Positions 1 to 64,000 of a DNA stretch of 64,000 nt are shown here, piece by piece. Position numbers and translations under genes: made by a program. The first letter of the stretch is position 1. Each line of letters opens with the position of its first letter. Location: assembly GCA_020432165.1 (NCBI GenBank), contig JAGQGU010000006.1, positions 62,001 through 126,000 on the forward strand, in the 5' to 3' direction. The notes beneath the pieces were generated by a model. The model worked only from the letters and a program-made list of their open reading frames with translations. It had not been told where the DNA came from and searched no databases. Origin of the DNA: Thermomicrobiales bacterium (lineage in GTDB: Bacteria; Chloroflexota; Chloroflexia; Thermomicrobiales; UBA6265).

Positions 1-195
1 CGTGCAGGTTGCACAGCCTCTCCCGGATGGATGTGGACGCAGAATCTGAAGGGTCGACACTCGGGTTAGGTCAGCAACCATAGTCCACCACTATAGAGAG
101 CTAGCGGGCTCGAGGGCTGATGTCAGGGAATTCCGAGTTGCCAGCATAAGATTGTCGGGATGGTTCTGCGACTTTTTCGGCGGGGCCAAACTTGC

Positions 196-224
196 TTGAA
201 ATAGCCAGTTTTCAGGCGTACTGT
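196..224 (+). promoter_or_regulatory. Putative feo operon promoter
   Basis: A -35-like TTGAAA (196-201) is followed after 17 bases by a -10-like TACTGT (219-224), about 70 bases before the first feoA start. The rest of 1-296 holds no gene I can support and no clear Fur or DtxR operator. The match is moderate only. Confidence 0.35.
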
Positions 225-296
225 GGCGGTAACAATCCGATAGGCCGGGTCGGTTTTGTACACAAGCCGGTCGAGATAACGCGCGAGGGAACGACG

Positions 297-542
297 ATGA
301 TCCCTATGACAGCCATTACGGTTGGAGAGTGTTTTCAGATAACGAGGATTGGCGGTAGCGCCGATTTTAGACGACATCTGGAGTCTCTCGGCTTTGTAGT
401 AGGTTGTGTTGTCACGGTTATCGCCCATACCGCCTGCGATCTCATTGTCAATATTCGAGGTTCACGTATAGCGCTGGGACGCGGCATCGCCTGCAAGGTC
501 TTCGGTTGCCCCTGCGCATTGCAGGAGGTATGTCAGCTATGA
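297..542 (+). CDS. feoA: FeoA domain protein, first copy, Cys-rich tail
   Basis: Small cytosolic SH3-like FeoA protein, 81 residues, which in this family assists the FeoB ferrous iron permease. The ATG at 297 is preceded by GAGGGA (285-290); an upstream in-frame start at 192 would add 35 residues not typical of the family. The core (VGECFQITRIGG, RRHLESLGFVVG, VTVIAH, LIVNIRGSRIALGRGIA) fits FeoA. It is odd in carrying five cysteines in its second half, including a C-x5-CPC-x5-C arrangement near the C terminus, which may bind metal (inference). The stop overlaps the next gene's start in ATGA, so the four feo genes are translationally coupled. Confidence 0.8.
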   Translation: MIPMTAITVGECFQITRIGGSADFRRHLESLGFVVGCVVTVIAHTACDLIVNIRGSRIALGRGIACKVFGCPCALQEVCQL

Positions 543-763
543 CAACGCTGAGAGATGTAGCGATCGGTGAAGCATGCCAGATCCACCGTGTGATTGGAGA
601 TGGTGAGCTCAAGCGCCGCATTGTTGCCATGGGCCTGACGCGCGGGACAACCGTGCGTGTGACCAATTTGGCTCCGCTCGGCGATCCCCTCGAGCTTCAG
701 GTTCGGGGCTATCAGCTCAGCGTTCGTAAAGATGATGCCGCCAGAATCGAGGTCACGCTATGA
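539..763 (+). CDS. feoA: FeoA domain protein, second copy
   Basis: Second FeoA-type protein, 74 residues, in the same operon. AGGAGG (523-528) suits the ATG at 539, ten bases on; an alternative ATG at 530 is too close. It shows the FeoA pattern LRDVAIGEACQI, LKRRIVAMGL, GTTVRVTNLAPLGDPLEL and a final beta strand QLSVRKDDAARIEV, without the cysteine tail of the first copy. It overlaps feoB by ATGA (760-763). Two FeoA copies before one FeoB occur in several Gram-positive and anaerobic lineages; here they may form different contacts with the permease, which is inference. Confidence 0.85.
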   Translation: MTTLRDVAIGEACQIHRVIGDGELKRRIVAMGLTRGTTVRVTNLAPLGDPLELQVRGYQLSVRKDDAARIEVTL

Positions 764-2892
764 CTCGCACCATCGCTCTGGCGGGAAATCCCAATTCCGG
801 CAAATCCACTCTCTTCAATCGACTTACCGGATCGAAGCAATCTGTTGGTAACTGGCCGGGAGTAACGCTGGAACGCAAGGTTGGTCGGCTTCGCCAACAC
901 CCTGACGTTGCGATCGTCGATCTTCCGGGTGTCTATTCGCTCTCTGCCTACACATTGGAGGAGCGGGTTGCACGCGACTACCTGCTTGATGCCAAACCCG
1001 ATTGCATCATCAACATCGTTGATGGCACCAACCTCGAACGCAACCTCTTCCTGACCACGCAGCTGTTGGAGCTGGGTATTCCGGTGGTCATCGCCGTCAA
1101 TATGATGGATCTCGTGCGTCATCAGGGACTCACGCTTGATACCAGCCTGCTATCCCGCAACCTGGGTGTGCCAGTGGTGGAGATTAGTGCCTCGCACGGT
1201 AGCGGTATCGACCATCTGACGGATGCGGTGCTGCGTGGGCACACCGTACCAGCCTTGCTCCCATACACGCCGGAGCATGAGGCTGCGCTCGCAGCAATCA
1301 TGCAGGTGGTGGGGACCTCGAATCGCTGGATCGCCACCCAGGTGTTCGAGCGCGACGAGTTCGTGAATCCGCGCCTGCCGCAGATTGCCCGCGTGCAGGA
1401 GCAACTCGAGTCGATCATCACCAGGCGTGAAGATGCACTCGATGACGACGCCATTTCCATCATGGCTGCAGAGCGCTACACACAGGTGACCAATGTGTTG
1501 CCGGGTTCATTCACGTCGACATCGGCGCGGTCCCTGACCTTGAGCGATCACATTGATCAGATTGTCACCAACCGTTGGCTGGCGTTGCCAATCTTCGCGG
1601 TCGTGATGTTTGCTGTCTACTACATCGCGGTCACCACCGTTGGTACCTATGTGACCGACTACACCAACGATGTCATCTTCGGCAACTTTGTGCCGAATCA
1701 CGTTGCTGTCTGGTTGAGCGATATCGGTACCGCTGAATGGCTTAATCGCCTGGTGGTCGAAGGGATTATCGGCGGTGTCGGTGCTGTGCTTGGATTCGTG
1801 CCACAACTGATGTTGCTCTTCATCTTTTTGGCCATCCTGGAGGATAGCGGTTACATGGCGCGCGTGGCCTTCATTATGGATCGCGCCTTCCGTCATTTTG
1901 GTCTGAGCGGCAAGAGCTTTATCCCGATGCTGATTGGTACGGGATGTAGTGTCCCCGGCATTATGGCAAGCCGTACGATCGAGAACGAACGCGATCGCAA
2001 GCTCACCGCCATGACCACCAGTTTCATCCCGTGCGGAGCCAAGTTGGCGGTGATTGCCCTGATCTCCGGCGCCATCTTCCAGGGTGCGTGGTGGGTGGCA
2101 CCCAGCGCCTACTTCGTCGGCATGGCGGCGGTGATTCTGAGCGGCATCATTTTGAAGAAGTCAGTGCTGTTCAGCGGCGATCCTGCGCCTTTTGTAATGG
2201 AATTGCCACCCTATCACGCTCCTCGACCGAGTGTGGTGTTGCGCTCAATGTGGGATCGATCATGGGCGTTCATCCGTCGGGCTGGAACCATCATCCTGCT
2301 CGCCACCATGACCATCTGGTTTCTGGCTAATGTGGGGTGGCAACATGGTCCGCGCTTTGTTGACGATCTGGACAACAGCTTCCTGGCAGCGGTGAGTGGC
2401 AGTATCGCCTGGATATTCGCACCCCTTGGTTGGGGTACCTGGCAGTCCACGGCGGCGACCCTCTCCGGCCTCGTTGCGAAAGAAAGCGTGGTTGGTACCT
2501 TTGGTGTGCTCTACGGCGTGGCCGACGTTTCCGACGATGGAGCCGAGGTTTGGGGACAGCTGGCGGCCAGTTTCACGGTGCTCGCCGCCTATAGCTTCCT
2601 GCTCTTCAATCTCCTCTGTGCACCCTGCTTCGCGGCTATCGGCGCGATCCGACGGGAAATGGGTAACGGTCGATGGACAGCGTTTGCTGTCGCCTATCAA
2701 ACCGTCTTTGCCTGGACGATCTCGTTCATCTTCTATCAGGTTGGCATCGCGATCCGTGATCGCGCGGTTGATGGCTGGACCATCCTGGCGGTGGTGGCGT
2801 TAGCTGGCATCGTTTGGTTGTTGGTGAAAAAGCCTGCCCGGCCACGCCGGGCGGCAGTGGTCGCCAGTATTGGATCGGAGGCCACAGCATGA
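760..2892 (+). CDS. feoB: Ferrous iron transporter FeoB
   Basis: Polytopic inner-membrane Fe(II) permease, 710 residues, with an N-terminal GTPase. The G motifs are visible: G1 GNPNSGKS (9-16), G2 GVTLE (34-38), G3 DLPG (54-57), G4 NMMD (114-117). A helical linker follows to about residue 260, then the membrane region with the two Gate-type segments: GYMARVAFIMDR followed by GTGCSVPGIMASRTI, and later TLSGLVAKESVVGTFGVLYG and LCAPCFAAIGAIRREMG. The cysteines in GCSVPG and APCFAAI are the conserved FeoB pair. Length is normal for the family. It lies third in the feo operon, with ATGA overlaps on both sides, so FeoA and the Cys-rich protein should be made with it. Confidence 0.97.
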   Translation: MTRTIALAGNPNSGKSTLFNRLTGSKQSVGNWPGVTLERKVGRLRQHPDVAIVDLPGVYSLSAYTLEERVARDYLLDAKPDCIINIVDGTNLERNLFLTTQLLELGIPVVIAVNMMDLVRHQGLTLDTSLLSRNLGVPVVEISASHGSGIDHLTDAVLRGHTVPALLPYTPEHEAALAAIMQVVGTSNRWIATQVFERDEFVNPRLPQIARVQEQLESIITRREDALDDDAISIMAAERYTQVTNVLPGSFTSTSARSLTLSDHIDQIVTNRWLALPIFAVVMFAVYYIAVTTVGTYVTDYTNDVIFGNFVPNHVAVWLSDIGTAEWLNRLVVEGIIGGVGAVLGFVPQLMLLFIFLAILEDSGYMARVAFIMDRAFRHFGLSGKSFIPMLIGTGCSVPGIMASRTIENERDRKLTAMTTSFIPCGAKLAVIALISGAIFQGAWWVAPSAYFVGMAAVILSGIILKKSVLFSGDPAPFVMELPPYHAPRPSVVLRSMWDRSWAFIRRAGTIILLATMTIWFLANVGWQHGPRFVDDLDNSFLAAVSGSIAWIFAPLGWGTWQSTAATLSGLVAKESVVGTFGVLYGVADVSDDGAEVWGQLAASFTVLAAYSFLLFNLLCAPCFAAIGAIRREMGNGRWTAFAVAYQTVFAWTISFIFYQVGIAIRDRAVDGWTILAVVALAGIVWLLVKKPARPRRAAVVASIGSEATA

Positions 2893-3095
2893 TCGCGACG
2901 GTTGTCATTTCCGCCATGCTGATAGTGATCGTCGGTATGATCGTGCGCAGTATGGTGCTGAAGGCGCGATCGGGCCAGTCGGTGGGGTGCGGAGGATGCA
3001 GCGGCTGCTCGGTGGCGTCATGCTGCAGTCGCGCAGAGAAAGACTCAGCTCAGATCATCCAGATTCAGATGCCGAGGCAGAGGCAGAGAAGCTAA
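2889..3095 (+). CDS. FeoB-associated Cys-rich membrane protein
   Basis: A 68-residue protein whose ATG (2889) overlaps the feoB stop. It has one N-terminal membrane helix (IATVVISAMLIVIVGMIVRS), then a short glycine/cysteine-rich stretch with a CGGCSGCSVASCC pattern and a basic tail. This is the layout of the FeoB-associated Cys-rich membrane protein family. The role is unproven in the family; the cysteines suggest iron or Fe-S contact at the FeoB exit side (inference). It ends four bases into the 3' end of the convergent GH13 gene, so there is no room for a separate terminator. Confidence 0.75.
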   Translation: MIATVVISAMLIVIVGMIVRSMVLKARSGQSVGCGGCSGCSVASCCSRAEKDSAQIIQIQMPRQRQRS

Positions 3096-4672
3096 TCCAG
3101 AACCCAGATGCCTCCGCTCTGAGCCGCCATGATACCGAGGTCTACTTCACCATGCACCGCGATCACGGTGCCATCCAGCGCACTTTTCGCTGTGGAGATA
3201 CCCTCTCCCATCGACAAGCGGACGGCTTCTGATTCCGTTTTACCCATGTTGATCGCGACCAAAATGGATTCAGTGGGCGTCGACCGGGTGAAGGCGAGAA
3301 TGCTGCGTTGACCAACATCGAAGCTGACGAAATCTCCGGTGCGGAGCGCTTCGTGTTGCGCTCGTGCATGCGCCCAGAGGCGGTAGAGATTGAGGAGTGA
3401 CCCTGGATCGGCATCCTGCACCGCCACATTGGTCTCCTCCCAGCCTGGCTGGAGAGCGATGAAGGGTGTGCCGGTGGTAAAGCCCGCATTGGCCTCGCTG
3501 CTCCACTGCATGGGTGTGCGGATGGTGGGATCAGGTTTTTCACCGGGCATACCGATCTCTTCTCCGTAGTAGATGAAGGGGATACCGGGCAGGCTTAGCA
3601 GGATCATCGCGGCGACACCGAGTTTGGCCACATCGCCATCCAATGTGCTCGCTATTCGCTCCTGATCATGATTGGTCAGGAAGGTCCCCCAACGCTGATT
3701 GGGTAATCGCTCGGCCGCACCATTGGCGAAGTTTCTGATCTTTACGGCGTTCCCAAAGTTGACTCCATTGATGATCTCCTGCGCCAACTGGAAATGAAAG
3801 AACGCATCCAGACCGTTGGGGTAGTAGGGCTGGATGCCATCCGTGCCACTGCCCATGACCTCGCCGATCGTAAAGGCATCCGCTTTGGCGGCTCGCACCC
3901 AGCCCGCGAAAGTCTCGATCCAGGCGATTGTTTCTGGTGTACCTTCCTGGATCTGTCCCTCCTCGATCACATGCTTGATCGCATCCATGCGGAAGCCATC
4001 GGCACCCATATCGGTGAGCCAGAACTCGGTGATACGGCGGACTTCGGCATTGACATCAAAATTACGGAAGTTCAGATCGGGCATGGCGCTATCGAAGATG
4101 CCGTAATAGAATCCGCTTCCATACGGATTCGGATGCCACACTTTTTCGCCCCACGGTCCCAAATATCCTGGATCACTCTCGCTAAAGATGTACCAGTCGC
4201 GTTTGGCGCTGGCGGGATCGCTGGCGGCCTCAATGAACCAGGGATGCTCGACCGATGTGTGATTGATGGGAAGATCGAGGATCACACGCATATCGCGTGC
4301 ATGCAACGCATCGACCAGCGCTCGAAAGTCATCGTTCGTGCCGAACTCAGGATTCACATTGTCATAATCGGTGACGTCGTAGCCGTGGTAACTCGGCGAG
4401 GGAAAGATTGGCATCAGCCAGATTCCGTTCACTCCGAGACTGGATTCACTGCCATCGTTCAGGTAATCCAGTCGATGTTGCAGACCAGAGAAGTCTCCGA
4501 TGCCATCACCATCGCTATCCTGAAACGCTCGCACGAAGACCTCGTAGAAGAGTGCTCCTTGCCACCAGAGGGATTCAGTGGGAGTTGGAGTTGCTTGTGC
4601 CCAGGTGGTGAGAGGCAATCCGTTGATGAGCAGAGTGCTGGTTAGGAAGGAGCGACGATTGAGCGTGGACAT
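3092..4672 (-). CDS. Secreted GH13 alpha-glucosidase/amylase family enzyme
   Basis: Glycoside hydrolase family 13, 526 residues, probably exported: NRRSFL near the N terminus and a hydrophobic stretch ending in AQA look like a twin-arginine signal. The barrel motifs are complete: region I DLPINH (133-138), region II GFRMDAIKH with nucleophile Asp230, region III FTIGEVMG with acid/base Glu271, region IV FLTNHD with Asp336, plus the domain-B PDLNF motif. The start YEVFVRAFQDSDGDGIGDFSGL and the QPDP-like loop place it nearer oligo-1,6-glucosidase/alpha-glucosidase-type enzymes than true endo-amylases. It hydrolyses or transfers alpha-glucosyl units; substrate cannot be fixed here. A sugar ABC importer lies at the other end of the window, not linked. 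Confidence 0.9.
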   Translation of the reverse strand: MSTLNRRSFLTSTLLINGLPLTTWAQATPTPTESLWWQGALFYEVFVRAFQDSDGDGIGDFSGLQHRLDYLNDGSESSLGVNGIWLMPIFPSPSYHGYDVTDYDNVNPEFGTNDDFRALVDALHARDMRVILDLPINHTSVEHPWFIEAASDPASAKRDWYIFSESDPGYLGPWGEKVWHPNPYGSGFYYGIFDSAMPDLNFRNFDVNAEVRRITEFWLTDMGADGFRMDAIKHVIEEGQIQEGTPETIAWIETFAGWVRAAKADAFTIGEVMGSGTDGIQPYYPNGLDAFFHFQLAQEIINGVNFGNAVKIRNFANGAAERLPNQRWGTFLTNHDQERIASTLDGDVAKLGVAAMILLSLPGIPFIYYGEEIGMPGEKPDPTIRTPMQWSSEANAGFTTGTPFIALQPGWEETNVAVQDADPGSLLNLYRLWAHARAQHEALRTGDFVSFDVGQRSILAFTRSTPTESILVAINMGKTESEAVRLSMGEGISTAKSALDGTVIAVHGEVDLGIMAAQSGGIWVLD

Positions 4673-4777
4673 GCGAAGTCTCCCGTGGGTGTCGACGTCG
4701 ATTCTGGCACCCAGTGTAGGTCATTCCGGGGGCTATACTTCGGCAAAGGTGATGATTGTCTCAGCGTCAGGAATCCC

Positions 4778-5806
4778 GTGTTCGCCACACTCCTTCTCGT
4801 GCTTGCGCTCGTATCCACCCCCGTCGCTTCTCCGATTGCTGTAGATTTCACGCCGGATACAACGGTGGTGCTTACCGGCGAACCGATCGTCTCCCCATTG
4901 GTAACGACGGATGCGATCATCGTGGCACTCGCCAGTGGTGATGTGGTGGCGCTGAGCCTGGATGGTGAGCCCTTGTGGGATACGCCGTTGCCGGCGCCAG
5001 CAAGCAATGCGCTCGTGCTTATGGATGATCTGGTGCTGGTTCCTGGCGAGGACGGTTCACTCTACGTGCTCGATCGGGCTAGCGGCGATATCGAGGAAAC
5101 GGTGGTGCTGGCCAGCCAACCATTGGTGCAGCCGATAGTGGTTGAGGAAAGCCTCTTCGTCGGCGATATTCGTGGCACGATTCATGTTGTGGATCGTACC
5201 GATTTTCGCGAAACAAATGCCATTGTTGTGGGTAGCGAGCTCTACCCGGGTGCTGTGCTCGTGGGCGATACCATAGTAGTAGTTGCTGATACCCGGGTAG
5301 CAACGGCTATCGATACGCAGACACAGACGGTTCTGTGGCAGTCGGTTCTTGCCGATAATGCGTTTGTCCTCGCTACCACTCCTGCCGATGAGATTGTGAT
5401 CGGTGGCGAGCATGGATTCGTGACACTGCTCGCTCCTACTGGTGAAGCGATTTGGCAGAGCGCCGCTGGCAGCCTGCCCGTGACTGATGTGACCATGACG
5501 GATTCCGGCGTGGTTGTATCGCTTGAGGATGGCATGGTCGTTGAGTTGGACGATGCAACCGGATCGGTGAACTGGAGATCGGTGGCTACCAGCCGTGTCT
5601 GGTTCCCGACAGATCAGTGCAGCGAATCATGTCTCGTCATGACGGACACCGGTATGTTGGCCTCACTGGACGTTACTGATGGGGCCATCACGCCAATAGT
5701 GGTTGTGGCTACCGAGGTAACGGTGGCTCCGGTTCTCTCCGCCGGCAGGCTGGTGGTTCCGTTGACCAATGGCACCCTGTTAATCTGGAACCATGCGGCT
5801 GAATAG
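4778..5806 (+). CDS. Secreted PQQ-type beta-propeller repeat protein
   Basis: About 342 residues. The open frame reaches back to 4685, but GTG at 4778 with AGGA just upstream gives a standard signal peptide (FATLLLVLALVSTPVAS), so I prefer it. The mature part repeats strand blades of the outer-membrane assembly/PQQ-like type: GDVVALSLDGEPLWDTPLP, GSLYVLDRASGDI, GTIHVVDR, ATAIDTQTQTVLWQS, GFVTLLAPTGEAIWQS, GMVVELDDATGSVNWRS. Each blade pairs a variable name or constant with a Trp-containing strand. No catalytic motif or PQQ ligands can be identified. Likely an extracytoplasmic scaffold or binding protein. It is divergent from the GH13 gene (start gap about 105 bases), and the two could share regulation. 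Confidence 0.75.
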   Translation: MFATLLLVLALVSTPVASPIAVDFTPDTTVVLTGEPIVSPLVTTDAIIVALASGDVVALSLDGEPLWDTPLPAPASNALVLMDDLVLVPGEDGSLYVLDRASGDIEETVVLASQPLVQPIVVEESLFVGDIRGTIHVVDRTDFRETNAIVVGSELYPGAVLVGDTIVVVADTRVATAIDTQTQTVLWQSVLADNAFVLATTPADEIVIGGEHGFVTLLAPTGEAIWQSAAGSLPVTDVTMTDSGVVVSLEDGMVVELDDATGSVNWRSVATSRVWFPTDQCSESCLVMTDTGMLASLDVTDGAITPIVVVATEVTVAPVLSAGRLVVPLTNGTLLIWNHAAE

Positions 5807-5812
5807 GGTGGT

Positions 5813-6772
5813 CTAGCTCCCAAGATACTCCACAAGCTGATCGCGATTGAACTCCATCAGACCAATGTACGTGTCGACACCTTCGCCGAAGCTGTCTGTG
5901 AGCAATGTAGCGATGCGGACATCGCCTTCCTGCTCCAGCACATCAAGCACGCTCGTATTGAACTGTGGCTCGGCGAAGACAACATCAACTCCACTCTCTT
6001 CGATCACGCCGAGAAGATCAGCGATGTCCTGGGCCGAAGCCTCGCCATCGGGGTGTTCCAGCACGATGCCGATGATCTCGAAGTCATAGCGAGCAGCGAA
6101 ATATCGGAAGGCATCGTGGAATACCAACAGCTTTCGTCTTTCCGCGGGAATATCGGCAAACGCCTGAGACAGGTTGGCGTGCAGGGCTTCCAGTTGCTTC
6201 ACATAGGCATCCGCATTTTCGACATAGATAGCTGCGTTGTCCGTATCGAGTTCGCCAAGGAATGTCGTAATCGCAGGCACGGCCTGGACGATGGTGAGCG
6301 GATCGAGCCAGATGTGCGGATCGCCTCCCCGGAGATCGTGCACATGGTCGCCGTGATCGATAACTTCGTCGACCACGATAAGCTCCACATGATTGGTCAC
6401 GACGAATTCCGGAATGTTGTTATCGCGCACTGTCCGTCTCCAGCCACCCGTCTCGACGAAAGGCTCCAGGGTTGCGCCGATGGAGATGAATGCATCGGCC
6501 TCGGTCACGCGCACCATATCCTCGGGCGCTGCTTCCCAGGTGTGGGGATCGGCGTTGGCGGGCATGATGGAGAAGAGGTTGGCCTTATCCCCGACGATGT
6601 TGGCGACGATATCCTGCAGGATCGGTATGCTGATCGCAATCGAGATCGGGGCGGCTGCGAGCAGCGTGCGCTGCGATGAGAGCGGCATCAGGAGCGAAGT
6701 CCCTGCCACACCACGCAGAAGAACGCGTCTGCTGAGGCCAACGGTATGATTGCATTGGGGTGAATGATGCAC
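5813..6772 (-). CDS. Zinc/manganese-binding protein of TroA/ZnuA family
   Basis: Metal ABC transporter substrate-binding protein, 319 residues, with a twin-arginine-like leader (SRRVLLRG, then a hydrophobic run). Likely ligands are the family's conserved residues: His in NADPHTWE, His in GDPHIWLDP, His in FHDAFRYF, and the acidic residue in VFAEPQFN. A short charged loop VIDHGDHVHDLRGG with three histidines sits before the second ligand, as in zinc-binding ZnuA proteins. No znuB or znuC gene is in the window, so its permease partner lies elsewhere. Two nearly identical palindromes lie upstream (6800-6820 and 6843-6857) and are the likely sites for a metal-sensing repressor. Zn is slightly favoured over Mn because of the His loop. 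Confidence 0.88.
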   Translation of the reverse strand: MHHSPQCNHTVGLSRRVLLRGVAGTSLLMPLSSQRTLLAAAPISIAISIPILQDIVANIVGDKANLFSIMPANADPHTWEAAPEDMVRVTEADAFISIGATLEPFVETGGWRRTVRDNNIPEFVVTNHVELIVVDEVIDHGDHVHDLRGGDPHIWLDPLTIVQAVPAITTFLGELDTDNAAIYVENADAYVKQLEALHANLSQAFADIPAERRKLLVFHDAFRYFAARYDFEIIGIVLEHPDGEASAQDIADLLGVIEESGVDVVFAEPQFNTSVLDVLEQEGDVRIATLLTDSFGEGVDTYIGLMEFNRDQLVEYLGS

Positions 6773-6799
6773 GGATACTCTTTCCTCTTGAAGCCATCG

Positions 6800-6820
6800 T
6801 AGTGATACTTTGTATCACTA
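6800..6820. promoter_or_regulatory. Palindromic operator 1 upstream of znuA-like gene
   Basis: A perfect inverted repeat: 9-base arm TAGTGATAC (6800-6808), 3-base centre TTT, arm GTATCACTA (6812-6820). It lies 28 bases before the ZnuA-like start on the minus strand. Its core TGATAC-N3-GTATCA is repeated 43 bases further upstream, so both are probably bound by the same dimeric metal sensor (Fur/Zur or DtxR type; inference). Confidence 0.7.
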
Positions 6821-6842
6821 ATGGAAAGAGTATACCGTCTGA

Positions 6843-6857
6843 TGATACTGAGTATCA
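6843..6857. promoter_or_regulatory. Palindromic operator 2 upstream of znuA-like gene
   Basis: Second copy of the core: TGATAC (6843-6848), centre TGA, GTATCA (6852-6857). Centre-to-centre distance to the first is about 40 bases, close to four helical turns, so both could sit on one DNA face. Its last three bases are also the stop codon (minus strand) of the nucleotidyltransferase-like gene. Confidence 0.65.
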
Positions 6858-7823
6858 AATAGAATCAAAGGCATCAATCCATTGCAGGACGCTCATGGTC
6901 TTGGCGGCACGGTCGGATCGATCAAGCAGACCCAATGTGGCCAACATGCGGTCGAATTCGGCCTCGAAGATGGATTCGCCGAGACCAGCGTCCGCCCGAA
7001 GTGTGAGACAGCGCGCACTGGTAGCGATAATCCAGTAGAGCGCCTCGCGATGGAGTCCGGCATTGATGAGCTCTTGCGAACCGCCAATCGCGATCTCTGG
7101 CGCCAGCAAATCGCTTGCCCAGAACCGATCGGATTCCCTCGCCAGGTTCGTGTTCTCAGCCAGGATCATGGCTGTCTGATCAAGCCAGTCCTGCGTCTCT
7201 CGGGAGGAGATATCAGCAAAGCCATAGAGTCCAAGCAGTACCTCGTAGGCATCTGCCTGCATGACCCGTTTTGCCGCCACGAACCGTTTGCGTACCGTGA
7301 GCGGCACGCAGTGTGTCACGAGTGGCAGATGGGTGGTCAGAGTGGCGGGAAAGATCCAGTTCATCACCTGTTCTGGAGTGCTGGAGGCAAACGATTCCCC
7401 CGCGAGCCCCTTGTGTATCCGCTGCTTCATATCGTCGAGCCGCAGCGCAACGGCGGTGGGATGAGTAAATGTTTTGTGTAGATCTCGTTGGGCACGTTGG
7501 AGGCGGTCGTCGGTGTCATCCACGACGATGCCGAAGTTGAGCAGGCTTCCAACCACGGCATCGGTCGGCGCAGCTTCTATCTGTTGCCACGATAACCATG
7601 AGACATCGAGCAGCACGTTCTCGACTACGATCTTGCCGATTTTGGTTGCGGGCGGCTCTCCTGCAACGACGAGATAGCAGTCGATATCGGACGTGGGAGA
7701 GTAGAGCGTTTCAGGATCGGCCGTTGCCGCCGAGCCTCCGATGAACGCCGCGACGTGATCGATCTCCGTCGACTGGAGCCAATGTGTGGCGGTGGAGATA
7801 GCATCGGCAAGGGTCGTTGTCAT
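6855..7823 (-). CDS. Nucleotidyltransferase-fold protein
   Basis: About 322 residues from the ATG at 7823; the open frame runs far upstream, but the added part lies antisense to the next gene and has no family-like sequence. The N-terminal region has the polymerase-beta-type nucleotidyltransferase motif: GGSAAT, then SPTSDIDCYLVV, with the paired Asp residues that bind metal, and a later aspartate in VLLDVSWLSW. The rest is helical. Substrate is unknown; similar stand-alone proteins act on nucleic acids, antibiotics or small molecules. It is followed by the znuA-like gene on the same strand, with an operator overlapping its stop, and is divergent from the small membrane protein gene. Confidence 0.7.
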   Translation of the reverse strand: MTTTLADAISTATHWLQSTEIDHVAAFIGGSAATADPETLYSPTSDIDCYLVVAGEPPATKIGKIVVENVLLDVSWLSWQQIEAAPTDAVVGSLLNFGIVVDDTDDRLQRAQRDLHKTFTHPTAVALRLDDMKQRIHKGLAGESFASSTPEQVMNWIFPATLTTHLPLVTHCVPLTVRKRFVAAKRVMQADAYEVLLGLYGFADISSRETQDWLDQTAMILAENTNLARESDRFWASDLLAPEIAIGGSQELINAGLHREALYWIIATSARCLTLRADAGLGESIFEAEFDRMLATLGLLDRSDRAAKTMSVLQWIDAFDSI

Positions 7824-7871
7824 ACACCGATTGTAGAGCCAGCTATGATTAGTTGGAGAAACGGAGGTGTT

Positions 7872-8354
7872 ATGGAACGCATATTCGATCTCATCCTGGA
7901 CAACATCGGTATTACCATCTTTCTCCTTTTTACGATTTTCGGGGTGATTGGTCGCGGCGACAAGAAGAAGGCGGCCGAACAGCCGCAGCAGCAACCTGCA
8001 AAACCGGTGGAACCGGATGGACGACCGCTGGTGGAGCGCATGGCCGAGTATTTCGGCGTGGATCTGGAACAGACCACGCAGCCCGCACCGAAGACGGCAC
8101 CTCCTTCGACCTACGCCTCGGATGGTCGCCGTAGCCCCAATCAACGCAATGTCCAGCAGGATTATCCCGATCTCTTTGGTGGTGGTAGCCTCTTCAGCCA
8201 GGACGCCGATGCTGGCGAATTTGGCATGTCCAAGACCAAGTGGGGTTTCGACGAAACCGAGTGGGGGAGTACCTTCGAGAAGAGCGACGAGCAATGGGGT
8301 CATAGTTTCCCCGAGAAAAAGAGCAGCGAACCTGTCATCGAATGGCCGCAGTAA
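7872..8354 (+). CDS. Membrane-anchored hypothetical protein
   Basis: 160 residues starting at ATG 7872 behind GGAGG (7863-7867). One N-terminal hydrophobic helix (IFDLILDNIGITIFLLFTIFG) anchors a low-complexity, Gln/Pro-rich linker (KKKAAEQPQQQPAKPVEP) and an acidic/aromatic C-terminal part with WGFDETEWGSTF-like tryptophan repeats. I do not recognise a family. It is divergent from the nucleotidyltransferase-like gene and ends at a bidirectional hairpin. Function unknown. Confidence 0.6.
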   Translation: MERIFDLILDNIGITIFLLFTIFGVIGRGDKKKAAEQPQQQPAKPVEPDGRPLVERMAEYFGVDLEQTTQPAPKTAPPSTYASDGRRSPNQRNVQQDYPDLFGGGSLFSQDADAGEFGMSKTKWGFDETEWGSTFEKSDEQWGHSFPEKKSSEPVIEWPQ

Positions 8355-8365
8355 CGATTGGAGCA

Positions 8366-8411
8366 GGTTGATCCTTCCCAATCCTGAGCGTCGTGAAGGG
8401 TGCGATCAACC
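8366..8411. terminator. Hairpin between convergent genes
   Basis: Perfect 8-base outer arms GGTTGATC (8366-8373) and GATCAACC (8404-8411), with an inner CCTTC/GAAGG stem (8373-8377, 8395-8399). It lies between the stops of two convergent genes, as a shared terminator would, but without a strong T-run. The inner CTGAGCGTCGTGAAGGG part looks like a dispersed genomic repeat. Confidence 0.5.
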
Positions 8412-8452
8412 GAATAATTGCTAGCCAGGGACACGGCGGGACGGAGACGACC

Positions 8453-9442
8453 CTACGCTTCCGAAGGTTGCCGCTGCAGGCGTCGCTGCATGACTATCCG
8501 GCGTCGGCGTCGTTGCCAATTGGCATTGATATACGCACCGAAGAGGATCACGTGAGCCAGAAAATAGAATGCGGCCACGAGGAGCGTGATCAAGCCGAGC
8601 AGCGGACCATAGCGATTCACCCCACCAACCAGCTGAATGTAGAACGGAAAAGACTGGATCATCGCGAAGAACATGAGCGATGTCACCAACGTGCCTGGCC
8701 ATACATCCAGAAATGTTTGCCGCGCATTCGGCACAATCCGGAGAAGTGTGTAGAAGAGCAGAATGGTGAAGAAGAAGGCTGTTCCGTAGGCGATGAGCTG
8801 TCCACCGCGGGTACCGAGGAAGAGTGCATCCAGCGTTTCTGGCAAATCAAGCAGGAGTAGAAGTGTAGGCAGTGTACTTGCCAGCACCGAGAGCACGAAG
8901 AAGAGCAGAAAGAGCATGATCACGAGGAAGCCACGCTGCTTCTCCGTAATGAAGGTGGCATTGCGCACGTTGTAGATGCGGTTCATACCTCGTGCCATGG
9001 AACTGATGAGTCCGGTACCCGCCCAGGAAAACGCGAGAAACGACACGGCGGTGATGATGCCGGAGTTTTGCCGTGTTGTCAGCGCAGCCTCGAAAGCATC
9101 GACACTGCCCGTACCTTCCGGGAAAACGGTTTCGATCAGGCGTTCGGCCTGTTCCAATACGGTGCCGCTCTGCAGGAAAAGTCCGGTGACACCCACGAGC
9201 AGGAAGAAAATCGGCACCATCGCGATGAGGATGTGATAGGCGATTGCCGCCGCGAGATCGCCGGCGCTGTTGCGACTGAATCCCTGATAGAGCCAGCGGG
9301 GCAGGCGGAGCAACCGACTCCAGCCGCTGCGATTCGTCTGGCGCCACAGATTCGGCAAACTCTGACGGATTGCTTCCGCTTCGTGGCGCTTGTGCATCAC
9401 ACCCTTGATGCGTGTGTGAGCAGCCGAGTCGATCAGGATCAT
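8453..9442 (-). CDS. YihY/BrkB family membrane protein
   Basis: 329 residues from ATG 9442, which overlaps the stop of the upstream gene (ATGA); a start ten codons earlier is possible. It has the family pattern: cytoplasmic basic start, a GDLAAAIAYHILIAMVPIFFLL helix, further helices near 155-180, 200-230, 240-265 and 275-310, with the LLRIVPNAR and YGPLLGLITLLVAAFYF motifs typical of YihY/virulence factor BrkB proteins. The C terminus is very basic (QRRRRRIVMQRRLQRQ). Biochemical role is unsettled in the family despite old ribonuclease BN naming. Transcribed with the dCache-SnoaL gene. Confidence 0.85.
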   Translation of the reverse strand: MILIDSAAHTRIKGVMHKRHEAEAIRQSLPNLWRQTNRSGWSRLLRLPRWLYQGFSRNSAGDLAAAIAYHILIAMVPIFFLLVGVTGLFLQSGTVLEQAERLIETVFPEGTGSVDAFEAALTTRQNSGIITAVSFLAFSWAGTGLISSMARGMNRIYNVRNATFITEKQRGFLVIMLFLLFFVLSVLASTLPTLLLLLDLPETLDALFLGTRGGQLIAYGTAFFFTILLFYTLLRIVPNARQTFLDVWPGTLVTSLMFFAMIQSFPFYIQLVGGVNRYGPLLGLITLLVAAFYFLAHVILFGAYINANWQRRRRRIVMQRRLQRQPSEA

Positions 9443-10899
9443 CGTCGGAATCCTCGCCGCACCCGTTTCCACAATCCCGGTTTCACCGGTGCTGGTGCGA
9501 CTTCTACCTCGTCCGGATGCTCCACAATATGCATCGGCAGGAGTGGGCCCATCAGACTCCAGATGTCCTTGATCAGACCATCGCGGAAGCTGAAGGTCTC
9601 GATCCCGTCGGCGATCATGCGATGACCGGATGGCGGAATCCCCTGGAATTCGCCTACCTGTGTCCCCATCAGGGAAACACGCACCACTACCTTGTCGCTA
9701 TCTGCCAGCATTTCACGAGGAACCACCTCGCCATCCGGGAAGGCATAGCGGAAAGCGGCAATCGTCTGTTTGAGACCATCCAGCCCCTTTGCCTGATCGG
9801 GTAACGCAGCGTGATCGACGACATCGGTATCCACGATCGTGTCGAGGTGATCCACAATACCGCTGCTGAAGCTGTGATAGAGCTCCGCCACAATCGTTTT
9901 GCGTGTCTCGCTATCGCGGCTGGTGAACATGTCTGCACCGATCCACGCCGCCAGAATAGCCGCCGTCACTGCCACGCCGAGGCGCGCGAGGTTATCGCGA
10001 AAGGCCGAATCGGCGTCCTTAAGGACCTCTCCCTTCGGTATCTGCACAATCACATGTGCGCTCAAACCATTCGGCTGCGGTGCGTCGATCGTTATTGGTG
10101 CAGAGGCGCTGATCCAATTATCTGCGTTCGTTTCCTCCTCGGTGCTCATGGCCGCATCCACTGCTGGTGTGCCAATCAGCGAAACACCGATCCGGACCTC
10201 CGTATCCGGTGGTTCCTGCAGGAGCAGCACCCCATCGTCGCGGACGATGCTTAGCACAGAGCCTTCGGGCAATGCATCGCTCTCGGTGCCAACCACGGAG
10301 GTGAAGCTGCCCGACTGCTTGCCGAGATCCAGCGTCGCCACGATCGCGCGGGTAACGGTGCCATCTTCGTTCGTGATTGGCGCAGCAAAGCTGATAATGC
10401 TGCGACCATTGAGCGGATTGATGCGATAGCTCCCCACGGTGAAGGTTTTTTGGCGTATTGCTGTGGTAATGAACTCGGTGTCTTCATTCGGACCGAGCGG
10501 ATTGCTGGCTGAACTACGACAATGCACTACTCCATCCAGCCCGATCACCCGGAGATCGACATAGATTGGATTGTCTGGAGATGCCACCAGACTTTGGAAG
10601 AACGTAGTACAGCTGGAGCCGTCATCAGTTTGCACCTCGGGTAGACGGCTAAGCAGGAAGAGTTCTCGCTGAACCCGTTCCATCTCCAAAGACTGATCGT
10701 TGGCGATAAGTGTGGCGACGCGTTCTGCCTCCCGCTCGGCGACGGAGATCGCATCACCGCGAGCCTGGCTGGCGGTGAGGAAAAGCAGGGCAATAGTCGG
10801 CAAACTGGCGAGCAACACCACGCTGATCAGACGGAAGCGCAGACTCCGTGCCAGCTGGGTATTCACGAACCATCGAATAAGGCGCTTGATCTGCCCCAT
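9439..10899 (-). CDS. Membrane sensor-like protein: dCache plus SnoaL-like domain
   Basis: 486 residues. A first membrane helix near 24-44 (FRLISVVLLASLPTIALLFLT), an extracytoplasmic region of about 260 residues that resembles a double Cache sensor (VDLRVIGLDGVVHCRSSASN, FTVGSYRINPLNGRSIISFAAPI, ILSIVRDDGVLLLQ-type strands), then a second helix near 307-325. Instead of HAMP and kinase, the cytoplasmic end carries a domain of the SnoaL-like/polyketide cyclase fold: ELYHSFSSGIVDHLDTIVDTDVVDHAALP, GLKQTIAAFRYAFPDGEV, VVVRVSLMGTQVGEFQGIPPSGHRM. The SnoaL part has ligand-binding but perhaps not cyclase function here. It is the upstream partner of the YihY gene (ATGA overlap). Confidence 0.65.
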   Translation of the reverse strand: MGQIKRLIRWFVNTQLARSLRFRLISVVLLASLPTIALLFLTASQARGDAISVAEREAERVATLIANDQSLEMERVQRELFLLSRLPEVQTDDGSSCTTFFQSLVASPDNPIYVDLRVIGLDGVVHCRSSASNPLGPNEDTEFITTAIRQKTFTVGSYRINPLNGRSIISFAAPITNEDGTVTRAIVATLDLGKQSGSFTSVVGTESDALPEGSVLSIVRDDGVLLLQEPPDTEVRIGVSLIGTPAVDAAMSTEEETNADNWISASAPITIDAPQPNGLSAHVIVQIPKGEVLKDADSAFRDNLARLGVAVTAAILAAWIGADMFTSRDSETRKTIVAELYHSFSSGIVDHLDTIVDTDVVDHAALPDQAKGLDGLKQTIAAFRYAFPDGEVVPREMLADSDKVVVRVSLMGTQVGEFQGIPPSGHRMIADGIETFSFRDGLIKDIWSLMGPLLPMHIVEHPDEVEVAPAPVKPGLWKRVRRGFRR

Positions 10900-11034
10900 G
10901 TTTCAATCCCTCATCAGCAACTGCCAAGAATTATAGCCCCGGCCCTCGTTTCGGATACGGATGTGCTTGACACATGCTGTGCGGCACAGGAAGGTGAGCA
11001 TGAACACAATGTTTGCCGTATGGAGAACGTCACC

Positions 11035-12411
11035 ATGTCCATCGCCCTTGAATCAGCTCTCCCCCATGCTCGCGATCATCGCGACGACGACTTGCAAGAC
11101 CTCTTTACCCTGCTCCGACAACCGAGCATCAGTGCCCAGAATATCGGTGTGCAGGAATGTGCGGCTTTGGAAGAAGCGCTGCTGCAGGATGCTGGCTTCA
11201 CGACCAGACGGCTGACCGCACCTGGTCATCCGGTGATCCTGGGCGAATGGCTGGAGGCTCCAGGCAAGCCGACAGTGCTCTTCTACGGTCACTACGATGT
11301 GCAACCGCCCGATCCGCTGGATCTCTGGCTATCCGACCCGTTCACACCCACCGTGCGTGATGGACGCATCTACGCGCGCGGCGTGGCCGATAACAAGGCC
11401 CAGCACTTCAGCCATATCGCCGCAGTGCGCCACTGGCTGCGGGCGAACGGCTCACTGCCCTGTAATGTGAAGATCATGCTGGAGGGTGAGGAGGAGGTTG
11501 GTTCGCCACACCTCGATACCGTGGTTGCTGCGAACAAGGAGCTTCTTGCTGCCGATCTCGTCTATACCAGCGACGGTCCGGTCACCGATGATCGCTATCC
11601 CGAAATCGTCTTCGGTGTGCGCGGCGATCTCTATGTTGAACTCTTCGCCACCGGTGCGAATCGCGATCTTCACAGTGGTCACTGGGGTGGCGTCGCCCCC
11701 AATCCGATTCTGGCATTGGCACGATTGTTAACCACCATGATTGATAAGCAGAATCACGTCACCATCGAGGGTTTCTACGATAACGTCCGCCAACCAACAC
11801 CTGGTGCGTTGGCCGCGATTGAAAAGCTGCCGTTTGATACCGCTGCGACGATTGCTGGTATCGGCTTGACGGAGATGGTGCCGCCAACGGAACGCAGCTA
11901 CGCCGAACGTGTGATGTTCCAGCCGACGCTTTCTCCGGCGGGAATTATCGGTGGATACACCGGTCCGGGGAGCAAAACCGTATTGCCAGCGAAGGCCAGT
12001 ATGAAGATCGATATGCGACTTGTGCCGGATCAGACACCGGATGAGATTTTCGCGAAAGTGCGGGCGCATGTCGAAAGGTACGGCGAGGGGATCACGATTG
12101 AACGCTCCGATGGCGGTATGCTCCCGAGCTTTACACCTGTCGAGCATCCGCTTGGTGATGTGGTGAGAGCCGCGTTACGCGCAGGCTTTGGGGCTGAACC
12201 CGTTAGCGTTCCCAGCGCAGGTGGTAGCTTGCCGGATAGCGTCTGGACGCAAACACTCGGCTTACCTTCGTTCCTCGTGCCCTATGGTGCACCCGAGCAG
12301 GCAAATCACAGCCCGAACGAGAGCTATCGCGTCGAGAGGCTGTGGCAGGGAATCGAGACCAGTATTCACCTACTGGACTTGCTGGGAGATGCCTCGTATC
12401 TCGAAATGTAG
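11035..12411 (+). CDS. M20 family dipeptidase
   Basis: About 458 residues from ATG 11035, nine bases after GGAG; ATG 11020 is the alternative. M20 metallopeptidase with the di-metal site: FYGHYDVQPPDPLDLW (His and Asp ligands), GRIYARGVADNKAQ (Asp ligand), EGEEEVGS (catalytic Glu plus ligand), and a C-terminal His in EQANHSPNESY. The lid/dimer domain contains DLHSGHWGGVAPNP. This layout matches the dipeptidase/ArgE-DapE superfamily members annotated as cytosolic nonspecific dipeptidases. It should release amino acids from dipeptides in the cytosol. It is followed by the 12.45 kb hairpin and repeat element. Confidence 0.9.
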   Translation: MSIALESALPHARDHRDDDLQDLFTLLRQPSISAQNIGVQECAALEEALLQDAGFTTRRLTAPGHPVILGEWLEAPGKPTVLFYGHYDVQPPDPLDLWLSDPFTPTVRDGRIYARGVADNKAQHFSHIAAVRHWLRANGSLPCNVKIMLEGEEEVGSPHLDTVVAANKELLAADLVYTSDGPVTDDRYPEIVFGVRGDLYVELFATGANRDLHSGHWGGVAPNPILALARLLTTMIDKQNHVTIEGFYDNVRQPTPGALAAIEKLPFDTAATIAGIGLTEMVPPTERSYAERVMFQPTLSPAGIIGGYTGPGSKTVLPAKASMKIDMRLVPDQTPDEIFAKVRAHVERYGEGITIERSDGGMLPSFTPVEHPLGDVVRAALRAGFGAEPVSVPSAGGSLPDSVWTQTLGLPSFLVPYGAPEQANHSPNESYRVERLWQGIETSIHLLDLLGDASYLEM

Positions 12412-12446
12412 ACTGGAGTGTTCGGAGGGAAGATTCTCCACCAGTA

Positions 12447-12469
12447 GCATCGCACTTTATGTGCGGTGC
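12447..12469. terminator. Terminator-like hairpin, repeated at 40.1 kb
   Basis: Arms GCATCGCAC (12447-12455) and GTGCGGTGC (12461-12469) with loop TTTAT; one G-T pair. It lies 35 bases after the dipeptidase stop. The same hairpin (GCACCGCAC, TTTAT, GTGCGGTGC) follows patB at 40.1 kb, where it is split by an inserted element. No T-run follows, so termination strength is uncertain. Confidence 0.6.
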
Positions 12470-12499
12470 CTGAGTGACGTGGCTATCCATGCTCAACTT

Positions 12500-12647
12500 C
12501 GGGGCAGGTGGCGGAGTTGACCATATTCGCCGGGTATAAAACCCGGCGCTACCAACCCGGGCAACTCGCCGCGACGGAACTTCGCTGGCGAGGGACGGGG
12601 TCTACTTTTCAGTGCGCGATCTCCCCGGGGGCATTTTCTCGAGACGG
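12500..12647. repeat. Degenerate copy of the 40.1-kb transposase-less element
   Basis: Shares blocks with the element at 40125-40373: GGTGGCGGAGTTGAC (12507-12521), ACCCGGGCAACTCGCC with GACGG, GCTGGCGAGGGACGGGGTCTAC (about 12555-12605, which also matches the left half of the other element in reverse complement), and an end TTTTCTCGAGACGG (12634-12647) that is 12 of 14 identical to that element's right terminal repeat. An internal hairpin CGCCGGGT/ACCCGGCG is at 12528-12548. It abuts the S9 peptidase stop. The left end is not clear. Confidence 0.5.
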
Positions 12648-14591
12648 CTACCCGTTAACCACATCAATCCCCGGTACATCATCAGCTGGTGTGAATCCGA
12701 AGACGCTCCCGAAAAAGGCGAGTTCCGCCAAGGTACTGTGCTGGATGGTCGATGCCTGGCGGAAGCCGTGGCCTTCGCCCTCATACTCGATATGCGAGAC
12801 GGGGAGCCCCTTCGCACGCACCGCCTCAGCCATCATTGTGGCTTGATTCGGCGGTACGACCTTGTCCTCGAGTCCTTGTAGCAGAAGCATGGCCGCTTCC
12901 AGCCGATCGACGTGGTGCACTGCCGAGCGCTCGATATAGATCTCTTTCGCCTCAGGGTAGGGTCCGACGAGCCCATCCAGATATCGACTCTCGAATTTAT
13001 GCGTATCGCGTGCCATCGCTTCCAGATCACCGATGCCGAAGTAACTCACACCCACCGCAAAGATTTGGGTGGTGGTGAGCGCCGCCAGGGTGGTGAAACC
13101 ACCAGCGCTGCCACCCCGGATCGCCAACCGGGCGGGATCGACGAGACCCTGATCAGCCAGATACTCCGCACCCGTTACACAGTCCGCCACATCCACAATG
13201 CCCCAGGTACCCTGCAGGCGATTTCGATAGTCGCGACCATAGCCAGTGCTGCCGCCGTAGTTCACATCCAGAATCGCAAAACCGCGACTGGTCCAGAATT
13301 GCCGTTTCAGGCTGAGCGTGCTGCTCGTTTGGCTGGTCGGTCCGCCATGACTCTCCACGATAAGCGGTGGAAGTTCATCCGCAGGACCGGTGTAATCCTT
13401 GTTTGTGGGTGGATAGTAGAACCCGTACGCGGCGCTGCCGTCCTCGCTTGTCCATGAGATCGCCTGCGGTACCGAGATATAGGCCGGATCAATCTCTTCC
13501 ATGCTGGATTTGCGCAGGAAATGCCACTCACCGGTCTCGATGTCCAGCTGCACCAGTCCGCCAACATCCGTCGGCGAGGCGCCGTAGAAGATGACGGTAT
13601 TGGTGGATGGCTGCACATGCACTTCGCTGATGGACGTGAAGGGGAGATCGTACTCGTGGATCGGCGTCATCGCCACATCCAGTCGTCCCAGATGCCAGGC
13701 TCCATCCTGATTCCAGGCAGCCACCACACGACCATCGGCGGTGAAATCCCAGGTACTCATACCGAAGACCCACTGTGGTTGGGCGAACTCGGCCTCGGTC
13801 GGCTCCATGATTGGCAGGATACCGTCCTCACCGCGATCAGCATAAAGCTGCCACCAGCCTGTGCGATCGCTCGCGAAGACTGGCAAACCATTCGTATTCC
13901 AGCGAGGTCGCACAATGCTTTCTGCCAGACCACCGGTTACTTCGTGGATATTGCTCAAGGTGCCATCTTCGGCAACGTCGGCGTACCAGAGCTCGCAGCC
14001 GTCCCATGGCATATTGGGGTGGTTCCACTGGAGCCAGCTAAGTTGGGAGCCGTCTGGAGAGAGTGCCGCTGAAGCGACAAAATCGGTACCGCTGATGATT
14101 ACCTGACCGCCGTCGTCGTTCGGGCCATCCAACTCCAGCTGTACCAGTGTGTTGATCGGCTCGATTCCTTCCAGCGAATGATCTTCACGCACAGCGATGA
14201 TGCGATCATGGTGGGTATCAATCAGAAAGTCGGCATATCGCCATGGGCCTTCGGCCGTGATTGGCGTAAGGGCGTCCTTGGTTACGCGATAGATGCGGCC
14301 ATCAGAGCCATTGCTCGCGAGGACGATGCCATTGGTCGCGATCCAGCTACCGCCACCATACTCATGCACACGTGTGCGGACATCGAAGGGATTCGGCGTC
14401 AGTTCGGTGGTTACGCCATCGCGCAGGCGGATAAGCGTGGAGCGACCCTTTTCAGATGGTCGATTTTCCAGCCAGTAGATTGCATCGACATCCGTGCCAG
14501 GTTCCTTGATCCCAATCACAGCTCCCGTCAGCGATTCCGCGGTAATCGGTGACGTCCAGCTACCGAATGGTGCGGCGATTTTCTCGGTCAT
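12648..14591 (-). CDS. S9 family prolyl oligopeptidase-like peptidase
   Basis: 647 residues from ATG 14591, eight bases after AGGAGA; the frame is open 23 codons further. N-terminal seven-bladed propeller with repeats such as GRIYRVTKDALTPI, LSPDGSQLSWLQWNHPNMPWDGCELWYADV and FTADGRVVAAWNQDGAWHLGRLD, then an alpha/beta hydrolase domain. The catalytic triad is readable: nucleophile Ser about 495 in GGSAGG, Asp in LQGLEDKVVPPNQ, His in EGEGHGFRQ. No signal peptide, so a cytosolic acylaminoacyl-peptidase/dipeptidyl-peptidase type enzyme is likely. It is convergent with the M20 dipeptidase gene across the repeat element; both degrade short peptides. Confidence 0.92.
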   Translation of the reverse strand: MTEKIAAPFGSWTSPITAESLTGAVIGIKEPGTDVDAIYWLENRPSEKGRSTLIRLRDGVTTELTPNPFDVRTRVHEYGGGSWIATNGIVLASNGSDGRIYRVTKDALTPITAEGPWRYADFLIDTHHDRIIAVREDHSLEGIEPINTLVQLELDGPNDDGGQVIISGTDFVASAALSPDGSQLSWLQWNHPNMPWDGCELWYADVAEDGTLSNIHEVTGGLAESIVRPRWNTNGLPVFASDRTGWWQLYADRGEDGILPIMEPTEAEFAQPQWVFGMSTWDFTADGRVVAAWNQDGAWHLGRLDVAMTPIHEYDLPFTSISEVHVQPSTNTVIFYGASPTDVGGLVQLDIETGEWHFLRKSSMEEIDPAYISVPQAISWTSEDGSAAYGFYYPPTNKDYTGPADELPPLIVESHGGPTSQTSSTLSLKRQFWTSRGFAILDVNYGGSTGYGRDYRNRLQGTWGIVDVADCVTGAEYLADQGLVDPARLAIRGGSAGGFTTLAALTTTQIFAVGVSYFGIGDLEAMARDTHKFESRYLDGLVGPYPEAKEIYIERSAVHHVDRLEAAMLLLQGLEDKVVPPNQATMMAEAVRAKGLPVSHIEYEGEGHGFRQASTIQHSTLAELAFFGSVFGFTPADDVPGIDVVNG

Positions 14592-14676
14592 GGTCAGTCT
14601 CTCCTGGTGGATAGGCGGCATTGTTGTGAGTAGTATCGGGCATTTCCCTGGTCTGGTCATCTGTTTGGTTTATCCA

Positions 14677-14712
14677 TTGACGCAGGGATCACTGTGTATA
14701 TATACTATGCAC
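14677..14712 (+). promoter_or_regulatory. Promoter with overlapping GntR-type operator
   Basis: TTGACG (14677-14682), an 18-base spacer and TATACT (14701-14706) form a good vegetative promoter for the permease-gntR-ATPase operon. An inverted repeat, GTGTATA (14694-14700), five bases, TATGCAC (14706-14712), covers the -10. The operon's own YtrA-type repressor is the obvious candidate to bind it (inference). Confidence 0.65.
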
Positions 14713-14742
14713 GGTAATGATGTCCTTGAGCGGAGGCGACCT

Positions 14743-15432
14743 ATGACTTCAACCTCCAATACAACCCTTTGGTTGGGTACCCGATTGATACGCGAGCAGT
14801 GGCCTGCGTTTATCTATTCGGCTCTCTACTTTATTTTCATGGGTTGTGTCTTGGCGATGGACGAACAATCCTACACGCGCGAGTTCGCCCATCCGCTCAT
14901 GATGCTGATCATCATGCAACCCGCGCTCAATGCTCGCTATCTGAGTTGGAAGCAGGACAACGATGTAGTTCAGCAGCAGATGTTTCTGCGGAGCCTGCCC
15001 TTGCCCTTTACCACCATAGTGGGTGCGCGGGCGGTAGTGATGCTGGCATCGGGTGCCATCAATGTCGTTCTGTACTTCCTCGCGTTCTGGTTTCTGGGGC
15101 CCAGCTTTTCGTCGATCGGAACCTGGCTTGCATGGTCGGTGTTTTGGACTGGTGTTGCCGTGGCCCTCGGCGGTGTCAGTTTGACCCAGGAATTCTGGCT
15201 ATCCAATCGACGCTGGATGTTGATGAACGTCATCATCGTGTTTGCCATTGGTGTTGCTGCTCTGCTCGGAGCCTGGCTGGGCGATATTCGCTTGTTCGAT
15301 GACATTGTTCGTCAGGCTGCTGCTCATCCCTGGCTCTATGCCGGTTTGGGGATTGCGATTGGCGGGGTCGGCGGATACGTCGGCTATGCGCTGGCGGTGC
15401 GGCAGCACCGAGAACGTGAGTTCCTGTTGTGA
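14743..15432 (+). CDS. ABC-2 type permease of a YtrA-regulated module
   Basis: 229 residues from ATG 14743 behind GGAGG (14732-14736); the longer frame from 14494 overlaps the divergent peptidase gene. Six hydrophobic segments are visible (about 20-40, 55-70, 97-120, 125-145, 165-185, 200-218), with no ATPase motif. It opens an operon with a GntR regulator and an ABC ATPase, so it is the membrane partner of that transporter. Bacillus ytr-type modules of this design respond to cell-wall antibiotics; the same is possible here but unproven. Its stop overlaps the GntR start. Confidence 0.7.
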   Translation: MTSTSNTTLWLGTRLIREQWPAFIYSALYFIFMGCVLAMDEQSYTREFAHPLMMLIIMQPALNARYLSWKQDNDVVQQQMFLRSLPLPFTTIVGARAVVMLASGAINVVLYFLAFWFLGPSFSSIGTWLAWSVFWTGVAVALGGVSLTQEFWLSNRRWMLMNVIIVFAIGVAALLGAWLGDIRLFDDIVRQAAAHPWLYAGLGIAIGGVGGYVGYALAVRQHREREFLL

Positions 15433-15842
15433 TGGTGCGTATAGGTGATACGACACTGCCGATCACGCTTTCGCTTGAGGCGAGCACACCACTCTATGAG
15501 CAGATCGAATCTCAGTTACGGCAGTTGATTGTGAGTAGCGTGCTTGCCGCCGGCACCCCGCTCCCAAGCGTGCGGATGTTGGCCTCCAATCTTGGCTGCA
15601 GTGTCATCACCACACGGCGCGCTTATCAGGATCTGGAGCAAGAGGGGCTCATCCACACACTGCAGGGCCGCGGCACGATAGTGGCCGACGTGCCGGAGGA
15701 GATTCGATTGCAGCATCAGCATGGACCTATCGAACGATCGCTTCAGAGCGCTATTGCGCAGGCACGCGCAGCTGGACTTTCACACCAGGAACTCCGCACG
15801 ATGCTTGAGCAGATCCTTACAGAGGAGGAATCTCAATCATGA
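15429..15842 (+). CDS. GntR family transcriptional regulator, YtrA subfamily
   Basis: 137 residues, GTG 15429 or ATG 15432, overlapping the permease stop. N-terminal winged helix (PLYEQIESQLRQLIVSSVLAAGTPLPSVRMLASNLGCSVITTRRAYQDLEQEGLIHTLQGRGTIV) and only a short C-terminal helical region of about 50 residues, as in the YtrA subfamily, which lacks a large effector domain. It sits between permease and ATPase genes with overlaps both sides (stop ATGA at 15839). It probably represses its own operon from the palindrome at 14694-14712. Confidence 0.9.
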   Translation: MMVRIGDTTLPITLSLEASTPLYEQIESQLRQLIVSSVLAAGTPLPSVRMLASNLGCSVITTRRAYQDLEQEGLIHTLQGRGTIVADVPEEIRLQHQHGPIERSLQSAIAQARAAGLSHQELRTMLEQILTEEESQS

Positions 15843-16699
15843 TTTCTGCGCAGTCCGTCACCCGCACGATCGGTGGATTCATGCTTGGACCCGTCTCATT
15901 CGATCTTGAGCCTGGCCTGGTGTATGCGCTGATTGGACCGAACGGATCGGGTAAGACCACGCTCTTCCGACTTCTTGTGGGATATCTGCGGCCAGACAGT
16001 GGCGAGATCATGCGTTTTGGCGCACCACTATTGGTCGATGATCAGGATCAGACCAGGCGTCTGGCGTATGTTCCCGAGGTGCTCAACGGTCACGATAACT
16101 GGCCTGTTTCCCAGGTTATTGAGATCTATCGTCGGAGTTATCCCTCGTTCGACACCGCACGACTGTATGACTACCTCGACGGTATCGATCGGCAGAAGCG
16201 GTTCAATCGCCTTAGTAAGGGGCAACAGCGTCGGACCATGCTCGCACTGGCGATGGCTGCGCAAACCGATGTGCTACTGCTGGACGAACCCACCGACGGT
16301 ATCGATCCGTTCGCGCGGAAGGATATGCAACAGGCGATAGCGGAGTACATGGACATTGGTGATCGCATGGCGTTCATCGCGACACATAATTTGGAAGATG
16401 TCCGCGCGCTGGCCGATGTCATTCTGGTGTTGGAGAACGGGCGGCAGGTTGGCATCTGGCCAAAGGATGATCTGACAGAAGGCTGGCAACGGCTCTGGCT
16501 CGCATCCGCCCCGCCCAGGGCATTGGCGGGTGAAGTAGATCGGCAGACTGGCGCTGGGATTGTTGTGGTGACGAATGATATTGCTGCCACGCAGATTGAT
16601 CTGGCCAACTTTGGTATTGGTGTGGTTCAGCGCCAGGCGGTGGAGATGGTGGATTCACTACGGATACTTATTGATCGGCAATCTGACACAGTGCCGTGA
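15839..16699 (+). CDS. ABC transporter ATP-binding protein, YtrB-like
   Basis: 286 residues. Walker A GPNGSGKT, Q-loop region around YVPEVLNG, signature SKGQQRR in place of the usual LSGGQ, Walker B DVLLLDEPTDGIDP, and a His switch in ATHNLED. The SKGQ-type signature is common in export ATPases of the YtrB/NatA group. It forms the nucleotide-binding half of the permease at 14743 and is co-transcribed with the GntR regulator. The C-terminal 80 residues after the ATPase core are not recognised. Confidence 0.9.
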   Translation: MISAQSVTRTIGGFMLGPVSFDLEPGLVYALIGPNGSGKTTLFRLLVGYLRPDSGEIMRFGAPLLVDDQDQTRRLAYVPEVLNGHDNWPVSQVIEIYRRSYPSFDTARLYDYLDGIDRQKRFNRLSKGQQRRTMLALAMAAQTDVLLLDEPTDGIDPFARKDMQQAIAEYMDIGDRMAFIATHNLEDVRALADVILVLENGRQVGIWPKDDLTEGWQRLWLASAPPRALAGEVDRQTGAGIVVVTNDIAATQIDLANFGIGVVQRQAVEMVDSLRILIDRQSDTVP

Positions 16700-16762
16700 C
16701 ATCCATATGCGTATCATTCGCGAAACTTTAGCAGGAAAGGCGTTTAGTAGAGGGGACTAACG

Positions 16763-17710
16763 GTGACGCTCAAAATCGAGAATATCGTCAAAACATTTGG
16801 CAGTTTCACAGCAGTCAGCAATGTCAGTTTTCAGGTGCAACCCGGTACAATCTTCGGATTCCTGGGTACGAATGGCGCCGGTAAAACGACGACCATGCGG
16901 ATGATATTGGATATTATCCGTCCTGATTCTGGCACGATCTCCTGGAACGGAACCCCGACTCGAGATCTCCCGCGGGCGAATTTCGGCTACCTGCCTGAAG
17001 AGCGCGGTCTCTACCCCAAGATGCAGGTGGAAGAACAGTTGCTCTTCCTCGGGCAACTCTATGGTGCCAGCAGGCAGGATGTGCAGCAGCGGCTCGATGA
17101 GTGGCTGGAGCGACTCCACATTACGGAGAATCGACACAAGACGGTCGATGCGCTCAGCAAGGGCAATCAGCAGAAGATTCAGTTTCTCGCCGCCATCCTT
17201 CACAATCCCGAGATTCTCATCATGGATGAGCCATACTCAGGTCTTGATCCTGTCAACGCCGAGCAAATGAAAGATGCTTTCAAGGAACTGGTCGGGCAGG
17301 GGAAGACAATCATCTTCTCCACGCATCAGTTGAATGACGCCCAGGAGCTCAGTTCGGATGTCGCCATCATTCATCGTGGCCATTTGTTGATTACCGGATC
17401 GGTCGACGAGGTGCGCCAAAGCACGCACGAACATCGCCTTCGGTTTGCCGTTGCCGGCGACAAGCAGCTTGATTGGCTGGATGATATCGCCGATGCGACG
17501 GTTGTTGATCGACGCGCAGACTTCGCGGAGATTGCCGTTCCGAACGAAGACGTTGCCCGCGGTATTCTGCGTATCGCTATGGATCGCGATCTGCCGGTGA
17601 CGACCTTCGAGATCGATTACCCGAGCCTGAACGATGTCTTCCTGGAACTGGTTAAGCGCATGCCGACAGAGATGCAGCCGACTGCTGAGGAACTCGCCGT
17701 CCCCCTGTAG
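16763..17710 (+). CDS. ABC transporter ATP-binding protein, NatA-like
   Basis: 315 residues. Walker A GTNGAGKT (around residue 38-45), LPEERGLYPKM after the Q-loop, signature LSKGNQQKIQ, Walker B EILIMDEPYSGLDP, switch His in FSTHQ. A C-terminal extension with the DUF4162-like pattern (HRLRFAV ... ITTFEI-like strand, PSLNDVFLELV) is typical of NatA-type export ATPases. Followed by two permease genes whose products resemble NatB; together they probably form a Na+ or drug/peptide exporter. Substrate unknown. Confidence 0.93.
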   Translation: MTLKIENIVKTFGSFTAVSNVSFQVQPGTIFGFLGTNGAGKTTTMRMILDIIRPDSGTISWNGTPTRDLPRANFGYLPEERGLYPKMQVEEQLLFLGQLYGASRQDVQQRLDEWLERLHITENRHKTVDALSKGNQQKIQFLAAILHNPEILIMDEPYSGLDPVNAEQMKDAFKELVGQGKTIIFSTHQLNDAQELSSDVAIIHRGHLLITGSVDEVRQSTHEHRLRFAVAGDKQLDWLDDIADATVVDRRADFAEIAVPNEDVARGILRIAMDRDLPVTTFEIDYPSLNDVFLELVKRMPTEMQPTAEELAVPL

Positions 17711-17803
17711 CATCACATGACCGTATTCGGCGGCTCGCTGACCTTCTGTGGACCCGTATGCGCATATATTGGGTGACGTTCACGGGATCGAGTTGGAGAT
17801 ACC

Positions 17804-19102
17804 ATGTTCGACTTTCAACGGATCAATCTCATCGCCAGGCGGGAAGTAACAACCCGCTTTCGTATGAAGGCTTACCGAACCACCTTGATCGTGCAGATCG
17901 TGATGGCGCTCGTCGCCGGATTCCTGCCGATTGCAATCAGCTATTTTGCCAGCGATGTTACTGGTGGTGGCACGGTGCTGGTGGTGGATCAGACCAATGG
18001 CGATTTCGCCACGATCCTGAACGCCAATCTGCAGGGAGATATTCCCGGTTTGGCGGCTCTGGAGGTAAAGACCACCACTGACGATATCGACACCGTGCGC
18101 AAGCAAGTGGATGACGGCGATGTTGTTGGGGCGGTGATTGTGACGGAGAACAACGGTACTCCTCACTATGAGGTCTTGACGTCTGGCGGTGGTGCGCTCG
18201 ATATCGCTTCGATACGGCTGCAATCCGCCGTTACTGCCAGTAGTGTCCAGTTGCAGGCTGAACTGTCTGGTCTCCCCCCGGACGAGGCCGCAGCGCTGGT
18301 CGCGGCACCGGCGGTGAGCGTGGAGAGTCCGGAAGGCGACACCGAAAGTATCGCCGACAATTTCAGTGGCCCCATCTTTGCCATCGTGAATATCGGCCTG
18401 GTCCTGATTTACATGATGTTCATCATGTATGGCACCTGGGTTGCCGGTGGTGTGGTGGAGGAGAAAGCCAACCGTATCATGGAGATCATGGTCAATGCTG
18501 CCACTCCACGCGACCTGATGATCGGCAAAATTCTGGGTGTACTTATTGCGGGTCTATGTCAGACCATACCGATGCTTCTCACCGGTGCAATCGCATTCAC
18601 CCTCCAGCCGCGTTTGGCCGATCTGCTGGATGTGAACCTCACCTCGGCGTTCGATCTCGATTTCAGCGCGGTGTCGTTCCAGGCAGTGTGGGTGATCCTG
18701 GTCTATTTCATCTGTGGATATGCACTCTACGGTGCGCTCTTCGCCGCCGCTGGTTCGTTGGTGAGTCGGCAGGAAGATGTGAACCAGGCGATCTCGCCCA
18801 TGCTTCTGCTCATCATTGTGGGGTTGATGACATCCTACGCGGTCATGGCTTTCCCGAACTCGATGGCTGCGAAAGTCCTCTTCCTCGTGCCGCTCACCTC
18901 GCCCTACGTGGCATTGCCTCGAATTTTGCTGGGTGATCCGGCCGCATGGGAAATCGCGCTCAGTATCGCATTGTTGGCGGTCACCGGCCTGGCCGCGATG
19001 ATCATGGCTGGCAAGGTCTATCGCCATGGCGTGCTCATGTACGGGCAGAAGGCCAGTTTCCTCAACATCTTCCGACTGCGACAGCAGCAGGTTGCGCGAT
19101 AG
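17804..19102 (+). CDS. ABC-2 permease, NatB-like, first copy
   Basis: 432 residues. One N-terminal helix after MFDFQRINLIARREV, a large extracytoplasmic domain of about 130-160 residues (TVLVVDQTNGDF, GDVVGAVIVTENNGTPHYEVL), then a cluster of about five helices from residue 190 on, with the conserved EEKANRIMEIMVNAATPRDLMIGKI loop of NatB/ABC-2 permeases. It is paralogous to the next gene; both begin with nearly the same residues and share the EEKA-R-MEIMVNAATPRDL motif, so they likely act as a heterodimer with the ATPase at 16763. Confidence 0.9.
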   Translation: MFDFQRINLIARREVTTRFRMKAYRTTLIVQIVMALVAGFLPIAISYFASDVTGGGTVLVVDQTNGDFATILNANLQGDIPGLAALEVKTTTDDIDTVRKQVDDGDVVGAVIVTENNGTPHYEVLTSGGGALDIASIRLQSAVTASSVQLQAELSGLPPDEAAALVAAPAVSVESPEGDTESIADNFSGPIFAIVNIGLVLIYMMFIMYGTWVAGGVVEEKANRIMEIMVNAATPRDLMIGKILGVLIAGLCQTIPMLLTGAIAFTLQPRLADLLDVNLTSAFDLDFSAVSFQAVWVILVYFICGYALYGALFAAAGSLVSRQEDVNQAISPMLLLIIVGLMTSYAVMAFPNSMAAKVLFLVPLTSPYVALPRILLGDPAAWEIALSIALLAVTGLAAMIMAGKVYRHGVLMYGQKASFLNIFRLRQQQVAR

Positions 19103-19114
19103 AAGGGCACAAGC

Positions 19115-20422
19115 ATGTTTGATTTTCAGCGCATTCGCCTGATCGCGCGGCGCGAGATTGGCACCACGTTTCAGAAGAAGTCTTATCGCATCGGCCTGCT
19201 CTTGCAGGTGATCATCGTTGCCCTACTGGCGATGAGTCCGATCTTTATCGCGAAGTTCACCAGTAACGACGACAGTCCTCGAGAGCAAAAAATCGGCGTA
19301 GTGGATACCACCGGTAGCGATGTCTCGACGACGCTTGGTTATACGTTGCAGATGCTGGATGGTGACAACACCGATACTTATGCACTTTCGACGTTGACCG
19401 ATGAATCCTCGGCTCGTGCGGCTGTCGAGAACGATGATGTTGATGCTGCCGTCGTTGCCACGCGTGAGGATGGTGAGATGACCTTCCGCATTATCACCAG
19501 TGACGGCGATGTAGAGGACAGCCTCGCCCAACTCCTGATGACTGCAACGAGTTCGGTGGCAGTGGCCGATCGTGTCCAACAGGCTGGATTGACACAATCT
19601 CAGGCCAGCCAGATCTTCACTGCCCCTGATATGGATGTGACGACCACCAACTCCGCATCTGGAGATGATGAGGATGTGAATAACGTGGTGACCTACGTCA
19701 TCGCCTATGCCAGCACGATCGTTATCTTCCTCTTCATCATTATGTATGGGCAGTGGATCAGCCAGGGAGTGGTTGAGGAGAAAGCGAGTCGCATCATGGA
19801 AATCATGGTGAATGCTGCCACGCCACGGGATCTGCTTGCTGGCAAGGTGATCGGTATCATGATCACTGCTTTGGCACAGTTTCTGCCGATGGTGCTCACC
19901 GTTGGTATCATCGCCAGTCTCCAAAAGCAGATTGGCCGTCTCTTCGGCGTCAAACCCGAACAACTCTTTGATATCAATCTCGGCTCAATCGCCTGGAGTT
20001 TCATCGGCTGGTTCACCCTCTACTTCATATTGGGATTCCTGCTCTTTGGTGCGCTTTATGCGGGCATTGGCTCGCTGGTTAGTCGCCAGGAGGAGGTTTC
20101 TACCGCTGTTGCTCCCATGACAACGGTGATGATGGTGGGCTACATGTCGGCATTGCTGAGTATGAGCAATCCCGATGGCATGGTTGCGCGCATCGCTTAT
20201 CTCTTCCCGGGTACAACAGTCTTTGTAAGCATGTTGCGGTTGGTGAGTGGGAATCCGGCACCATGGGAGATCGCGGTCAGTATCATCGGTCTCCTGATTG
20301 CGGTGGTATTGGCAATGCTCTTTGCCGCTCGCCTCTATCGCGTGGGTGTGCTCATGTATGGTCAGCGTCCTGGCTTCAAGAGCCTCTTCACCCTGCGGGG
20401 CATGCAGGAGGTCTCGCGGTAA
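19115..20422 (+). CDS. ABC-2 permease, NatB-like, second copy
   Basis: 435 residues, 12 bases after the first copy. Same order of parts: MFDFQRIRLIARREIG, helix one, extracytoplasmic domain (IGVVDTTGSDVSTTLG ... VDAAVVATREDGEMTF), then helices with EEKASRIMEIMVNAATPRDLLAGKVIG and SRQEEVSTAVAPM. The sequences have diverged clearly outside the conserved loop, so the duplication is old. Partner of the preceding permease. Confidence 0.9.
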   Translation: MFDFQRIRLIARREIGTTFQKKSYRIGLLLQVIIVALLAMSPIFIAKFTSNDDSPREQKIGVVDTTGSDVSTTLGYTLQMLDGDNTDTYALSTLTDESSARAAVENDDVDAAVVATREDGEMTFRIITSDGDVEDSLAQLLMTATSSVAVADRVQQAGLTQSQASQIFTAPDMDVTTTNSASGDDEDVNNVVTYVIAYASTIVIFLFIIMYGQWISQGVVEEKASRIMEIMVNAATPRDLLAGKVIGIMITALAQFLPMVLTVGIIASLQKQIGRLFGVKPEQLFDINLGSIAWSFIGWFTLYFILGFLLFGALYAGIGSLVSRQEEVSTAVAPMTTVMMVGYMSALLSMSNPDGMVARIAYLFPGTTVFVSMLRLVSGNPAPWEIAVSIIGLLIAVVLAMLFAARLYRVGVLMYGQRPGFKSLFTLRGMQEVSR

Positions 20423-20555
20423 GAGCCTGGACCACATGGCATATTGCTGCTACCTAACTGACACAATTTTGTAGAATTTTCTCAGTATCACCTGCGTAAG
20501 CTAGGAACGTTACAGGGCGGGCCGACTGCGCTCGCCCTGATTTATTGGAGGAATC

Positions 20556-21533
20556 ATGTCTACGGCAATAGCACAACCAAATCATGCCCCCGCCGGTATC
20601 GGCAAACGAGGCGATGGCACGACGCCTGTTCTGGAACTGCAGGGACTCACCAAGAAGTTCGGCGATTTCACCGCCGTCAACCACCTCTCCCTCTCAGTCA
20701 AACAAGGCGAAGTTGTCGGTTTCCTCGGCCCAAACGGCGCCGGCAAGAGTACAACGGTCGGGATGGTGCTGGGACTCATCCGGCCAACAGCTGGCTCGGT
20801 GACCATCATGGGTACCCCACTGGTCGGTAATCAGCCGATGGTTGCCGAGCACATCGGCGCCATCATCGAGAATCCGGCGTTCTATCCCTATTTGAGTGGC
20901 CGCGATAACCTCATCGCTCACGCCAAAATGGTTGACGGGGTGACCACGCAACGTGTGGATGACCTGCTTAAGCTGGTCAATCTGCATGAGCGTAAGCAGG
21001 ACAAGTACAAGAGCTACAGCCTGGGTATGAAGCAGCGCCTCGGTATCGCCTCAACCTTGCTGACCGATCCGGCATTGGTGATTCTCGATGAACCAACAAA
21101 TGGACTCGATCCCGCCGGACAGCGCGAGATCCGCGAGATTATCCCTCAACTTGCCAGAGAAGGTCACGGTGTGCTGCTGGCCAGCCACATGTTGCACGAG
21201 GTGGAGCAGGTGAGCGACCGTGTCGCTATCGTGCGGCGTGGCGAGCTCGTCACCGAGAGCAGTGTGGACGACCTGCTTATGCGTGGCGGCTACATCGAAG
21301 TCCGGGTGGAACAGGCCGACGAGGCGAAAGCGTTGCAGCTTGTTCGCAGCCTCAACGACGTCGAAAACGTGACAGCCAGCCAGGGACTCATTACGGTGGT
21401 GACCTCGCCGGATCGCGGTCGCGAAATCAATCGCACCCTGGTCGAGGCCGGTATCTTCGCAGCCGAAATCGCGCCGAAGCGGAACACGCTAGAATCGCTC
21501 TTCCTTGAACTTACCGAGGGCGAAACCGTCTAA
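20556..21533 (+). CDS. ABC transporter ATP-binding protein, BcrA-like
   Basis: 325 residues with GGAGG before ATG 20556. Walker A GPNGAGKST, signature YSLGMKQRLGIA, Walker B ALVILDEPTNGLDP, His switch in ASHMLHE. The LGMKQRLGIA signature is that of BcrA/LanF-type immunity and bacitracin exporters, so this ATPase with the next permease may confer resistance to a peptide or lipid-linked antibiotic (inference from family). A GC-rich hairpin precedes the start at about 20514-20538. Confidence 0.92.
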   Translation: MSTAIAQPNHAPAGIGKRGDGTTPVLELQGLTKKFGDFTAVNHLSLSVKQGEVVGFLGPNGAGKSTTVGMVLGLIRPTAGSVTIMGTPLVGNQPMVAEHIGAIIENPAFYPYLSGRDNLIAHAKMVDGVTTQRVDDLLKLVNLHERKQDKYKSYSLGMKQRLGIASTLLTDPALVILDEPTNGLDPAGQREIREIIPQLAREGHGVLLASHMLHEVEQVSDRVAIVRRGELVTESSVDDLLMRGGYIEVRVEQADEAKALQLVRSLNDVENVTASQGLITVVTSPDRGREINRTLVEAGIFAAEIAPKRNTLESLFLELTEGETV

Positions 21534-21560
21534 CTGGCGCAGCCATCGAAAGGAACTTTC

Positions 21561-22361
21561 ATGATTAATTTGCTCTCCAGCGAGCTCTTCCGTATGCGCA
21601 AACGTGCGCAAAGCTGGCTGCTTATCGCTATTACGTTTGCGCTCACAGCGTTGATCTACGGTGGTTTTGCGATTGCAGCCAAGGTCAATTCCGGCCCCGA
21701 TGCTCAGAACATGCGCAACAACGTTACCTTTGAATCTTTCCATGATATGGGCCTCGGCGTCTCCATCGGCTTTCTGGGATCGCTCATGCTGGTCATCATC
21801 GCCGCTGGTCTGATGGGTAATGAGTTTAGTTGGAATACCCTGCGGCCGCTGGTCGCTCGCTCTCAGACCCGCGTGAGCCTGCTTACCGCCAAGATCGTGG
21901 CGATGGTCATCTATGCGCTCATCTTTGTCGCTATCCTTTTCATCGCCGTCACGGGCATGTACTTCATTGGATCGTGGTTCGTAGGCGAACCTGCCGGCTA
22001 CAGTATGAGCGTGTTTACCGATAGCCTCGGCTTCGCGGCGAAGCTGCTCTATTCGAACCTTCCATACGTGGCACTGGCGTTCATGCTCGCGACTCTCTTC
22101 AAGTCCAATGCTGCCGGCATTGCGGGAGCGCTGGGACTTTCCTTCCTGGAAGAGCCCATCTGGATGTTGTTGGGGCTCGCCAGCGATGCATTCAAGGGCG
22201 CACAGGATTGGGGTATCAGCGCGAACGTCAATGCGCTCTCCGGATTCTCTGCCGTCGATATCGGCGAGGGGAGGGCATTTGTGACCCTGGCAGTCTATGC
22301 GCTTGTCTTTTTGGGTATCGCTTACGCAGTCTTCACCCGCCGCGATGTGACCAGCGGATAG
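21561..22361 (+). CDS. ABC-2 permease, BcrB-like
   Basis: 266 residues, 27 bases after its ATPase, with AGGAAC before the ATG. Six hydrophobic segments (about 18-38, 60-85, 110-135, 140-160, 170-195, 240-258), and ENR-like NEFSWNTLRPLVARSQTR, the cytoplasmic coupling loop common in BcrB/LanEG permeases. Completes a two-gene exporter. Followed by a hairpin terminator at 22374-22404. Confidence 0.88.
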   Translation: MINLLSSELFRMRKRAQSWLLIAITFALTALIYGGFAIAAKVNSGPDAQNMRNNVTFESFHDMGLGVSIGFLGSLMLVIIAAGLMGNEFSWNTLRPLVARSQTRVSLLTAKIVAMVIYALIFVAILFIAVTGMYFIGSWFVGEPAGYSMSVFTDSLGFAAKLLYSNLPYVALAFMLATLFKSNAAGIAGALGLSFLEEPIWMLLGLASDAFKGAQDWGISANVNALSGFSAVDIGEGRAFVTLAVYALVFLGIAYAVFTRRDVTSG

Positions 22362-22373
22362 GACAAATCTCAT

Positions 22374-22404
22374 GGTGACATCGCCCCTTGCGGGCGGTGT
22401 TACC
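22374..22404 (+). terminator. Terminator after the ABC gene run
   Basis: Stem of 13 pairs with two G-T type pairs: arms GGTGACATCGCCC (22374-22386) and GGGCGGTGTTACC (22392-22404). It separates the exporter pair from the recA promoter. No strong T-tract follows. Confidence 0.55.
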
Positions 22405-22417
22405 CTACGTGTGTCGG

Positions 22418-22446
22418 TTGACCTGTGTCCGCATACCCTGTACACT
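22418..22446 (+). promoter_or_regulatory. recA promoter
   Basis: TTGACC (22418-22423), exactly 17 bases, TACACT (22441-22446). The SOS box starts 13 bases downstream, so a bound LexA would cover the transcription start region. The leader to the recA ATG is about 60 bases. Confidence 0.75.
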
Positions 22447-22459
22447 TGGTACAGAAATA

Positions 22460-22471
22460 GAACATTCGTTC
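22460..22471. promoter_or_regulatory. SOS (LexA) box of recA
   Basis: GAAC (22460-22463), ATTC, GTTC (22468-22471), followed by G. This matches the Gram-positive/actinobacterial type LexA site CGAAC-N4-GTTCG except for one outer base. It lies between the -10 element and the recA start, so recA is expected to be LexA-repressed. Confidence 0.75.
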
Positions 22472-22514
22472 GACACTGCAATCAACCACAGCGCCAAAGC
22501 GCGAGAGGACTCCG

Positions 22515-23621
22515 ATGACAGATACGCAGGAAATGCAGAAACTTCGTGCGGAAAAACTCAAGGCTGCCGAGAATGCCATTGCTCAAATCGAACGGCAGTT
22601 CGGTAAGGGCAGCATCATGAAGATGAACCCGGATGATACCAATCCGCTCCGGGTTGAATCGATTCCTACCGGTAGTCTGGCGTTGGATATCGCGCTCGGT
22701 GTCGGCGGCGTGCCGCGCGGTCGCATCATCGAGATCTACGGCCCCGAGTCCTCTGGTAAAACCACCCTGGCCATGCACATCGTTGCCGAGGCGCAGAAGC
22801 GCGGTGGTCTCGCCGCGATCGTGGACGCCGAGCACGCGCTCGATCCCGTCTATGCCCAGCGTCTCGGCGTGAATCTGGATGATCTCCTCATTTCCCAGCC
22901 GGATACCGGCGAGCAGGCGTTGGAGATCACGGAAACGCTGGTACGCAGCGGTGGCCTGGATGTGATCGTGATCGACTCCGTTGCTGCCCTGGTACCGAAG
23001 GCAGAGATCGAAGGCGACATGGGTGATTCCCATGTCGGTCTGCAGGCGCGTCTGATGAGTCAGGCCTTGCGTAAGCTCACCGGTGCCATTAACCGCTCAC
23101 ACACCTGTGTCATCTTCATCAATCAGCTGCGTATGAAGATCGGCGTGATGTTCGGCAATCCGGAGACCACCACCGGTGGTAACGCCCTGAAGTTCTACAG
23201 CTCTGTGCGTATGGATATCCGTCGCATCGAGACCCTCAAGGATGGTCAGGACGCGATCGGGATTCGTTGCCGCGTCAAGGTCATAAAGAACAAGGTTGCA
23301 CCCCCGTTCCGTCAGGCGGAGTTCGACATCATGTACAACGAGGGTATTTCCGCTTCGGGTTCGGTGCTGGATACCGCGACAGAAATCGGCGTGGTGCGTA
23401 AGAGTGGTGCCTGGTTCTACTACGGTGAAGAGCGCCTGGGGCAGGGGCGTGAGAACGCCAAGATTTTCCTGAAGGCGAATCCGGAACTGATGAGAGAGAT
23501 CGCCGGAAAGGTGATGATGGCATCGCCCGAGCTTGCTTCTCGCCTTGAATTCCGTCCCAGTGATGAGGACACCGCTGCCGCCACCCAACCCGTGGCAGAT
23601 GCTGATGGCGTGATTTATTAG
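22515..23621 (+). CDS. recA: Recombinase RecA
   Basis: 368 residues, GAGGA five bases before ATG. Full-length RecA: N-terminal helix ([15 protein letters not shown]), Walker [10 protein letters not shown], catalytic Glu in VDAEHALDP, loop L1 [25 protein letters not shown] region, loop L2 [32 protein letters not shown], and the C-terminal domain ending in an acidic tail ([10 protein letters not shown]). It coats single-stranded DNA, promotes strand exchange and LexA self-cleavage. A monocistronic gene with its own promoter and SOS box; recX is not adjacent. Confidence 0.99.
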
Positions 23622-23728
23622 CGCCAACTCCTAGATTGTCGTTCGGGGTATGCGACTAGAGGGCGATCCGGCTGCTGCCAATATCGTCCTCTACAGCGGA
23701 TTCGCTATGTGTTGTCATGTATAAGGTC

Positions 23729-23840
23729 GGTAGCAGGGGAGCACCGAAGGTGGCCGAGTCCACAGGACGAGCAGCGGAGCGAGCCATTGTCTCCCCTGGG
23801 GCAGATAAGGGCGTTCGCCGCTTCGCACTGCCCCGCTACC
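23729..23840. repeat. Cloverleaf palindromic repeat downstream of recA
   Basis: Outer arms GGTAGC (23729-23734) and GCTACC (23835-23840). Inside are two nested palindromes: GGGGAG...CTCCCC (about 23737-23798) and GGGGCAG...CTGCCCC (about 23799-23834). The same outer GGTAGC/GCTACC with two internal GC-rich hairpins appears inside nrdA at 58925-58975. The 23622-23875 gap has no gene I can support. Confidence 0.6.
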
Positions 23841-23875
23841 AGTCCGTGGGTGTGTCAGTACATCCAGAACCGGCT

Positions 23876-26764
23876 CTAATCCGCGATTTGGCGTTTCTCA
23901 TCCTCAGCCAGTTCGGCAAACAAACGCTGGATATCTCTGTTTACAGCGACCTTCCCGAGATATGACGCGATGGCCGCCTCATCGCGCAGTAGGGATCTGC
24001 GTCGCATGAGTTCGGTGTGCGCTTGTTGTATTGCGTGCGCATAGTCCGCATCCTTGCCGAGATATCGGTATCCCAATGCGACGGTGAGCAGCACGCGCAA
24101 CGGCGCCTCTATACCGTCCGTTGAGGACGTATCGATGAAGCCGACGATCGTTTGCAGGCAGGAGCGGACGCTCTCCACGTCATCTGTGGCCATCGCTATC
24201 CGCAGAAGCCCGGCAATAGAGTCGTACTGTGTCGGTCTGGGCGGGTTGGTCTGGCGGAAGTCCGTAGCTCGCTGATAGGCAGCACGGGCATCGGCCCACT
24301 GCCCCAGCGATTCATGCGCCATTCCCAGATACTGATACGGACTGGCGAGAAACCGACTTGTGGTGCGTTGCGCCATCCTGGTGATTACGTTTGTCAGAGC
24401 CGTGACGGCTTCGTCCGCTCTCCCTAACTCCACCAGACAGAGGCCGATATTCATCATCGGTATGAACTGGTTGCTCAGCTTGCCGATCATCTCAGCCAGT
24501 TCGATAGCAGCCTGATAGCCGATGATCGCTTCCTGGTAGTTACCGAGGTCGGTATCGCAGTTGGCTGCTGCCAATAGTGCCTCGGAATGAACCCAGTTAT
24601 TCTGGTATTCGATAGCCATTTGTTGAGACTCACGCGCGAAATCGCGTGCGATATCGTACGTACCTTGCAGATAGGTGATGTGACTGAGCATGGCTATGGC
24701 TGAGGCTGCCAGGTGGACTTCACCCAGCTGCAGATGAAGATTCCGCGCCCGGATTTGGTGGGCATAGGCGGCTGGTAATCGGCCCAGATCAAAACTGATT
24801 TCTCCCAGCAATTGCTGGGTCAACGCTTCAATCTCGGGCCAGTCGTGATACGCCACTCTGGCCAGAATCTGCTCACCTGTCGCCAACGCTTTTTCATAGT
24901 CGCCATGACCTCGCAGCATCGCGAGACGGGCGGCACGAATATGCCAGACCAGACGCTGATTGCACGCTTTGGTGGCGAGGTCTTCCGCCCGTTCAAACCA
25001 GTAACCAGAGAGGTCCCAATCCATGCGCAGGGCACTGGCCTGACCGACCTTGAATGCAGCGCGTGCGGCCCCCTCCCAGTCTTCGGCGAGAATGGAATGG
25101 CTGGCTATCCAGCCCAGAACGGAGACATCCGCCTCTTCGATCATCGCCCCCATCACCGTTGCGACCTGCTTGTGGAGCGATCGCCGCCGTGTGGGTGTGA
25201 TCTGTGAGTAGACATACTCCTGATAGAGCGCGTGGGAGAAGCGATAGGTCGTATAGCTACGACCGGCTGACATGACCGGATCGCCTGGCTTCAACAGATG
25301 GTGATGAGCGATGAGCTGATGCTCAATCTGCTCTTGTAGCGCATCTTCATCCAATCCGGTTACATCGGCCAGAACGTGTGAGAGCGACATCTCGCCCATG
25401 ACCGCTGCCACATGGAGCACATTGCGCTCCTGATCCGAGAGAGTGGTCAATCGTTGTTCGATAAAGCGACGGATGCTGGCCGGGATATCGGTCGGGGCAA
25501 CCTGCCGGTTGAAGACCCACGATTTGCCAGCACCACCGGCTACCAGCGCACCGGATTCCTGGAGCTGCTGCAGAATCGCCGATGCGAGAAACGGATGACC
25601 GGATGTTCGGGCGTAGAGCCACTCCACGAGTTCATCCCAGTTCGCCACATTGGTGAACTGCTGCAGGAGTCCATCGCTAAATGCTCGCCCTCGGGCGGGT
25701 GTCAGCGTATCGGCGAGCGAGAGATAGATGCCGCTGGGACTGCCGTTCATGGCATCGATGAGCGCCGCGAGTCTGGATCCCTCCCTGACTTCGTCAGAGC
25801 GAAATGTCCCGATAATTGCCATTGGCACATCGCGCAGATGCTTCATCTGGCCGTGGAGGTGCGTCAGCAGGGAAATCGTTTGGTCACTTGCCCAGTGCAG
25901 ATCTTCCACCACGATGAGGAACGGCCATTCCTGCGAAAGCGAGGTGAGGAGCCGCACCTGATCGTCCCAGCGATCAAGCGTTTCCGTGCCCGACTGGGTT
26001 GTTGCATTGGCGAATGCTTCTGGCCCCAGGGATGGATGATCAGCCGCCAATTGCGCGATGGTGTGTTCGGAAACCAGTACACCAGCGAGCTTGGGCAGGA
26101 ATGGCAAAATCTCCGCAACGCGTTCGGTGGAGAGCGCTGGCCGCGAAGCGTAACGCCCGGGATACGTGGAATGAGCGGGCGGAGTCACAAGTAGTCGATC
26201 TGTAGCGTGGCGGATGGCGAGGTACGGCTCGATAGTAGGACCACGGCTCGTTGCTTCACCCCAGCTCACAACCACGGGTTGAGCATTGGCCGCAATCCAG
26301 TCTGCTGCAAATCTGGCGATAGAGGTCTTGCCCATACCCGCCTCGCCGCCCAGCAGAATCATTTGTGGATTCCCATGGCGGGCGTAGCGAGCGTGTTCCC
26401 GAATCTGATTTAGGATGTGTTCCCGCCCTGCCCGGACAAACTTTCCTGGTGCGTTTGGCTGCGCAGCATGTTTCTTGGCTTCGTTGGATCGATCCCACGC
26501 TTCGGCGAGTTGCTGCTGTTGCTCTGGTGTGCAATTGAGTGCTCGTGCCAGGCTGAGAATGGTTGGGCGATGCGGCAATATCCATTCGGCAGGCTGCGCC
26601 ACCCGACGCTCGCAATTGGTGATAGAGCGTGGCGAGATGCGATCGCCCGTCGTACGGTTGGCCAACCCTGCCTGGGTGAGCCCTTTCTCTGTACGAAGCC
26701 TGATGAGGAGTTCGCCAAATGGTGATCTTTTGCCCTCTCCAGGATGATCTGATGGCTCCACCAC
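23876..26764 (-). CDS. Large HTH-ATPase-TPR regulator
   Basis: 962 residues. Residues 10-90 form an XRE-like helix-turn-helix (FGELLIRLRTEKGLTQAGLA, ISPRSITNCERR). A STAND/AAA-type ATPase follows: Walker A GGEAGMGKTS (about 140-149) and Walker B FLIVVEDLHWAS, then FRSDEVREGSRL and the winged-helix relay region. From about 560 to the end the chain is helical repeats of the TPR type (LGQWADARAAYQRATDF, LGNYQEAIIGYQAAIELAEM). Proteins of this layout are signal-gated regulators related to MalT, in which ligand binding frees the ATPase. The HTH is at the N terminus, unlike LuxR-type MalT. Target genes unknown. Paralogous in design to 27102-29972. Confidence 0.8.
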   Translation of the reverse strand: MVEPSDHPGEGKRSPFGELLIRLRTEKGLTQAGLANRTTGDRISPRSITNCERRVAQPAEWILPHRPTILSLARALNCTPEQQQQLAEAWDRSNEAKKHAAQPNAPGKFVRAGREHILNQIREHARYARHGNPQMILLGGEAGMGKTSIARFAADWIAANAQPVVVSWGEATSRGPTIEPYLAIRHATDRLLVTPPAHSTYPGRYASRPALSTERVAEILPFLPKLAGVLVSEHTIAQLAADHPSLGPEAFANATTQSGTETLDRWDDQVRLLTSLSQEWPFLIVVEDLHWASDQTISLLTHLHGQMKHLRDVPMAIIGTFRSDEVREGSRLAALIDAMNGSPSGIYLSLADTLTPARGRAFSDGLLQQFTNVANWDELVEWLYARTSGHPFLASAILQQLQESGALVAGGAGKSWVFNRQVAPTDIPASIRRFIEQRLTTLSDQERNVLHVAAVMGEMSLSHVLADVTGLDEDALQEQIEHQLIAHHHLLKPGDPVMSAGRSYTTYRFSHALYQEYVYSQITPTRRRSLHKQVATVMGAMIEEADVSVLGWIASHSILAEDWEGAARAAFKVGQASALRMDWDLSGYWFERAEDLATKACNQRLVWHIRAARLAMLRGHGDYEKALATGEQILARVAYHDWPEIEALTQQLLGEISFDLGRLPAAYAHQIRARNLHLQLGEVHLAASAIAMLSHITYLQGTYDIARDFARESQQMAIEYQNNWVHSEALLAAANCDTDLGNYQEAIIGYQAAIELAEMIGKLSNQFIPMMNIGLCLVELGRADEAVTALTNVITRMAQRTTSRFLASPYQYLGMAHESLGQWADARAAYQRATDFRQTNPPRPTQYDSIAGLLRIAMATDDVESVRSCLQTIVGFIDTSSTDGIEAPLRVLLTVALGYRYLGKDADYAHAIQQAHTELMRRRSLLRDEAAIASYLGKVAVNRDIQRLFAELAEDEKRQIAD

Positions 26765-26789
26765 TATCCCCTAAAATACGCATTCGTAA

Positions 26790-26804
26790 GACATAAATTA
26801 TGTC
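26790..26804. promoter_or_regulatory. Palindrome upstream of the regulator gene
   Basis: A 7-1-7 perfect inverted repeat, GACATAA, A, TTATGTC, 26 bases before the ATG of the 962-residue regulator. It overlaps a minus-strand TTGACA (26801-26806) that could be its -35 element. Autoregulation is a reasonable guess. The rest of 26765-27101 (337 bases) holds no gene I can support apart from a terminator hairpin at 27067-27099. Confidence 0.4.
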
Positions 26805-27066
26805 AATAAACAGGATGGGTCAGCCCATCGTCGTATGTCTGCGGTGACACATTGGTTTCCTGATGATTATCCATGCATTTTCATGCTCGTGCTACCCGGT
26901 CAATTCGTCGGTGCGGCATCTGTTTCGCATTCTGGTGGGTGTGCAACCCCGGATGTGCTGTGCAGTCGTTGCGCAACTTGCGTCAAAGTTGCCAGTAAGT
27001 TTCGGTGACGTGCTGCTGACGAGTACCCACAATTCGACTGTAAGGTGCAGGTCTGTATAGAGCGTT

Positions 27067-27099
27067 CTCAACACGAGGTCCCCCAGCTTGGGTGTTGAG
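27067..27099 (-). terminator. Hairpin after the 956-residue regulator
   Basis: Arms CTCAACAC (27067-27074) and GTGTTGAG (27092-27099) with an inner CCCC/GGG pairing. It begins directly after the stop of the 27102-29972 gene on the minus strand. No clear T-run. Confidence 0.45.
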
Positions 27100-27101
27100 T
27101 A

Positions 27102-29972
27102 CTAACTCTGTATCAGACCTGCTTCTTTTGCCCGTTCCAGCAGGAGCATGCCGGTCGCATTTCCGCGCAGATAGGTTGTCCGGATATTCGGGTGTTCAAT
27201 GAGTCCGGCGCGCTGCAGATGCAGGTTGGCGCCTTCGGCCAACGTCATGCGCATCAGGCGATCATTCCCCAGCTTTTCGTAGGCCACAACCAACGCCATG
27301 AGGGCATTGAGGGGATCTTCCAGCGCGCGTGGATCGTTGGTTCGCCACCACTGCTGCAGCTTGTTCAGGTGATATTCCACATCGCGCCCGAGTTGCACCG
27401 CGCAGCGCAGAATACCGCCAAGGTCATCGCCAATCATCGCGTCGAGACCCGATTCCTGTCTGGTTTGGAGAGCCCGTTCGAACCATTCCACGGCTTCGGC
27501 ATATTCTTCAGAGCGCTCCAGTGCCACCCCCTTGTAGAAGCAGACAAAGGCTTGCAGTCGTGGTGTATGGAGCGGTTCCATCTCTTCCAGAAGCGCATCG
27601 AATTCTGCCAATGCTGCTTCCAGATTGCCCAGACGTGTATTGGCCATGCCGATATTCATGCGGCTAAGCAGAATACCGCGCATCTCACCGGTGTGGCTAT
27701 AGGTGGCCAACGACCGTCGGAAGACATCCACAGCGTCACCATACCGACCGAGTTCGAGCAGCGCATTCCCTTCGGCCAGCAGCGCTTCTGCACCCAGGCC
27801 GTCCTGCTGGGGATCCGGTGCTGCCGCCCAACCCGCCTGGGCATGGCGGATAGCGGCATCGAGCCGGCCAAGGCGACACGCCACGTGGCTCAGCATCGAA
27901 TGGCTGGCACTCAAGCGATCATATCGACCGATCTGCTCAAAGAGCGAAATGGCGCGATTCCACAAATCGGTGGCTTCATCCAGGCTACCGCGATCATAGG
28001 CAACCAGGGCCAAAATCTCGGTTGCTTCAGCTTCCAGGCTGATATCGCCCATACGCTGACTCTGGATCATGGCATCGTGGCCGATGGTGCGGGCTTCCTG
28101 GAGTGTGCCCATACTGCGGAGCACATGCGCCCGGCGGAGTCGCGCATCCCACAGCTTGCGGGTGTCGTTGGCCAGGAGCGCAAGACGCTCGGATTGATCG
28201 ACCCAGACAAACGTGAGGTCATGATCCAGTTTCGCCAGGGTGGCATAACTGGTTAACAATGCCTGCTCGGCGGCTTCGGCATACATACCCGCCATTTCGT
28301 AGTGGTGGGTTGCATGTGGTGCACCCTGCAGCGGGTTGTTCCGGAACCGGGCAACCATCGCTTCGGCCGTTGACCGATGAAGAGCTCGCAGCCGATTGGG
28401 TGATAGAGACTCGTAGACGGTTTCCGCCATAACCTGATGACTAAACTCATATTCGCCGTCGAGTTGATCCGAGGCATAGCGGAATATCCGATGTCCTTCC
28501 ACCAGTTCGCGGTCCAGCACAATCGAGATATCGCTGGAGGAGAGCCCGGTGATCATGGGCAGATCTTCTGGCGAGAACGGACCGCCTTGCACACTGGCTG
28601 CCTCGACAATCGTGCGTGCCGGGTTGCTCAGGCGTTGGAGCCGCTCGTCAATAATCGCTCGCATCTTGCGCGGAAGTTCAACCGCCATCTGGGCGCCATC
28701 CAGCGACCACGTGCCATTGCTCTGTTGCACGAGGCCCTTGGTTTCAACCAAACGACGCAGCATCTCGGTAGTGAAGAGTGGATGCCCATATGTGCGCCCA
28801 AAGAGGAGCGAGGTCAGTGTGGCGTGATCCTCAGGTGACATCGGGAAGGCGGAAACGAGTTCAGAGACAAACTGCTGTCCCGATTGTGCACCGACAGCTG
28901 ATTCCAGGCTGATGACCACGGAATCGATCTGGCGGCTCATCTCGTTGATGACGTGATGAAGCGGGTGTCGTCCCTGCGGTACCACAAGGTCGCTGGAGCG
29001 GAAGGTACCGATCACCAACACAGGCATATCCGTATGCAAACGCATCTGTCGCTGCAAATGCAGAAGCAGGCTGCAGCTGCTCTCGTCCGCCCAATGAAGA
29101 TCTTCCAGCACAATCACCAGTGGCCGATCACGTGTCACTGCTGCAATGAGCGCCATGAGTTGATCGTAGCGACCGGTGGTATTGGTGGGGGAGAGTGTCT
29201 CCCGCATGCGATTGAATCCGGAGATAGATTCCGGTGCACGCACCAGGAACCATTCCTCCAGATCCTGGAGATCAATGATAACGCCGCCCAGCTTGTGCAC
29301 AGAGGCCAGCAGGGCATCGGCGTAGATGAACGTATTCGGATTCGGATCGACGAACTTCATGTCCCGCCGGAGCACATGACTCAGCGCCCGTCGCCACGGC
29401 AGATAGGGCTCATTTGTGGCGGCACCGCTGGAGCATTCGCCCATGGCCAGGATGATCGGCAGGGTGTCCGATTCCAGCACGGTGCAGAATTCCTCCACCA
29501 GTCTCGTCTTGCCGACGCCAGCAGTGCCCTCAATGAAGTGGATGCGCGGTTGCCCTGTGAGTACCATCTCCCAACTTGCCATCAGGCTGGCCCACTGGGC
29601 TTCGCGTCCGCCCTTCACAAAGGGGATGTGGTAAGTGTCTCCAGTCGAGGGTCGGGTGGAGGGAGTTCGTCGGTGTGTTTGCGCGGCAGCCCGCAGCATC
29701 GCCTGACCGCGTTCAGACTGAGGATCGATATTAAGTGCCAGCATGATCACATGCACGGATTCCTGCCGCGGCCGCACAAAATCGGCCGGGCTATCCTTGG
29801 CGGCTTCGATATTGGCAATGGCGCGATCGCTGATCACACCATATGCCGCCACCGACGGATCGGCGGCGAAACGTTCTGCGATCTTATTGGCGAGTTCAGT
29901 TTGTGAAAGACCCGCCGACCGACGTTCCTCCCGCAAAATGGTGCCGAATGGGGAGCGCAAACGAAGTGTCAT
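27102..29972 (-). CDS. Large HTH-ATPase-TPR regulator, paralog
   Basis: 956 residues with the same layout as the gene at 23876. HTH-like start (FGTILREERRSAGLSQTELANKI), Walker A EGTAGVGKTR, Walker B PLVIVLEDLHWADE, then FRSSDLVVPQGRHPL and SANT-like relay helices, and TPR repeats (LGRLDAAIRHAQAGWAAA, LGRYGDAVDVFRRSLATY, LGNLEAALAEFDALLEEM). Sequence identity to the neighbour looks modest outside the motifs, so they are old paralogs or separate acquisitions. Both are on the minus strand and would be transcribed in the order 27102-29972 then 23876-26764, each with its own upstream region. Confidence 0.8.
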   Translation of the reverse strand: MTLRLRSPFGTILREERRSAGLSQTELANKIAERFAADPSVAAYGVISDRAIANIEAAKDSPADFVRPRQESVHVIMLALNIDPQSERGQAMLRAAAQTHRRTPSTRPSTGDTYHIPFVKGGREAQWASLMASWEMVLTGQPRIHFIEGTAGVGKTRLVEEFCTVLESDTLPIILAMGECSSGAATNEPYLPWRRALSHVLRRDMKFVDPNPNTFIYADALLASVHKLGGVIIDLQDLEEWFLVRAPESISGFNRMRETLSPTNTTGRYDQLMALIAAVTRDRPLVIVLEDLHWADESSCSLLLHLQRQMRLHTDMPVLVIGTFRSSDLVVPQGRHPLHHVINEMSRQIDSVVISLESAVGAQSGQQFVSELVSAFPMSPEDHATLTSLLFGRTYGHPLFTTEMLRRLVETKGLVQQSNGTWSLDGAQMAVELPRKMRAIIDERLQRLSNPARTIVEAASVQGGPFSPEDLPMITGLSSSDISIVLDRELVEGHRIFRYASDQLDGEYEFSHQVMAETVYESLSPNRLRALHRSTAEAMVARFRNNPLQGAPHATHHYEMAGMYAEAAEQALLTSYATLAKLDHDLTFVWVDQSERLALLANDTRKLWDARLRRAHVLRSMGTLQEARTIGHDAMIQSQRMGDISLEAEATEILALVAYDRGSLDEATDLWNRAISLFEQIGRYDRLSASHSMLSHVACRLGRLDAAIRHAQAGWAAAPDPQQDGLGAEALLAEGNALLELGRYGDAVDVFRRSLATYSHTGEMRGILLSRMNIGMANTRLGNLEAALAEFDALLEEMEPLHTPRLQAFVCFYKGVALERSEEYAEAVEWFERALQTRQESGLDAMIGDDLGGILRCAVQLGRDVEYHLNKLQQWWRTNDPRALEDPLNALMALVVAYEKLGNDRLMRMTLAEGANLHLQRAGLIEHPNIRTTYLRGNATGMLLLERAKEAGLIQS

Positions 29973-30124
29973 GAAATGTACTTTCCGCTGATCCGTGCCA
30001 GGCGATCAGGGCAGTTTCCGCCGTTGCGGCCTGACTCTCTACCTATGTGACGCAACTCCAGCCTGTGGGGTTTCGCTATGACTAATACAATTGCATCCAT
30101 CCTGCCGGACAATCATGTGAATCT

Positions 30125-30934
30125 CTATAGCGAATGAAATATCGGTGGCAAGTCCAGATGACCATCTGTCTCGAGGATAGCATATGCAGTTGCATTAGGT
30201 TGTTCGATATGCATGGAATGTCCGGCGTTCGCGATGACAGCATGTGGAACCGAAGGAGGTAGATCAGCGAGTCTTCGTGCTCCCGAATGTTCACCCACCA
30301 TGAGCGTAGTCGGCTGCGGCAAGCCCGTGAGCGCTTCCAGAAATGATGGCTCCCGAGGAGTTAAAAGCGAGACAGCCGATCGGTACATTACACGTGGATC
30401 AGCCAGTTCGAGCACCGGCAGAAAAGCGATCGCCGCCACATCGCCGCGACTGGCCTGCATACTGGTGGCCCGCATCATCATCGCGTGGCCGCGAGCGACA
30501 TAACTCTCCTCGGTGAATCGCGCTATTTGCGTGGCGAGCACGCTGTGATTCGGGTGGAGGAGGGGCTCCGCCAATGTCAGCCGGGCAACAATATCCGGGC
30601 GACTGCGCGCGATCTCGATCGCGATGTTAGCGCCCATGCTATGACCAAAGGTGTAGCTGCCTCGTACACCCAGGTCGTCCAGCAACCCGACGATGGCATC
30701 GGCGTGGGCATCGATGGTGGCCGGATAATTTTCGGTGGCGGTTGACAGACCAAAGCCAGGTGCATCGATCAGAAGCGCTGAGACGCCCTGTAACGGCTCG
30801 AAATCCAGAATGTGACTCATGGTATGGATGGAGGAGTCTCCGAGCCCGTGCAGCATGACCAGCGGACGAGAACTGGTCTGCGCATGCCAGGTGTACGCAA
30901 TGCTGTAGTCCGGTCGTTCAACGATGTGGATCAC
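30125..30934 (-). CDS. Alpha/beta hydrolase
   Basis: 269 residues, GTG start at 30934. Alpha/beta hydrolase fold: oxyanion HGLGDSS region, DAPGFGLS loop, nucleophile Ser in GHSMGAN, and catalytic His in NAGHSMHIEQP near the C terminus; the acid is probably the Glu/Asp after TLMVGEHSG. No signal peptide, so cytosolic esterase- or lipase-like activity on a small substrate. It lies downstream of the SH3b/NlpC gene, separated by a terminator hairpin. Confidence 0.85.
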   Translation of the reverse strand: MIHIVERPDYSIAYTWHAQTSSRPLVMLHGLGDSSIHTMSHILDFEPLQGVSALLIDAPGFGLSTATENYPATIDAHADAIVGLLDDLGVRGSYTFGHSMGANIAIEIARSRPDIVARLTLAEPLLHPNHSVLATQIARFTEESYVARGHAMMMRATSMQASRGDVAAIAFLPVLELADPRVMYRSAVSLLTPREPSFLEALTGLPQPTTLMVGEHSGARRLADLPPSVPHAVIANAGHSMHIEQPNATAYAILETDGHLDLPPIFHSL

Positions 30935-30957
30935 GATCGACTCCGGTTAACGAGAAA

Positions 30958-30983
30958 TCCCCGGGGGAGGGATCCCCCGAGGA
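30958..30983 (-). terminator. Terminator after the SH3b/NlpC gene
   Basis: Arms TCCCCGGGGGA (30958-30968) and TCCCCCGAGGA (30973-30983) with one mismatch and loop GGGA/TCCC-type bases. On the minus strand it is followed by a T-rich stretch. It lies 25 bases after the stop of the 989-residue protein. Confidence 0.65.
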
Positions 30984-31008
30984 TTCATTCTCGCATGTTT
31001 GTGGAGGC

Positions 31009-33978
31009 TTATCCGATGCGGACAGCTCCGTACCAGCGCGGACCGTAGTAGCTGGAGTTGAGATCACTCACCACTACACCAGTGCTCTCGTTCTGCGCGT
31101 GGATGAACTGACCATTGCCGATGTAGATACCCACGTGGCTCAGGCCTGCAGTGTAGGTGTTCTGGAAGAAGACCAGATCGCCTGGCTGCAGATTGCTCTT
31201 GGAGACTGATGTCCCCGCGGCCACCTGTGTCCACGTACCGGCTCCGATATCCTTGCCGAGCACATTCTTGATGACCCAGTAGGTGAAACCAGAGCAATCG
31301 AAGCTGGCTGGACCATGTGTGGCCCAAACATATGGGTAGCCAATGTAGCGCATCGCGTAGTTCACGATAGCATTGCCGGTGCTCGTACCCGAGTTGGAAC
31401 CCGTGCCCGGATCGGTTGTCGACCCAGAGCCACCGCGTTCGCTCAGCGCCGCTGAGGTGCTGGTGAGGTAATCCTTGTGGATAAAGCCCGCCAAACCGTC
31501 GTAATCGACCGGGTAGAAGTTGTTGGTCAGGCTGCCGGTGATCAGGACCACCACACCAGACTCAACGACCGTGGAAACACCCGCCGTTGTACTCGCCTGG
31601 TAACGCAGGTTCACGGCGCTGGTGACCTTGGCATGGTCGTTCTTCTTCATACCCGTCGTTGACGTGCCGCCATTGCTACCAGAATTGCCATTGGAGCTGG
31701 AGCCGCCTGCCTTCAGATAGGTGGACGAAGCAAAGCCATTGCTGCCTCCGCACACAATCGGTGTCCAGCCGTTGCTGGCTGCCCCTCGTGTGGTTACGGT
31801 GGTGCCATTGGCCAGGGTAGTGATGACGCCGTAGCTGGAACCAGCACCTGTGCGGCAATAGAGACCATCGCCGCCAGTATCCACAACTGCGGTACCGCTG
31901 GTGCCGGAGTTCGAACCCGAATTGGAGTTCCCTGATCCGGACGAAGCACTACCGCCAGTGACGTAGTCGCTGGAAACGAAGCCATTCTGGCCTCCGCAGA
32001 TCACGGCGGTCCAGCCATTGGTGGAACCGCTGCGTGTGGAGACTGTTTGGCCGAGGCTCAGCGTGGTAATCACGCCATAGCTGGTGCCAGCGCCAGTGCG
32101 GCAGTTGAGTGACTGACCACCGGTGTTGGCGATGGTGACCTTACCTGTGGCGCTGCTGGAAGTGCCAGAACCCGAGTTAGACGAGTTGCTGTTGGATGAG
32201 CTTGTCTTGGCGTAATCAGCGAAGATGAAGCCGTTCTTGCCACCGCAGGTAACAGCCAGCCAGGAGCCCTGCTGGGCGCCCCGGATAGAGACCGTAGAGC
32301 CGTTGCTCAGCACCGTGATGACGCCATAGCTGGTGCCAGCACCGCTGCGACAGTAGAGGCCATCGCCACCGGTATTGATTGTGGCGGTGCCGCTGTTGCT
32401 GGTTGTGGTGCTTGTGCTACCGGAGCCAGCCTTCACTTCGATGTAGGTGGTGGATACGTAGCCGTTCTTGCCAGCGCAGGTTACGGGTGTCCAGCCATTG
32501 CTGGCCTTACCACGTGTAACCAGTACCGTGCCATCAGCCACGGTTGTGATGATGGCGCCACTCATGCTGGCGGAACTGCGGCAATTTAGGCCGTTACCGG
32601 TGCCTGTTACCACTACATTCAGCTTCGAGGCGTTGATTTCACTATCGCCAGCGCCGCCGGACCAGAGGTAGTTGACATCGGCAAAGCCCTGAAGACCACC
32701 GCAATCGATACCCAGGTAACCATTGACCGCTTCCGCGGAGACCATCACCTTGGTGCCCTCAGCCAGTGTCATCAGCACGGCCGCCGCGGGATCCGGGGCG
32801 ACACGGCAGATAAGACCGCTGGTGGTACCAGTAACGGTAGCCGAACCGATCATGGTGGAGGTATCGAAGTTCGCGGCACTGGAAGCGATGCTGACTGGCT
32901 CTGTTGCCGCCGGGGTTTCAACCTTGGCCGGAGCTTCGGTCTCAGTCGCTGCTTCTGTAGCGTCGCTGGTTGCGGTCTCCTCGGTGGCGACTTCTTCAGT
33001 CTCCTCCGGGGTGCTTGCTACTTCTTCTGTGGTATCTGGCGTGCTCGCCACTTCCTCAGTCGGAATCTCGGTCTCGACGACTTCCTCGGTTACAACCTCG
33101 GTTTCAGTGGCTTCTTCGGTCGCAACTTCTGTCTCGACAACCTCTTCGGTCGGGACTTCAGTCTCAACGACTTCTTCCGTCGGGACCTCGGTCTCGACGA
33201 CTTCTTCCGTCACCGCGACCTCTTCCGTGGGCACTTCAGTCTCAACCACTTCCTCGGTCACAACGACCTCTTCGGTCGGGACCTCGGTTTCATCTTCCCA
33301 GATGACTTCTTCGGTTGGCTCTTCGGTAGCGACTTCGGAGTTGAGGGCGATATAGCGGCCATCAACATAGCCGCCAACACCATTGAAGTTCACACGGACG
33401 AAATTGGCATCGCCAATCCAGACGCGCTCGGAGGTGACATCAAACCAGGCGCCGGGCTGCGCATAGCCGATAACGCCTGCATCATACGAGGCATCGTTAT
33501 AGACCGGCAGGCCGTTTTCGCCGAGTTCGACATTGTTGTCTACAACAACACCAGCGTCGATTGGCTCCAGCCATTCCAGCGTGGATGACGCCAGCGAAGA
33601 TTCTTCTGTGGAGGATTCTTCTTCGGTGCTTGCTTCATCGGAGGCCGCAGACTTCACGAGGAGATCAGTGGATACGTATCCTTCCCCCCAATCCGACTGC
33701 ACCCAGACCCAGCTGCCGTTGTCATTGAAAAACGGACCATCGGTCACATAGAGAATCGCGCCGTCCGGCAGGTCTGCCGCAATCGTCGAATCATCCAGTA
33801 CCGATGTATCGCTACGGAGATATGCACCATTGCCGCCATTGCTGACAATGACTGTATCTCCACTTGAGATATCTGAATTGGCGACACCGATCATCGGTGT
33901 AAAGAGCGACGCAACCATGAGAGCCGCGACGCAGAGCATTAAGACGCGGTTAGCGCGCATGATGGAAAGTGCGGACAA
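31009..33978 (-). CDS. Secreted SH3b-repeat NlpC/P60 hydrolase with acidic repeat
   Basis: 989 residues; TTG at 33978 behind AAGGGG (33981-33988), or ATG at 33960. Signal peptide (RVLMLCVAALMVASLFTPMIGVA). Two SH3b-like domains at about 40-110 and 135-215, then a long Glu/Val/Thr repeat (about 220-350), then about six further SH3b domains of about 75 residues, with a repeated GLYCRSGAG-SYGVIT-L-NG pattern and Ser/Asn/Gly-rich linkers. The C-terminal NlpC/P60 domain has nucleophile Cys in FDCSGF, and His in LSHVGIYIG. It should cleave peptidoglycan stem peptides after binding the wall with its SH3b modules. A leader of about 340 bases precedes it. Confidence 0.88.
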   Translation of the reverse strand: MSALSIMRANRVLMLCVAALMVASLFTPMIGVANSDISSGDTVIVSNGGNGAYLRSDTSVLDDSTIAADLPDGAILYVTDGPFFNDNGSWVWVQSDWGEGYVSTDLLVKSAASDEASTEEESSTEESSLASSTLEWLEPIDAGVVVDNNVELGENGLPVYNDASYDAGVIGYAQPGAWFDVTSERVWIGDANFVRVNFNGVGGYVDGRYIALNSEVATEEPTEEVIWEDETEVPTEEVVVTEEVVETEVPTEEVAVTEEVVETEVPTEEVVETEVPTEEVVETEVATEEATETEVVTEEVVETEIPTEEVASTPDTTEEVASTPEETEEVATEETATSDATEAATETEAPAKVETPAATEPVSIASSAANFDTSTMIGSATVTGTTSGLICRVAPDPAAAVLMTLAEGTKVMVSAEAVNGYLGIDCGGLQGFADVNYLWSGGAGDSEINASKLNVVVTGTGNGLNCRSSASMSGAIITTVADGTVLVTRGKASNGWTPVTCAGKNGYVSTTYIEVKAGSGSTSTTTSNSGTATINTGGDGLYCRSGAGTSYGVITVLSNGSTVSIRGAQQGSWLAVTCGGKNGFIFADYAKTSSSNSNSSNSGSGTSSSATGKVTIANTGGQSLNCRTGAGTSYGVITTLSLGQTVSTRSGSTNGWTAVICGGQNGFVSSDYVTGGSASSGSGNSNSGSNSGTSGTAVVDTGGDGLYCRTGAGSSYGVITTLANGTTVTTRGAASNGWTPIVCGGSNGFASSTYLKAGGSSSNGNSGSNGGTSTTGMKKNDHAKVTSAVNLRYQASTTAGVSTVVESGVVVLITGSLTNNFYPVDYDGLAGFIHKDYLTSTSAALSERGGSGSTTDPGTGSNSGTSTGNAIVNYAMRYIGYPYVWATHGPASFDCSGFTYWVIKNVLGKDIGAGTWTQVAAGTSVSKSNLQPGDLVFFQNTYTAGLSHVGIYIGNGQFIHAQNESTGVVVSDLNSSYYGPRWYGAVRIG
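33010..33310 (-). repeat. Acidic Glu/Val/Thr coding repeat
   Basis: Tandem degenerate repeats inside the SH3b/NlpC gene encoding units such as TEEVVETEVP and TEEV repeated roughly a dozen times over about 100 codons. The period is irregular, from eight to fifteen residues. Such a stretch likely spans the cell wall or keeps the protein extended. Replication slippage could change its length between strains. Confidence 0.7.
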
Positions 33979-33992
33979 AACCCCTTCCCCCT

Positions 33993-34110
33993 CCTGTGTC
34001 TACCCGAGTCGACCAGCCAGTCGACATCAGCGGGAGTTTGGTGCACACGTGCGGCACCGAAACCGGCAGGGGCCGTCCCCCCTGTCTCCCCGATGACAGA
34101 TACCTGTCAC
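33993..34110 (-). ncRNA. Structured leader, possible c-di-AMP riboswitch
   Basis: On the minus strand the last 120 bases before the SH3b/NlpC start contain GGGGGGACGG, CCGGTTTCGGTGCCGCA, AACTCCCGCTGATG and a GTCGACTGGCTGGTCGACTCGG block. The order resembles the ydaO/yuaA aptamer, which often precedes NlpC/P60 genes, but key conserved positions are not clearly met. I see the structure and the context; the assignment is a guess. Confidence 0.25.
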
Positions 34111-34323
34111 CGCCCTGGTACGAATATATGGATCGGGCACTCTCCCGCAGCAGCCAACTGCCATGCCCGACGAATGATCACATTGGATCGTGCCTAACTG
34201 CTCAATTTACGGTTGCGATTTCCCACACATAACTCGGTGCTCAATCAGATGGTCGCCCAGGCTCAGTATTCCGATGGATAGACGACGCCCTTTGCACAGC
34301 AACCGCACAATCAGGACTACCTG

Positions 34324-34353
34324 ACCCTAACAAACCCCCTGAACCCGTGTCAA
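34324..34353 (-). promoter_or_regulatory. Promoter for the SH3b/NlpC gene
   Basis: Minus-strand TTGACA (34353-34348), 18 bases, TAGGGT (34329-34324). It predicts a leader of about 340 bases. The rest of 34111-34660 holds no gene I can support on either strand. Confidence 0.45.
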
Positions 34354-34666
34354 GCATCGATTCTGTTGTCACAAGGTGCCGAAATGTCGGGATTCTACCC
34401 ATTGGTGGAGGGCCGCACCAGGCAATTGATACCCGTGTACGTATGCGGCTGCCGGGTCATCGTCTGTACTGTGTCAGAGTGTCGAAGTTGGGTATGCGAC
34501 ATAAGTGCGATAGTCCCAAAACCCGCGTAGGTATAGTACCTGTTCCGTACTTTGAGAATCGAATGTGACGTACGGACACTATTTACATCTGCGTGTTTCG
34601 GAGTCCGGACGGTACCCTGAAATGGTCCATTCGGATACCCTGCGATTCATCGGGAATTGGTCAATG

Positions 34667-34696
34667 AAAAAGTAGTGCACTAATGCACTACTTTTC
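34667..34696 (-). terminator. Terminator after the coiled-coil gene
   Basis: Perfect 12-pair stem, AAAAGTAGTGCA (34668-34679) and TGCACTACTTTT (34684-34695), loop CTAA. On the minus strand a run of five T bases follows the stem. A good rho-independent terminator 30 bases after the stop. Confidence 0.8.
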
Positions 34697-34724
34697 GGAA
34701 TTCGCTTGCATGTTGAAGATTGTC

Positions 34725-36056
34725 TTACTCGGTGGTGGACTCACCCCGGCGACGGCGAATGCGGGTACCGAGGCCAACCCGAGCTTCACCCTCGGCGTCG
34801 CGGCGTTGGGCAGTAGCGAGATCGAGCTCTTCCTGCACCTGCTCCAGCCGCACGCGCACGCGCTGTTCATGCAGATACCAGATATCTCGATGAAGTGCTG
34901 CATCCTGCTGCCGTAACTCCTCGATTTGACCGCTGATCTCCGAGATCTTGTAGCCGGTCTCGCGAATGGAGTCGTTACTTTCCTCAAGCCGTTCATTCAA
35001 CCGCTCAATACGCTCTTCCAGCGTATGACGCAGCTGATCGAAACGTGCATCCGTCTCCTGTCGTTGTTCCTCAATTGAGTCAACGACCTGATCGTAGCGA
35101 TCATCCTGGATGGATTGGAGTCGAGAAATATCCTGCTGCAATGCCTGGGCCGAGGTGCGCAGCTCGTCCAGGGATGGATCGATATGCACCATGCTGCGAC
35201 GGGTATCGTCCACGGTTTCGCCAACGTGGGCGATATCGGCCCGGATCTCGTCCAGACGGGCATTGAAGCCATCGATCGTATCGCTCACACCCTGAACCCG
35301 GCGGCGAGAATCCTGATCCACGATCTTGGTGGCGTCATCGGTGCGGAGGACATCGCGCCGAAGCTCATCGATCTCCGTGCGCAGGGCGTCGAGTCCATCC
35401 CGCAGACTGTGTGCAATCGCACTTGTACGATCCGTTTGTGCGCTCAGATGCTCGATATTTGTGCCCAGTTCACCGAATCGTTCGCGATTTTGGGTGGAAT
35501 CGTCTACCTTGCGGCGGTTCTGCTCGAGCAGATCGGTAACATGCGACTGGAGCGAACGCACCGGTCGCATGGCGTCATCCAGCCGTTCCTCGAGTTCCTC
35601 TACGAACTGGCGAGTGCGGTTCTCGTTGAGTGCCGCCGCCTGCGCCGCCTGTTGGGCATCGTTGGTGGATTTCTCCAGCATTTGATGCAATACAGCGATC
35701 TCGGCGGATTGCTGCTTGATCAGGATTTGGTTCGTGTTGCGATCTTCGATAAGTTCGCTGATTGTGCTTCGCAGTTCATCGAGATCGGCGATCAATGATT
35801 GATACTGGGCATCGCTGCGATTATAGGCATCCTGCTGACGATATCCCTGGGGGATCGTTGCGGGCACAGTCACGACTTCTTCTTCATCCTCATCGTATTC
35901 GAGTTCATCATCCAGGTCGGGAAGAGCATAACCATCTCCCCGGGCCGCCAACGCAGCTCGCTGCTCTTCCTGAGCACGCCGCCGCCGTTCTTCCTGTTCG
36001 CGCGCGGTGCGGTCGGCTTGTCGATTCCTGTTCTGTCCAAAAATGTTTCTGGCCAT
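34725..36056 (-). CDS. Long coiled-coil protein of unknown function
   Basis: 443 residues. A basic and Glu/Gln-rich start (RNRQADRTAREQEERRRRAQEEQ), an acidic stretch (ELEYDEDEEEV), then almost continuous helical heptads from about residue 85 to 420 (LIADLDELRSTISELIEDRN, FGELGTNIEHLSAQTDRTS, RSMVHIDPSLDELRTSAQALQQDISRLQ). No signal peptide, membrane helix or enzymatic motif. It may be a cytosolic scaffold or cytoskeletal-type protein. A TATAAT (36230-36225, minus strand) lies about 170 bases upstream, without a good -35. The gene ends at a strong terminator. Confidence 0.7.
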   Translation of the reverse strand: MARNIFGQNRNRQADRTAREQEERRRRAQEEQRAALAARGDGYALPDLDDELEYDEDEEEVVTVPATIPQGYRQQDAYNRSDAQYQSLIADLDELRSTISELIEDRNTNQILIKQQSAEIAVLHQMLEKSTNDAQQAAQAAALNENRTRQFVEELEERLDDAMRPVRSLQSHVTDLLEQNRRKVDDSTQNRERFGELGTNIEHLSAQTDRTSAIAHSLRDGLDALRTEIDELRRDVLRTDDATKIVDQDSRRRVQGVSDTIDGFNARLDEIRADIAHVGETVDDTRRSMVHIDPSLDELRTSAQALQQDISRLQSIQDDRYDQVVDSIEEQRQETDARFDQLRHTLEERIERLNERLEESNDSIRETGYKISEISGQIEELRQQDAALHRDIWYLHEQRVRVRLEQVQEELDLATAQRRDAEGEARVGLGTRIRRRRGESTTE

Positions 36057-36263
36057 TCATCGCCTCATGTTGTCGCACGTGCCGGGGAGACGTACGAACA
36101 GGTTCTCGGAGCGTCGCGGGGATGTTGTTGTGGCGTGCATCGTTCGCCACGCGTACGGACAAGGATACGGGATGCGCGCATTCGCTGCGAGGTGTGACTC
36201 CCAGACCCGTGCCGAAAAAGAGTAATTATAAGGAAGGAAGATTTCAGACCCTGGTGGAAAAGG

Positions 36264-36665
36264 TCAGGCTCCTGGCCGACGCAGGCGAGAAACCGCGCCA
36301 TCCTGCCCGTGAGCGCGACTACGAGTCACACCTGGTCGGGTAGGGGACATCTGATCGCTGAGACGACCTGCGCTACGACGGAACGGTGTGACATTTACGG
36401 GTCGTTCGGTCGTGCCGACAGGATGGTCATGATCAACCTGATTACCAAGCATTTGGGAGGATCGGAAACTGGTAGGTCCTACTGCGCCATAGGCGAGGGC
36501 ACCAATGATCGGCACGCAGAGGATCGTCAACGCCCAAAAGGTGTGGCTATTTCCACGCACACGGGGACGATGGAGCAGATCTGCCATCGCGCTCCAGGCC
36601 AGGCTATATTGCAATGCAGCGAATATGGCGATCAATCCCGCCAGTATCCAGGCTTGCCAGCCCAT
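36264..36665 (-). CDS. Small membrane protein with PLDc_N-like domain
   Basis: 133 residues. Two helices (ILAGLIAIFAALQYSLAW and FWALTILCVPIIGALAYGAVG) joined by a short loop LLHRPRVRGNSHT, the pattern of the phospholipase D nuclease N-terminal (PLDc_N) module found alone or before a catalytic domain. The catalytic domain is absent; the C-terminal 60 residues are a disordered Arg/Pro-rich tail. It lies between unrelated neighbours on the minus strand. Role unknown. Confidence 0.6.
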   Translation of the reverse strand: MGWQAWILAGLIAIFAALQYSLAWSAMADLLHRPRVRGNSHTFWALTILCVPIIGALAYGAVGPTSFRSSQMLGNQVDHDHPVGTTERPVNVTPFRRSAGRLSDQMSPTRPGVTRSRAHGQDGAVSRLRRPGA

Positions 36666-36762
36666 AGGTTAACCTCACTCCACTCCGGGCACACCCCGGC
36701 ATATCTCCCTTATTTTAGGGGGCGACGTGAGATTCTGCGATTGTACGTACTCTTTTTTGGGC

Positions 36763-37947
36763 TCAATCGACTTCGGCCAACACCAGGTAGTTGCTCGCGA
36801 CGTACCCGCTTTCTCCGGTCGCATCGACGGTGACCGGATACCAGGTGATGCCACCCGCCTCGACCGCTTCACCGGTGATCGTGAGTGTGCTACTGCCATC
36901 CAACTCGGTGATGATCTCGGCTGAAGTCGATGGTTCGGCGCGCAGATTCAACGGAGTCTGGGCAATGGAGACCACATCGCCGACCTGCAGATCGGTTACA
37001 GGTTGGGGCGTATCTTCGGGCACAACCGTGGTGGAGAGATCGCCAAAGCTGATATAGCGCGCATCGCCGGTAATGGCGTTATTTTGAACACGCAGCAGGT
37101 TGAGTGCTGCCCAGCCCTGCGTTTCAATGCAGCACCAGCCCTGATGCGTTGCTCCTGGCAGCAACTCCTTGGCGGCATCGGGCAATGGTGCGCTCAATTG
37201 CAGTAGATGATCCCACGGTTCACCGTCGTAATCAGTAAGCCGTACCGCCACGAAACTGAAGAAGCGCGGCTTGTCCGAAACATTGCGGATGGTCATCAGC
37301 AGGGAATGCCAATTGGCGGTATCCCAGCTGCCAAGCGCCCGCACACCGGTCGGGGCGATATCGAAGGCTTCCTGTCCGGTCACGTATCGATCGATAGAGA
37401 CATCAAAGTCTCCGGAACGCACGGTATCACCAAACGCCGCCGGACTCTCTGGCGATGCGCCGAGTCCGGAATCTTCGCCAACAGGCTCGAAGCTGGGGAT
37501 CGTGGCCCCCTCGGTCATCGCGAACCAGGCATCTGCCCAGTTGCCACCCAGGAATGGGCTGCTGAACTGCAGCAGAACATTGCTGAGATCACCAACCCAG
37601 AAGGGGAGTGCGCCCTCCAGCGTATCGCCCGGCTCCACAATTCCTTGCAGAAGTGGGAACGGTCCCGCGGTGAGGGGTGATCGGTAGAGTACGCCCTCGG
37701 CACCACAGGCAGCGAAATCCGTAACGTTGATCACCTGTGCCTGATCCGATGTGTTCGTGGCGCTCATGTATGCGATAGCCCACTGCAGATCGAGTGGGCC
37801 ATCGCCATTGGCAGTATTGGCGTTCGTCATCGTCGTCAGGGCGGAATCGCCCAGCTCAGCGCTCTTGAGTGTGAACTGCCACGGCCCTGCTGTTACCGCT
37901 TCGCCAGCGGGATGAATAGTCGGAGCAAAGGTTGCTGTCTGCATCAT
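36763..37947 (-). CDS. Protein with DUF4352-like domains and C-terminal SH3b
   Basis: About 394 residues from ATG 37947 behind GAGGA; the frame is open upstream but would overlap the SIMPL gene. Two beta-sandwich halves (GPWQFTLKSAELGDSAL, IAYMSATNTSDQAQVINVTDFAACG ... DFDVSIDRYVTGQEAF, LLMTIRNVSDKPRFFSFVAVRLTDYDG) resemble DUF4352-type extracytoplasmic domains, then an SH3b domain in the last 70 residues (TPLNLRAEPSTSAEIITEL ... YVASNYLVL). No signal peptide can be seen at the chosen start, which is odd for such domains. Located just downstream of the SIMPL gene (gap 64 bases). Confidence 0.65.
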   Translation of the reverse strand: MMQTATFAPTIHPAGEAVTAGPWQFTLKSAELGDSALTTMTNANTANGDGPLDLQWAIAYMSATNTSDQAQVINVTDFAACGAEGVLYRSPLTAGPFPLLQGIVEPGDTLEGALPFWVGDLSNVLLQFSSPFLGGNWADAWFAMTEGATIPSFEPVGEDSGLGASPESPAAFGDTVRSGDFDVSIDRYVTGQEAFDIAPTGVRALGSWDTANWHSLLMTIRNVSDKPRFFSFVAVRLTDYDGEPWDHLLQLSAPLPDAAKELLPGATHQGWCCIETQGWAALNLLRVQNNAITGDARYISFGDLSTTVVPEDTPQPVTDLQVGDVVSIAQTPLNLRAEPSTSAEIITELDGSSTLTITGEAVEAGGITWYPVTVDATGESGYVASNYLVLAEVD

Positions 37948-38011
37948 GGTTTTCCTCGTCGCATTCCAATCGACATGATGGCCGAATTGTAGTGCGACGA
38001 GGGCGTTACTG

Positions 38012-38776
38012 CTACGGCAAGGAATAGGTGACATCAATCCAGACGGTCACGGAAACCTCCGCCGGGGCCGAAGGATCGAAGCTATTTGCCATATAGATTC
38101 GGGCTATACCGGTGGTCTCGGGTGTTGCACCACAGCTGGTCGTCGGATATCCCATGCCGAAGTTGGTGTTATCGCGGCTACCGACGGCGCTACCGAGCGT
38201 TGTGTTCATGGCGGCTGCCTGGTCTTCAGCGGAGATCTGGGCATTGGCCATGGCATCGACTCGTGCCTGCTGATTCAGGAAGCGGCAATCGTTCATCTGA
38301 TAGAGCACACCGAACGTATTGACCAGCCAACCCTCGGCATGAGCGGCATCCTGGGTGACTTTCAGGAGCTCACTGATGAAATCAACATCTGGTTGATCGA
38401 GAGTCACAATGAGCGAGACCGGCAATGGTCCCACCATGCCACCCCATTCGCCAGAGAAGGGTTGCGTCACCACTTCAATCGCATCCGCGGGAACACCCTG
38501 GGAGATCAATGCATCCACGACCGGTGCCGGATCAATCGTCTCCATTGTGACAACCGGCGTCACGGCGGACACACTCGCATCTGCGATGGGCATGATGCTT
38601 GTATCAGTGCCGAGGGTGATCACGATCAGCGCGGATTCCGCCGGTACGGATGCAGTTCCCGAGGCGGTCACGGTAATGGTGCCGGTATTGGTATCAGCTG
38701 ACTGTGCCAGCGTTGGTGTTGCCAGCAACAACATGCATCCAATGAGACTGACTACGCGTACGAACCTTGTCTTCAT
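38012..38776 (-). CDS. Secreted SIMPL (DUF541) domain protein
   Basis: 254 residues. Clear signal peptide (FVRVVSLIGCMLLLATPTLAQ), then a SIMPL/DUF541 domain starting GTITVTASGTASVPAESALIVITLG, with the later LIVTLDQPDVDFISELLKVTQDAAHAEG and QQARVDAMANAQISAEDQAAAM segments. The family has unknown biochemistry; E. coli YggE is linked to oxidative stress. It is the upstream gene of a pair with the DUF4352/SH3b protein. Divergent from patB, with 169 bases between starts. Confidence 0.8.
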   Translation of the reverse strand: MKTRFVRVVSLIGCMLLLATPTLAQSADTNTGTITVTASGTASVPAESALIVITLGTDTSIMPIADASVSAVTPVVTMETIDPAPVVDALISQGVPADAIEVVTQPFSGEWGGMVGPLPVSLIVTLDQPDVDFISELLKVTQDAAHAEGWLVNTFGVLYQMNDCRFLNQQARVDAMANAQISAEDQAAAMNTTLGSAVGSRDNTNFGMGYPTTSCGATPETTGIARIYMANSFDPSAPAEVSVTVWIDVTYSLP

Positions 38777-38945
38777 GACGATGTCCTTTCTGATTACTGT
38801 TTATCTGCATATATGACGCTCGAAGGGGCATGTGCGTTTCACTGGCACGAGGTTTTGGGCAGCGATTTCGGCAGGTGTTCACCAATTGGCAAACCTCTGC
38901 CATAATGCCAGCAATCAGATTATCTATCGAGAAAGGGAGCACGCA

Positions 38946-40109
38946 ATGGTTGTGAATTTCGATGAGATTACTGCCGAGAGTATGGCCGGCACGCACGGTG
39001 CCAAGTGGACCACCTGGCCGGACTGTATTGGGGCCTTCGTGGCGGAGATGGATTTCGGCACGGCTCCGGCAGTGAAGGATGCATTGAAGGAAGTGGTGGA
39101 CGCTGGCTACTTCGGCTATTTGCCGAAGCAGGAGGACGATCACCTGATTGATGCTCTCTGCAAGTGGTATGGTCGTCACACCGACTGGAACGTCTCGCCC
39201 GATATGGTGCGATCGATGCCGGATGTGCTCACCGGCATGGAGATTGTGCTCACGCGCTTTTCGCCAAAGGGTGGCAAGGTCATTCTACCGACGCCAGCCT
39301 ATATGCCCTTTGTCTTCCTGCCCACGGTTCTCGGACGGGAGATCATTGAGGTGCCGATGCTGCAGACCGGCTATGGCTGGGAGTATGATTACGCCGCGAT
39401 CGATCAGGCTTTCCAGGATGGCGGAGAGGTGCTGATCGTCTGCAATCCCTACAATCCCATTGGCAAGGTCCACTCGGCGGAAGAGATGGCAAAGCTTGGC
39501 GAGATTGTGGATCGGTATGATGGTCGGGTCTTCTCTGACGAGATTCACGCCCCGCTTGTCTATAGCGGTCAACGTCACATTCCCTATGCCTCAGTGAACG
39601 AGGTAAACGCCAAGCACACGATCACATCGATCGCGGCCAGCAAGGCGTGGAATCTGCCGGGGCTTAAGTGTGCCCAGATCGTGCTCTCCAATCCAGATGA
39701 TATCGACAACTGGCAGACCAGCGGCGCAGCCTGGCGCGCACATGGTGCGTCCGGACTCGGTGTTGTCGCGAGCGCTGCCGCCTATAACGATGGTGAAGAC
39801 TGGTTGAATGATGTTTTGGCCTATCTCGAGGGTAATCGTGATGCGCTGGCCGTCCTGATCGAGGAGCATCTGCCCGGTGTGAAGATGATCAAGCCACAGG
39901 GTACCTACCTCGCCTGGCTCGATTTCACTGAGACCAAGGTGCCGGAGGATGTTGCGACCTTCTTCCGCGAGCACGCCCAGGTTGCCATCACCGATGGCTC
40001 TGCCTGTGGTGAGGTGGGCAAGCGTCACGTCCGCTTCAACTTTGCCCTCGCGCGTCCCGTGATGACCGAAGCCATCGCCCGCATGGGCAAGGCTATGGCA
40101 GACCTGTAG
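38946..40109 (+). CDS. PatB/MalY-type PLP-dependent C-S lyase
   Basis: 387 residues from ATG 38946, after AAAGGGAG; the open frame extends 38 codons upstream without family-like sequence. Fold-type I aminotransferase-like enzyme of the PatB/MalY (cystathionine beta-lyase) group: VAEMDFGTAPAVKDAL near the start, YGYLP-like FGYLPKQE, CNPYNPIGKVHSAEEM, SDEIHAPLVYSGQRHIP, PLP lysine K233 in ASKAWNLPGLK. Conserved Arg in KRHVRFNFA. It probably releases sulfide or thiols plus pyruvate and ammonia from cystathionine or cysteine conjugates. The hairpin that follows begins at the stop codon and is interrupted by an inserted element. Confidence 0.9.
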   Translation: MVVNFDEITAESMAGTHGAKWTTWPDCIGAFVAEMDFGTAPAVKDALKEVVDAGYFGYLPKQEDDHLIDALCKWYGRHTDWNVSPDMVRSMPDVLTGMEIVLTRFSPKGGKVILPTPAYMPFVFLPTVLGREIIEVPMLQTGYGWEYDYAAIDQAFQDGGEVLIVCNPYNPIGKVHSAEEMAKLGEIVDRYDGRVFSDEIHAPLVYSGQRHIPYASVNEVNAKHTITSIAASKAWNLPGLKCAQIVLSNPDDIDNWQTSGAAWRAHGASGLGVVASAAAYNDGEDWLNDVLAYLEGNRDALAVLIEEHLPGVKMIKPQGTYLAWLDFTETKVPEDVATFFREHAQVAITDGSACGEVGKRHVRFNFALARPVMTEAIARMGKAMADL

Positions 40110-40124
40110 CACCGCACTTTATGT
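40109..40124. repeat. Left half of interrupted hairpin plus 9-bp duplication
   Basis: GCACCGCAC (40109-40117) is the left arm of the hairpin that is intact at 12447-12469. The bases ACTTTATGT (40116-40124) form the left target duplication of the inserted element; the right copy is at 40374-40382. Confidence 0.8.
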
Positions 40125-40373
40125 CATGCGTTCTGAGAAAATACTCCTCAAGAAGATGGCACGGCTAGAGGTAGACCCGCTCCTCGCCAGCGACGGTACG
40201 TCGCGGCGAGTTGGGCGGGTTCAAGTAGCCGTTCTGCGCGGAATTCTGGAACGGGTGGCGGAATTGACGTCCATCAAATACTGGAACCCGGGCAACTCGC
40301 GCAGCTTCGCTGCTGCGAGGCCCGAGTCTACCCTGTCACTGCATCATCGCTAACCATTTTCTCGGTACGGATG
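40125..40373. mobile_element. 249-bp transposase-less element with TIRs
   Basis: Begins CATGCGTTCTGAGAAAA (40125-40141) and ends TTTTCTCGGTACGGATG (40357-40373); the ends are inverted repeats with 14 of 17 identities. It is flanked by exact 9-base direct repeats ACTTTATGT. No open frame for a transposase. Inside are matching left and right halves with GCTCCTCGCCAGCGACGG and ACCCGGGCAACTCGC blocks, giving a partial palindrome. Features fit a miniature inverted-repeat element mobilised in trans; 9-base duplications are common for IS4/IS1-like transposases (family not determined). Confidence 0.8.
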
Positions 40374-40389
40374 ACTTTATGTGCGGTGC
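40374..40389. repeat. Right target duplication and right hairpin arm
   Basis: ACTTTATGT (40374-40382) is the second copy of the duplicated target. GTGCGGTGC (40381-40389) restores the right arm of the hairpin whose left arm is at 40109-40117. Removing the element and one duplicate rebuilds a perfect 9-pair hairpin with loop TTTAT. Confidence 0.8.
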
Positions 40390-40416
40390 CCCACTTGCAT
40401 ATACGGTGTCAATGCC

Positions 40417-40458
40417 GATGAAACGAGCCCAGGCTGTTTGGCCTGGGCTCGTTTCATC
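40417..40458. terminator. Strong bidirectional terminator
   Basis: Perfect 18-pair stem, GATGAAACGAGCCCAGGC (40417-40434) and GCCTGGGCTCGTTTCATC (40441-40458), loop TGTTTG. It lies a few bases after the stop of the MFS gene at 40465 (minus strand) and also closes the patB unit from the other side. Confidence 0.8.
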
Positions 40459-40464
40459 GCGCAA

Positions 40465-41661
40465 CTACAGTATATCTGCGGGTTTTGGCGTGTCTCCTCG
40501 CACCAGAACCATCTGTGTTGCGAGCAACAACATGACGCCAAGCACCATGATCACCGGAATGATCGCGAATCCTGCCCGGTCAGCCAACCAACCCGAGATG
40601 AATGGCAGAACCGAGAAGGCGATCGTCGATGCGCTCACCATGTATCCGACCGCGTGCTGGCTGACCGCCGGACCAAACCGATTGGCAGTGATGGTCATTG
40701 CAATCGGGAAGATGCTGGCGATGCCGACACCGATGAGCGCGATACCGACAATGGACAGCGGCAAGGAGGGTGGAATCATTGCCAATGCACCAGCCAGGAC
40801 AACGGCGGTCGATACTCGCTGGATGCGGATCGGTGTCGCATTCGGCCAGATGATAGGAATCAATATGCGTCCACCAGTGAGGCCGATCCAGTAAAGCGCA
40901 ACACCGAGAGCAGCCTTGCTGGTGCTGACGTCGAAGCGATTGACCAGGATTGAGGCCGTCCATAGCGATGCCAGACACTCGATCACCGCCCCGCCCATCA
41001 TCATGAGTAGGCTGAGTTGTACTCGAGGCATGCGCAGCACCTGGGCTCCGCTAACGGCCGTTGACTGTTCGTCGTGGTGTGATTCCTCGGCGTCGGGATC
41101 CGCGGCCCAGTGACCGCGGGTGACCACAAAGATCAGCGCCATGATCCAGATGATGAAAGCCACGGAGGCATATCCCCACCGCCAGCTCTGGCCCATTCCG
41201 AAGATGATCGCCATCAGGAAAGGACCAACCAGCGCCCCGACACCATAGAAGGCATGCAGCCAGCTCATATACCGCGGTGGCAGGTTTTGCGCGGCAAAGA
41301 GGTTGAGCGCAGCATCGATGGCACCGCTACCGCTGGCGATCAACGCCACGGCCGGGATGAGGAACCAGAAGTTTGGCGAAAGCGCATACCAGGTTAGCCC
41401 CGTGCCTACCAGGATAGTGCTATAGATCAGGAGCATGCCTGTTCCGATCCGATGGAGGATCGTTCCCAGCAACGCGCTACTGAGCATATAGGCCAATGCG
41501 CCCGGTATATTGAGGATGCCAACGTAGGCGTTGGGAACGCCGAATTCTATCCGTAAATCTGGCCAGGATGTGCCGCCGAGGGCATCGGGCAAGCCAATAC
41601 TGACGAACGCCGCGAAGACCAGAACGATCATCGCCGCGGAGACGTTTTGTTGTGTTTTCAT
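40465..41661 (-). CDS. MFS transporter, downstream copy
   Basis: 398 residues with twelve predicted membrane segments. Major facilitator of the FucP/YfkF-like sugar or drug group: start SAAMIVLVFAAFVSIGLPDALGGTSWPDLRIEF, second-half PILGALTIP-type helix, and motif ASGSGAIDAALNLFAAQNLPPRYMSWLHAFYGVGALVGPFLM. Loop 6-7 is charged (DPDAEESHHDEQ). Substrate unknown. It is the tandem paralog of the next gene, two bases downstream of it, so they form one transcript. Confidence 0.85.
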   Translation of the reverse strand: MKTQQNVSAAMIVLVFAAFVSIGLPDALGGTSWPDLRIEFGVPNAYVGILNIPGALAYMLSSALLGTILHRIGTGMLLIYSTILVGTGLTWYALSPNFWFLIPAVALIASGSGAIDAALNLFAAQNLPPRYMSWLHAFYGVGALVGPFLMAIIFGMGQSWRWGYASVAFIIWIMALIFVVTRGHWAADPDAEESHHDEQSTAVSGAQVLRMPRVQLSLLMMMGGAVIECLASLWTASILVNRFDVSTSKAALGVALYWIGLTGGRILIPIIWPNATPIRIQRVSTAVVLAGALAMIPPSLPLSIVGIALIGVGIASIFPIAMTITANRFGPAVSQHAVGYMVSASTIAFSVLPFISGWLADRAGFAIIPVIMVLGVMLLLATQMVLVRGDTPKPADIL

Positions 41662-41663
41662 GA

Positions 41664-42842
41664 TTAATGCACCGTATCTGCGTGTCCGGTTCGGGACCGG
41701 AGCTGGGATTCCAGAATGACAGCCACCACGGCGAAGGCCGCGATGACGATGGGGATGGCAGTGAGGGTGGTGCTATCGGCGATGACGCCGGCCAGGCTCG
41801 GGATGACAGCGATACCGGCAGTGGCAGCACTCACCTGGAATCCGATGGTGTGAATGGCGACTTCGCGACCATAGCGGTGCGGGGTGAGGGTCATCAAATT
41901 CGGGAACATCGGGGCATTGCCGAGTCCGAAGAGAACCACACCACATTTCGTCATCCATGCAGCATCCGGGATCATGATGAGTGCGGCAATCAGCATGGTA
42001 ATCACGCCGCCCTGAACGATCCTTGCCGTCGGTACCCGGTGGAAAATCACCGGGATCACGATGCGACCAAGACCTACTGCTCCCCAGTACAGGCCAGCCC
42101 AAACGCCCGCTACGGATGCCGATTCGCCGAAACGCTCACGCAGCAGCGTCGCCGCCCAGTATCCTACTGAACTCTCGATACCGCACATAAAGAAGAAGAG
42201 CGAGATCTGCAACCACACCAGGGGCATACGCAGGACGCTGACAGCAGGTATACGGCTCGCTTCATCAACGGCGTGGGTGGATTCATCCCACCCGTTCATA
42301 CGCAGGACAAAGATGACACCGAGCGTGAGCGTGATGGTGGCGACAATTGCATAACCCCAACGCCAGCTGGCTCCGGCATTCAGCGTGCCTGCCATGATGA
42401 ATGGCCCGATCATGGCCCCCAGCCCGAAGAAGGCATGGAGCCAGTTCATCACCTTGTTGCTGTAATGCTCGGCAGCATAGAAATTCAGACCCGCATCGAC
42501 AGCACCGCTACCGAAACCGACACAAATTGCCACCAGCGGCAGGAGCCAGAAGGAGGGAGAGATGGCATAGCCGAACAAGCCGGCGGCCACCAGTAAGGTG
42601 CTGAAGGCAAGCGTTTTGCCAACACCGATACGGGCCAGAATGCTGCCGCTGAATGCCGCCGAGCTAAAATAGCCAATCGAACCAAAGATGAGGATGATAC
42701 CCAGGTCCTTGAGGCTACGGTCAAAATCGAGCCGCATTTCCGGCCAGGCAACACCAAGCACGGCATCGGGGAAACCGATACTGATGAACGCGCAGAAGAC
42801 GATTACCATCATCAATTTGGATTGTGTCTTCGCGCTTGGCAT
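41664..42842 (-). CDS. MFS transporter, upstream copy
   Basis: 392 residues, twelve segments, paralogous to the 40465 gene: SKLMMVIVFCAFISIGFPDAVLGVAWPEMRLDF at the start and GFGSGAVDAGLNFYAAEHYSNKVMNWLHAFFGLGAMIGPFIM in the same position. The IDAALN/VDAGLN plus MNWLHAFFG motif defines both. Tandem duplication with clear divergence suggests either different substrates or a two-subunit arrangement; MFS proteins are usually monomers. Confidence 0.85.
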   Translation of the reverse strand: MPSAKTQSKLMMVIVFCAFISIGFPDAVLGVAWPEMRLDFDRSLKDLGIILIFGSIGYFSSAAFSGSILARIGVGKTLAFSTLLVAAGLFGYAISPSFWLLPLVAICVGFGSGAVDAGLNFYAAEHYSNKVMNWLHAFFGLGAMIGPFIMAGTLNAGASWRWGYAIVATITLTLGVIFVLRMNGWDESTHAVDEASRIPAVSVLRMPLVWLQISLFFFMCGIESSVGYWAATLLRERFGESASVAGVWAGLYWGAVGLGRIVIPVIFHRVPTARIVQGGVITMLIAALIMIPDAAWMTKCGVVLFGLGNAPMFPNLMTLTPHRYGREVAIHTIGFQVSAATAGIAVIPSLAGVIADSTTLTAIPIVIAAFAVVAVILESQLRSRTGHADTVH

Positions 42843-42931
42843 GTATGGTTATCGGTCTGGTAAACAAAGCAAGTTGCAGAAGCGCAACTCGCATCATCAT
42901 AGACGCGAATGTGCCGAATGTGTAGCGAAAA

Positions 42932-42953
42932 CCGGGCCGATTGTTCGACCCGG
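42932..42953 (-). terminator. Terminator after the DUF347-type gene
   Basis: Arms CCGGGCCGA (42932-42940) and TCGACCCGG (42945-42953) with one G-T pair. On the minus strand the stem is followed by TTTT. It lies about 50 bases after the stop at 43002. Confidence 0.65.
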
Positions 42954-43001
42954 GGGAGAAGTTATTCGTGCGGAGTTGAGGGACCGCCTGATTTCCGCAT
43001 C

Positions 43002-43817
43002 CTATGATGCATAGGCAGCTGTATCGGTGTCCCTTTGGGTCCTGGTGAGGTAGATCACCAGCCACATGATGACCACCAGAAAGATGAGGCTCGTCGCCAT
43101 TGTACCGAGTCCCAAACCACCATCGCCCGGTGCCTGCGACAGGTAGTCCCCCAGCGATGCTCCCAGTGGACGGGTGAGAATGTAAGTAAGCCAAAATGCC
43201 GCGGTCGCGTTCAGACCCAACTGGCTATATGCGAGTCCGATCACAGCGATAATCGCCATGAACAGCAGGAGCGATGCGCGGTACCCAAGATTCCACTGTT
43301 CTGCCACGAGATCACCCGTGGCCGTGCCCAATGCGAAGGTGAAGAGCACCGTGAGCCAGTAGAAGAGTTCGCGCCTCGGGGTGGTGATCGAGTGGATCGA
43401 GATGGTGCCTTCGACGCGTAGCCACAACATCATGGTTCCGAGCAGGACGATGGCGAAGACAACACTGGATGTTACGAGTGGCACACCGAGATTGTCGGTG
43501 AGGTTATCGGTGATCAGTGTACCGACGATGCTAATGAGGACCACGGCTACCCAGTAGACGATCGGCACATACTCCTTCCTGCTGAACTGAATCGCCAGGG
43601 CGACCAGAAGCAGTGCTCCCATAACCACCGATGTGCCATTGAGACCAAGACTCATTTTCTCATTGAGATAGTCTGCCGCAGTCTCGCCGATAGTGGTGCA
43701 GAGCACCTTGATAATCCAGAAGAATGCCGTTACCGCGGGTACTTTATTAGCGATGTTGACCTTGCTTTCAGCAATCGACTGTGGTGACTGAGAAAGCTCG
43801 ACGGTTGGTATGCTCAT
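43002..43817 (-). CDS. COG4705/DUF347-repeat membrane protein
   Basis: About 271 residues from ATG 43817, six bases behind AGGAG. Eight or so membrane helices built from four repeats; each repeat carries a T-GE or T-GD/L motif in a helix: TTIGETAADYLNEKM, ITDNLTDNLGVPL, TATGDLVAEQWNLG and RPLGASLGDYLSQAP. This is the DUF347 repeat pattern of uncharacterised integral membrane proteins (COG4705). It is close to the two-component system on the same strand (gap of 104 bases to its kinase), a neighbourhood repeated in other bacteria for this family; it may be a target of that system (inference). Confidence 0.75.
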   Translation of the reverse strand: MSIPTVELSQSPQSIAESKVNIANKVPAVTAFFWIIKVLCTTIGETAADYLNEKMSLGLNGTSVVMGALLLVALAIQFSRKEYVPIVYWVAVVLISIVGTLITDNLTDNLGVPLVTSSVVFAIVLLGTMMLWLRVEGTISIHSITTPRRELFYWLTVLFTFALGTATGDLVAEQWNLGYRASLLLFMAIIAVIGLAYSQLGLNATAAFWLTYILTRPLGASLGDYLSQAPGDGGLGLGTMATSLIFLVVIMWLVIYLTRTQRDTDTAAYAS

Positions 43818-43921
43818 GAAACACTCCTGTCCTTGCGTGTGATGCCCGCTCGGTGAGACCAGCGGATCCGAATCGCCATGATTGGACCGCTGGATCATCG
43901 ATGGAAAGGAGCGTAATGGGG

Positions 43922-45343
43922 CTACATGAAATCGGGATGAACCTGCGCCGCGAGGTTTTCAGCATCCGGGAACCGAAGGAAAAAGGTGGTGCCCTGATCA
44001 AGTTCGCTGGTGATGGTGATCTCACCGCCATGAGCATCCACAATGGATTTAACGATCGCCAGCCCGAGCCCCGCACCACCCGAATCGCGACTGCGCGACG
44101 GGTCTACTCGATAGAATCGCTCGAAGATTCGTTCATGATGCTCAGGGGGGATGCCTCTACCGGTGTCTCGTACCCAGATCTCGGTGGCCACAGAAGTGTG
44201 GCGACACCCGAGGGTGATCACATCCTGAGGATCACTATGCAGTAACGCGTTATCCATCAGATTCACCAGAAGCTGAATCAGAAGATCTGGATCAAGATAG
44301 GCATCCACAGACTCTATTTCGAAGGCGATGCCGATGGCGCGCTCGGCGGCGACGTCTTCATATTGCTCGCCGATGGATCGGAGAATCTCATGAACAGCTA
44401 CCTCACTTCTCTCCGGCACCAGGCCATGATGATCGGATCGTGTCAGACTCAGCAATGAATCCACAAGGCGCGATAGACGCGCCACATCGACATCAAGTTC
44501 GGTCAGGACCGCGCGATAGTCTTCGGCTTCTCGGGGACGTGAAAGGGCCAGATCAATGCGACTTCGCAACAGACTTAACGGTGTGCGCAGCTCATGCGAA
44601 GCAGTGCTGGAGAACTGACGCTGCCGTGTGAAAGCATTTTCCATGCGCGCCAACATATCGTTGAAGGTCTGTGCCAACCGTCCCCGTTCATCATTTGGCA
44701 GATCCAGATCCAGGCGTGCACCAAGATCGGTGTCACTAATGGATGCTGCCAGATTGGTGATTTCTGCTATCGGTTGTAGGGCACGCCCGGCAACGACATA
44801 CCCGGCAGCAACCGCAGCAATAATGATTCCCGGCGCGAGGAGTAACAGTGAGATCTGGACAATGCCGAGGAGATCGTCGATATCATCACGCGAAATACCT
44901 GTTTGCAGAACGGCGATAACTGCGCCCGCGTTATCGGTGACAGGTAAGGTGACATACACCATCGTTTGGTCGTCGATTTCGCCAAGCGCCAGAGGTTCAT
45001 CGCCTTCATTCGCACGTTGAACGAGACTAATATCGACCGGAATTGAGGCGACGGAATTCCCCGGATCCTGAATGATGGTTCCATCCGAATTAAGGATGCG
45101 GACGAAGCGCTCGGAATTCTGAAGATCGGTAAGTGTCGATGATTCCAGTTTCAGCGGTAAGTTCTGACCACGGAGCGTGGCTACAGTCAATCGCCCTTGC
45201 GATGCGACCTGTTCATCGAAGTTGGCGAACAGGAAATAGCGGAGACCTCCATAGAGCATGGCTCCAAAGACGACGAGACAAAGAAAGAGGAGGCCGGCGT
45301 TCCAGACCGTAAGGTGCCATCGAATTGGGAGTTTGCGAGTCAT
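43922..45343 (-). CDS. Sensor histidine kinase, HAMP type
   Basis: 473 residues. First helix near 13-35, extracytoplasmic sensor of about 120 residues (RGQNLPLKLESSTLTDL, TMVYVTLPVTDNAGAVIAVLQTGISRDDI), second helix near 165-185, HAMP (LQPIAEITNLAASISDTDLGARL), HisKA with His in ASHELRTPLSLLRSRID, N-box VNLMDNALLHSDP, G1 VRDTGRGIPPEH, F-box ERFYRVDPSRSRDSG, G2 GLGLAIVKSIVDAHGG. A full orthodox kinase. Overlaps its regulator by ATGA (45340-45343). It signals an envelope cue to the OmpR regulator. Confidence 0.95.
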   Translation of the reverse strand: MTRKLPIRWHLTVWNAGLLFLCLVVFGAMLYGGLRYFLFANFDEQVASQGRLTVATLRGQNLPLKLESSTLTDLQNSERFVRILNSDGTIIQDPGNSVASIPVDISLVQRANEGDEPLALGEIDDQTMVYVTLPVTDNAGAVIAVLQTGISRDDIDDLLGIVQISLLLLAPGIIIAAVAAGYVVAGRALQPIAEITNLAASISDTDLGARLDLDLPNDERGRLAQTFNDMLARMENAFTRQRQFSSTASHELRTPLSLLRSRIDLALSRPREAEDYRAVLTELDVDVARLSRLVDSLLSLTRSDHHGLVPERSEVAVHEILRSIGEQYEDVAAERAIGIAFEIESVDAYLDPDLLIQLLVNLMDNALLHSDPQDVITLGCRHTSVATEIWVRDTGRGIPPEHHERIFERFYRVDPSRSRDSGGAGLGLAIVKSIVDAHGGEITITSELDQGTTFFLRFPDAENLAAQVHPDFM

Positions 45344-46017
45344 GAGATGGTCTTTGGCATACGGTAGCCTACTCCCCGCACTGTCATTATGAGTGTTCCA
45401 GGTTGAGCATCTCCGAGTTTCTTGCGCAGGGTACGAATGTGTACGTCAATCACATTCGTGGTGTTGAGAAAATCATAGTCCCATACATGATTGGCGATCA
45501 TATCTCTGGTGACTACCCGCCCGGCGTTCTTCATGAGATATTCAAGAATCCCAAACTCTTTACGCGTTAATGCTATTGGTTCGTTATCTTTCCAGACATA
45601 CATGCCGATCGGATCCAGGTGGATATTCAGCACCTCCAGATGAGCATTCGGCACCGTCGCCGGACGTCGTGTCAGCGCGCGGAGTCGCGCCATAAGTTCT
45701 GCCAGTGCAAACGGCTTGAGGAGGTAGTCATCGGCACCAGCATCGAGTCCCTCGACCCGATCCTCAATGGATGATTTGGCCGTCAGCAACAGAATAGGGA
45801 CACTGTATTTCAACTTGCGCACTCGCCGGCACACATCGAGCCCGTTCATGCCTGGCAGCATCACATCCAGGATGACGATATCCAGCGAGATGGATGTGAG
45901 GACAGAAATTGCGTCCTCACCGGTTCCCGCCACTTCCACCGTGTGGCCTTCTTCCGTCAATGCGCGTTTGATGAGTGATGCCAGTCGAGCCTCGTCTTCA
46001 ACAATGAGTACCTTCAT
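45340..46017 (-). CDS. OmpR-family response regulator
   Basis: 225 residues. Receiver domain with acidic pocket (VEDEARL), phosphoacceptor Asp in VILDVMLPGMNG, Thr in LLLTAKSS and Lys in LLKPFALAEL; winged-helix C-terminal DNA-binding domain (LTRKEFGILEYLMKNAGRVVTRDMIANHVWDYDF ... VDVHIRTLRKKL). First gene of the two-gene operon. Two pairs of 11-base-spaced direct repeats lie 80-133 bases upstream and are the likely binding sites, so it may autoregulate and drive dedA-uppP. Confidence 0.95.
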   Translation of the reverse strand: MKVLIVEDEARLASLIKRALTEEGHTVEVAGTGEDAISVLTSISLDIVILDVMLPGMNGLDVCRRVRKLKYSVPILLLTAKSSIEDRVEGLDAGADDYLLKPFALAELMARLRALTRRPATVPNAHLEVLNIHLDPIGMYVWKDNEPIALTRKEFGILEYLMKNAGRVVTRDMIANHVWDYDFLNTTNVIDVHIRTLRKKLGDAQPGTLIMTVRGVGYRMPKTIS

Positions 46018-46096
46018 GCTTGCCTCGTTTCTGACAGATCTCGATAGCGCTTGCGGATTTGGCTGGTTGATTCTGGGGTCAATGGTGATTGTTGTG

Positions 46097-46150
46097 GATG
46101 AAGTTTTGATGAAGTTGCTATAGGAGGGTGAACTTCATCCAGATTTCATG
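46097..46150. promoter_or_regulatory. Paired OmpR-type operator
   Basis: Two direct repeats GATGAA at 46097-46102 and 46108-46113 (11-base period), and two reversed copies TTCATC at 46134-46139 and TTCATG at 46145-46150 (again 11 bases apart). OmpR/PhoB regulators bind 11-base direct repeats as head-to-tail dimers. The two pairs face opposite ways, toward the regulator gene and dedA. Confidence 0.65.
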
Positions 46151-46303
46151 TCCGATTGATAGTATCCGTGGGCAGGATCTGTCAAAGTTCTCACGCCGCT
46201 GTGGTGTGAAGCTGGGCAGAGGATGTATGGCTTGCTTCGGAAGATAAGTGTCTGGTAGTAGTCCGTTGTTCTTCTGGAGCATGTACCCAAGGATGATCTT
46301 CTG

Positions 46304-46951
46304 GTGTCTGGTTTAGAGAACATGATCATTGATATGGTCAAGTCGTGGTTTGACACGATGGGATGGTGGGCAATCGTCATTGCCATGGCTATCGAGAGTG
46401 CCTGCATCCCTCTCCCGAGCGAGATCACCATGCCTCTCGCCGGATGGCTGATGGTGGCTGAACGCCACCTGGGATGGCCCGGCGTGTTTGTTGCCGGATT
46501 CGATGGAGCTCTGGGAAACCTTATTGGCTCGCTCATTGCCTACTATCTCGGTGTCTATGCCGGACGTCCCTTGATCGAACGCTACGGCAAATGGGTGCTT
46601 CTTACCGGAAAAGACATTGACCGGGCCGAAGCATTCTTTGAAAACAGGGGTGAATGGGCGGTCTTCATCTCCAGATTACTCCCCGTTGTGCGGACGTTCA
46701 TCTCCATTCCTGCAGGTGTTGCCCGTATGTCAGTTTGGAGATTCTCCGTTATGACCTTTGTGGGCTCGTTCATCTGGTCGATTCCTCTTGTTGCAGTTGG
46801 TTACAAATGGGGTCCGGAATGGGAATCTTTCCGCGCACATATGCGTGTTTTGGATTACCCGATCATGGCGGTGATAGTGCTCGGTGCCTTGTGGTTTGGA
46901 TGGCATCGAGTTCAGGATATCCGAACAGCAGCCGAGCTTTCAGGTGATTAA
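46304..46951 (+). CDS. DedA family membrane protein
   Basis: 215 residues; GTG 46304 with AAGGAT upstream, or ATG 46322. DedA/SNARE-associated fold with ESACIPLPSEITMPLAGWL, a re-entrant GNLIGSLIAYYLGVYAGRPLIERYGKW segment, and FISRLLPVVRTFISIPAGVARMSVWRFSVMTFVGSFIWS. The conserved Glu, Asp-like and Arg residues of DedA proton-coupled transporters are present. DedA members flip undecaprenyl phosphate or other lipids across the membrane; neighbour uppP makes undecaprenyl phosphate recycling the likely role. Probably in one operon (34-base gap). Confidence 0.9.
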   Translation: MSGLENMIIDMVKSWFDTMGWWAIVIAMAIESACIPLPSEITMPLAGWLMVAERHLGWPGVFVAGFDGALGNLIGSLIAYYLGVYAGRPLIERYGKWVLLTGKDIDRAEAFFENRGEWAVFISRLLPVVRTFISIPAGVARMSVWRFSVMTFVGSFIWSIPLVAVGYKWGPEWESFRAHMRVLDYPIMAVIVLGALWFGWHRVQDIRTAAELSGD

Positions 46952-46984
46952 TCTACTCCCGTTGTTGGTCGAGAGGGCATCCGC

Positions 46985-47791
46985 ATGCACGATATTCTGA
47001 TCGCAATCATTCTGGGAATGGTTGAAGGAGTTACCGAGTTCGTTCCGATCTCTTCTACAGGCCATCTCATTGTCGTGGGGCATATGCTTGGTTTCACGGG
47101 GGATCGGGCAGCGACGTTTGAGATCTTTATCCAGCTGGGTGCCATCCTTGCAGTAGCTGTGATCTTGCGTGAGCGTATCTTCTCCATTCTCCGACTGGGG
47201 CCGGGGACTGGTGCCCAGGGGCGATCCGGTCTGCTATTGGTGATCCTGACCTCCATCCCGGCTGGTATCGTCGGTCTGCTCCTCAACGGACCGATCAAGC
47301 AGCACTTGTTTTCTCCAACCACCGTTGCTATTGGTTGGGGTCTTGGTGGCGTGGCCCTGTTGTTGATCGAACACTTCTTGCCACCGATCTCTGTTCAGAG
47401 CATGGCGAGGATCAGACCAGTTCATGCCCTTGGCATCGGTCTCAGCCAATGCCTGTCGTTATGGCCAGGTGTCTCCCGGTCGGCGTCCACGATCGGTGCA
47501 GGCATGGTTATGGGCATCGATCGCAAAACCGCAGCCGAGTACTCGTTTCTTGCCGGTTTGCCTCTTATCACTGCCGCAACACTCTTCGATTTGATCCAGA
47601 ATCGATCCATGCTGCATCGTGCCGATATCCCGATGTTCGCTGTTGGTTTCTTGACATCGTTCCTTGCTGGTTGGATCGCGGTGCGCTTCTTCCTTAACCT
47701 GCTCAACAAATGGACGCTCCGTCCATTCGCCTGGTATCGCATAGTGGCGTCTCTGGCTCTGCTCGGATTTATTGTGGCTGGAAAAATCTAG
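46985..47791 (+). CDS. uppP: Undecaprenyl-diphosphatase UppP
   Basis: 268 residues, GAGAGGG eight bases before ATG. BacA/UppP family with both catalytic signatures: EGVTEFVPISSTGHLIVVGHM near the N terminus and GLSQCLSLWPGVSRSASTIGAGMVMG, giving the Glu, Ser, His and Arg needed for phosphatase action at the outer face. It removes a phosphate from undecaprenyl pyrophosphate, feeding carrier lipid back to peptidoglycan synthesis and giving bacitracin tolerance. With the DedA protein upstream it forms a carrier recycling unit. Confidence 0.97.
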   Translation: MHDILIAIILGMVEGVTEFVPISSTGHLIVVGHMLGFTGDRAATFEIFIQLGAILAVAVILRERIFSILRLGPGTGAQGRSGLLLVILTSIPAGIVGLLLNGPIKQHLFSPTTVAIGWGLGGVALLLIEHFLPPISVQSMARIRPVHALGIGLSQCLSLWPGVSRSASTIGAGMVMGIDRKTAAEYSFLAGLPLITAATLFDLIQNRSMLHRADIPMFAVGFLTSFLAGWIAVRFFLNLLNKWTLRPFAWYRIVASLALLGFIVAGKI

Positions 47792-47807
47792 AGCACGTAG
47801 AGAAAAG

Positions 47808-47843
47808 CAACACATCGGGGCGACGTTTCGCCCCGATGTGTTG
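47808..47843. terminator. Perfect terminator hairpin between uppP and aroF
   Basis: Sixteen-pair stem, CAACACATCGGGGCGA (47808-47823) and TCGCCCCGATGTGTTG (47828-47843), loop CGTT. It serves convergent genes on both sides. Confidence 0.8.
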
Positions 47844-47870
47844 TCTGCTTACGGGTTGAGTGTTTTGCGA

Positions 47871-48914
<1,044 letters not shown>

Positions 48915-48938
48915 GGGAATGGTCTCTTTCTGTGGTGA

Positions 48939-49391
48939 TTACTGGGTGACAGGAATGGCAGCGATATCGACTTCGTCGGTCGATTTCTCACTGGTCAGTT
49001 TCTGAATTTCGGCTTCGGATACCGCCCACTCGGGTCGCAGCTTGACCGCGCCCTTGAGATAGACGTGACGAATCTCGGATGGACTTTTGGTGGTATTCAC
49101 ATGCACCAGTACACGCACGGCTTTCTGCAGGCTGCCAGGAACCTGCATCTCGTGGGTGCACATCATGGGTACTTCGGTCCAGCCAAACATACGTGCGGCC
49201 GCTGCCGGAAACATGGCGTTCAGATCCGGCGTGGTGCTAAAGACTGCGGAGGCGATATCATCCGACTTCAGACCATTGAGCCCAATGAGAACACGCACCA
49301 ATTCCTGCGTGGCTTCGAGGATATCCTCGGCCGTGTTGGCGGCGGCAGTAGTGGCCCCGCGGATACCGCGGCAAACCATCGGCTGGGACAT
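48939..49391 (-). CDS. aroH: Chorismate mutase, AroH type
   Basis: 150 residues. Trimeric AroH-class chorismate mutase with MVCRGIRGATTA (active-site Arg), DILEATQELV, FSTTPDLNAMFPA, CTHEMQVPGSLQKAVRVLVHVN (second Arg and Cys region). It converts chorismate to prephenate. The C-terminal 35 residues extend beyond the usual 120-residue length and are charged (SEAEIQKLTSEKSTDEVD). Upstream member of the aroH-aroF operon, linking entry and branch point of the phenylalanine/tyrosine pathway. Confidence 0.93.
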   Translation of the reverse strand: MSQPMVCRGIRGATTAAANTAEDILEATQELVRVLIGLNGLKSDDIASAVFSTTPDLNAMFPAAAARMFGWTEVPMMCTHEMQVPGSLQKAVRVLVHVNTTKSPSEIRHVYLKGAVKLRPEWAVSEAEIQKLTSEKSTDEVDIAAIPVTQ

Positions 49392-49518
49392 GCGAAATGT
49401 ACTCCGGTGTTGGAAAACGAACGGATAGCAGGCGCCATTGCCTCACCACAGATATGGCTGAAGGAATGATACCAGCGTATGTGGGTTTTCGGGGTGACCG
49501 GGTGAGGAGTGATACGGG

Positions 49519-49872
49519 CTATTTCGCGCTGAGCTCATCAACCCGGAATCGCACAATGCGCTCAATCAATTCCCACGGCATTGTCTGATCCAGGGGGAAC
49601 TGCACCGAACCCTTGCCCTGTTTGTAGCCAGCGAGCTCGGTAGCGAAAGCCTCGTGTCCGGTGGGAGTGGCATAGAGCCCGATATGTTTGGCATACCCGG
49701 CGAAATAGACCAGGGGTTTCTTATTGAGCTTATAGCCCGGCATACCGTAGGAGATGCTCTCCACCGCCTCCGGTGCAATCTCGCGGACGATGGCGCGGAG
49801 ACGCTTCAGAATCTCCTGTACGTTGTCAGGAAACTGGGCGATGTAGGCATCGACATCCGTTGTTGCGTTCAT
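49519..49872 (-). CDS. DUF1801 (YdhG-like) protein
   Basis: 117 residues from ATG 49872 (the frame opens 14 codons earlier within the upstream gene). Pattern of DUF1801: VDAYIAQFPDNVQEILKRLRAIVREIAPEAVESISYGMPGYKLNKKPLVYFAGYAKHIGLY, PTGHEAF, GSVQFPLDQTMPWELIERIVRFRVDE. A small cytosolic alpha-beta protein of unknown biochemical role, sometimes linked to iron-sulfur or oxidative stress. The start overlaps the stop of the SRPBCC gene. Confidence 0.85.
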   Translation of the reverse strand: MNATTDVDAYIAQFPDNVQEILKRLRAIVREIAPEAVESISYGMPGYKLNKKPLVYFAGYAKHIGLYATPTGHEAFATELAGYKQGKGSVQFPLDQTMPWELIERIVRFRVDELSAK

Positions 49873-50282
49873 GATTCCAGATACGCCTTCAGATTGACCA
49901 ACTGGGCCATCCACCCCTGCCGTTGCATCTCGGGCGGAAAGACGTTTTCGGGCTCGAACTTCCAGATCACATGTGTCTGGCCATCGCCAACATCCTCGAA
50001 ATCGATCGTTACCATTCGCCCGTCATCGATTGTGTAAGCGATGTGGGTTGGTCGATCCAAAGCGACATATGTACCGGTGAAATCGAAGCTGTGCTCACCA
50101 TTGGGATCGCCGAAACCGATATTGAAGCGACCGCCCAGTTGCGGGTCGGTGATCGCATGCGGTGTCGTCCAGTCTTCGGAAGCGCGGTGCCACTGGAGCA
50201 AATCCTCGGGGGTGAGGAATGCATCGTAGACTCGTTCCGGCGAGGCGGTAATCGTTTCTTCAAGTGTGATGAATTCGGGCAT
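49869..50282 (-). CDS. SRPBCC (AHSA1-like) domain protein
   Basis: 137 residues of the AHSA1/START-like helix-grip fold: EETITASPERVYDAFLTPEDLLQWHRAS, GGRFNIGFGDPNGEHSFDFTGTYVALDRPTHIAYTIDDG, VIWKFEPENVFPPEMQRQGWMAQLVNLKAYLE. The pocket likely binds a small hydrophobic ligand. Coupled (ATGA) to the DUF1801 gene. Both families are often found together with ArsR regulators, which are not present here. Confidence 0.88.
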   Translation of the reverse strand: MPEFITLEETITASPERVYDAFLTPEDLLQWHRASEDWTTPHAITDPQLGGRFNIGFGDPNGEHSFDFTGTYVALDRPTHIAYTIDDGRMVTIDFEDVGDGQTHVIWKFEPENVFPPEMQRQGWMAQLVNLKAYLES

Positions 50283-50303
50283 GATCAGTCTCCTTTAACG
50301 GGA

Positions 50304-51128
50304 TCATACCCTCTCTATCACACCGCTGACTTCTCTGATATTGCCGCCGTTTCGTAACGCACTACTCTCCAGCATATTCCGCACGCGATGCCAGCGATTG
50401 GAGGGGAGATCCTCGGCCAATAAGCTCATCCCGCAGCCGAATTTGCTGATCGAAACCGGGCGAATACCGTGTCGCCACAGGATGTAGTCCACACTCGTAG
50501 GGTGTCCCGCCCCCTTCGATTCCAGAATCACAATCGATGGTACCGCCACCGTATCGCCATCCGGTGCCGAGAACTCCAGATTGTGATCAATCGTCACGCG
50601 ACCCTCGCCATTGGGAAGCACGAGTGTCGTCCGTGAATATCGCGTGGTGACCATATGTGAGAGTCTGGTCGCGGAGGTACCGATCTCGTGCAGATGCCCT
50701 AGCCATTCCTGTTCTCCTGGATCGAGTTCTGGTTCGGCCACGCCACAACGATCCATCCGCTGTTTCACCGTGCGACCGTGATGATCGTGCGTTTTCGCCT
50801 CCAGAAAACTGAGTCCGGAATCCGTATAGACGCGGACTCGTACCTTGAAACGATCCGGTCGTTGCCTGAGGGAGCGATAGTAGGATTGCAGATCATCCGT
50901 ATCAAAGTAGAGCGATTCATAGGTAAAGACACGCTGGCCACTGATCTCCAGCACCCGCGCTTCCGCATTGATTGCGGCCAATATGGGGCCGAGCGTTTGG
51001 GTGGAGACGATGTATTTGCGGTCTTTTCGCACTAGATAGCTCGCCGTCATCTGCAGCTCCTCCAGACTGATCGGAGCGCGTTCCCGCATAGTGAGGCTCG
51101 AAGTGGCGGTGATGGGTGCGATATTCAT
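50304..51128 (-). CDS. VTC-domain (polyphosphate polymerase-like) protein
   Basis: 274 residues, overlapping the upstream gene by ATGA. A CYTH-superfamily tunnel domain of the VTC type: RKDRKYIVSTQTLGPILAAIN, YFDTDDLQSYYRSLRQRPDRFKVRVRVYTDSG, FLEAKTHDHHGRTVKQRM, SILESKGAG-like IVILESKGAG, SISKFGCGM. The Arg/Lys residues lining the tunnel and the two Glu metal ligands (FLEAK, LESK) are conserved. Yeast Vtc4 makes polyphosphate from ATP; bacterial members near DUF4956 and CotH genes are not characterised. Confidence 0.85.
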   Translation of the reverse strand: MNIAPITATSSLTMRERAPISLEELQMTASYLVRKDRKYIVSTQTLGPILAAINAEARVLEISGQRVFTYESLYFDTDDLQSYYRSLRQRPDRFKVRVRVYTDSGLSFLEAKTHDHHGRTVKQRMDRCGVAEPELDPGEQEWLGHLHEIGTSATRLSHMVTTRYSRTTLVLPNGEGRVTIDHNLEFSAPDGDTVAVPSIVILESKGAGHPTSVDYILWRHGIRPVSISKFGCGMSLLAEDLPSNRWHRVRNMLESSALRNGGNIREVSGVIERV

Positions 51129-51739
51129 GCTTCTCCCCTTTGCGTGCCGAGATGATGGATGGTGCGTGTCGTTGCCGAGGTTGGGCGGGGTGCGCCCTTT
51201 GCCTCCTTCAGTGAGATGTGCGCAAATGTCGTGTCGTTCACAAGATCGGTTTTGATGATATGCGCGCGGACAACTGTGCCGTGAACCAATGGTGCGATGT
51301 AGGCGATCAGATCGGCTTCGTTGAGGGATCCGCGGTCGATGTTCATGGTCTGCGAGCGATGTGTGCCCAGCAGCCAGGAGCTATCGCCTATCCAGAGTAC
51401 GATCAGCATCAGTGCCATCAGCCCGGCGGTGAGGCCGGTATTGGCAATGGCGGCACCGCCGAGCAACCCGAGCGCCAGTGATGCGAAGTAGTAGGCGACC
51501 TGACGCTGATTCAGTTCATCGGAACGGAGCCGGATGATGGAGAGCACACCGAAGAGTCCGATACCGACACCCAATGAGGCATCGACCGATGACAACACCG
51601 ACATCACCGCGAGAACACCGATATTGATACCGAGATAGGCCACGATCATGTCGCGGTTGCGGTGGCGCGGAAAATAGAGCGCAAAAACCAGAATCGTGAT
51701 GGCGATGATGTCCAGCGACATTGAGATGATGTGATCCAT
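51125..51739 (-). CDS. DUF4956 membrane protein
   Basis: About 204 residues from ATG 51739, five bases behind AGGAGG. Four to five helices in the N-terminal 130 residues (IISMSLDIIAITILVFALYF, YLGINIGVLAVMSVLSS, LGVGIGLFGVLSIIRLRSDELNQRQVAYYFASLALGLLGG, AGLMALMLIVLWIG), with the family signature GIGLFGVLSIIRLRSDELN-RQ-AYYF, then a cytoplasmic ferredoxin-like domain. Transcribed with the VTC gene (ATGA overlap), suggesting a membrane complex, maybe placing polymer export or storage. Confidence 0.85.
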   Translation of the reverse strand: MDHIISMSLDIIAITILVFALYFPRHRNRDMIVAYLGINIGVLAVMSVLSSVDASLGVGIGLFGVLSIIRLRSDELNQRQVAYYFASLALGLLGGAAIANTGLTAGLMALMLIVLWIGDSSWLLGTHRSQTMNIDRGSLNEADLIAYIAPLVHGTVVRAHIIKTDLVNDTTFAHISLKEAKGAPRPTSATTRTIHHLGTQRGEA

Positions 51740-51937
51740 TGGTACCTCCTGAAGACACGCGTCATGCAACTTCGCAGAACGTTAACAGCGCTATTTGAGA
51801 GTTTTCTGAGGAGGTTCGTTGGCGGTGGAGTGGAGGGGTGTAGGGGTTCTGTGTTCTCAGAGATTTCCCAACATGGTCGCGCATAGTAACGCAGTTGCTA
51901 CATGTGGCAGCAGAGAAAACACGACGAAAGGAACACT

Positions 51938-53545
51938 ATGATCACGAAAGCAATCGCCCTCCAGCCTCGCGTCAACCGCCGATCTTTCCTTGCACTCTCC
52001 GGTGCGGCACTGGCGTTGGGTGCTGCATATCGATGGATGCCATCGACATACGCACAGGATTACGAACCCTCTGCCTTCCTCGCCGCCGATACCGTGCACG
52101 ATATCTCTATTGAAATGGATCGTCAGACCTTCGAGGAAATGGTCACCGAGTATCAGAATTCCGGCGACAAGCTCTGGATCGAAGGCACGGTCACCATCAA
52201 TGGGTCGGTTTATGAGCAGTCTGGTCTGCGTCTGAAGGGCAATTCCTCGTTGGCTACACTGCTGGGCGGCTCCATCAGTGTTGGCGGCAATGGTGGAGGG
52301 GGTAACTTCAATCCCAACGACGACACGATGGTCGGCACGGATGCCACACCTGCCGCCGGTGATACCACAGCCACGACTGGTCGCGGCGGCTTCAACATGG
52401 GTGGCAATGGAGGCGAGACTGTTGATCCCACGACCGTTGACCCGGTCACGCTTCCCTGGTTGATCAAGCTTGATGAGTACGTGCAGGACCAGGAGCACGA
52501 AGGTATGACGCAGATGGTGATTCGCTCCAATAATTCGGAGACATCACTCAATGAAGCTGTGGCCCTGAATCTGTTGGACAAGGCTGGTCTCGCCTCGCAG
52601 CAGGCGGCTATGGTTCGCTTCGTCGCCAACGACTCGGAACCCGATCTTCGCCTCGCTATCGAGAATCCCAAGAACAAGTGGATGAAGGCGCACTTCCCTG
52701 AGGACGGGCTTCTTTTCAAGGCCGAGGCGGGAGGAGACTGGAGTTATCGCGGCGATAACTGGGAAGACTACGCGGATATTGCCTTCGATCTCGAGGCTGG
52801 CGATACCGGCGATGATGCTGAGGACTATGTTCCACTCATCTCCTTCCTCGATTTTCTCAACAATTCGGAAGATGCGGATTTCATCGCGGAGTTGCCAGAT
52901 CGTCTCCAGATCAAGCAGTTTGCCATCTACCTGGCCATGATGGATCTGATTGGCAACACAGACGATATCGATGGAGCCGGTAATAACTCCTACCTCTACT
53001 GGAATCGTTCCGAGGATCAATTCACTGTTGTGCCATGGGACATGAATCTCGCCTTTGGCGGCATGGGGATGATGGGGCAGGGTGGTGGTCAGAACGGCCA
53101 GTTCCCCACGGGTCAGGGCGATTTCACCATCGACGGCACTCCGGTTGCGGAAATGACGGGCAACTTTCCGCAGGTGACGAATGCCGATGGCACACCGATC
53201 GCTGGCGAGATGGGTACATTCCCGCAAATGACCAATGCCGATGGCACGCCAGTCACGATGACTGATCGTGCTGGTATGGGCAATCAGGCCGGCTTCCCGG
53301 GTGGCAATGGTGGAGGATTCGGTGGTGGCAACATTCTCGTCACCCGCTTCCTTGCCAACGACGAATGGTCCACGCTGAAGACCGACACATCCACCACACT
53401 GCAGGCCGATCTCTTCACGAGTGGTGTGGCTCAGGGAATCCTCGATCAATGGGTTGCCCTGCTGGAAGAACAGGCGACCGATATGGTGAGTGTCGATACA
53501 ATTGAGCAGGAAGCGAGTTCGATCGCGTCATTCTTCCAGGGGTAG
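51938..53545 (+). CDS. Secreted CotH-family protein
   Basis: 535 residues from ATG 51938, AAAGGAA upstream. Twin-arginine-like leader (NRRSFLALSGAALALG). CotH fold: HDISIEMDRQTFEEMVTEYQNSGDKLW, GLRLKGNSS, PWLIKLDEYVQDQEHEG, EAVALNLLDKAGLASQQAAMVRFVAND, LYWNRSEDQFTVVPWDMNLAFGG. Bacillus CotH is an atypical protein kinase of spore coat; secreted members in non-spore-formers are unknown. Gly/Asn/Thr-rich inserts lie at about 105-175 and 380-460; the second holds a tandem repeat FPQ-TNADGTP (two copies). Divergent from the VTC-DUF4956 pair and upstream of a two-component system. Confidence 0.85.
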   Translation: MITKAIALQPRVNRRSFLALSGAALALGAAYRWMPSTYAQDYEPSAFLAADTVHDISIEMDRQTFEEMVTEYQNSGDKLWIEGTVTINGSVYEQSGLRLKGNSSLATLLGGSISVGGNGGGGNFNPNDDTMVGTDATPAAGDTTATTGRGGFNMGGNGGETVDPTTVDPVTLPWLIKLDEYVQDQEHEGMTQMVIRSNNSETSLNEAVALNLLDKAGLASQQAAMVRFVANDSEPDLRLAIENPKNKWMKAHFPEDGLLFKAEAGGDWSYRGDNWEDYADIAFDLEAGDTGDDAEDYVPLISFLDFLNNSEDADFIAELPDRLQIKQFAIYLAMMDLIGNTDDIDGAGNNSYLYWNRSEDQFTVVPWDMNLAFGGMGMMGQGGGQNGQFPTGQGDFTIDGTPVAEMTGNFPQVTNADGTPIAGEMGTFPQMTNADGTPVTMTDRAGMGNQAGFPGGNGGGFGGGNILVTRFLANDEWSTLKTDTSTTLQADLFTSGVAQGILDQWVALLEEQATDMVSVDTIEQEASSIASFFQG

Positions 53546-53548
53546 TTC

Positions 53549-54229
53549 GTGGCCGATAAGGTGCTGGTCGTAGACGACGAAGACAATATCTCCTTCCTGG
53601 TTGCGAGCGCGTTGCGTCGCGAAGGGATGGAGGTGAAAACGGCGGCAACCGGTCGTGATGCACTCGATCAGGCGATCGGTTGGCGGCCGGATGCGATTGT
53701 GCTCGATGTCATGCTGCCAGACCTGGATGGCTTTAGCGTTATGCGACGACTGCGGGACGGTGGTTATACCGTCCCGGTCGTCTTCCTCACTGCGCGCGAT
53801 CGCCTGGAGGATCGCCTCCAGGGCTTGAGCGATGGTGGTGATGACTATCTCGTCAAACCCTTCGATGTCGCAGAGCTTGTTGCCCGGGTGCGTCTGCGGT
53901 TGCGCAGCCCGCAGGACCAGACCGCCCGCAACCATCTCCGGTGTGCTGATCTGGAGATGGATTTGACCTTGCACGAGGTCGTGCGCGCAGGCCAGATCGT
54001 CTCCCTCTCCTCCAAGGAGTATCGATTACTGCACTATCTGCTGGTTAACTCCGGTCGCATCCTCACCCGTTCGCAAATCCTGGACCACGTCTGGGGATAC
54101 GAGTTCGATGGTGAACCTGCAATTGTCGATACCTACATCAGCTATCTGCGTCGCAAAATCGATTTCGTGGAACCGCGGCTGATCCAGACGATTCGCGGTG
54201 TTGGCTTCTGTCTGCGAGTTGAGCCGTGA
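53549..54229 (+). CDS. OmpR-family response regulator
   Basis: 226 residues, GTG start 3 bases after the CotH stop. Receiver with VDDEDNISFL, phosphoacceptor Asp in AIVLDVMLPDLDG, Thr in FLTARDR and Lys in YLVKPFDVAELVARV; winged helix with LSSKEYRLLHYLLVNSGRILTRSQILDHVWGYEFDGEPAIVDTYISYLRRKI. It likely regulates the CotH-VTC neighbourhood because it is in the same transcript as CotH. Coupled to its kinase (GTGA overlap). Confidence 0.95.
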   Translation: MADKVLVVDDEDNISFLVASALRREGMEVKTAATGRDALDQAIGWRPDAIVLDVMLPDLDGFSVMRRLRDGGYTVPVVFLTARDRLEDRLQGLSDGGDDYLVKPFDVAELVARVRLRLRSPQDQTARNHLRCADLEMDLTLHEVVRAGQIVSLSSKEYRLLHYLLVNSGRILTRSQILDHVWGYEFDGEPAIVDTYISYLRRKIDFVEPRLIQTIRGVGFCLRVEP

Positions 54230-55623
54230 GCTTGCGCGCTCGCCTCCTGCTGGTCATCGCCATGCTATCGGCGACCTATCTGATCGCCGCCGTTCTGGTG
54301 GTGCGATCGCTGGAAGTCGAACTGATCTCGCAGGTCGATGCCCGGTTAACAGCATTGCCGCAAACTGCCGGTGGTCCGCCGGGCCGCGTTGGCAATACCA
54401 GTGGCTCCCTGCAGATGAATGTCACGGATAGCGAGATTGAGAATCCCTATTCGGATTTCTACATCGCTATCGTCACCAACGCCGGTGTGGTGGAGCCTAT
54501 GGTGGCGGGCAATCTGGACGCCACCGATCTGGATCTCGCTGCGCTTGTTCTCAATCGCGGGAGTAGTTCCGGAGAGGTCTTCTATACCGTTACCGGTGCG
54601 AATTCTGGCGATCGCTATCGGGTGTTGACGGTGGGTAATGACGACCAGCAAGGGATACTGGTCGCGGTGCAATCGCTGCGCGATGTTGATATCACGCTGG
54701 CGCAGGTGCGGCAGACCTTTGTTATTGCTGGCGTCGTGATCGCCGTTGTGGTGGTACTTGCTGGTTTTTGGGTGCACCGATTGGGATTGCAACCCATTGC
54801 CAAGGTCACGGCTGTGGCCGATGCCATCGCCGCGGGCGATACCTCAAAGCGTGTCGATGTTTCGGATACTGTCACCGAGGCGGGCAAGCTGGGGCACGCC
54901 TTCAATCTCATGTTGGATGAACGCGACGAGACCGAACAGCGATTGCGCCAGTTTATTGGCGATGCTTCACACGAGTTGCGCACGCCGCTGACCTCGATTC
55001 AGGGATATCTCGATCTCTATAAGCAGGGTGCCTTCCGCGAATCAGAGCAAATGGACGATGTTGTCCGCCGCCTTTCCGCCGAATCGACGCGGATGAGGGC
55101 AATGGTGCAGGATCTGCTCACGCTAAGTCGTCTGGATGAACATCCCCAGATTCGACATGAGCGCGTTGATCTGATGCAGATCGTGCAGGATGCTGCGATG
55201 GACGCGCGCGCTGTGCAACCGCAGCGGAAAATCACCGTCGCCGAAGGTGCTGCCCATGTCTGTGTCGTTGGCGATCCTGCTCAGCTCACCCAGTTGGTGG
55301 GGGTGCTGGTCTCCAATGCGCTTGCCCATACCCCTGTAAGCAGCGCGATACTGTTGGCGGCTACCACTACAAAATCCACCGTATTACTGACGGTGACCGA
55401 TGCTGGACCTGGCATGGATGAAGCGGCCGTCGCCCATGCATTCGATCGATTTTGGCGGGGGAGTGAATCCCGCAGCCGAGCCCAGCAGGGAGGACGATCG
55501 GTGGGTGCTGGTCTTGGTCTCTCGATTGCCAAATCCATCGCCGAAGCCCACGGCGGCTCCATTAGCCTGCACTCGTCGCCCGCTCAGGGGAGTACATTCA
55601 CTGTTTCCCTCCCTGCTGCGTGA
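54226..55623 (+). CDS. Sensor histidine kinase
   Basis: 465 residues. Signal-anchor helix near 5-24, extracytoplasmic sensor of about 130 residues (NPYSDFYIAIVTNAGVVEPMVAG), second helix near 165-188 (VIAGVVIAVVVVLAGFWVHRL), HAMP, HisKA with His in ASHELRTPLTSIQGYLDLYK, N-box VSNALAHTP, G1 TDAGPGMDEAAV, F-box FDRFWRGSESRSR, G2 GLGLSIAKSIAEAHGG. Standard kinase partner of the preceding regulator. The next 430 bases hold the cobalamin riboswitch of nrdA. Confidence 0.95.
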   Translation: MSLRARLLLVIAMLSATYLIAAVLVVRSLEVELISQVDARLTALPQTAGGPPGRVGNTSGSLQMNVTDSEIENPYSDFYIAIVTNAGVVEPMVAGNLDATDLDLAALVLNRGSSSGEVFYTVTGANSGDRYRVLTVGNDDQQGILVAVQSLRDVDITLAQVRQTFVIAGVVIAVVVVLAGFWVHRLGLQPIAKVTAVADAIAAGDTSKRVDVSDTVTEAGKLGHAFNLMLDERDETEQRLRQFIGDASHELRTPLTSIQGYLDLYKQGAFRESEQMDDVVRRLSAESTRMRAMVQDLLTLSRLDEHPQIRHERVDLMQIVQDAAMDARAVQPQRKITVAEGAAHVCVVGDPAQLTQLVGVLVSNALAHTPVSSAILLAATTTKSTVLLTVTDAGPGMDEAAVAHAFDRFWRGSESRSRAQQGGRSVGAGLGLSIAKSIAEAHGGSISLHSSPAQGSTFTVSLPAA

Positions 55624-55694
55624 CAACTGGGCACACATTGACGCCCGAGATACCAACACTCTATGCTGTGCTTGTTCTGGTTCGCCACCACTAG

Positions 55695-55880
55695 ATGTTG
55701 TGGTAGCGACGAAAGAAGGGAATCCGGTGCAAATCCGGAGCCGCCCCGCGACGGTAATGTGGGAACAACGCTCGTACGTATGCCACTGATCGGCGAGTCC
55801 GATTGGGAAGGCTGCGAGCCGAGGCCGCCGAGTTCACTCGGAGAGACCCCAAAGCCCGGAGACCTGCCGAACCACATGGC
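55695..55880 (+). ncRNA. Cobalamin (adenosylcobalamin) riboswitch
   Basis: Conserved blocks in order: GGGAATCCGGTGCAAATCCGGAGCCG (about 55718-55743, P3/P4 core), GCCCCGCGACGGTAA, GCCACTG (55782-55788), GGGAAGGC (55805-55812), and the B12 box AAAGCCCGGAGACCTGCC (55851-55868). TGTGGT (55699-55704) and ACCACA (55871-55876) form closing helix P1. It precedes nrdA by about 175 bases. High B12 should turn the operon off, so this B12-independent enzyme is made when the cofactor is short. Confidence 0.92.
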
Positions 55881-56008
55881 GTATCGCCGTGTGCTGAACC
55901 ATCGATCCTCGAGGGCGGGATCGTGGCTTTGCGCTTTTCGGCGACCCGATTGGCGTACGCCACTTTCTATACCCCAGATCAAACCAGGTTCAGGGCAGCA
56001 GGGGTGAC

Positions 56009-56051
56009 CGGATTCCCCAACGTTGACGTAGATCAACTGATGAGGAATCCG
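56009..56051 (+). promoter_or_regulatory. Shine-Dalgarno sequestering hairpin of nrdA
   Basis: CGGATTCC (56009-56016) pairs perfectly with GGAATCCG (56044-56051), which covers the AGGA ribosome-binding bases (56043-56046) of nrdA (ATG 56054). An inner stem GTTGA (56022-56026)/TCAAC (56033-56037) stacks inside. This is a good expression platform for translational control by the upstream riboswitch. Confidence 0.7.
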
Positions 56052-56053
56052 AT

Positions 56054-59000
56054 ATGACCGATGTGCTGAATGCCATTGCTATAACAACGGTGCGCAAACG
56101 CGATGGCCGAGTGGTACCCTACACGCGTGACAGGATTGCGCACGCGATCGAAATGGCGTGGCGCGCCGAGCTGGGTGTCCCATTCCCGGATGTGATGGAT
56201 GCTGGCGAAGCTCGTCGCATCGAAGCCGTGGCCGACGCTGTTGAAGCGCAGCTTCCGGCCATTGTCGATGCCGACAACGCTGTTGATGTGGAAAGCATTC
56301 AGGACATCGTCGAGCAGCAACTCATGATTGCTGGCGCGCATACCGTTGCTCGTCGCTACATTCTCTATCGCGATGCCCGGGCGCGAGCTCGCCAGGGTGC
56401 GACCATTCGGTTGATCGACCAGGATGGCACCGAGGTGCTCGTCAATCGGGCCGTAATTCGCGAATGGCTGGAGGATGCTGCCGGCACAATTGGAGCCGAG
56501 ATCGATCGCGACGATATTGAGCGCGAAGTGATGGCGAGCATCCGGGATGGCATGAAGCTGGCCGAGCTTGATCGCGCCATTGTTCTGGCCGGTCGTGCCC
56601 GTATCGAACGCAGGCTGGTCTATGGCACATTCACCGCGCGGGCACTCTTGCGCACGATCTACTCGGATGTCGTGGGCAAGCGTGTGAATGTGCGTGATGC
56701 CGAGCATTTCTACGCCGAGACCTTTGTGCGCAATATCCCCTTTGGCGTAGAGAATGATCTCCTGACACCAGAGTTGCTGAAGTTCAACCTCCCCAGATTG
56801 GCGGCGGCCCTCAAACCTGAGCGTGATCTCAAGTTCCGCTATCTTGGTCTGCAGACGCTCTTCGATCGTTATCTCATCCACCACAAACAGCAGCGAATCG
56901 AATTGCCGCAAGCCTTCTGGATGCGGGTGGCGATGGGGCTGGCCCTCGCCGAAACACCTGATCAGCGTGATGATCGTGCCATTGAGTTTTACGAAATGCT
57001 CAGCACATTCCGTGTCTGTAGCAGCAGTCCGACCCTTTTCAATGCTGGTACGCGTCATCCGCAGCTCTCCAGTTGCTTCCTCACCAGTGTTGAGGACGAT
57101 CTCGCGCACATCTTCAAGTCTGTTTCCGATAATGCGCTCCTGAGCAAGTGGAGTGGGGGACTCGGGAACGACTGGACGAATGTTCGCGCCCTCGGTAGCC
57201 GTATTCATGGCACCAATGGTCAGAGCCAGGGAGTGGTGCCATTCCTCAAGGTTGTGAACGATGCCGCTGTCGCGGTCAATCAGGGTGGCAAGCGGAAGGG
57301 TGCGGTGGCCGCCTACCTGGAAGTGTGGCACGCGGATTTTCTTGAGTTCCTCGATCTCCGTAAGAACTCGGGCGATGATCGCCGCCGCACGCACGATATG
57401 CATACCGCGGCCTGGATTCCCGATCTCTTCATGGAGCGTGTGCAGGCTAACGGAAGTTGGACGCTCTTCAGCCCCAGCGATGTGTCGGATCTGCATCACC
57501 TCTATGGCGATGCTTTTCGGGCGAAGTACGAGGAGTACGAGCTCGCCGCCCAGGACGGAGCATTCCCGAATAGCCAGACGATGTCTGCAACCGATCTGTG
57601 GCGGCGCTTGCTCAGCGCCACCTTCGAGACGGGTCATCCATGGCTAACCTTCAAGGATCCGAGCAATCTCCGTAGTCCGCAGGATCACACCGGTGTGGTG
57701 CACAACAGCAATCTCTGCACGGAGATTCTCCTGAACACCAGCATTGACGAGGTTGCTGTCTGCAATCTGGCAAGCATCAACCTGCCGACGCATATGGTGA
57801 ATGGCCAACTCGATCGCGAGATGCTCGGCGAGTCCGTGGCCACCGCCATGCGCATGCTGGACAACGTGATCGATATCAACTTCTACCCGATTCCGGAAGC
57901 AGAGAATGCGAACCAGAAGCATCGTCCGGTTGGTCTGGGCATGATGGGCTTCCAGGATTGCCTGTGGCAATTGGGGGTCAGCTATGCCAGCCCGGAGGCG
58001 ATGCAGTTCGCTGATGAGAGCATGGAGTTGATTAGCTGGTACGCGATTATGGCCAGCGCCCTGCTCGCCGGCGAACGCGGAACCTATAGCAGCTTTGCTG
58101 GTAGCAAGTGGGATCGCGATATTCTCCCGATCGATTCGCTTGCGCTCGTCGATGCCCAGCGCGGAACGCCCGTCGAGGTGAATCGCGATACCAAGCTGGA
58201 CTGGCAGCCGGTACGAGATGCCATCCGCGAGCATGGCATGCGCAACAGCAATACGATGGCGATCGCCCCGACCGCGACTATTGCCAATATTCAGGGTGTT
58301 ACCCAGAGTATTGAGCCGCTCTTCACCAATCTCTTTGTGAAGAGCAACTTGAGCGGTGAGTTTACGATCGTGAACGAATATCTCATTGCCGATCTCGAGC
58401 AAGCAGGCCTCTGGGACGATGATATGCTCGCCGAGCTCAAATACTGGGATGGTTCCATCGCGGCTATCGAGCGGATTCCGGAGGAGCTGCGCCGTGCCTA
58501 CCCGACAGCCTTCGAGATCGAGCCGGAATGGTTGATCGAAGCGGCCGCACGGCGACAGAAGTGGATCGACCAGGGGCAGAGTTTGAACCTCTACATTGCC
58601 GAGCCGAACGGCAAGAGATTGAACGATATGTACATGCAGGCGTGGTTGAGCGGCCTCAAAACCACCTATTACCTGCGGAGTCGTGGTGCCACCCAGAACG
58701 AGAAAAGCACCATTGATATCAATCGTTTTGGTCTGCAACCACGCTGGATGAAGAACGCCAGTGCCAGCGCCCGCGTTGGTGTCGATCGCGCACCTGCCTC
58801 AGACGTAGCCCCGGGGTACCGCAGGTGGCAGTCCGCTGCCCTTACCCCCGGGGAACGGGACGAGATGTCATCCCGAGGTTCTTCGGCTGCGCCCCAGAAT
58901 GACACTGAGATTTCATCTGGGCATGGTAGCGGGGCAGCTCGTCTGCCCCAGGCGGAGACAAGCTCCGCCGCTACCAATCGCGGGGCAGAGGTACTCCGGC

Positions 59001-59065
59001 AGGCACCGGAACTCAATCAAAACCTTCCCATCGAAGAGGAATTCGAATGCGAGGCCTGTCAATAG
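56054..59065 (+). CDS. nrdA: Ribonucleotide reductase large subunit, class I
   Basis: 1003 residues. N-terminal ATP-cone (VRKRDGRVVPYTRDRIAHAIEMAW, residues about 10-95) and a second, degenerate cone-like region (IRLIDQDGTEVLVNRAVIREWLED ..., 115-205). The ten-stranded barrel has redox Cys341 (SSCFL), thiyl-radical Cys555 in NLCTEI with Asn553 and Glu557, and Cys570 (VCNLASINL). The C-terminal shuttle pair is Cys999/Cys1002 (CEAC). Makes deoxynucleotides from ribonucleoside diphosphates with NrdB. The linker before the final cysteines (about 918-974) is encoded by a palindromic genomic repeat and is unlike the rest. RBS is hidden in a hairpin below the B12 riboswitch. Confidence 0.95.
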   Translation: MTDVLNAIAITTVRKRDGRVVPYTRDRIAHAIEMAWRAELGVPFPDVMDAGEARRIEAVADAVEAQLPAIVDADNAVDVESIQDIVEQQLMIAGAHTVARRYILYRDARARARQGATIRLIDQDGTEVLVNRAVIREWLEDAAGTIGAEIDRDDIEREVMASIRDGMKLAELDRAIVLAGRARIERRLVYGTFTARALLRTIYSDVVGKRVNVRDAEHFYAETFVRNIPFGVENDLLTPELLKFNLPRLAAALKPERDLKFRYLGLQTLFDRYLIHHKQQRIELPQAFWMRVAMGLALAETPDQRDDRAIEFYEMLSTFRVCSSSPTLFNAGTRHPQLSSCFLTSVEDDLAHIFKSVSDNALLSKWSGGLGNDWTNVRALGSRIHGTNGQSQGVVPFLKVVNDAAVAVNQGGKRKGAVAAYLEVWHADFLEFLDLRKNSGDDRRRTHDMHTAAWIPDLFMERVQANGSWTLFSPSDVSDLHHLYGDAFRAKYEEYELAAQDGAFPNSQTMSATDLWRRLLSATFETGHPWLTFKDPSNLRSPQDHTGVVHNSNLCTEILLNTSIDEVAVCNLASINLPTHMVNGQLDREMLGESVATAMRMLDNVIDINFYPIPEAENANQKHRPVGLGMMGFQDCLWQLGVSYASPEAMQFADESMELISWYAIMASALLAGERGTYSSFAGSKWDRDILPIDSLALVDAQRGTPVEVNRDTKLDWQPVRDAIREHGMRNSNTMAIAPTATIANIQGVTQSIEPLFTNLFVKSNLSGEFTIVNEYLIADLEQAGLWDDDMLAELKYWDGSIAAIERIPEELRRAYPTAFEIEPEWLIEAAARRQKWIDQGQSLNLYIAEPNGKRLNDMYMQAWLSGLKTTYYLRSRGATQNEKSTIDINRFGLQPRWMKNASASARVGVDRAPASDVAPGYRRWQSAALTPGERDEMSSRGSSAAPQNDTEISSGHGSGAARLPQAETSSAATNRGAEVLRQAPELNQNLPIEEEFECEACQ
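58805..58975 (+). repeat. In-frame palindromic repeat in nrdA linker
   Basis: First part 58805-58858: GTAGCC, CCCCGGGG (58809-58816), GGGTA/TACCC arms (58814-58818, 58844-58848) and inner GGCAG/CTGCC (58827-58831, 58836-58840). Last part 58925-58975: outer GGTAGCGG/CCGCTACC with GGGGCAG/CTGCCCC (58931-58949) and GGCGGAG/CTCCGCC (58951-58969), a three-way junction. The stretch reads through in frame and adds about 57 residues, rich in Ser, Ala and Gly. Confidence 0.75.
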
Positions 59066-59134
59066 AACGAGGTCGATGATGACGCAGGGGCGGATATCTT
59101 GCAGGATTCGCCCTCATATTGAGGATTGCTTGTT

Positions 59135-60202
<1,068 letters not shown>

Positions 60203-60207
60203 GAGAT

Positions 60208-60243
60208 GCAGGGGAGCCCGGCAACGAAGCCGGGCTCCCCTGC
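60208..60243 (+). terminator. Terminator of the nrdAB operon
   Basis: Perfect 15-pair stem GCAGGGGAGCCCGGC (60208-60222) and GCCGGGCTCCCCTGC (60229-60243), loop AACGAA, six bases after the nrdB stop. Ends with GCTACC as the palindromic repeats do, so it may be a repeat used as terminator. Confidence 0.7.
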
Positions 60244-60279
60244 TACCCATCCGGTTTGTGGCGACACATTAGGAGCCGT

Positions 60280-60831
60280 CTAACCTGCTGGAGTCGCTTC
60301 CGTGACCGGTGCTACTGAGCCGGCTGGCCAGATACCAACGACAAATTCGATCTCGTTGCGGCTGCGATTCTCCGGTCGGATCATCACCCGGCCTTCTGTA
60401 CCGCTCTGATCCACTTGCGCCAGATCAAGCATGATGGCGCCATCGGCGTTCAGTGTGCCTTCCACATCGACACAGGCGAGGATCGGTGAGCGGGTGGAAT
60501 CGTCCTGATGAACCACCACCGCGTAGTCGCCACTGATCAATGTCTGCACATCGCCGATATGATCGATGTCATCAATCTCGCCCCACATTGAGTTCGGGCG
60601 ATCACCGCCGGTGCCGATCTCGCTCCAGACTCGTCGCAGCGTGATGCGATCGTTCTCGAGTTCAGAAATCTCGGTGGCGTTGCGGGAGTTGGCTGCTTCG
60701 GCACACGTGGTGCGATAGAGGTAGGCGGTTGGATCGTTATCCCAGATCTGTGCCGACGTGGTGAATCCTGGCAGTGCGAACATTGCCGCAATCACCGCAA
60801 CGCCTGCAGTTCGTATGAGTTTGGATTTCAT
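60280..60831 (-). CDS. Secreted hypothetical protein
   Basis: 183 residues. Signal peptide (LIRTAGVAVIAAMFALPGFTTSAQ), then one small domain with two cysteines (TTCAEAAN and LACVDVEG) and strands such as YAVVVHQDD, GTLNADGAIMLDLAQVD, GRVMIRPE, EIEFVVGIWPAG. I do not recognise a family. It has its own promoter at 60900-60928. It is convergent with nrdB. Confidence 0.6.
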   Translation of the reverse strand: MKSKLIRTAGVAVIAAMFALPGFTTSAQIWDNDPTAYLYRTTCAEAANSRNATEISELENDRITLRRVWSEIGTGGDRPNSMWGEIDDIDHIGDVQTLISGDYAVVVHQDDSTRSPILACVDVEGTLNADGAIMLDLAQVDQSGTEGRVMIRPENRSRNEIEFVVGIWPAGSVAPVTEATPAG

Positions 60832-60899
60832 GGTTCCATCTCCCTCTCTCGTGAATAAATCTCCAGTAGGAATCGCCGTCGGGTGGTCCCTTGCATCTC

Positions 60900-60928
60900 A
60901 GTATAGTTAACAATTCTTATGTCTACAA
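60900..60928 (-). promoter_or_regulatory. Promoter of the secreted protein gene
   Basis: Minus-strand TTGTAG (60928-60923), 17 bases, TATACT (60905-60900), about 70 bases before the ATG at 60831. The rest of 60832-61170 (339 bases) contains a terminator at 61106-61135 and a doubtful 43-codon frame. Confidence 0.55.
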
Positions 60929-61105
60929 ATTCGGATTATGAAGAGTTGTGCTCATAGGGAATACAACTACAGATAGTATCTCTATGGCGTTATGAATGTC
61001 GTAAACGAGAGTGAACGGGGTAACAAGATGACGTCTCACCTAAATAGTTTCGGCGAACGAATTTTTGGTTCCGGCTGTTGCCTGCATGGACCGGAGATAA
61101 AGAAA

Positions 61106-61135
61106 CCCGGAATGCACAGTTGAGTGCACTCCGGG
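61106..61135 (-). terminator. Terminator of the sugar ABC operon
   Basis: Arms CCCGGAATGCAC (61106-61117) and GTGCACTCCGGG (61124-61135), one mismatch, loop AGTTGA; on the minus strand the stem is followed by TTTCTTTAT. It lies 35 bases after the permease stop. Confidence 0.75.
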
Positions 61136-61170
61136 AGTAGTAAGTCGATTGCGTTGGATTCGGTGTGATG

Positions 61171-62031
61171 TTATCCCTTGACCGAACCCGCCATGATGCC
61201 GCGGACGAAGTACTTGCCGAGAACAATGTAAATCAGCAGCGTTGGCAGCGCCGTCAGCACCGCGCCCGCCATGACCACGTTCCACTCGACACTAAACGAT
61301 CCGCTGAGGTTGTTCAGAGCCACGGTAATCGGCTGTCTGGCCGGATTGGTGATAACGGTGAGACCGAAGAGGAACTCGTTCCAGATATTGGTGAACTGGA
61401 AGATACCAACCACCACAAAAGCCGGGATGCTTAGCGGCAACATCACCTGGAAGAAGATTTGCAGCAGTCCGGCACCATCCACCGTCGCCGCTTCCACGAG
61501 CTCGGTCGGTACATTCGCGAAGTAGTTGCGGAAGATCAGGGTGGTGAAAGGTAATCCATACACAACATGTACCAGGATCAAGCCAGCCATATTGCCATAG
61601 AGGCCAATACTCTGCAGGAATTTGATCAGCGGAATCAGGATGCTCTGGTAGGGGATGAACATCCCGAAGAGCATGAGTGTAAAGAGCAGATCGCTCCCCC
61701 GGAACTTCCACTTGCTGAGGATATAGCCGTTCAGCGCGCCCAGGAATCCGGAGATAATCGTTGCAGGCACCACCAGCGTGACACTACTCCAGACATTGGG
61801 GCTGAGTTTGTCCCATGCCTGGCCGTAACCACCCAGACTGAGCTTGCTGGGGAGCTGCCACATCCGGCTGAAGCTGACCACATCGGCGGTCTTCAGTCCG
61901 TTTACCACCATTACGTAGACCGGGATGAGATAGAAGACCAGCATGATGCCGAGAAAGATCAGGCCAATAGTCTTGCCGACACCCAACTTCTTGTTCTCGG
62001 ATTTGCGTGGTGAACCAAGTGCTGTGGCCAT
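61171..62031 (-). CDS. Sugar ABC importer permease, MalG-like
   Basis: 286 residues from ATG 62031; the longer frame upstream lies within the other permease gene. Six helices, with the cytoplasmic EAA loop ELVEAATVDGAGLLQIFFQVMLPLSIPAF typical of carbohydrate importer (CUT1) permeases. FIPYQSILIPLIKFLQSIGLYGNMAGLIL and FTLMLFGMFIPYQ match MalG. It forms a heterodimer with the gene at 62034 and works with a shared MsmX/MalK-like ATPase not present here. Last gene of the operon; terminator follows. Confidence 0.92.
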   Translation of the reverse strand: MATALGSPRKSENKKLGVGKTIGLIFLGIMLVFYLIPVYVMVVNGLKTADVVSFSRMWQLPSKLSLGGYGQAWDKLSPNVWSSVTLVVPATIISGFLGALNGYILSKWKFRGSDLLFTLMLFGMFIPYQSILIPLIKFLQSIGLYGNMAGLILVHVVYGLPFTTLIFRNYFANVPTELVEAATVDGAGLLQIFFQVMLPLSIPAFVVVGIFQFTNIWNEFLFGLTVITNPARQPITVALNNLSGSFSVEWNVVMAGAVLTALPTLLIYIVLGKYFVRGIMAGSVKG

Positions 62032-62033
62032 GG

Positions 62034-63050
62034 CTACACGTCCTTCATTGAGCGGGCGAGGTAGGGCACGATCACCAGACTCACCATAAAGAGCATTACT
62101 ACAGAGGCTGCCGCACCGGTGTTGTACTCCAGCACCTTGAATGTCTTGTCGAACATAAAGATACCGGGCACTTCGGTAGCGTATCCTGGTCCACGCCCCG
62201 ACATCGCATAGACGAGATCGAAGATTTTGAGGCTGACGTGGCCGAGAATGATCAGACAACTGATGGTGATGGGTTTGAGCAGGGGAATAATGATGTCCCG
62301 GTAGAGTTGCCACATGCTGGCGCCATCGAGGGAAGCAGCTTCGCGTACATCATCGCTGATCGCAGCAAGACCGCTCAGATACATCGCCATCGCGAATCCG
62401 CTGAGCTGCCACACCGCCGCAATGATCACCGGAATCATCGCCGCCGGAATACCGATTTGCGCCTTGATGATGTCTGGTAGTGGAATAATGCTGCCGAGAT
62501 CGCCAATCACGCGTGGATCGGTGATCCATTTGGGCGCAAATGGCCCCATACCCAGCTTGTCCAATACCCAATTGATACCCAGAGTATCGATGAGGACATT
62601 GATGCCGGTCTCCGGATTGAAAATCCAGCGCCAGGCGACACCGGTAACCACAAACGAGAGCGCATACGGGAAGAGAAAAACATTGCGGAAGAGCGCATTT
62701 CCGGGAATATGTTGATCCAGCAATATCGCAAAGATCAGCCCTAACCCCACCGCAAAGAGCAACATAAAGACCGTGAAAACAATGGTATTGCGGATATTGA
62801 TCTGGAAACGGGTCATGTGGAAGAGGGCATCGTATACCTTCCACCATGGATCAGCGATGCTCCAGTCGGTGATGGCACTATCCCAATTGGAAATCGAGAT
62901 CCAGATGGTGGTGCCGATGAAGCCATAAACGAAAATCGCCAGGAGAATCACACTGGGTGAAAGGAGCAGAGGTCCTATCGCCCGGTCGAACCGACTCTTG
63001 TGCGCACGTTCGATCTCATGCTGGGGAGGAATCGCAACCTCGGCTGCCAT
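62034..63050 (-). CDS. Sugar ABC importer permease, MalF-like
   Basis: 338 residues. Six to seven helices: an N-terminal cytoplasmic tail, helix near 28-48, an extracytoplasmic segment (ISNWDSAITDWSIADPWWKVYDALF), then FTVFMLLFAVGLGLIFAILL, NVFLFPYALSFVVTGVAWRWIFNP and the EAA loop DVREAASLDGASMWQLYRDIIIPLLKPI. CUT1 permease, upstream of the MalG-like partner by two bases. The hairpin at 63082 lies between it and the binding protein gene. Confidence 0.92.
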   Translation of the reverse strand: MAAEVAIPPQHEIERAHKSRFDRAIGPLLLSPSVILLAIFVYGFIGTTIWISISNWDSAITDWSIADPWWKVYDALFHMTRFQINIRNTIVFTVFMLLFAVGLGLIFAILLDQHIPGNALFRNVFLFPYALSFVVTGVAWRWIFNPETGINVLIDTLGINWVLDKLGMGPFAPKWITDPRVIGDLGSIIPLPDIIKAQIGIPAAMIPVIIAAVWQLSGFAMAMYLSGLAAISDDVREAASLDGASMWQLYRDIIIPLLKPITISCLIILGHVSLKIFDLVYAMSGRGPGYATEVPGIFMFDKTFKVLEYNTGAAASVVMLFMVSLVIVPYLARSMKDV

Positions 63051-63081
63051 CGCCGAACCTTTCCGGAACCTGATACAGAGA

Positions 63082-63107
63082 GGCGGGTGCGCACTTGCGC
63101 ACCCGCC
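63082..63107 (-). terminator. Hairpin between binding-protein and permease genes
   Basis: GGCGGGTGCGCA (63082-63093) pairs with TGCGCACCCGCC (63096-63107). It lies just after the binding protein stop and 32 bases before the permease start. In sugar importers such a stem often lowers expression of the permeases or protects the upstream mRNA. Confidence 0.6.
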
Positions 63108-63119
63108 CGTAAGCGTCCT

Positions 63120-64000
63120 TTAGCTGCCGAGCTCAGCTGCTGCGGCGGCATCGGCGAGTTCCATCTGGAACGATGCCGCATCGAGCGAAACGAGCACGTT
63201 TACGCAGGCTTCACCGATAGCTGCCTGGAACTTCGGTGCAGCTGCGGCACCGTGAGCGTTGCTCGGAACAACTGCCGAATCGGCGAAGTCCGCAGCGCTC
63301 CACTGGCCGTAAGCGTTCAGCGTGCTGGCATCAACATCGGTACGGGCCGGAATGCAGCCCTTGTTCGGCGCAAAGGCGATCTGTGCTTCGGCACTACCCA
63401 CCGCCTTCAGCCAGGTGCGGGCATTGTTCGGGTGGGGTGCGCCTACCGGCAACACGAAGCCATCCACCACCGAAATGAAGATACCGTCCGTACCCGGATG
63501 CGCGGCATAGCCAATGGTGTCTTGTACACCAGCGACCACGGCGTTACCGTAGGCCCAGTCACCCATGCTGGTGAAACCGGCCGTGCCTTCCATCACCTTG
63601 CTCATGGCACCATCCCAGGTGAGAGCCGGATGATCTTCGTTCACATAGCCGAGTACCTTCACCAGATCCTCGCAGGCGGCCTTTACTTCATCGCCATCCC
63701 AGGCGGTGGTGCCATCCCACAGACCGACATAGGCTTCGGCGCCGAGGCGGGAGGCCAGAATGTTCTCGAAGAGTTGCGGTGTCTCGAAGCCATCCTTGGA
63801 GCCGAGGGCCAGCGCAGTGATTCCTGCGGCCTTGAGGGTATCCGCAATGGTGAAGAACTCATCGATGCTGATGGTCTCCGCTACCTCTACGCCATTGTCA
63901 GCGAGAACCTGCTTGTTGAAGAAGACAACATTGCCGCGGTGCACACCGACCGGAATGATGTATTTGCTGCCACCGATGGTGGATTGCGCCGCCAAGCCTT
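63120..64000 (-). CDS. Sugar-binding protein of ABC importer, 5'-truncated
   Basis: Open from the window edge (no start codon in view); 292 residues or more remain. Extracellular solute-binding protein family 1: SKYIIPVGVHRGNVVFFNKQVLADNGVEVAE, FFTIADTLKAAGITALALGSKDG, FTSMGDWAYGNAVVAG, ARTWLKAVGSAEAQIAFAPNKGCIPARTDVD. The signal peptide and first lobe lie outside. It binds a sugar or oligosaccharide at the outer face for the two permeases downstream. Substrate is unknown; it may be fed by the GH13 enzyme elsewhere in the genome, but no linkage is seen. Confidence 0.9.
   Translation of the reverse strand, partial: GLAAQSTIGGSKYIIPVGVHRGNVVFFNKQVLADNGVEVAETISIDEFFTIADTLKAAGITALALGSKDGFETPQLFENILASRLGAEAYVGLWDGTTAWDGDEVKAACEDLVKVLGYVNEDHPALTWDGAMSKVMEGTAGFTSMGDWAYGNAVVAGVQDTIGYAAHPGTDGIFISVVDGFVLPVGAPHPNNARTWLKAVGSAEAQIAFAPNKGCIPARTDVDASTLNAYGQWSAADFADSAVVPSNAHGAAAAPKFQAAIGEACVNVLVSLDAASFQMELADAAAAAELGS

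Follow-up and report, generated by a model that had tools for sequence, protein, structure and literature searches.

Elements of the IS3, IS110, IS4, IS256 and IS5 families are reported to target REPs (PMC1525189). Elements that choose REPs might read either a hairpin or a sequence. ISRm22 from Sinorhizobium meliloti (IS4 family, IS4Sa subgroup) inserts in REPs at the axis of palindromy (PMC1525189, PMC2266710), as the MITE described below does at 10 of 15 sites with a recognisable duplication. Unlike this MITE, ISRm22 is autonomous, generates 6-bp repeats and has a defined consensus site (PMC1525189), and the passages of PMC1525189 and PMC2266710 that deal with it state no fixed distance from a GTAG tag. 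The IS3 family elements ISPsy8, IS1397 and ISKpn1 are also REP-specific, ISPsy8 being inserted at the symmetry axis of the hairpin (PMC1525189); they carry IS3-family transposases and ISPsy8 makes 3-bp repeats, whereas the MITE has no gene and is bordered by duplications of 9–10 bp. REPs are targets too for elements of the IS110/IS1111 group such as IS621, ISPpu9 and ISPpu10 (PMC1525189). These elements rely on DEDD enzymes, in contrast with the terminal inverted repeats and long duplications of the MITE. In current work, the DEDD enzymes are found to be RNA-guided.

The tag of the REPs concerned here is that of the GTAG REPs, which are known in Chloroflexi and are exemplified by GTAG-23 of T. 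roseum and the GTAG-15 dimers of A. variabilis (PMC3733652). In some species, including T. roseum, REPs or REP dimers are found inside other palindromes or inverted sequences (PMC3733652). In T. roseum and A. variabilis, it is the REP that sits in a palindrome, whereas here a REP-carrying element sits in REPs, between duplications of 9–10 bp. IS1272 likewise targets inverted-repeat structures, but it takes the place of the inverted repeat and no duplication arises (PMC5678879). The IS231 subgroup, to which IS231A belongs, shares with the MITE its CAT ends and has duplications of similar length (10–12 bp) (PMC2266710). IS231A itself is autonomous, unlike the MITE. Its preferred target is GGG-N5-CCC, and we know of no REP or GTAG requirement for it. 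Among the matches listed for a search of mostly open literature, no title or abstract opening gives an account of such an element or of a fixed spacing from the tag.

The DNA that was analysed (the window, 64,000 nt of a Thermomicrobiales genome hereafter called the source genome) carries a 249-bp element whose limits and surroundings can be read directly from the letters (Table 1). Its inverted ends are identical at 15 of 18 positions; the initial annotation had matched the same ends one base short (14 of 17). As that annotation had seen, the element is flanked by exact 9-bp direct repeats (ACTTTATGT) and splits a hairpin in its loop, which is restored when the flanks are joined without the element (GTAGCACCGCACTTTATGTGCGGTGC). 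The longest overlapping ORF encodes 75 aa (40126–40353), too few for a transposase; the initial annotation had described the element as lacking a coding frame. Short length, terminal inverted repeats, lack of a transposase gene, multiple copies and target duplications (recognisable in 10 insertions of the source genome, inexact in four of them) are features of a MITE. The insertion is real and of an ordinary class; what is unusual is its address and its REP cargo.

Table 1. Features of the element, of its target and of unoccupied REPs, in window coordinates
Feature	Coordinates	Strand	Remarks
GTAG tag and outer left arm of target REP	40106..40115	+	GTAG 40106–40109, GCACCGC 40109–40115; read directly
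Left duplication copy, ACTTTATGT	40116..40124	+	read directly
MITE body with ends, 249 bp	40125..40373	+	boundaries placed where identity between copies stops
Left terminal inverted repeat ('ACTC' end)	40125..40142	+	
Inner REP 1, GTAG and bulged hairpin	40171..40220	+	fold z -5.86
Inner REP 2, inverted, GTAG and bulged hairpin	40286..40331	-	fold z -4.52
Right terminal inverted repeat	40356..40373	-	
Right duplication copy, ACTTTATGT	40374..40382	+	read directly
Outer right arm of target REP, GCGGTGC	40383..40389	+	read directly
Unoccupied REP resembling the target, GTAGCATCGC ACTTTATGT GCGGTGC	12444..12469	+	
Second unoccupied REP, CGCCGG GTATAAAAC CCGGCGCTAC	12528..12552	-	tag at right

The rejoined target site reads GTAGCACCGC-ACTTTATGT-GCGGTGC, its GTAG beginning 10 nt ahead of the left duplication and overlapping the stop codon (TAG, 40107–40109) of the upstream ORF 38832–40109. 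GTAG REPs are defined as palindromes of about 20–40 bp with GTAG at one end, present in many intergenic copies (PMC3733652), and the target has all of these characteristics. As it carries this tag and as a scan of 40050–40520 found no terminator-like site, it is a REP and not an intrinsic terminator, as had been proposed at first. The hairpin at 12447–12469, initially described as the same one, is indeed intact and empty but differs from the occupied site by one change (left arm GCATCGCAC in place of GCACCGCAC). The source genome thus holds both occupied and empty REP sites, and uninterrupted copies of the hairpin core GCACTTTATGTGC number 12 genome-wide, versus none for the reversed control. 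An allelic empty REP was not found in genomes G001 and G003, where the orthologous gene is followed, by eye, by a plain hairpin devoid of tagged REP or element. Near the second unoccupied REP, a fragment (12554–12605) is similar to the REP-bearing interior of the element, the ends of which are not seen there.

With the element as query, 67 matching pieces, many of them partial, are found in the 3.2-Mb source genome, and the search for the ends suggested by the initial annotation gives 33 matches with at most two mismatches versus one for the reversed control. In an alignment of eight copies, all turned the same way, internal pairwise identity is 0.54–0.95, and the resemblance does not extend beyond the ends: 10–70 bp outside, the identity is 0.15–0.43, except for one left-flank pair (L015/L020, 0.60). 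Such relatives with unrelated flanks establish a mobile family beyond chance. The ends are matched with at most one mismatch in 11 of 61 genomes, more than once only in the source genome (20) and G003 (21), and a stricter end pattern is found in three of the 61: the source genome, G003, assigned to the same genus, and G004, assigned to another genus of the same family. Two of the G004 copies have 197 and 198 bp and the third, read from two contigs, about 208 bp; they have the same kind of ends and tag spacing, and a 194-bp query from the third finds nothing similar in the 31 other genomes at an E value of 1e-4. The 39 insertions examined (18 in the source genome, 18 in G003 and three in G004) all come from genomes of this one Thermomicrobiales family. 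C9/C58 and L175/L176 were each taken, by inference, as one copy whose sides lie on separate contigs; the end of C105 and the start of C21 carry the same end type, hence are not one copy, and were counted as separate halves.

In a wider genome collection, the end pattern occurs in 13 stretches, four of them in the MAG ACE_NR_CHLO14 and nine in unrelated taxa. Of these nine, only L152 and L154 have an opposite end with three mismatches within 4 kb, and both were discarded as autonomous elements since, by eye, their longer ORFs do not encode transposases. Viral contigs give 0 and 8 matches to two end patterns, none of which is accompanied within 4 kb by an opposite end with up to three mismatches.

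A duplication is recognisable in 15 insertions, 10 from the source genome (L013, which is the window copy, L014, L015, L017, L018, L020, L021, L026, L046 and C9/C58), three from G003 (L131, L138 and L146) and two from G004 (L178 and L175/L176). Inexact ones were kept (6/9 matching positions in L014, 8/9 in L018, 7/9 in both L021 and L026), and copies with unmatched flanks were left aside (L024, L027, seven two-ended G003 copies and L177 of G004), all of these being included in the junction count given below. The symmetry of each site was scored on six outer and two inner pairs about the duplication, with the axis placed within 1 bp, a site being called symmetric from 6/8 upwards. Ten of the 15 are symmetric (seven source copies, L131, L146 and L178). 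In the source genome, 7/10 compares with 2.8% of 7509 intergenic window positions (P = 1.6e-9, the coding mask of the null models being a hand-chosen set of 44 ORFs), which indicates recurrent insertion into palindromes of differing stems and loops.

The hairpins hit have varied stems and loops, and what unites most of them is a GTRG tag placed at an almost fixed distance. In 25 of 64 element/flank junctions, GTRG starts 19 nt (n = 12) or 20 nt (n = 13) from the edge of the element, every other distance being found at most three times. Given how often GTRG occurs between genes (118 of 15932 strand-positions, 0.7%), 0.94 such junctions would be expected, giving P = 4e-29 under independence for a rule that was noticed on these same data before being counted, several G003 and G004 sites having already been seen. 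The tag lies at 19 or 20 nt in 23 of the 39 insertions (13/18 in the source genome, 7/18 in G003, 3/3 in G004), that is in 20 of the 25 with both junctions visible and in three of the 14 with one; among the latter, only about half would be expected since the tag lies on one side only. Relative to the duplication, 12 of 15 insertions have the tag exactly 10 nt outside; L017 and L021 deviate by one nucleotide and L046 lacks it. Eight source copies have a one-sided GTRG, at 10 nt in seven of them (two of which also carry GTRG at 7) and at 11 nt in L017. In seven of these eight, the 'ACTC' end faces the tag, the exception being L026 (end type assigned by eye), which is only suggestive of a bias in insertion orientation.

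Some insertions depart from this spacing. The clear exception is L046 (G000:C63:323-605), which has an exact 10-bp duplication but no tag at 10 nt and adjoins the 3' foot of a strong GC-rich hairpin rather than a tagged REP. Altogether, 16 of the 39 insertions have no tag at 19 or 20 nt in their visible junctions; 11 of the 18 from G003 are in this case, including all eight one-ended ones, and seven of the 10 two-ended G003 copies have unmatched flanks. These unmatched flanks and untagged junctions may result from recombination between copies, as proposed for ISRm22 (PMC1525189), or from assembly errors.

The spacing might only be a by-product of the uniform geometry of REPs if the transposase recognised an extruded hairpin or the symmetric centre of a duplex, a reading that we consider possible though less likely than not. 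It would account for the 10 symmetric sites with their different stems and loops, and ISPsy8 and ISRm22 do insert at the symmetry axes of REPs (PMC1525189). Furthermore, among 118 distinct GTRG-tagged palindromes collected from own-genome loci and the window, 37 share the geometry of a tag followed by an 8-bp stem and a 5-nt loop, which places their axis exactly where the spacing predicts it (the next commonest distance being found in 10). As a consequence of this common geometry, tag and loop predict the same site and are confounded at most insertions, so that the evidence favouring the tag comes from three asymmetric sites and from further one-sided junctions in which the stretch of duplication length is not symmetric. 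The former (L020, L138 and L175/L176) score just 4/8 in symmetry, yet keep the spacing; several of the latter, e.g. L028, L025 and L177, keep it as well. Conversely, no symmetric insertion with a duplication has its tag more than 1 nt away from the expected place. The targeting of hairpin loops put forward in the initial annotation is thus borne out insofar as relatives recur in other hairpins, but most insertions share the distance to GTRG even at asymmetric sites, and it may be this distance rather than the loop that sets the insertion site. Since some sites fit the tag and not the hairpin, a ruler starting from the tag and recognition of the hairpin loop can be directly set against each other in a test, on REPs of differing stems and loops hit at a near-constant tag distance in two genera.

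Taken together, these data lead us to favour, with a probability of roughly 55%, a non-autonomous MITE moved by a DDE-type transposase into GTAG-tagged REPs, the REP setting the site. The process could be viewed as follows. The 18-bp ends would be recognized in trans by the transposase, most likely an IS4-like one, which would paste the MITE into a tagged REP and duplicate 9–10 bp. Strand transfer on the tag side would take place some 10 nt from where GTRG begins, a position that lies at the loop because the commonest REPs here consist of GTRG, an 8-bp stem and a 5-nt loop, and the MITE would usually be oriented so that its 'ACTC' end faces the tag. An inverted REP pair of the RAYT-associated kind, caught between the ends, would form its body. 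While the ends, the duplications, the family, its REP targets and the spacing are observed, we infer the class of the enzyme, movement in trans and a reading of the tag and not only of the hairpin; that the DDE transposase, or a RAYT–REP complex recruiting it, measures about 10 nt from GTRG, and does so with orientation, can be proposed tentatively. If so, a tag by which one mobile system is recognized would guide another to its insertion sites, the MITE itself having RAYT-type REPs inside.

The MITE has CAT ends and duplications of 9–10 bp, and CA or CAT ends with duplications of about 10 bp are characteristic of IS4 elements: CAT and 10–12 bp in the IS231 subgroup, CAT and 10 bp in ISH8, CA and 8–10 bp in IS4Sa (PMC2266710, Table 1). 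By eye, CATTCGTTCCGAGAAAAT differs at the inner conserved bases given in this table for IS231 (AA, TAA), ISH8 (T) and IS4Sa (T at 9). Ends and duplication length therefore suggest an IS4-like enzyme as a lead rather than as membership of the family, which is further marked by a DDE transposase bearing a YREK motif. A transposase gene located elsewhere and bearing the same ends, as predicted in the initial annotation, was not found with PF01609 (DDE_Tnp_1) or NF033592, a search that was confined to DDE_Tnp_1/IS4-type models. PF01609 has two matches in the source genome, none of them framed by the ends, and 15 rows in G001–G004, where the sole end-like match (four mismatches, at L198) does not frame a gene. 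NF033592 gives four rows in eight genomes (L164–L167), none framed, with scattered end-like matches at three mismatches (one in L165, three in L166, one in L167). A 1.67-kb copy from G003, L131, was rejected as an autonomous element, as it contains an IS3-like insertion (family assigned by eye) with its own inverted ends. This nested insertion (L131:1127-2400, on G003:C11) has orfA/orfB-like frames and 80% complementary ends (TGGAGTGTTCTGG..). At L151, a gene that looks IS110-like by eye adjoins a lone end and is not framed.

The body of the MITE consists of two inverted bulged hairpins, each starting with GTAG and folding better than shuffled sequences, and therefore has the organization of a REP pair or BIME, i.e. 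two REPs in opposite orientation. Six Y1 matches are found in the source genome. One of these genes, L091 (172 aa), is flanked by hairpins very similar to those of the element, inner REP 2 resembling those on either side of it, so that the body resembles a REP pair deprived of its gene and framed by other ends. L091 exceeds the cut-off of the Pfam model Y1_Tnp, whereas its score with the REP-associated tyrosine transposase (RAYT) model (64.5 bits) and that of L089 (67.5 bits) are below the cut-off of 80; GTAG REPs are in this sense accompanied by RAYT-like genes. L089 and L092 are surrounded by tagged hairpins, the other Y1 genes having variant feet. Around L089 (G000:C67), the repeated tagged hairpins read GTAG-CCCTGGGG-TTTAC-CCCCAGGG and similar, in a record that partly consists of N.

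Given these genes and the likeness of the body to the pair around L091, a RAYT-like Y1 enzyme might move the unit through its inner REPs, the duplication having another origin. We hold this to be very improbable, because the unit ends at inverted repeats about 45 bp outside the REPs, with duplications of 9–10 bp, and because the G004 copies share the ends but have a body that matches nothing in the 31 other genomes searched. To our knowledge, Y1 enzymes of the IS200/IS605 kind do not make duplications of 9–10 bp. Equally improbable is mere survival, with insertions outside REPs being lost and REPs being frequent between genes: tagged palindromes are indeed common (118 distinct ones in the own-genome sequence examined), but survival would not fix the position within the REP to 1–2 bp, and symmetric centres occupy 2.8% of intergenic window positions and GTRG 0.7% of intergenic strand-positions.

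Mobile DNA comes in layers here: a REP-carrying element lies inside REPs, and in one of its copies a third element interrupts the sequence directly behind GTAG. This other multicopy element breaks the assembly after GTAG at the ends of eight contigs (G000:C9, C19, C35, C54, C64, C82, C100 and C105; L095-L102). Its junction reads GTAG/TAACTGTCYTG, with 8/8 matches at contig ends; it is also found at the starts of C58 and C21 and at the ends of C52 and C32, and the junction on its opposite side appears to read ..CCAGAATAGACAAG/ACTCGGG. Some of its insertions lie within MITE copies (e.g. C9/C58) and others outside them, its body is absent from the assembly, and it is possibly Y1/IS200-like. Elsewhere in the window, a cobalamin riboswitch (55661–55885, 90.9 bits) is located upstream of ORF 56054–59065.

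Follow-up and report, generated by a model that had tools for sequence, protein, structure and literature searches.

Class I cobalamin riboswitches of the Escherichia coli btuB type, and that of Mycobacterium tuberculosis metE, control the Shine-Dalgarno (SD) sequence through hairpin P13 and a kissing loop between loops L5 and L13. The M. tuberculosis ppe2 riboswitch has a class IIb-type aptamer and operates by an upstream open reading frame (uORF) relay, ppe2 having no SD of its own (PMC11260477). In Streptomyces coelicolor, a B12 riboswitch controls the ribonucleotide reductase (RNR) genes nrdABS, and this control has been reported to be transcriptional (Borovok et al. 2006, as cited in PMC4991794). 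Here, in a 64-kb stretch of a Thermomicrobiales genome (the window, meaning all 64,000 nucleotides analysed), we computed a cobalamin aptamer and several hairpins ahead of an nrdAB pair with class Ic residues, and elsewhere in the same genome a predicted NrdJ, a putative B12-uptake operon and an adenosyltransferase. We think it likely that, when B12 is available, the riboswitch lowers class Ic nrdAB while NrdJ supplies deoxynucleotides, so that nrdAB would serve as a B12-free backup. The elements of the locus are as follows.

55661..55885 (+): complete cobalamin riboswitch aptamer (RF00174; cmscan 90.9 bits, E 3.3e-21)
55744..55751 (+): L5 loop CCCCGCGA, the 5' half of the kissing interaction (from the sequence and 12 aligned nrd aptamers)
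55853..55868 (+): B12 box AGCCCGGAGACCTGCC (RF00174 alignment)
55899..55926 (+): P13/L13 hairpin with loop UCGAGGGCG (alignment of nrd leaders, complementarity to L5)
55923..55963 (+): anti-P13 hairpin (GUGGC/GCCAC plus an inner helix), which excludes P13 (folds)
55923..56057 (+): possible upstream ORF of 44 codons, GTG to TGA, with an ATGA overlap with nrdA (sequence; start buried in the predicted folds)
56009..56051 (+): hairpin whose 3' arm lies over the nrdA SD (-18.8 kcal/mol, z -4.3)
56042..56046 (+): nrdA SD GAGGA, 7 nt 5' of the ATG (sequence and fold)
56054..59065 (+): nrdA, class I RNR alpha subunit, 1003 aa, with one ATP-cone domain and a C-terminal CxxC (NF005544, 1305 bits; TIGR02506, 710 bits; PF03477, PF00317, PF02867)
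59135..60202 (+): nrdB, class Ic beta subunit, with Phe137 for the radical Tyr, numbered from 59126 (NF005550, 595 bits; 1syy, E 3e-162; residues)

A first-pass annotation of this DNA had claimed a full cobalamin aptamer before nrdA and proposed an Rfam cobalamin model as a check. That model matched well above its gathering score of 31.5 and over its full length (positions 1-189), and it was the sole Rfam match above gathering in the window; the aptamer begins 34 bases upstream of 55695, where the annotation had started it. The element is a class I cobalamin riboswitch, and we infer that its ligand is probably adenosylcobalamin.

Directly 3' of the leader lie nrdA and then nrdB. NrdB and the Chlamydia trachomatis R2c protein (1syy, E 3e-162) can be aligned over 332 residues with no gap, and 1syy residues E89, E120, H123, F127, E193, E227 and H230 correspond to E99, E130, H133, F137, E203, E237 and H240, all seven being kept. 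In C. trachomatis R2 these positions are established as the six class Ic metal ligands and the radical-site residue. Judged from its sequence, NrdB is class Ic, with Phe for Tyr and the six metal ligands present; the residues bear out the earlier assignment to class Ic. The NrdB of the closest named relative, from which the genome is placed in Thermomicrobiales (Chloroflexota), is 90% identical, and among the 80 closest outside NrdB relatives the Tyr position is Phe in 79 and Leu in one (L009 5010-6008, Thermomicrobiales MAG SJ421, which retains all metal ligands). Beside nrdB, at 60280-60831 (-), the window encodes a putative secreted protein of 183 aa with no Pfam or NCBIfam match, a counterpart of which also adjoins nrdB in the sister species (L007 7216-7860). 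The sister further carries metE, by sequence a B12-independent methionine synthase (L007 1-2226 (-)), divergent beside its nrdA riboswitch (2539-2763 (+)); a histidine kinase occupies the equivalent position in the window.

The genome also has the B12-dependent class II reductase that the first-pass annotation implied: a predicted NrdJ, whose single gene is broken across the ends of two contigs (C39 and C64). The C39 part matches TIGR02504 at 531.9 bits, and the protein has the N-terminal domain of class II enzymes (PF08471) and a TSCPD domain. B12 uptake, on which the same reading depended, is represented by a putative operon behind a second riboswitch.

G000:C61:14711-14862 (-): second cobalamin riboswitch (L002, L118), preceding the putative B12-uptake operon

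The first gene of this operon encodes an alpha-alpha-toroid protein, which we suggest may be a transcobalamin-like B12 binder; the others encode a small secreted protein, CbiQ and a double ABC ATPase. A PduO-type ATP:cob(I)alamin adenosyltransferase is encoded in the genome as well. CbiC was not found in the genome, which is given as 98% complete, so the organism probably scavenges B12, as judged from this one marker family. Together, NrdJ, the riboswitch-led uptake operon, the adenosyltransferase and the lack of CbiC support well the annotation's view of nrdAB as a backup under B12 shortage.

The arrangement recurs across the order, where riboswitch-led nrdA occurs in 17 genomes (G000, G011, G013, G014, G016, G021, G023, G025, G026, G030, G053-G055 and G057-G060, with G014 counted from a reading of its leader and start). 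NrdJ or an NrdJ fragment accompanies it in 16/17, the exception, G011, being 75% complete. No cobalamin match was found in the available sequence at the nrdA of L145 (G017) or L150 (G039); no NrdJ was seen in G017, which is 78% complete, and NrdJ is present in G039. For 68 of the 80 outside relatives the sequence includes nrdA and extends 400 nt or more ahead of it, and these leaders were counted. At least 12 of the 68 class Ic leaders carry a cobalamin-clan riboswitch above gathering, matching RF00174 in L007, L008, L009, L010, L019, L030, L031, L035, L057, L061 and L069 and AdoCbl-II in L059; the true number may be higher, since beyond two covariance scans the loci were screened by core-motif search only. 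The bearers belong to Planctomycetota, Chloroflexota (Thermomicrobiales, Ktedonobacteria, Anaerolineae) and unplaced MAGs. The suggestion that such control is less usual with class Ic does not, then, hold among close relatives. In the literature searched, which covered few subscription papers, we found no report of a class Ic RNR under a cobalamin riboswitch; the link seems undescribed in the searchable literature, yet it is widespread among relatives, so the present case is largely expected rather than surprising.

What follows the aptamer differs between these leaders. Hairpins and then T-runs occur in L061, L059 and L019, and the expression platform appears to vary, with SD hairpins in some Thermomicrobiales and predicted terminators in Ktedonobacteria and Anaerolineae. 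In Anaerolineae CFX9 (L059 3346-3423), an AdoCbl-II aptamer (RF01689) replaces RF00174 before class Ic nrdAB and is followed by a terminator-like hairpin. L008, filed as Rubrobacter sp. LC5_2, has an nrd leader near-identical to that of Thermomicrobiales G026 (L095) and is probably a mis-binned contig.

In the aligned nrd leaders, a P13/L13 hairpin lies 3' of the aptamer, its L13 complementary to L5. L13 is GCGGG in most relatives, complementary to an L5 of CCCCGC. Both loops are altered in the window's genus with pairing retained, and by sequence L5 and L13 have changed together there. In the window, UCGAGGGCG pairs with CCCCGCGA at 6/7 positions, with one A.G mismatch, to give a duplex of -7.6 kcal/mol versus -5.3 when the window L13 is set against the family L5; the window duplex is weaker than the relatives' own duplexes (-10.5 to -14.2 kcal/mol). 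Between the window and its sister species (L007/L087), positions 55886-55925 are identical at 39/40 sites, above both the aptamer (188/223) and the start of nrdA (269/342).

When the leader is folded without the aptamer, the P13 3' strand pairs with a downstream CCAC (55923-55963) in both species, the sister having an equivalent predicted GUGG/CCAC helix. Because of this re-pairing, P13 and anti-P13 can be regarded as alternative states, and they are mutually exclusive in the predicted folds of both genus members. The first-pass description of the leader as an aptamer plus an SD hairpin is right as far as it goes, but it overlooked P13/L13 (55899-55926) and anti-P13 (55923-55963). In L088, L090, L091 and L092, from two genera, a second hairpin of the GTCGTCCGCGGGGACGGC type occurs about 100-150 nt past P13; its loop duplicates the L13 GCGGG and could compete for L5.

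The hairpin reported to cover the nrdA SD with its 3' arm was recovered, and none of 200 dinucleotide shuffles of 56009-56051 equalled its stability in a local fold. Only about 1% of the 82-nt stretches in the window contain a complement to GAGGAAUCCG of such quality, and the leader fold pairs the SD bases at about 98-100%, with the exception of one bulged A. Weaker, less local tests gave higher chance levels: 5% of shuffles hid the SD equally well once 60 nt of upstream context were added, and 17% did so when the region from P13 to the start was taken as a whole. In the sister the helix persists in register but is weaker (arm pairing -6.7 versus -12.7 kcal/mol in the window); by our reading of the alignment, one of its pairs has gone from A-U to G-C, one has been lost and one gained. 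Strong hairpins of differing sequence hide the SD in leaders L120-L124, which come from a different family of the order; in L120, L122, L123 and L124 each 5' arm finds its best partner in the 3' arm of the same leader, and L123 shows a compensatory C-G to U-A change relative to L120. By the shuffle test, significant SD hiding was not found in several further leaders from the family to which the window belongs.

The "direct translational off-switch" of the first-pass annotation found support in part. The SD is indeed hidden; the ligand-controlled step did not emerge, since the hairpin is predicted with and without P13 and is weaker in the sister. It persists in every static fold, whether unconstrained, with P13 forced, with the loop blocked or with P13 disrupted, so simple two-state folding yields no ON state. 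Static folds of the window leader, L120, L122 and L123 gave no ligand-dependent SD exposure; L124 was the only one of L120, L122, L123 and L124 whose fold changed, P13 leading to less SD exposure. An antisequestor for the SD hairpin was rejected, as the hairpin remains in all modelled states of the window leader, and a leader duplex between P13 and the SD region was rejected as an ON state because it also hides the SD. No NrdR box was found: ACACWATATATWGTGT had no match even when 3 mismatches were tolerated.

We infer that the output is most likely translational and is exerted by the hairpin over the nrdA SD. B12 binding would stabilise the L5-L13 kissing loop and hence P13; without B12, the P13 3' strand would instead pair downstream as anti-P13. 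With P13 presumed to act on it, the SD hairpin would lower nrdA translation when B12 is plentiful and the B12-dependent NrdJ makes deoxynucleotides, and nrdAB would take over when B12 is short. The same riboswitch and logic could also have a transcriptional output, which we consider unlikely: B12-bound P13 would expose a C-rich, G-poor stretch at about 55934-55997 to Rho, or untranslated nrdAB would be lost to Rho, with the SD hairpin secondary. The excess of C over G there (13-15 C and 7-8 G per 40 nt) fits such an output, as do the transcriptional control reported for Streptomyces nrdABS (Borovok 2006, cited in PMC4991794) and the hairpins followed by T-runs in the class Ic leaders of Ktedonobacteria (L061) and Anaerolineae (L059). 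However, the window leader has no intrinsic terminator, Rho sites are not establishable from sequence, and the SD hairpin is more stable than chance.

The persistence of the hairpin would be accounted for by a relay in the style of M. tuberculosis ppe2, whose leader operates through such a uORF (PMC11260477), but we regard this as a long shot. A ribosome starting at GTG 55923, helped by the SD-like GAGGG that L13 contains, would translate 44 codons, melt the SD hairpin and reinitiate at the ATGA, in which ORF 55923-56057 terminates exactly; B12 would hide the GAGGG in the kissing loop. Yet nrdA has its own SD, the GTG is predicted to be paired in both P13 and anti-P13, and an open frame of 44 codons has, by our estimate, about a 1/5 chance at the local composition. 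Moreover, an equivalent start is absent from other leaders, and the sister's frame is 22 nt different, runs in frame into nrdA and encodes no conserved peptide. A conserved uORF as a family feature was rejected, frame and peptide being kept neither in the sister nor in the family leaders. We give very little credence, too, to a constitutive SD hairpin free of direct aptamer action, with nrdA opened solely by a ribosome from the frame that starts in P13 and B12 gating leader translation; if true, B12 would control RNR through leader translation.

The sequences suggest that the Mn/Fe (class Ic) RNRs of free-living bacteria have repeatedly come under B12 control with a class II enzyme as partner, which would tie the economy of cobalt to that of Mn/Fe within a single regulatory decision. 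The relatives form a natural series, with one aptamer and differing platforms (SD hairpins, terminator-like hairpins), useful for the study of platform turnover.

Compared with the E. coli btuB type and M. tuberculosis metE, the aptamer architecture, the B12 box, the complementarity of P13/L13 to L5 and the placement of the SD in a hairpin are alike, but here the SD hairpin is separate, about 80 nt past P13, and is not P13 itself. With ppe2 the leader shares a uORF-like frame that begins at P13 and overlaps the controlled gene in an ATGA, and it differs in that nrdA has its own SD, the frame is not conserved and the ppe2 aptamer is of the class IIb type (PMC11260477). The enzyme resembles the C. 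trachomatis class Ic RNR (R2c, 1syy) in all seven diagnostic residues, but not in its cobalamin riboswitch control or its coexistence with NrdJ. The closest parallel in logic, already drawn in the first-pass annotation, is S. coelicolor nrdABS (Borovok et al. 2006, cited in PMC4991794): both have a riboswitch before an oxygen-dependent class I nrdAB, NrdJ in the genome and a backup logic. They differ in that the Streptomyces enzyme is class Ia and this one class Ic, in that no nrdS counterpart directly follows nrdB here, and in the transcriptional control reported there versus the SD-hiding hairpin here; the regulatory logic nonetheless matches, and the control is in this sense of a known kind.
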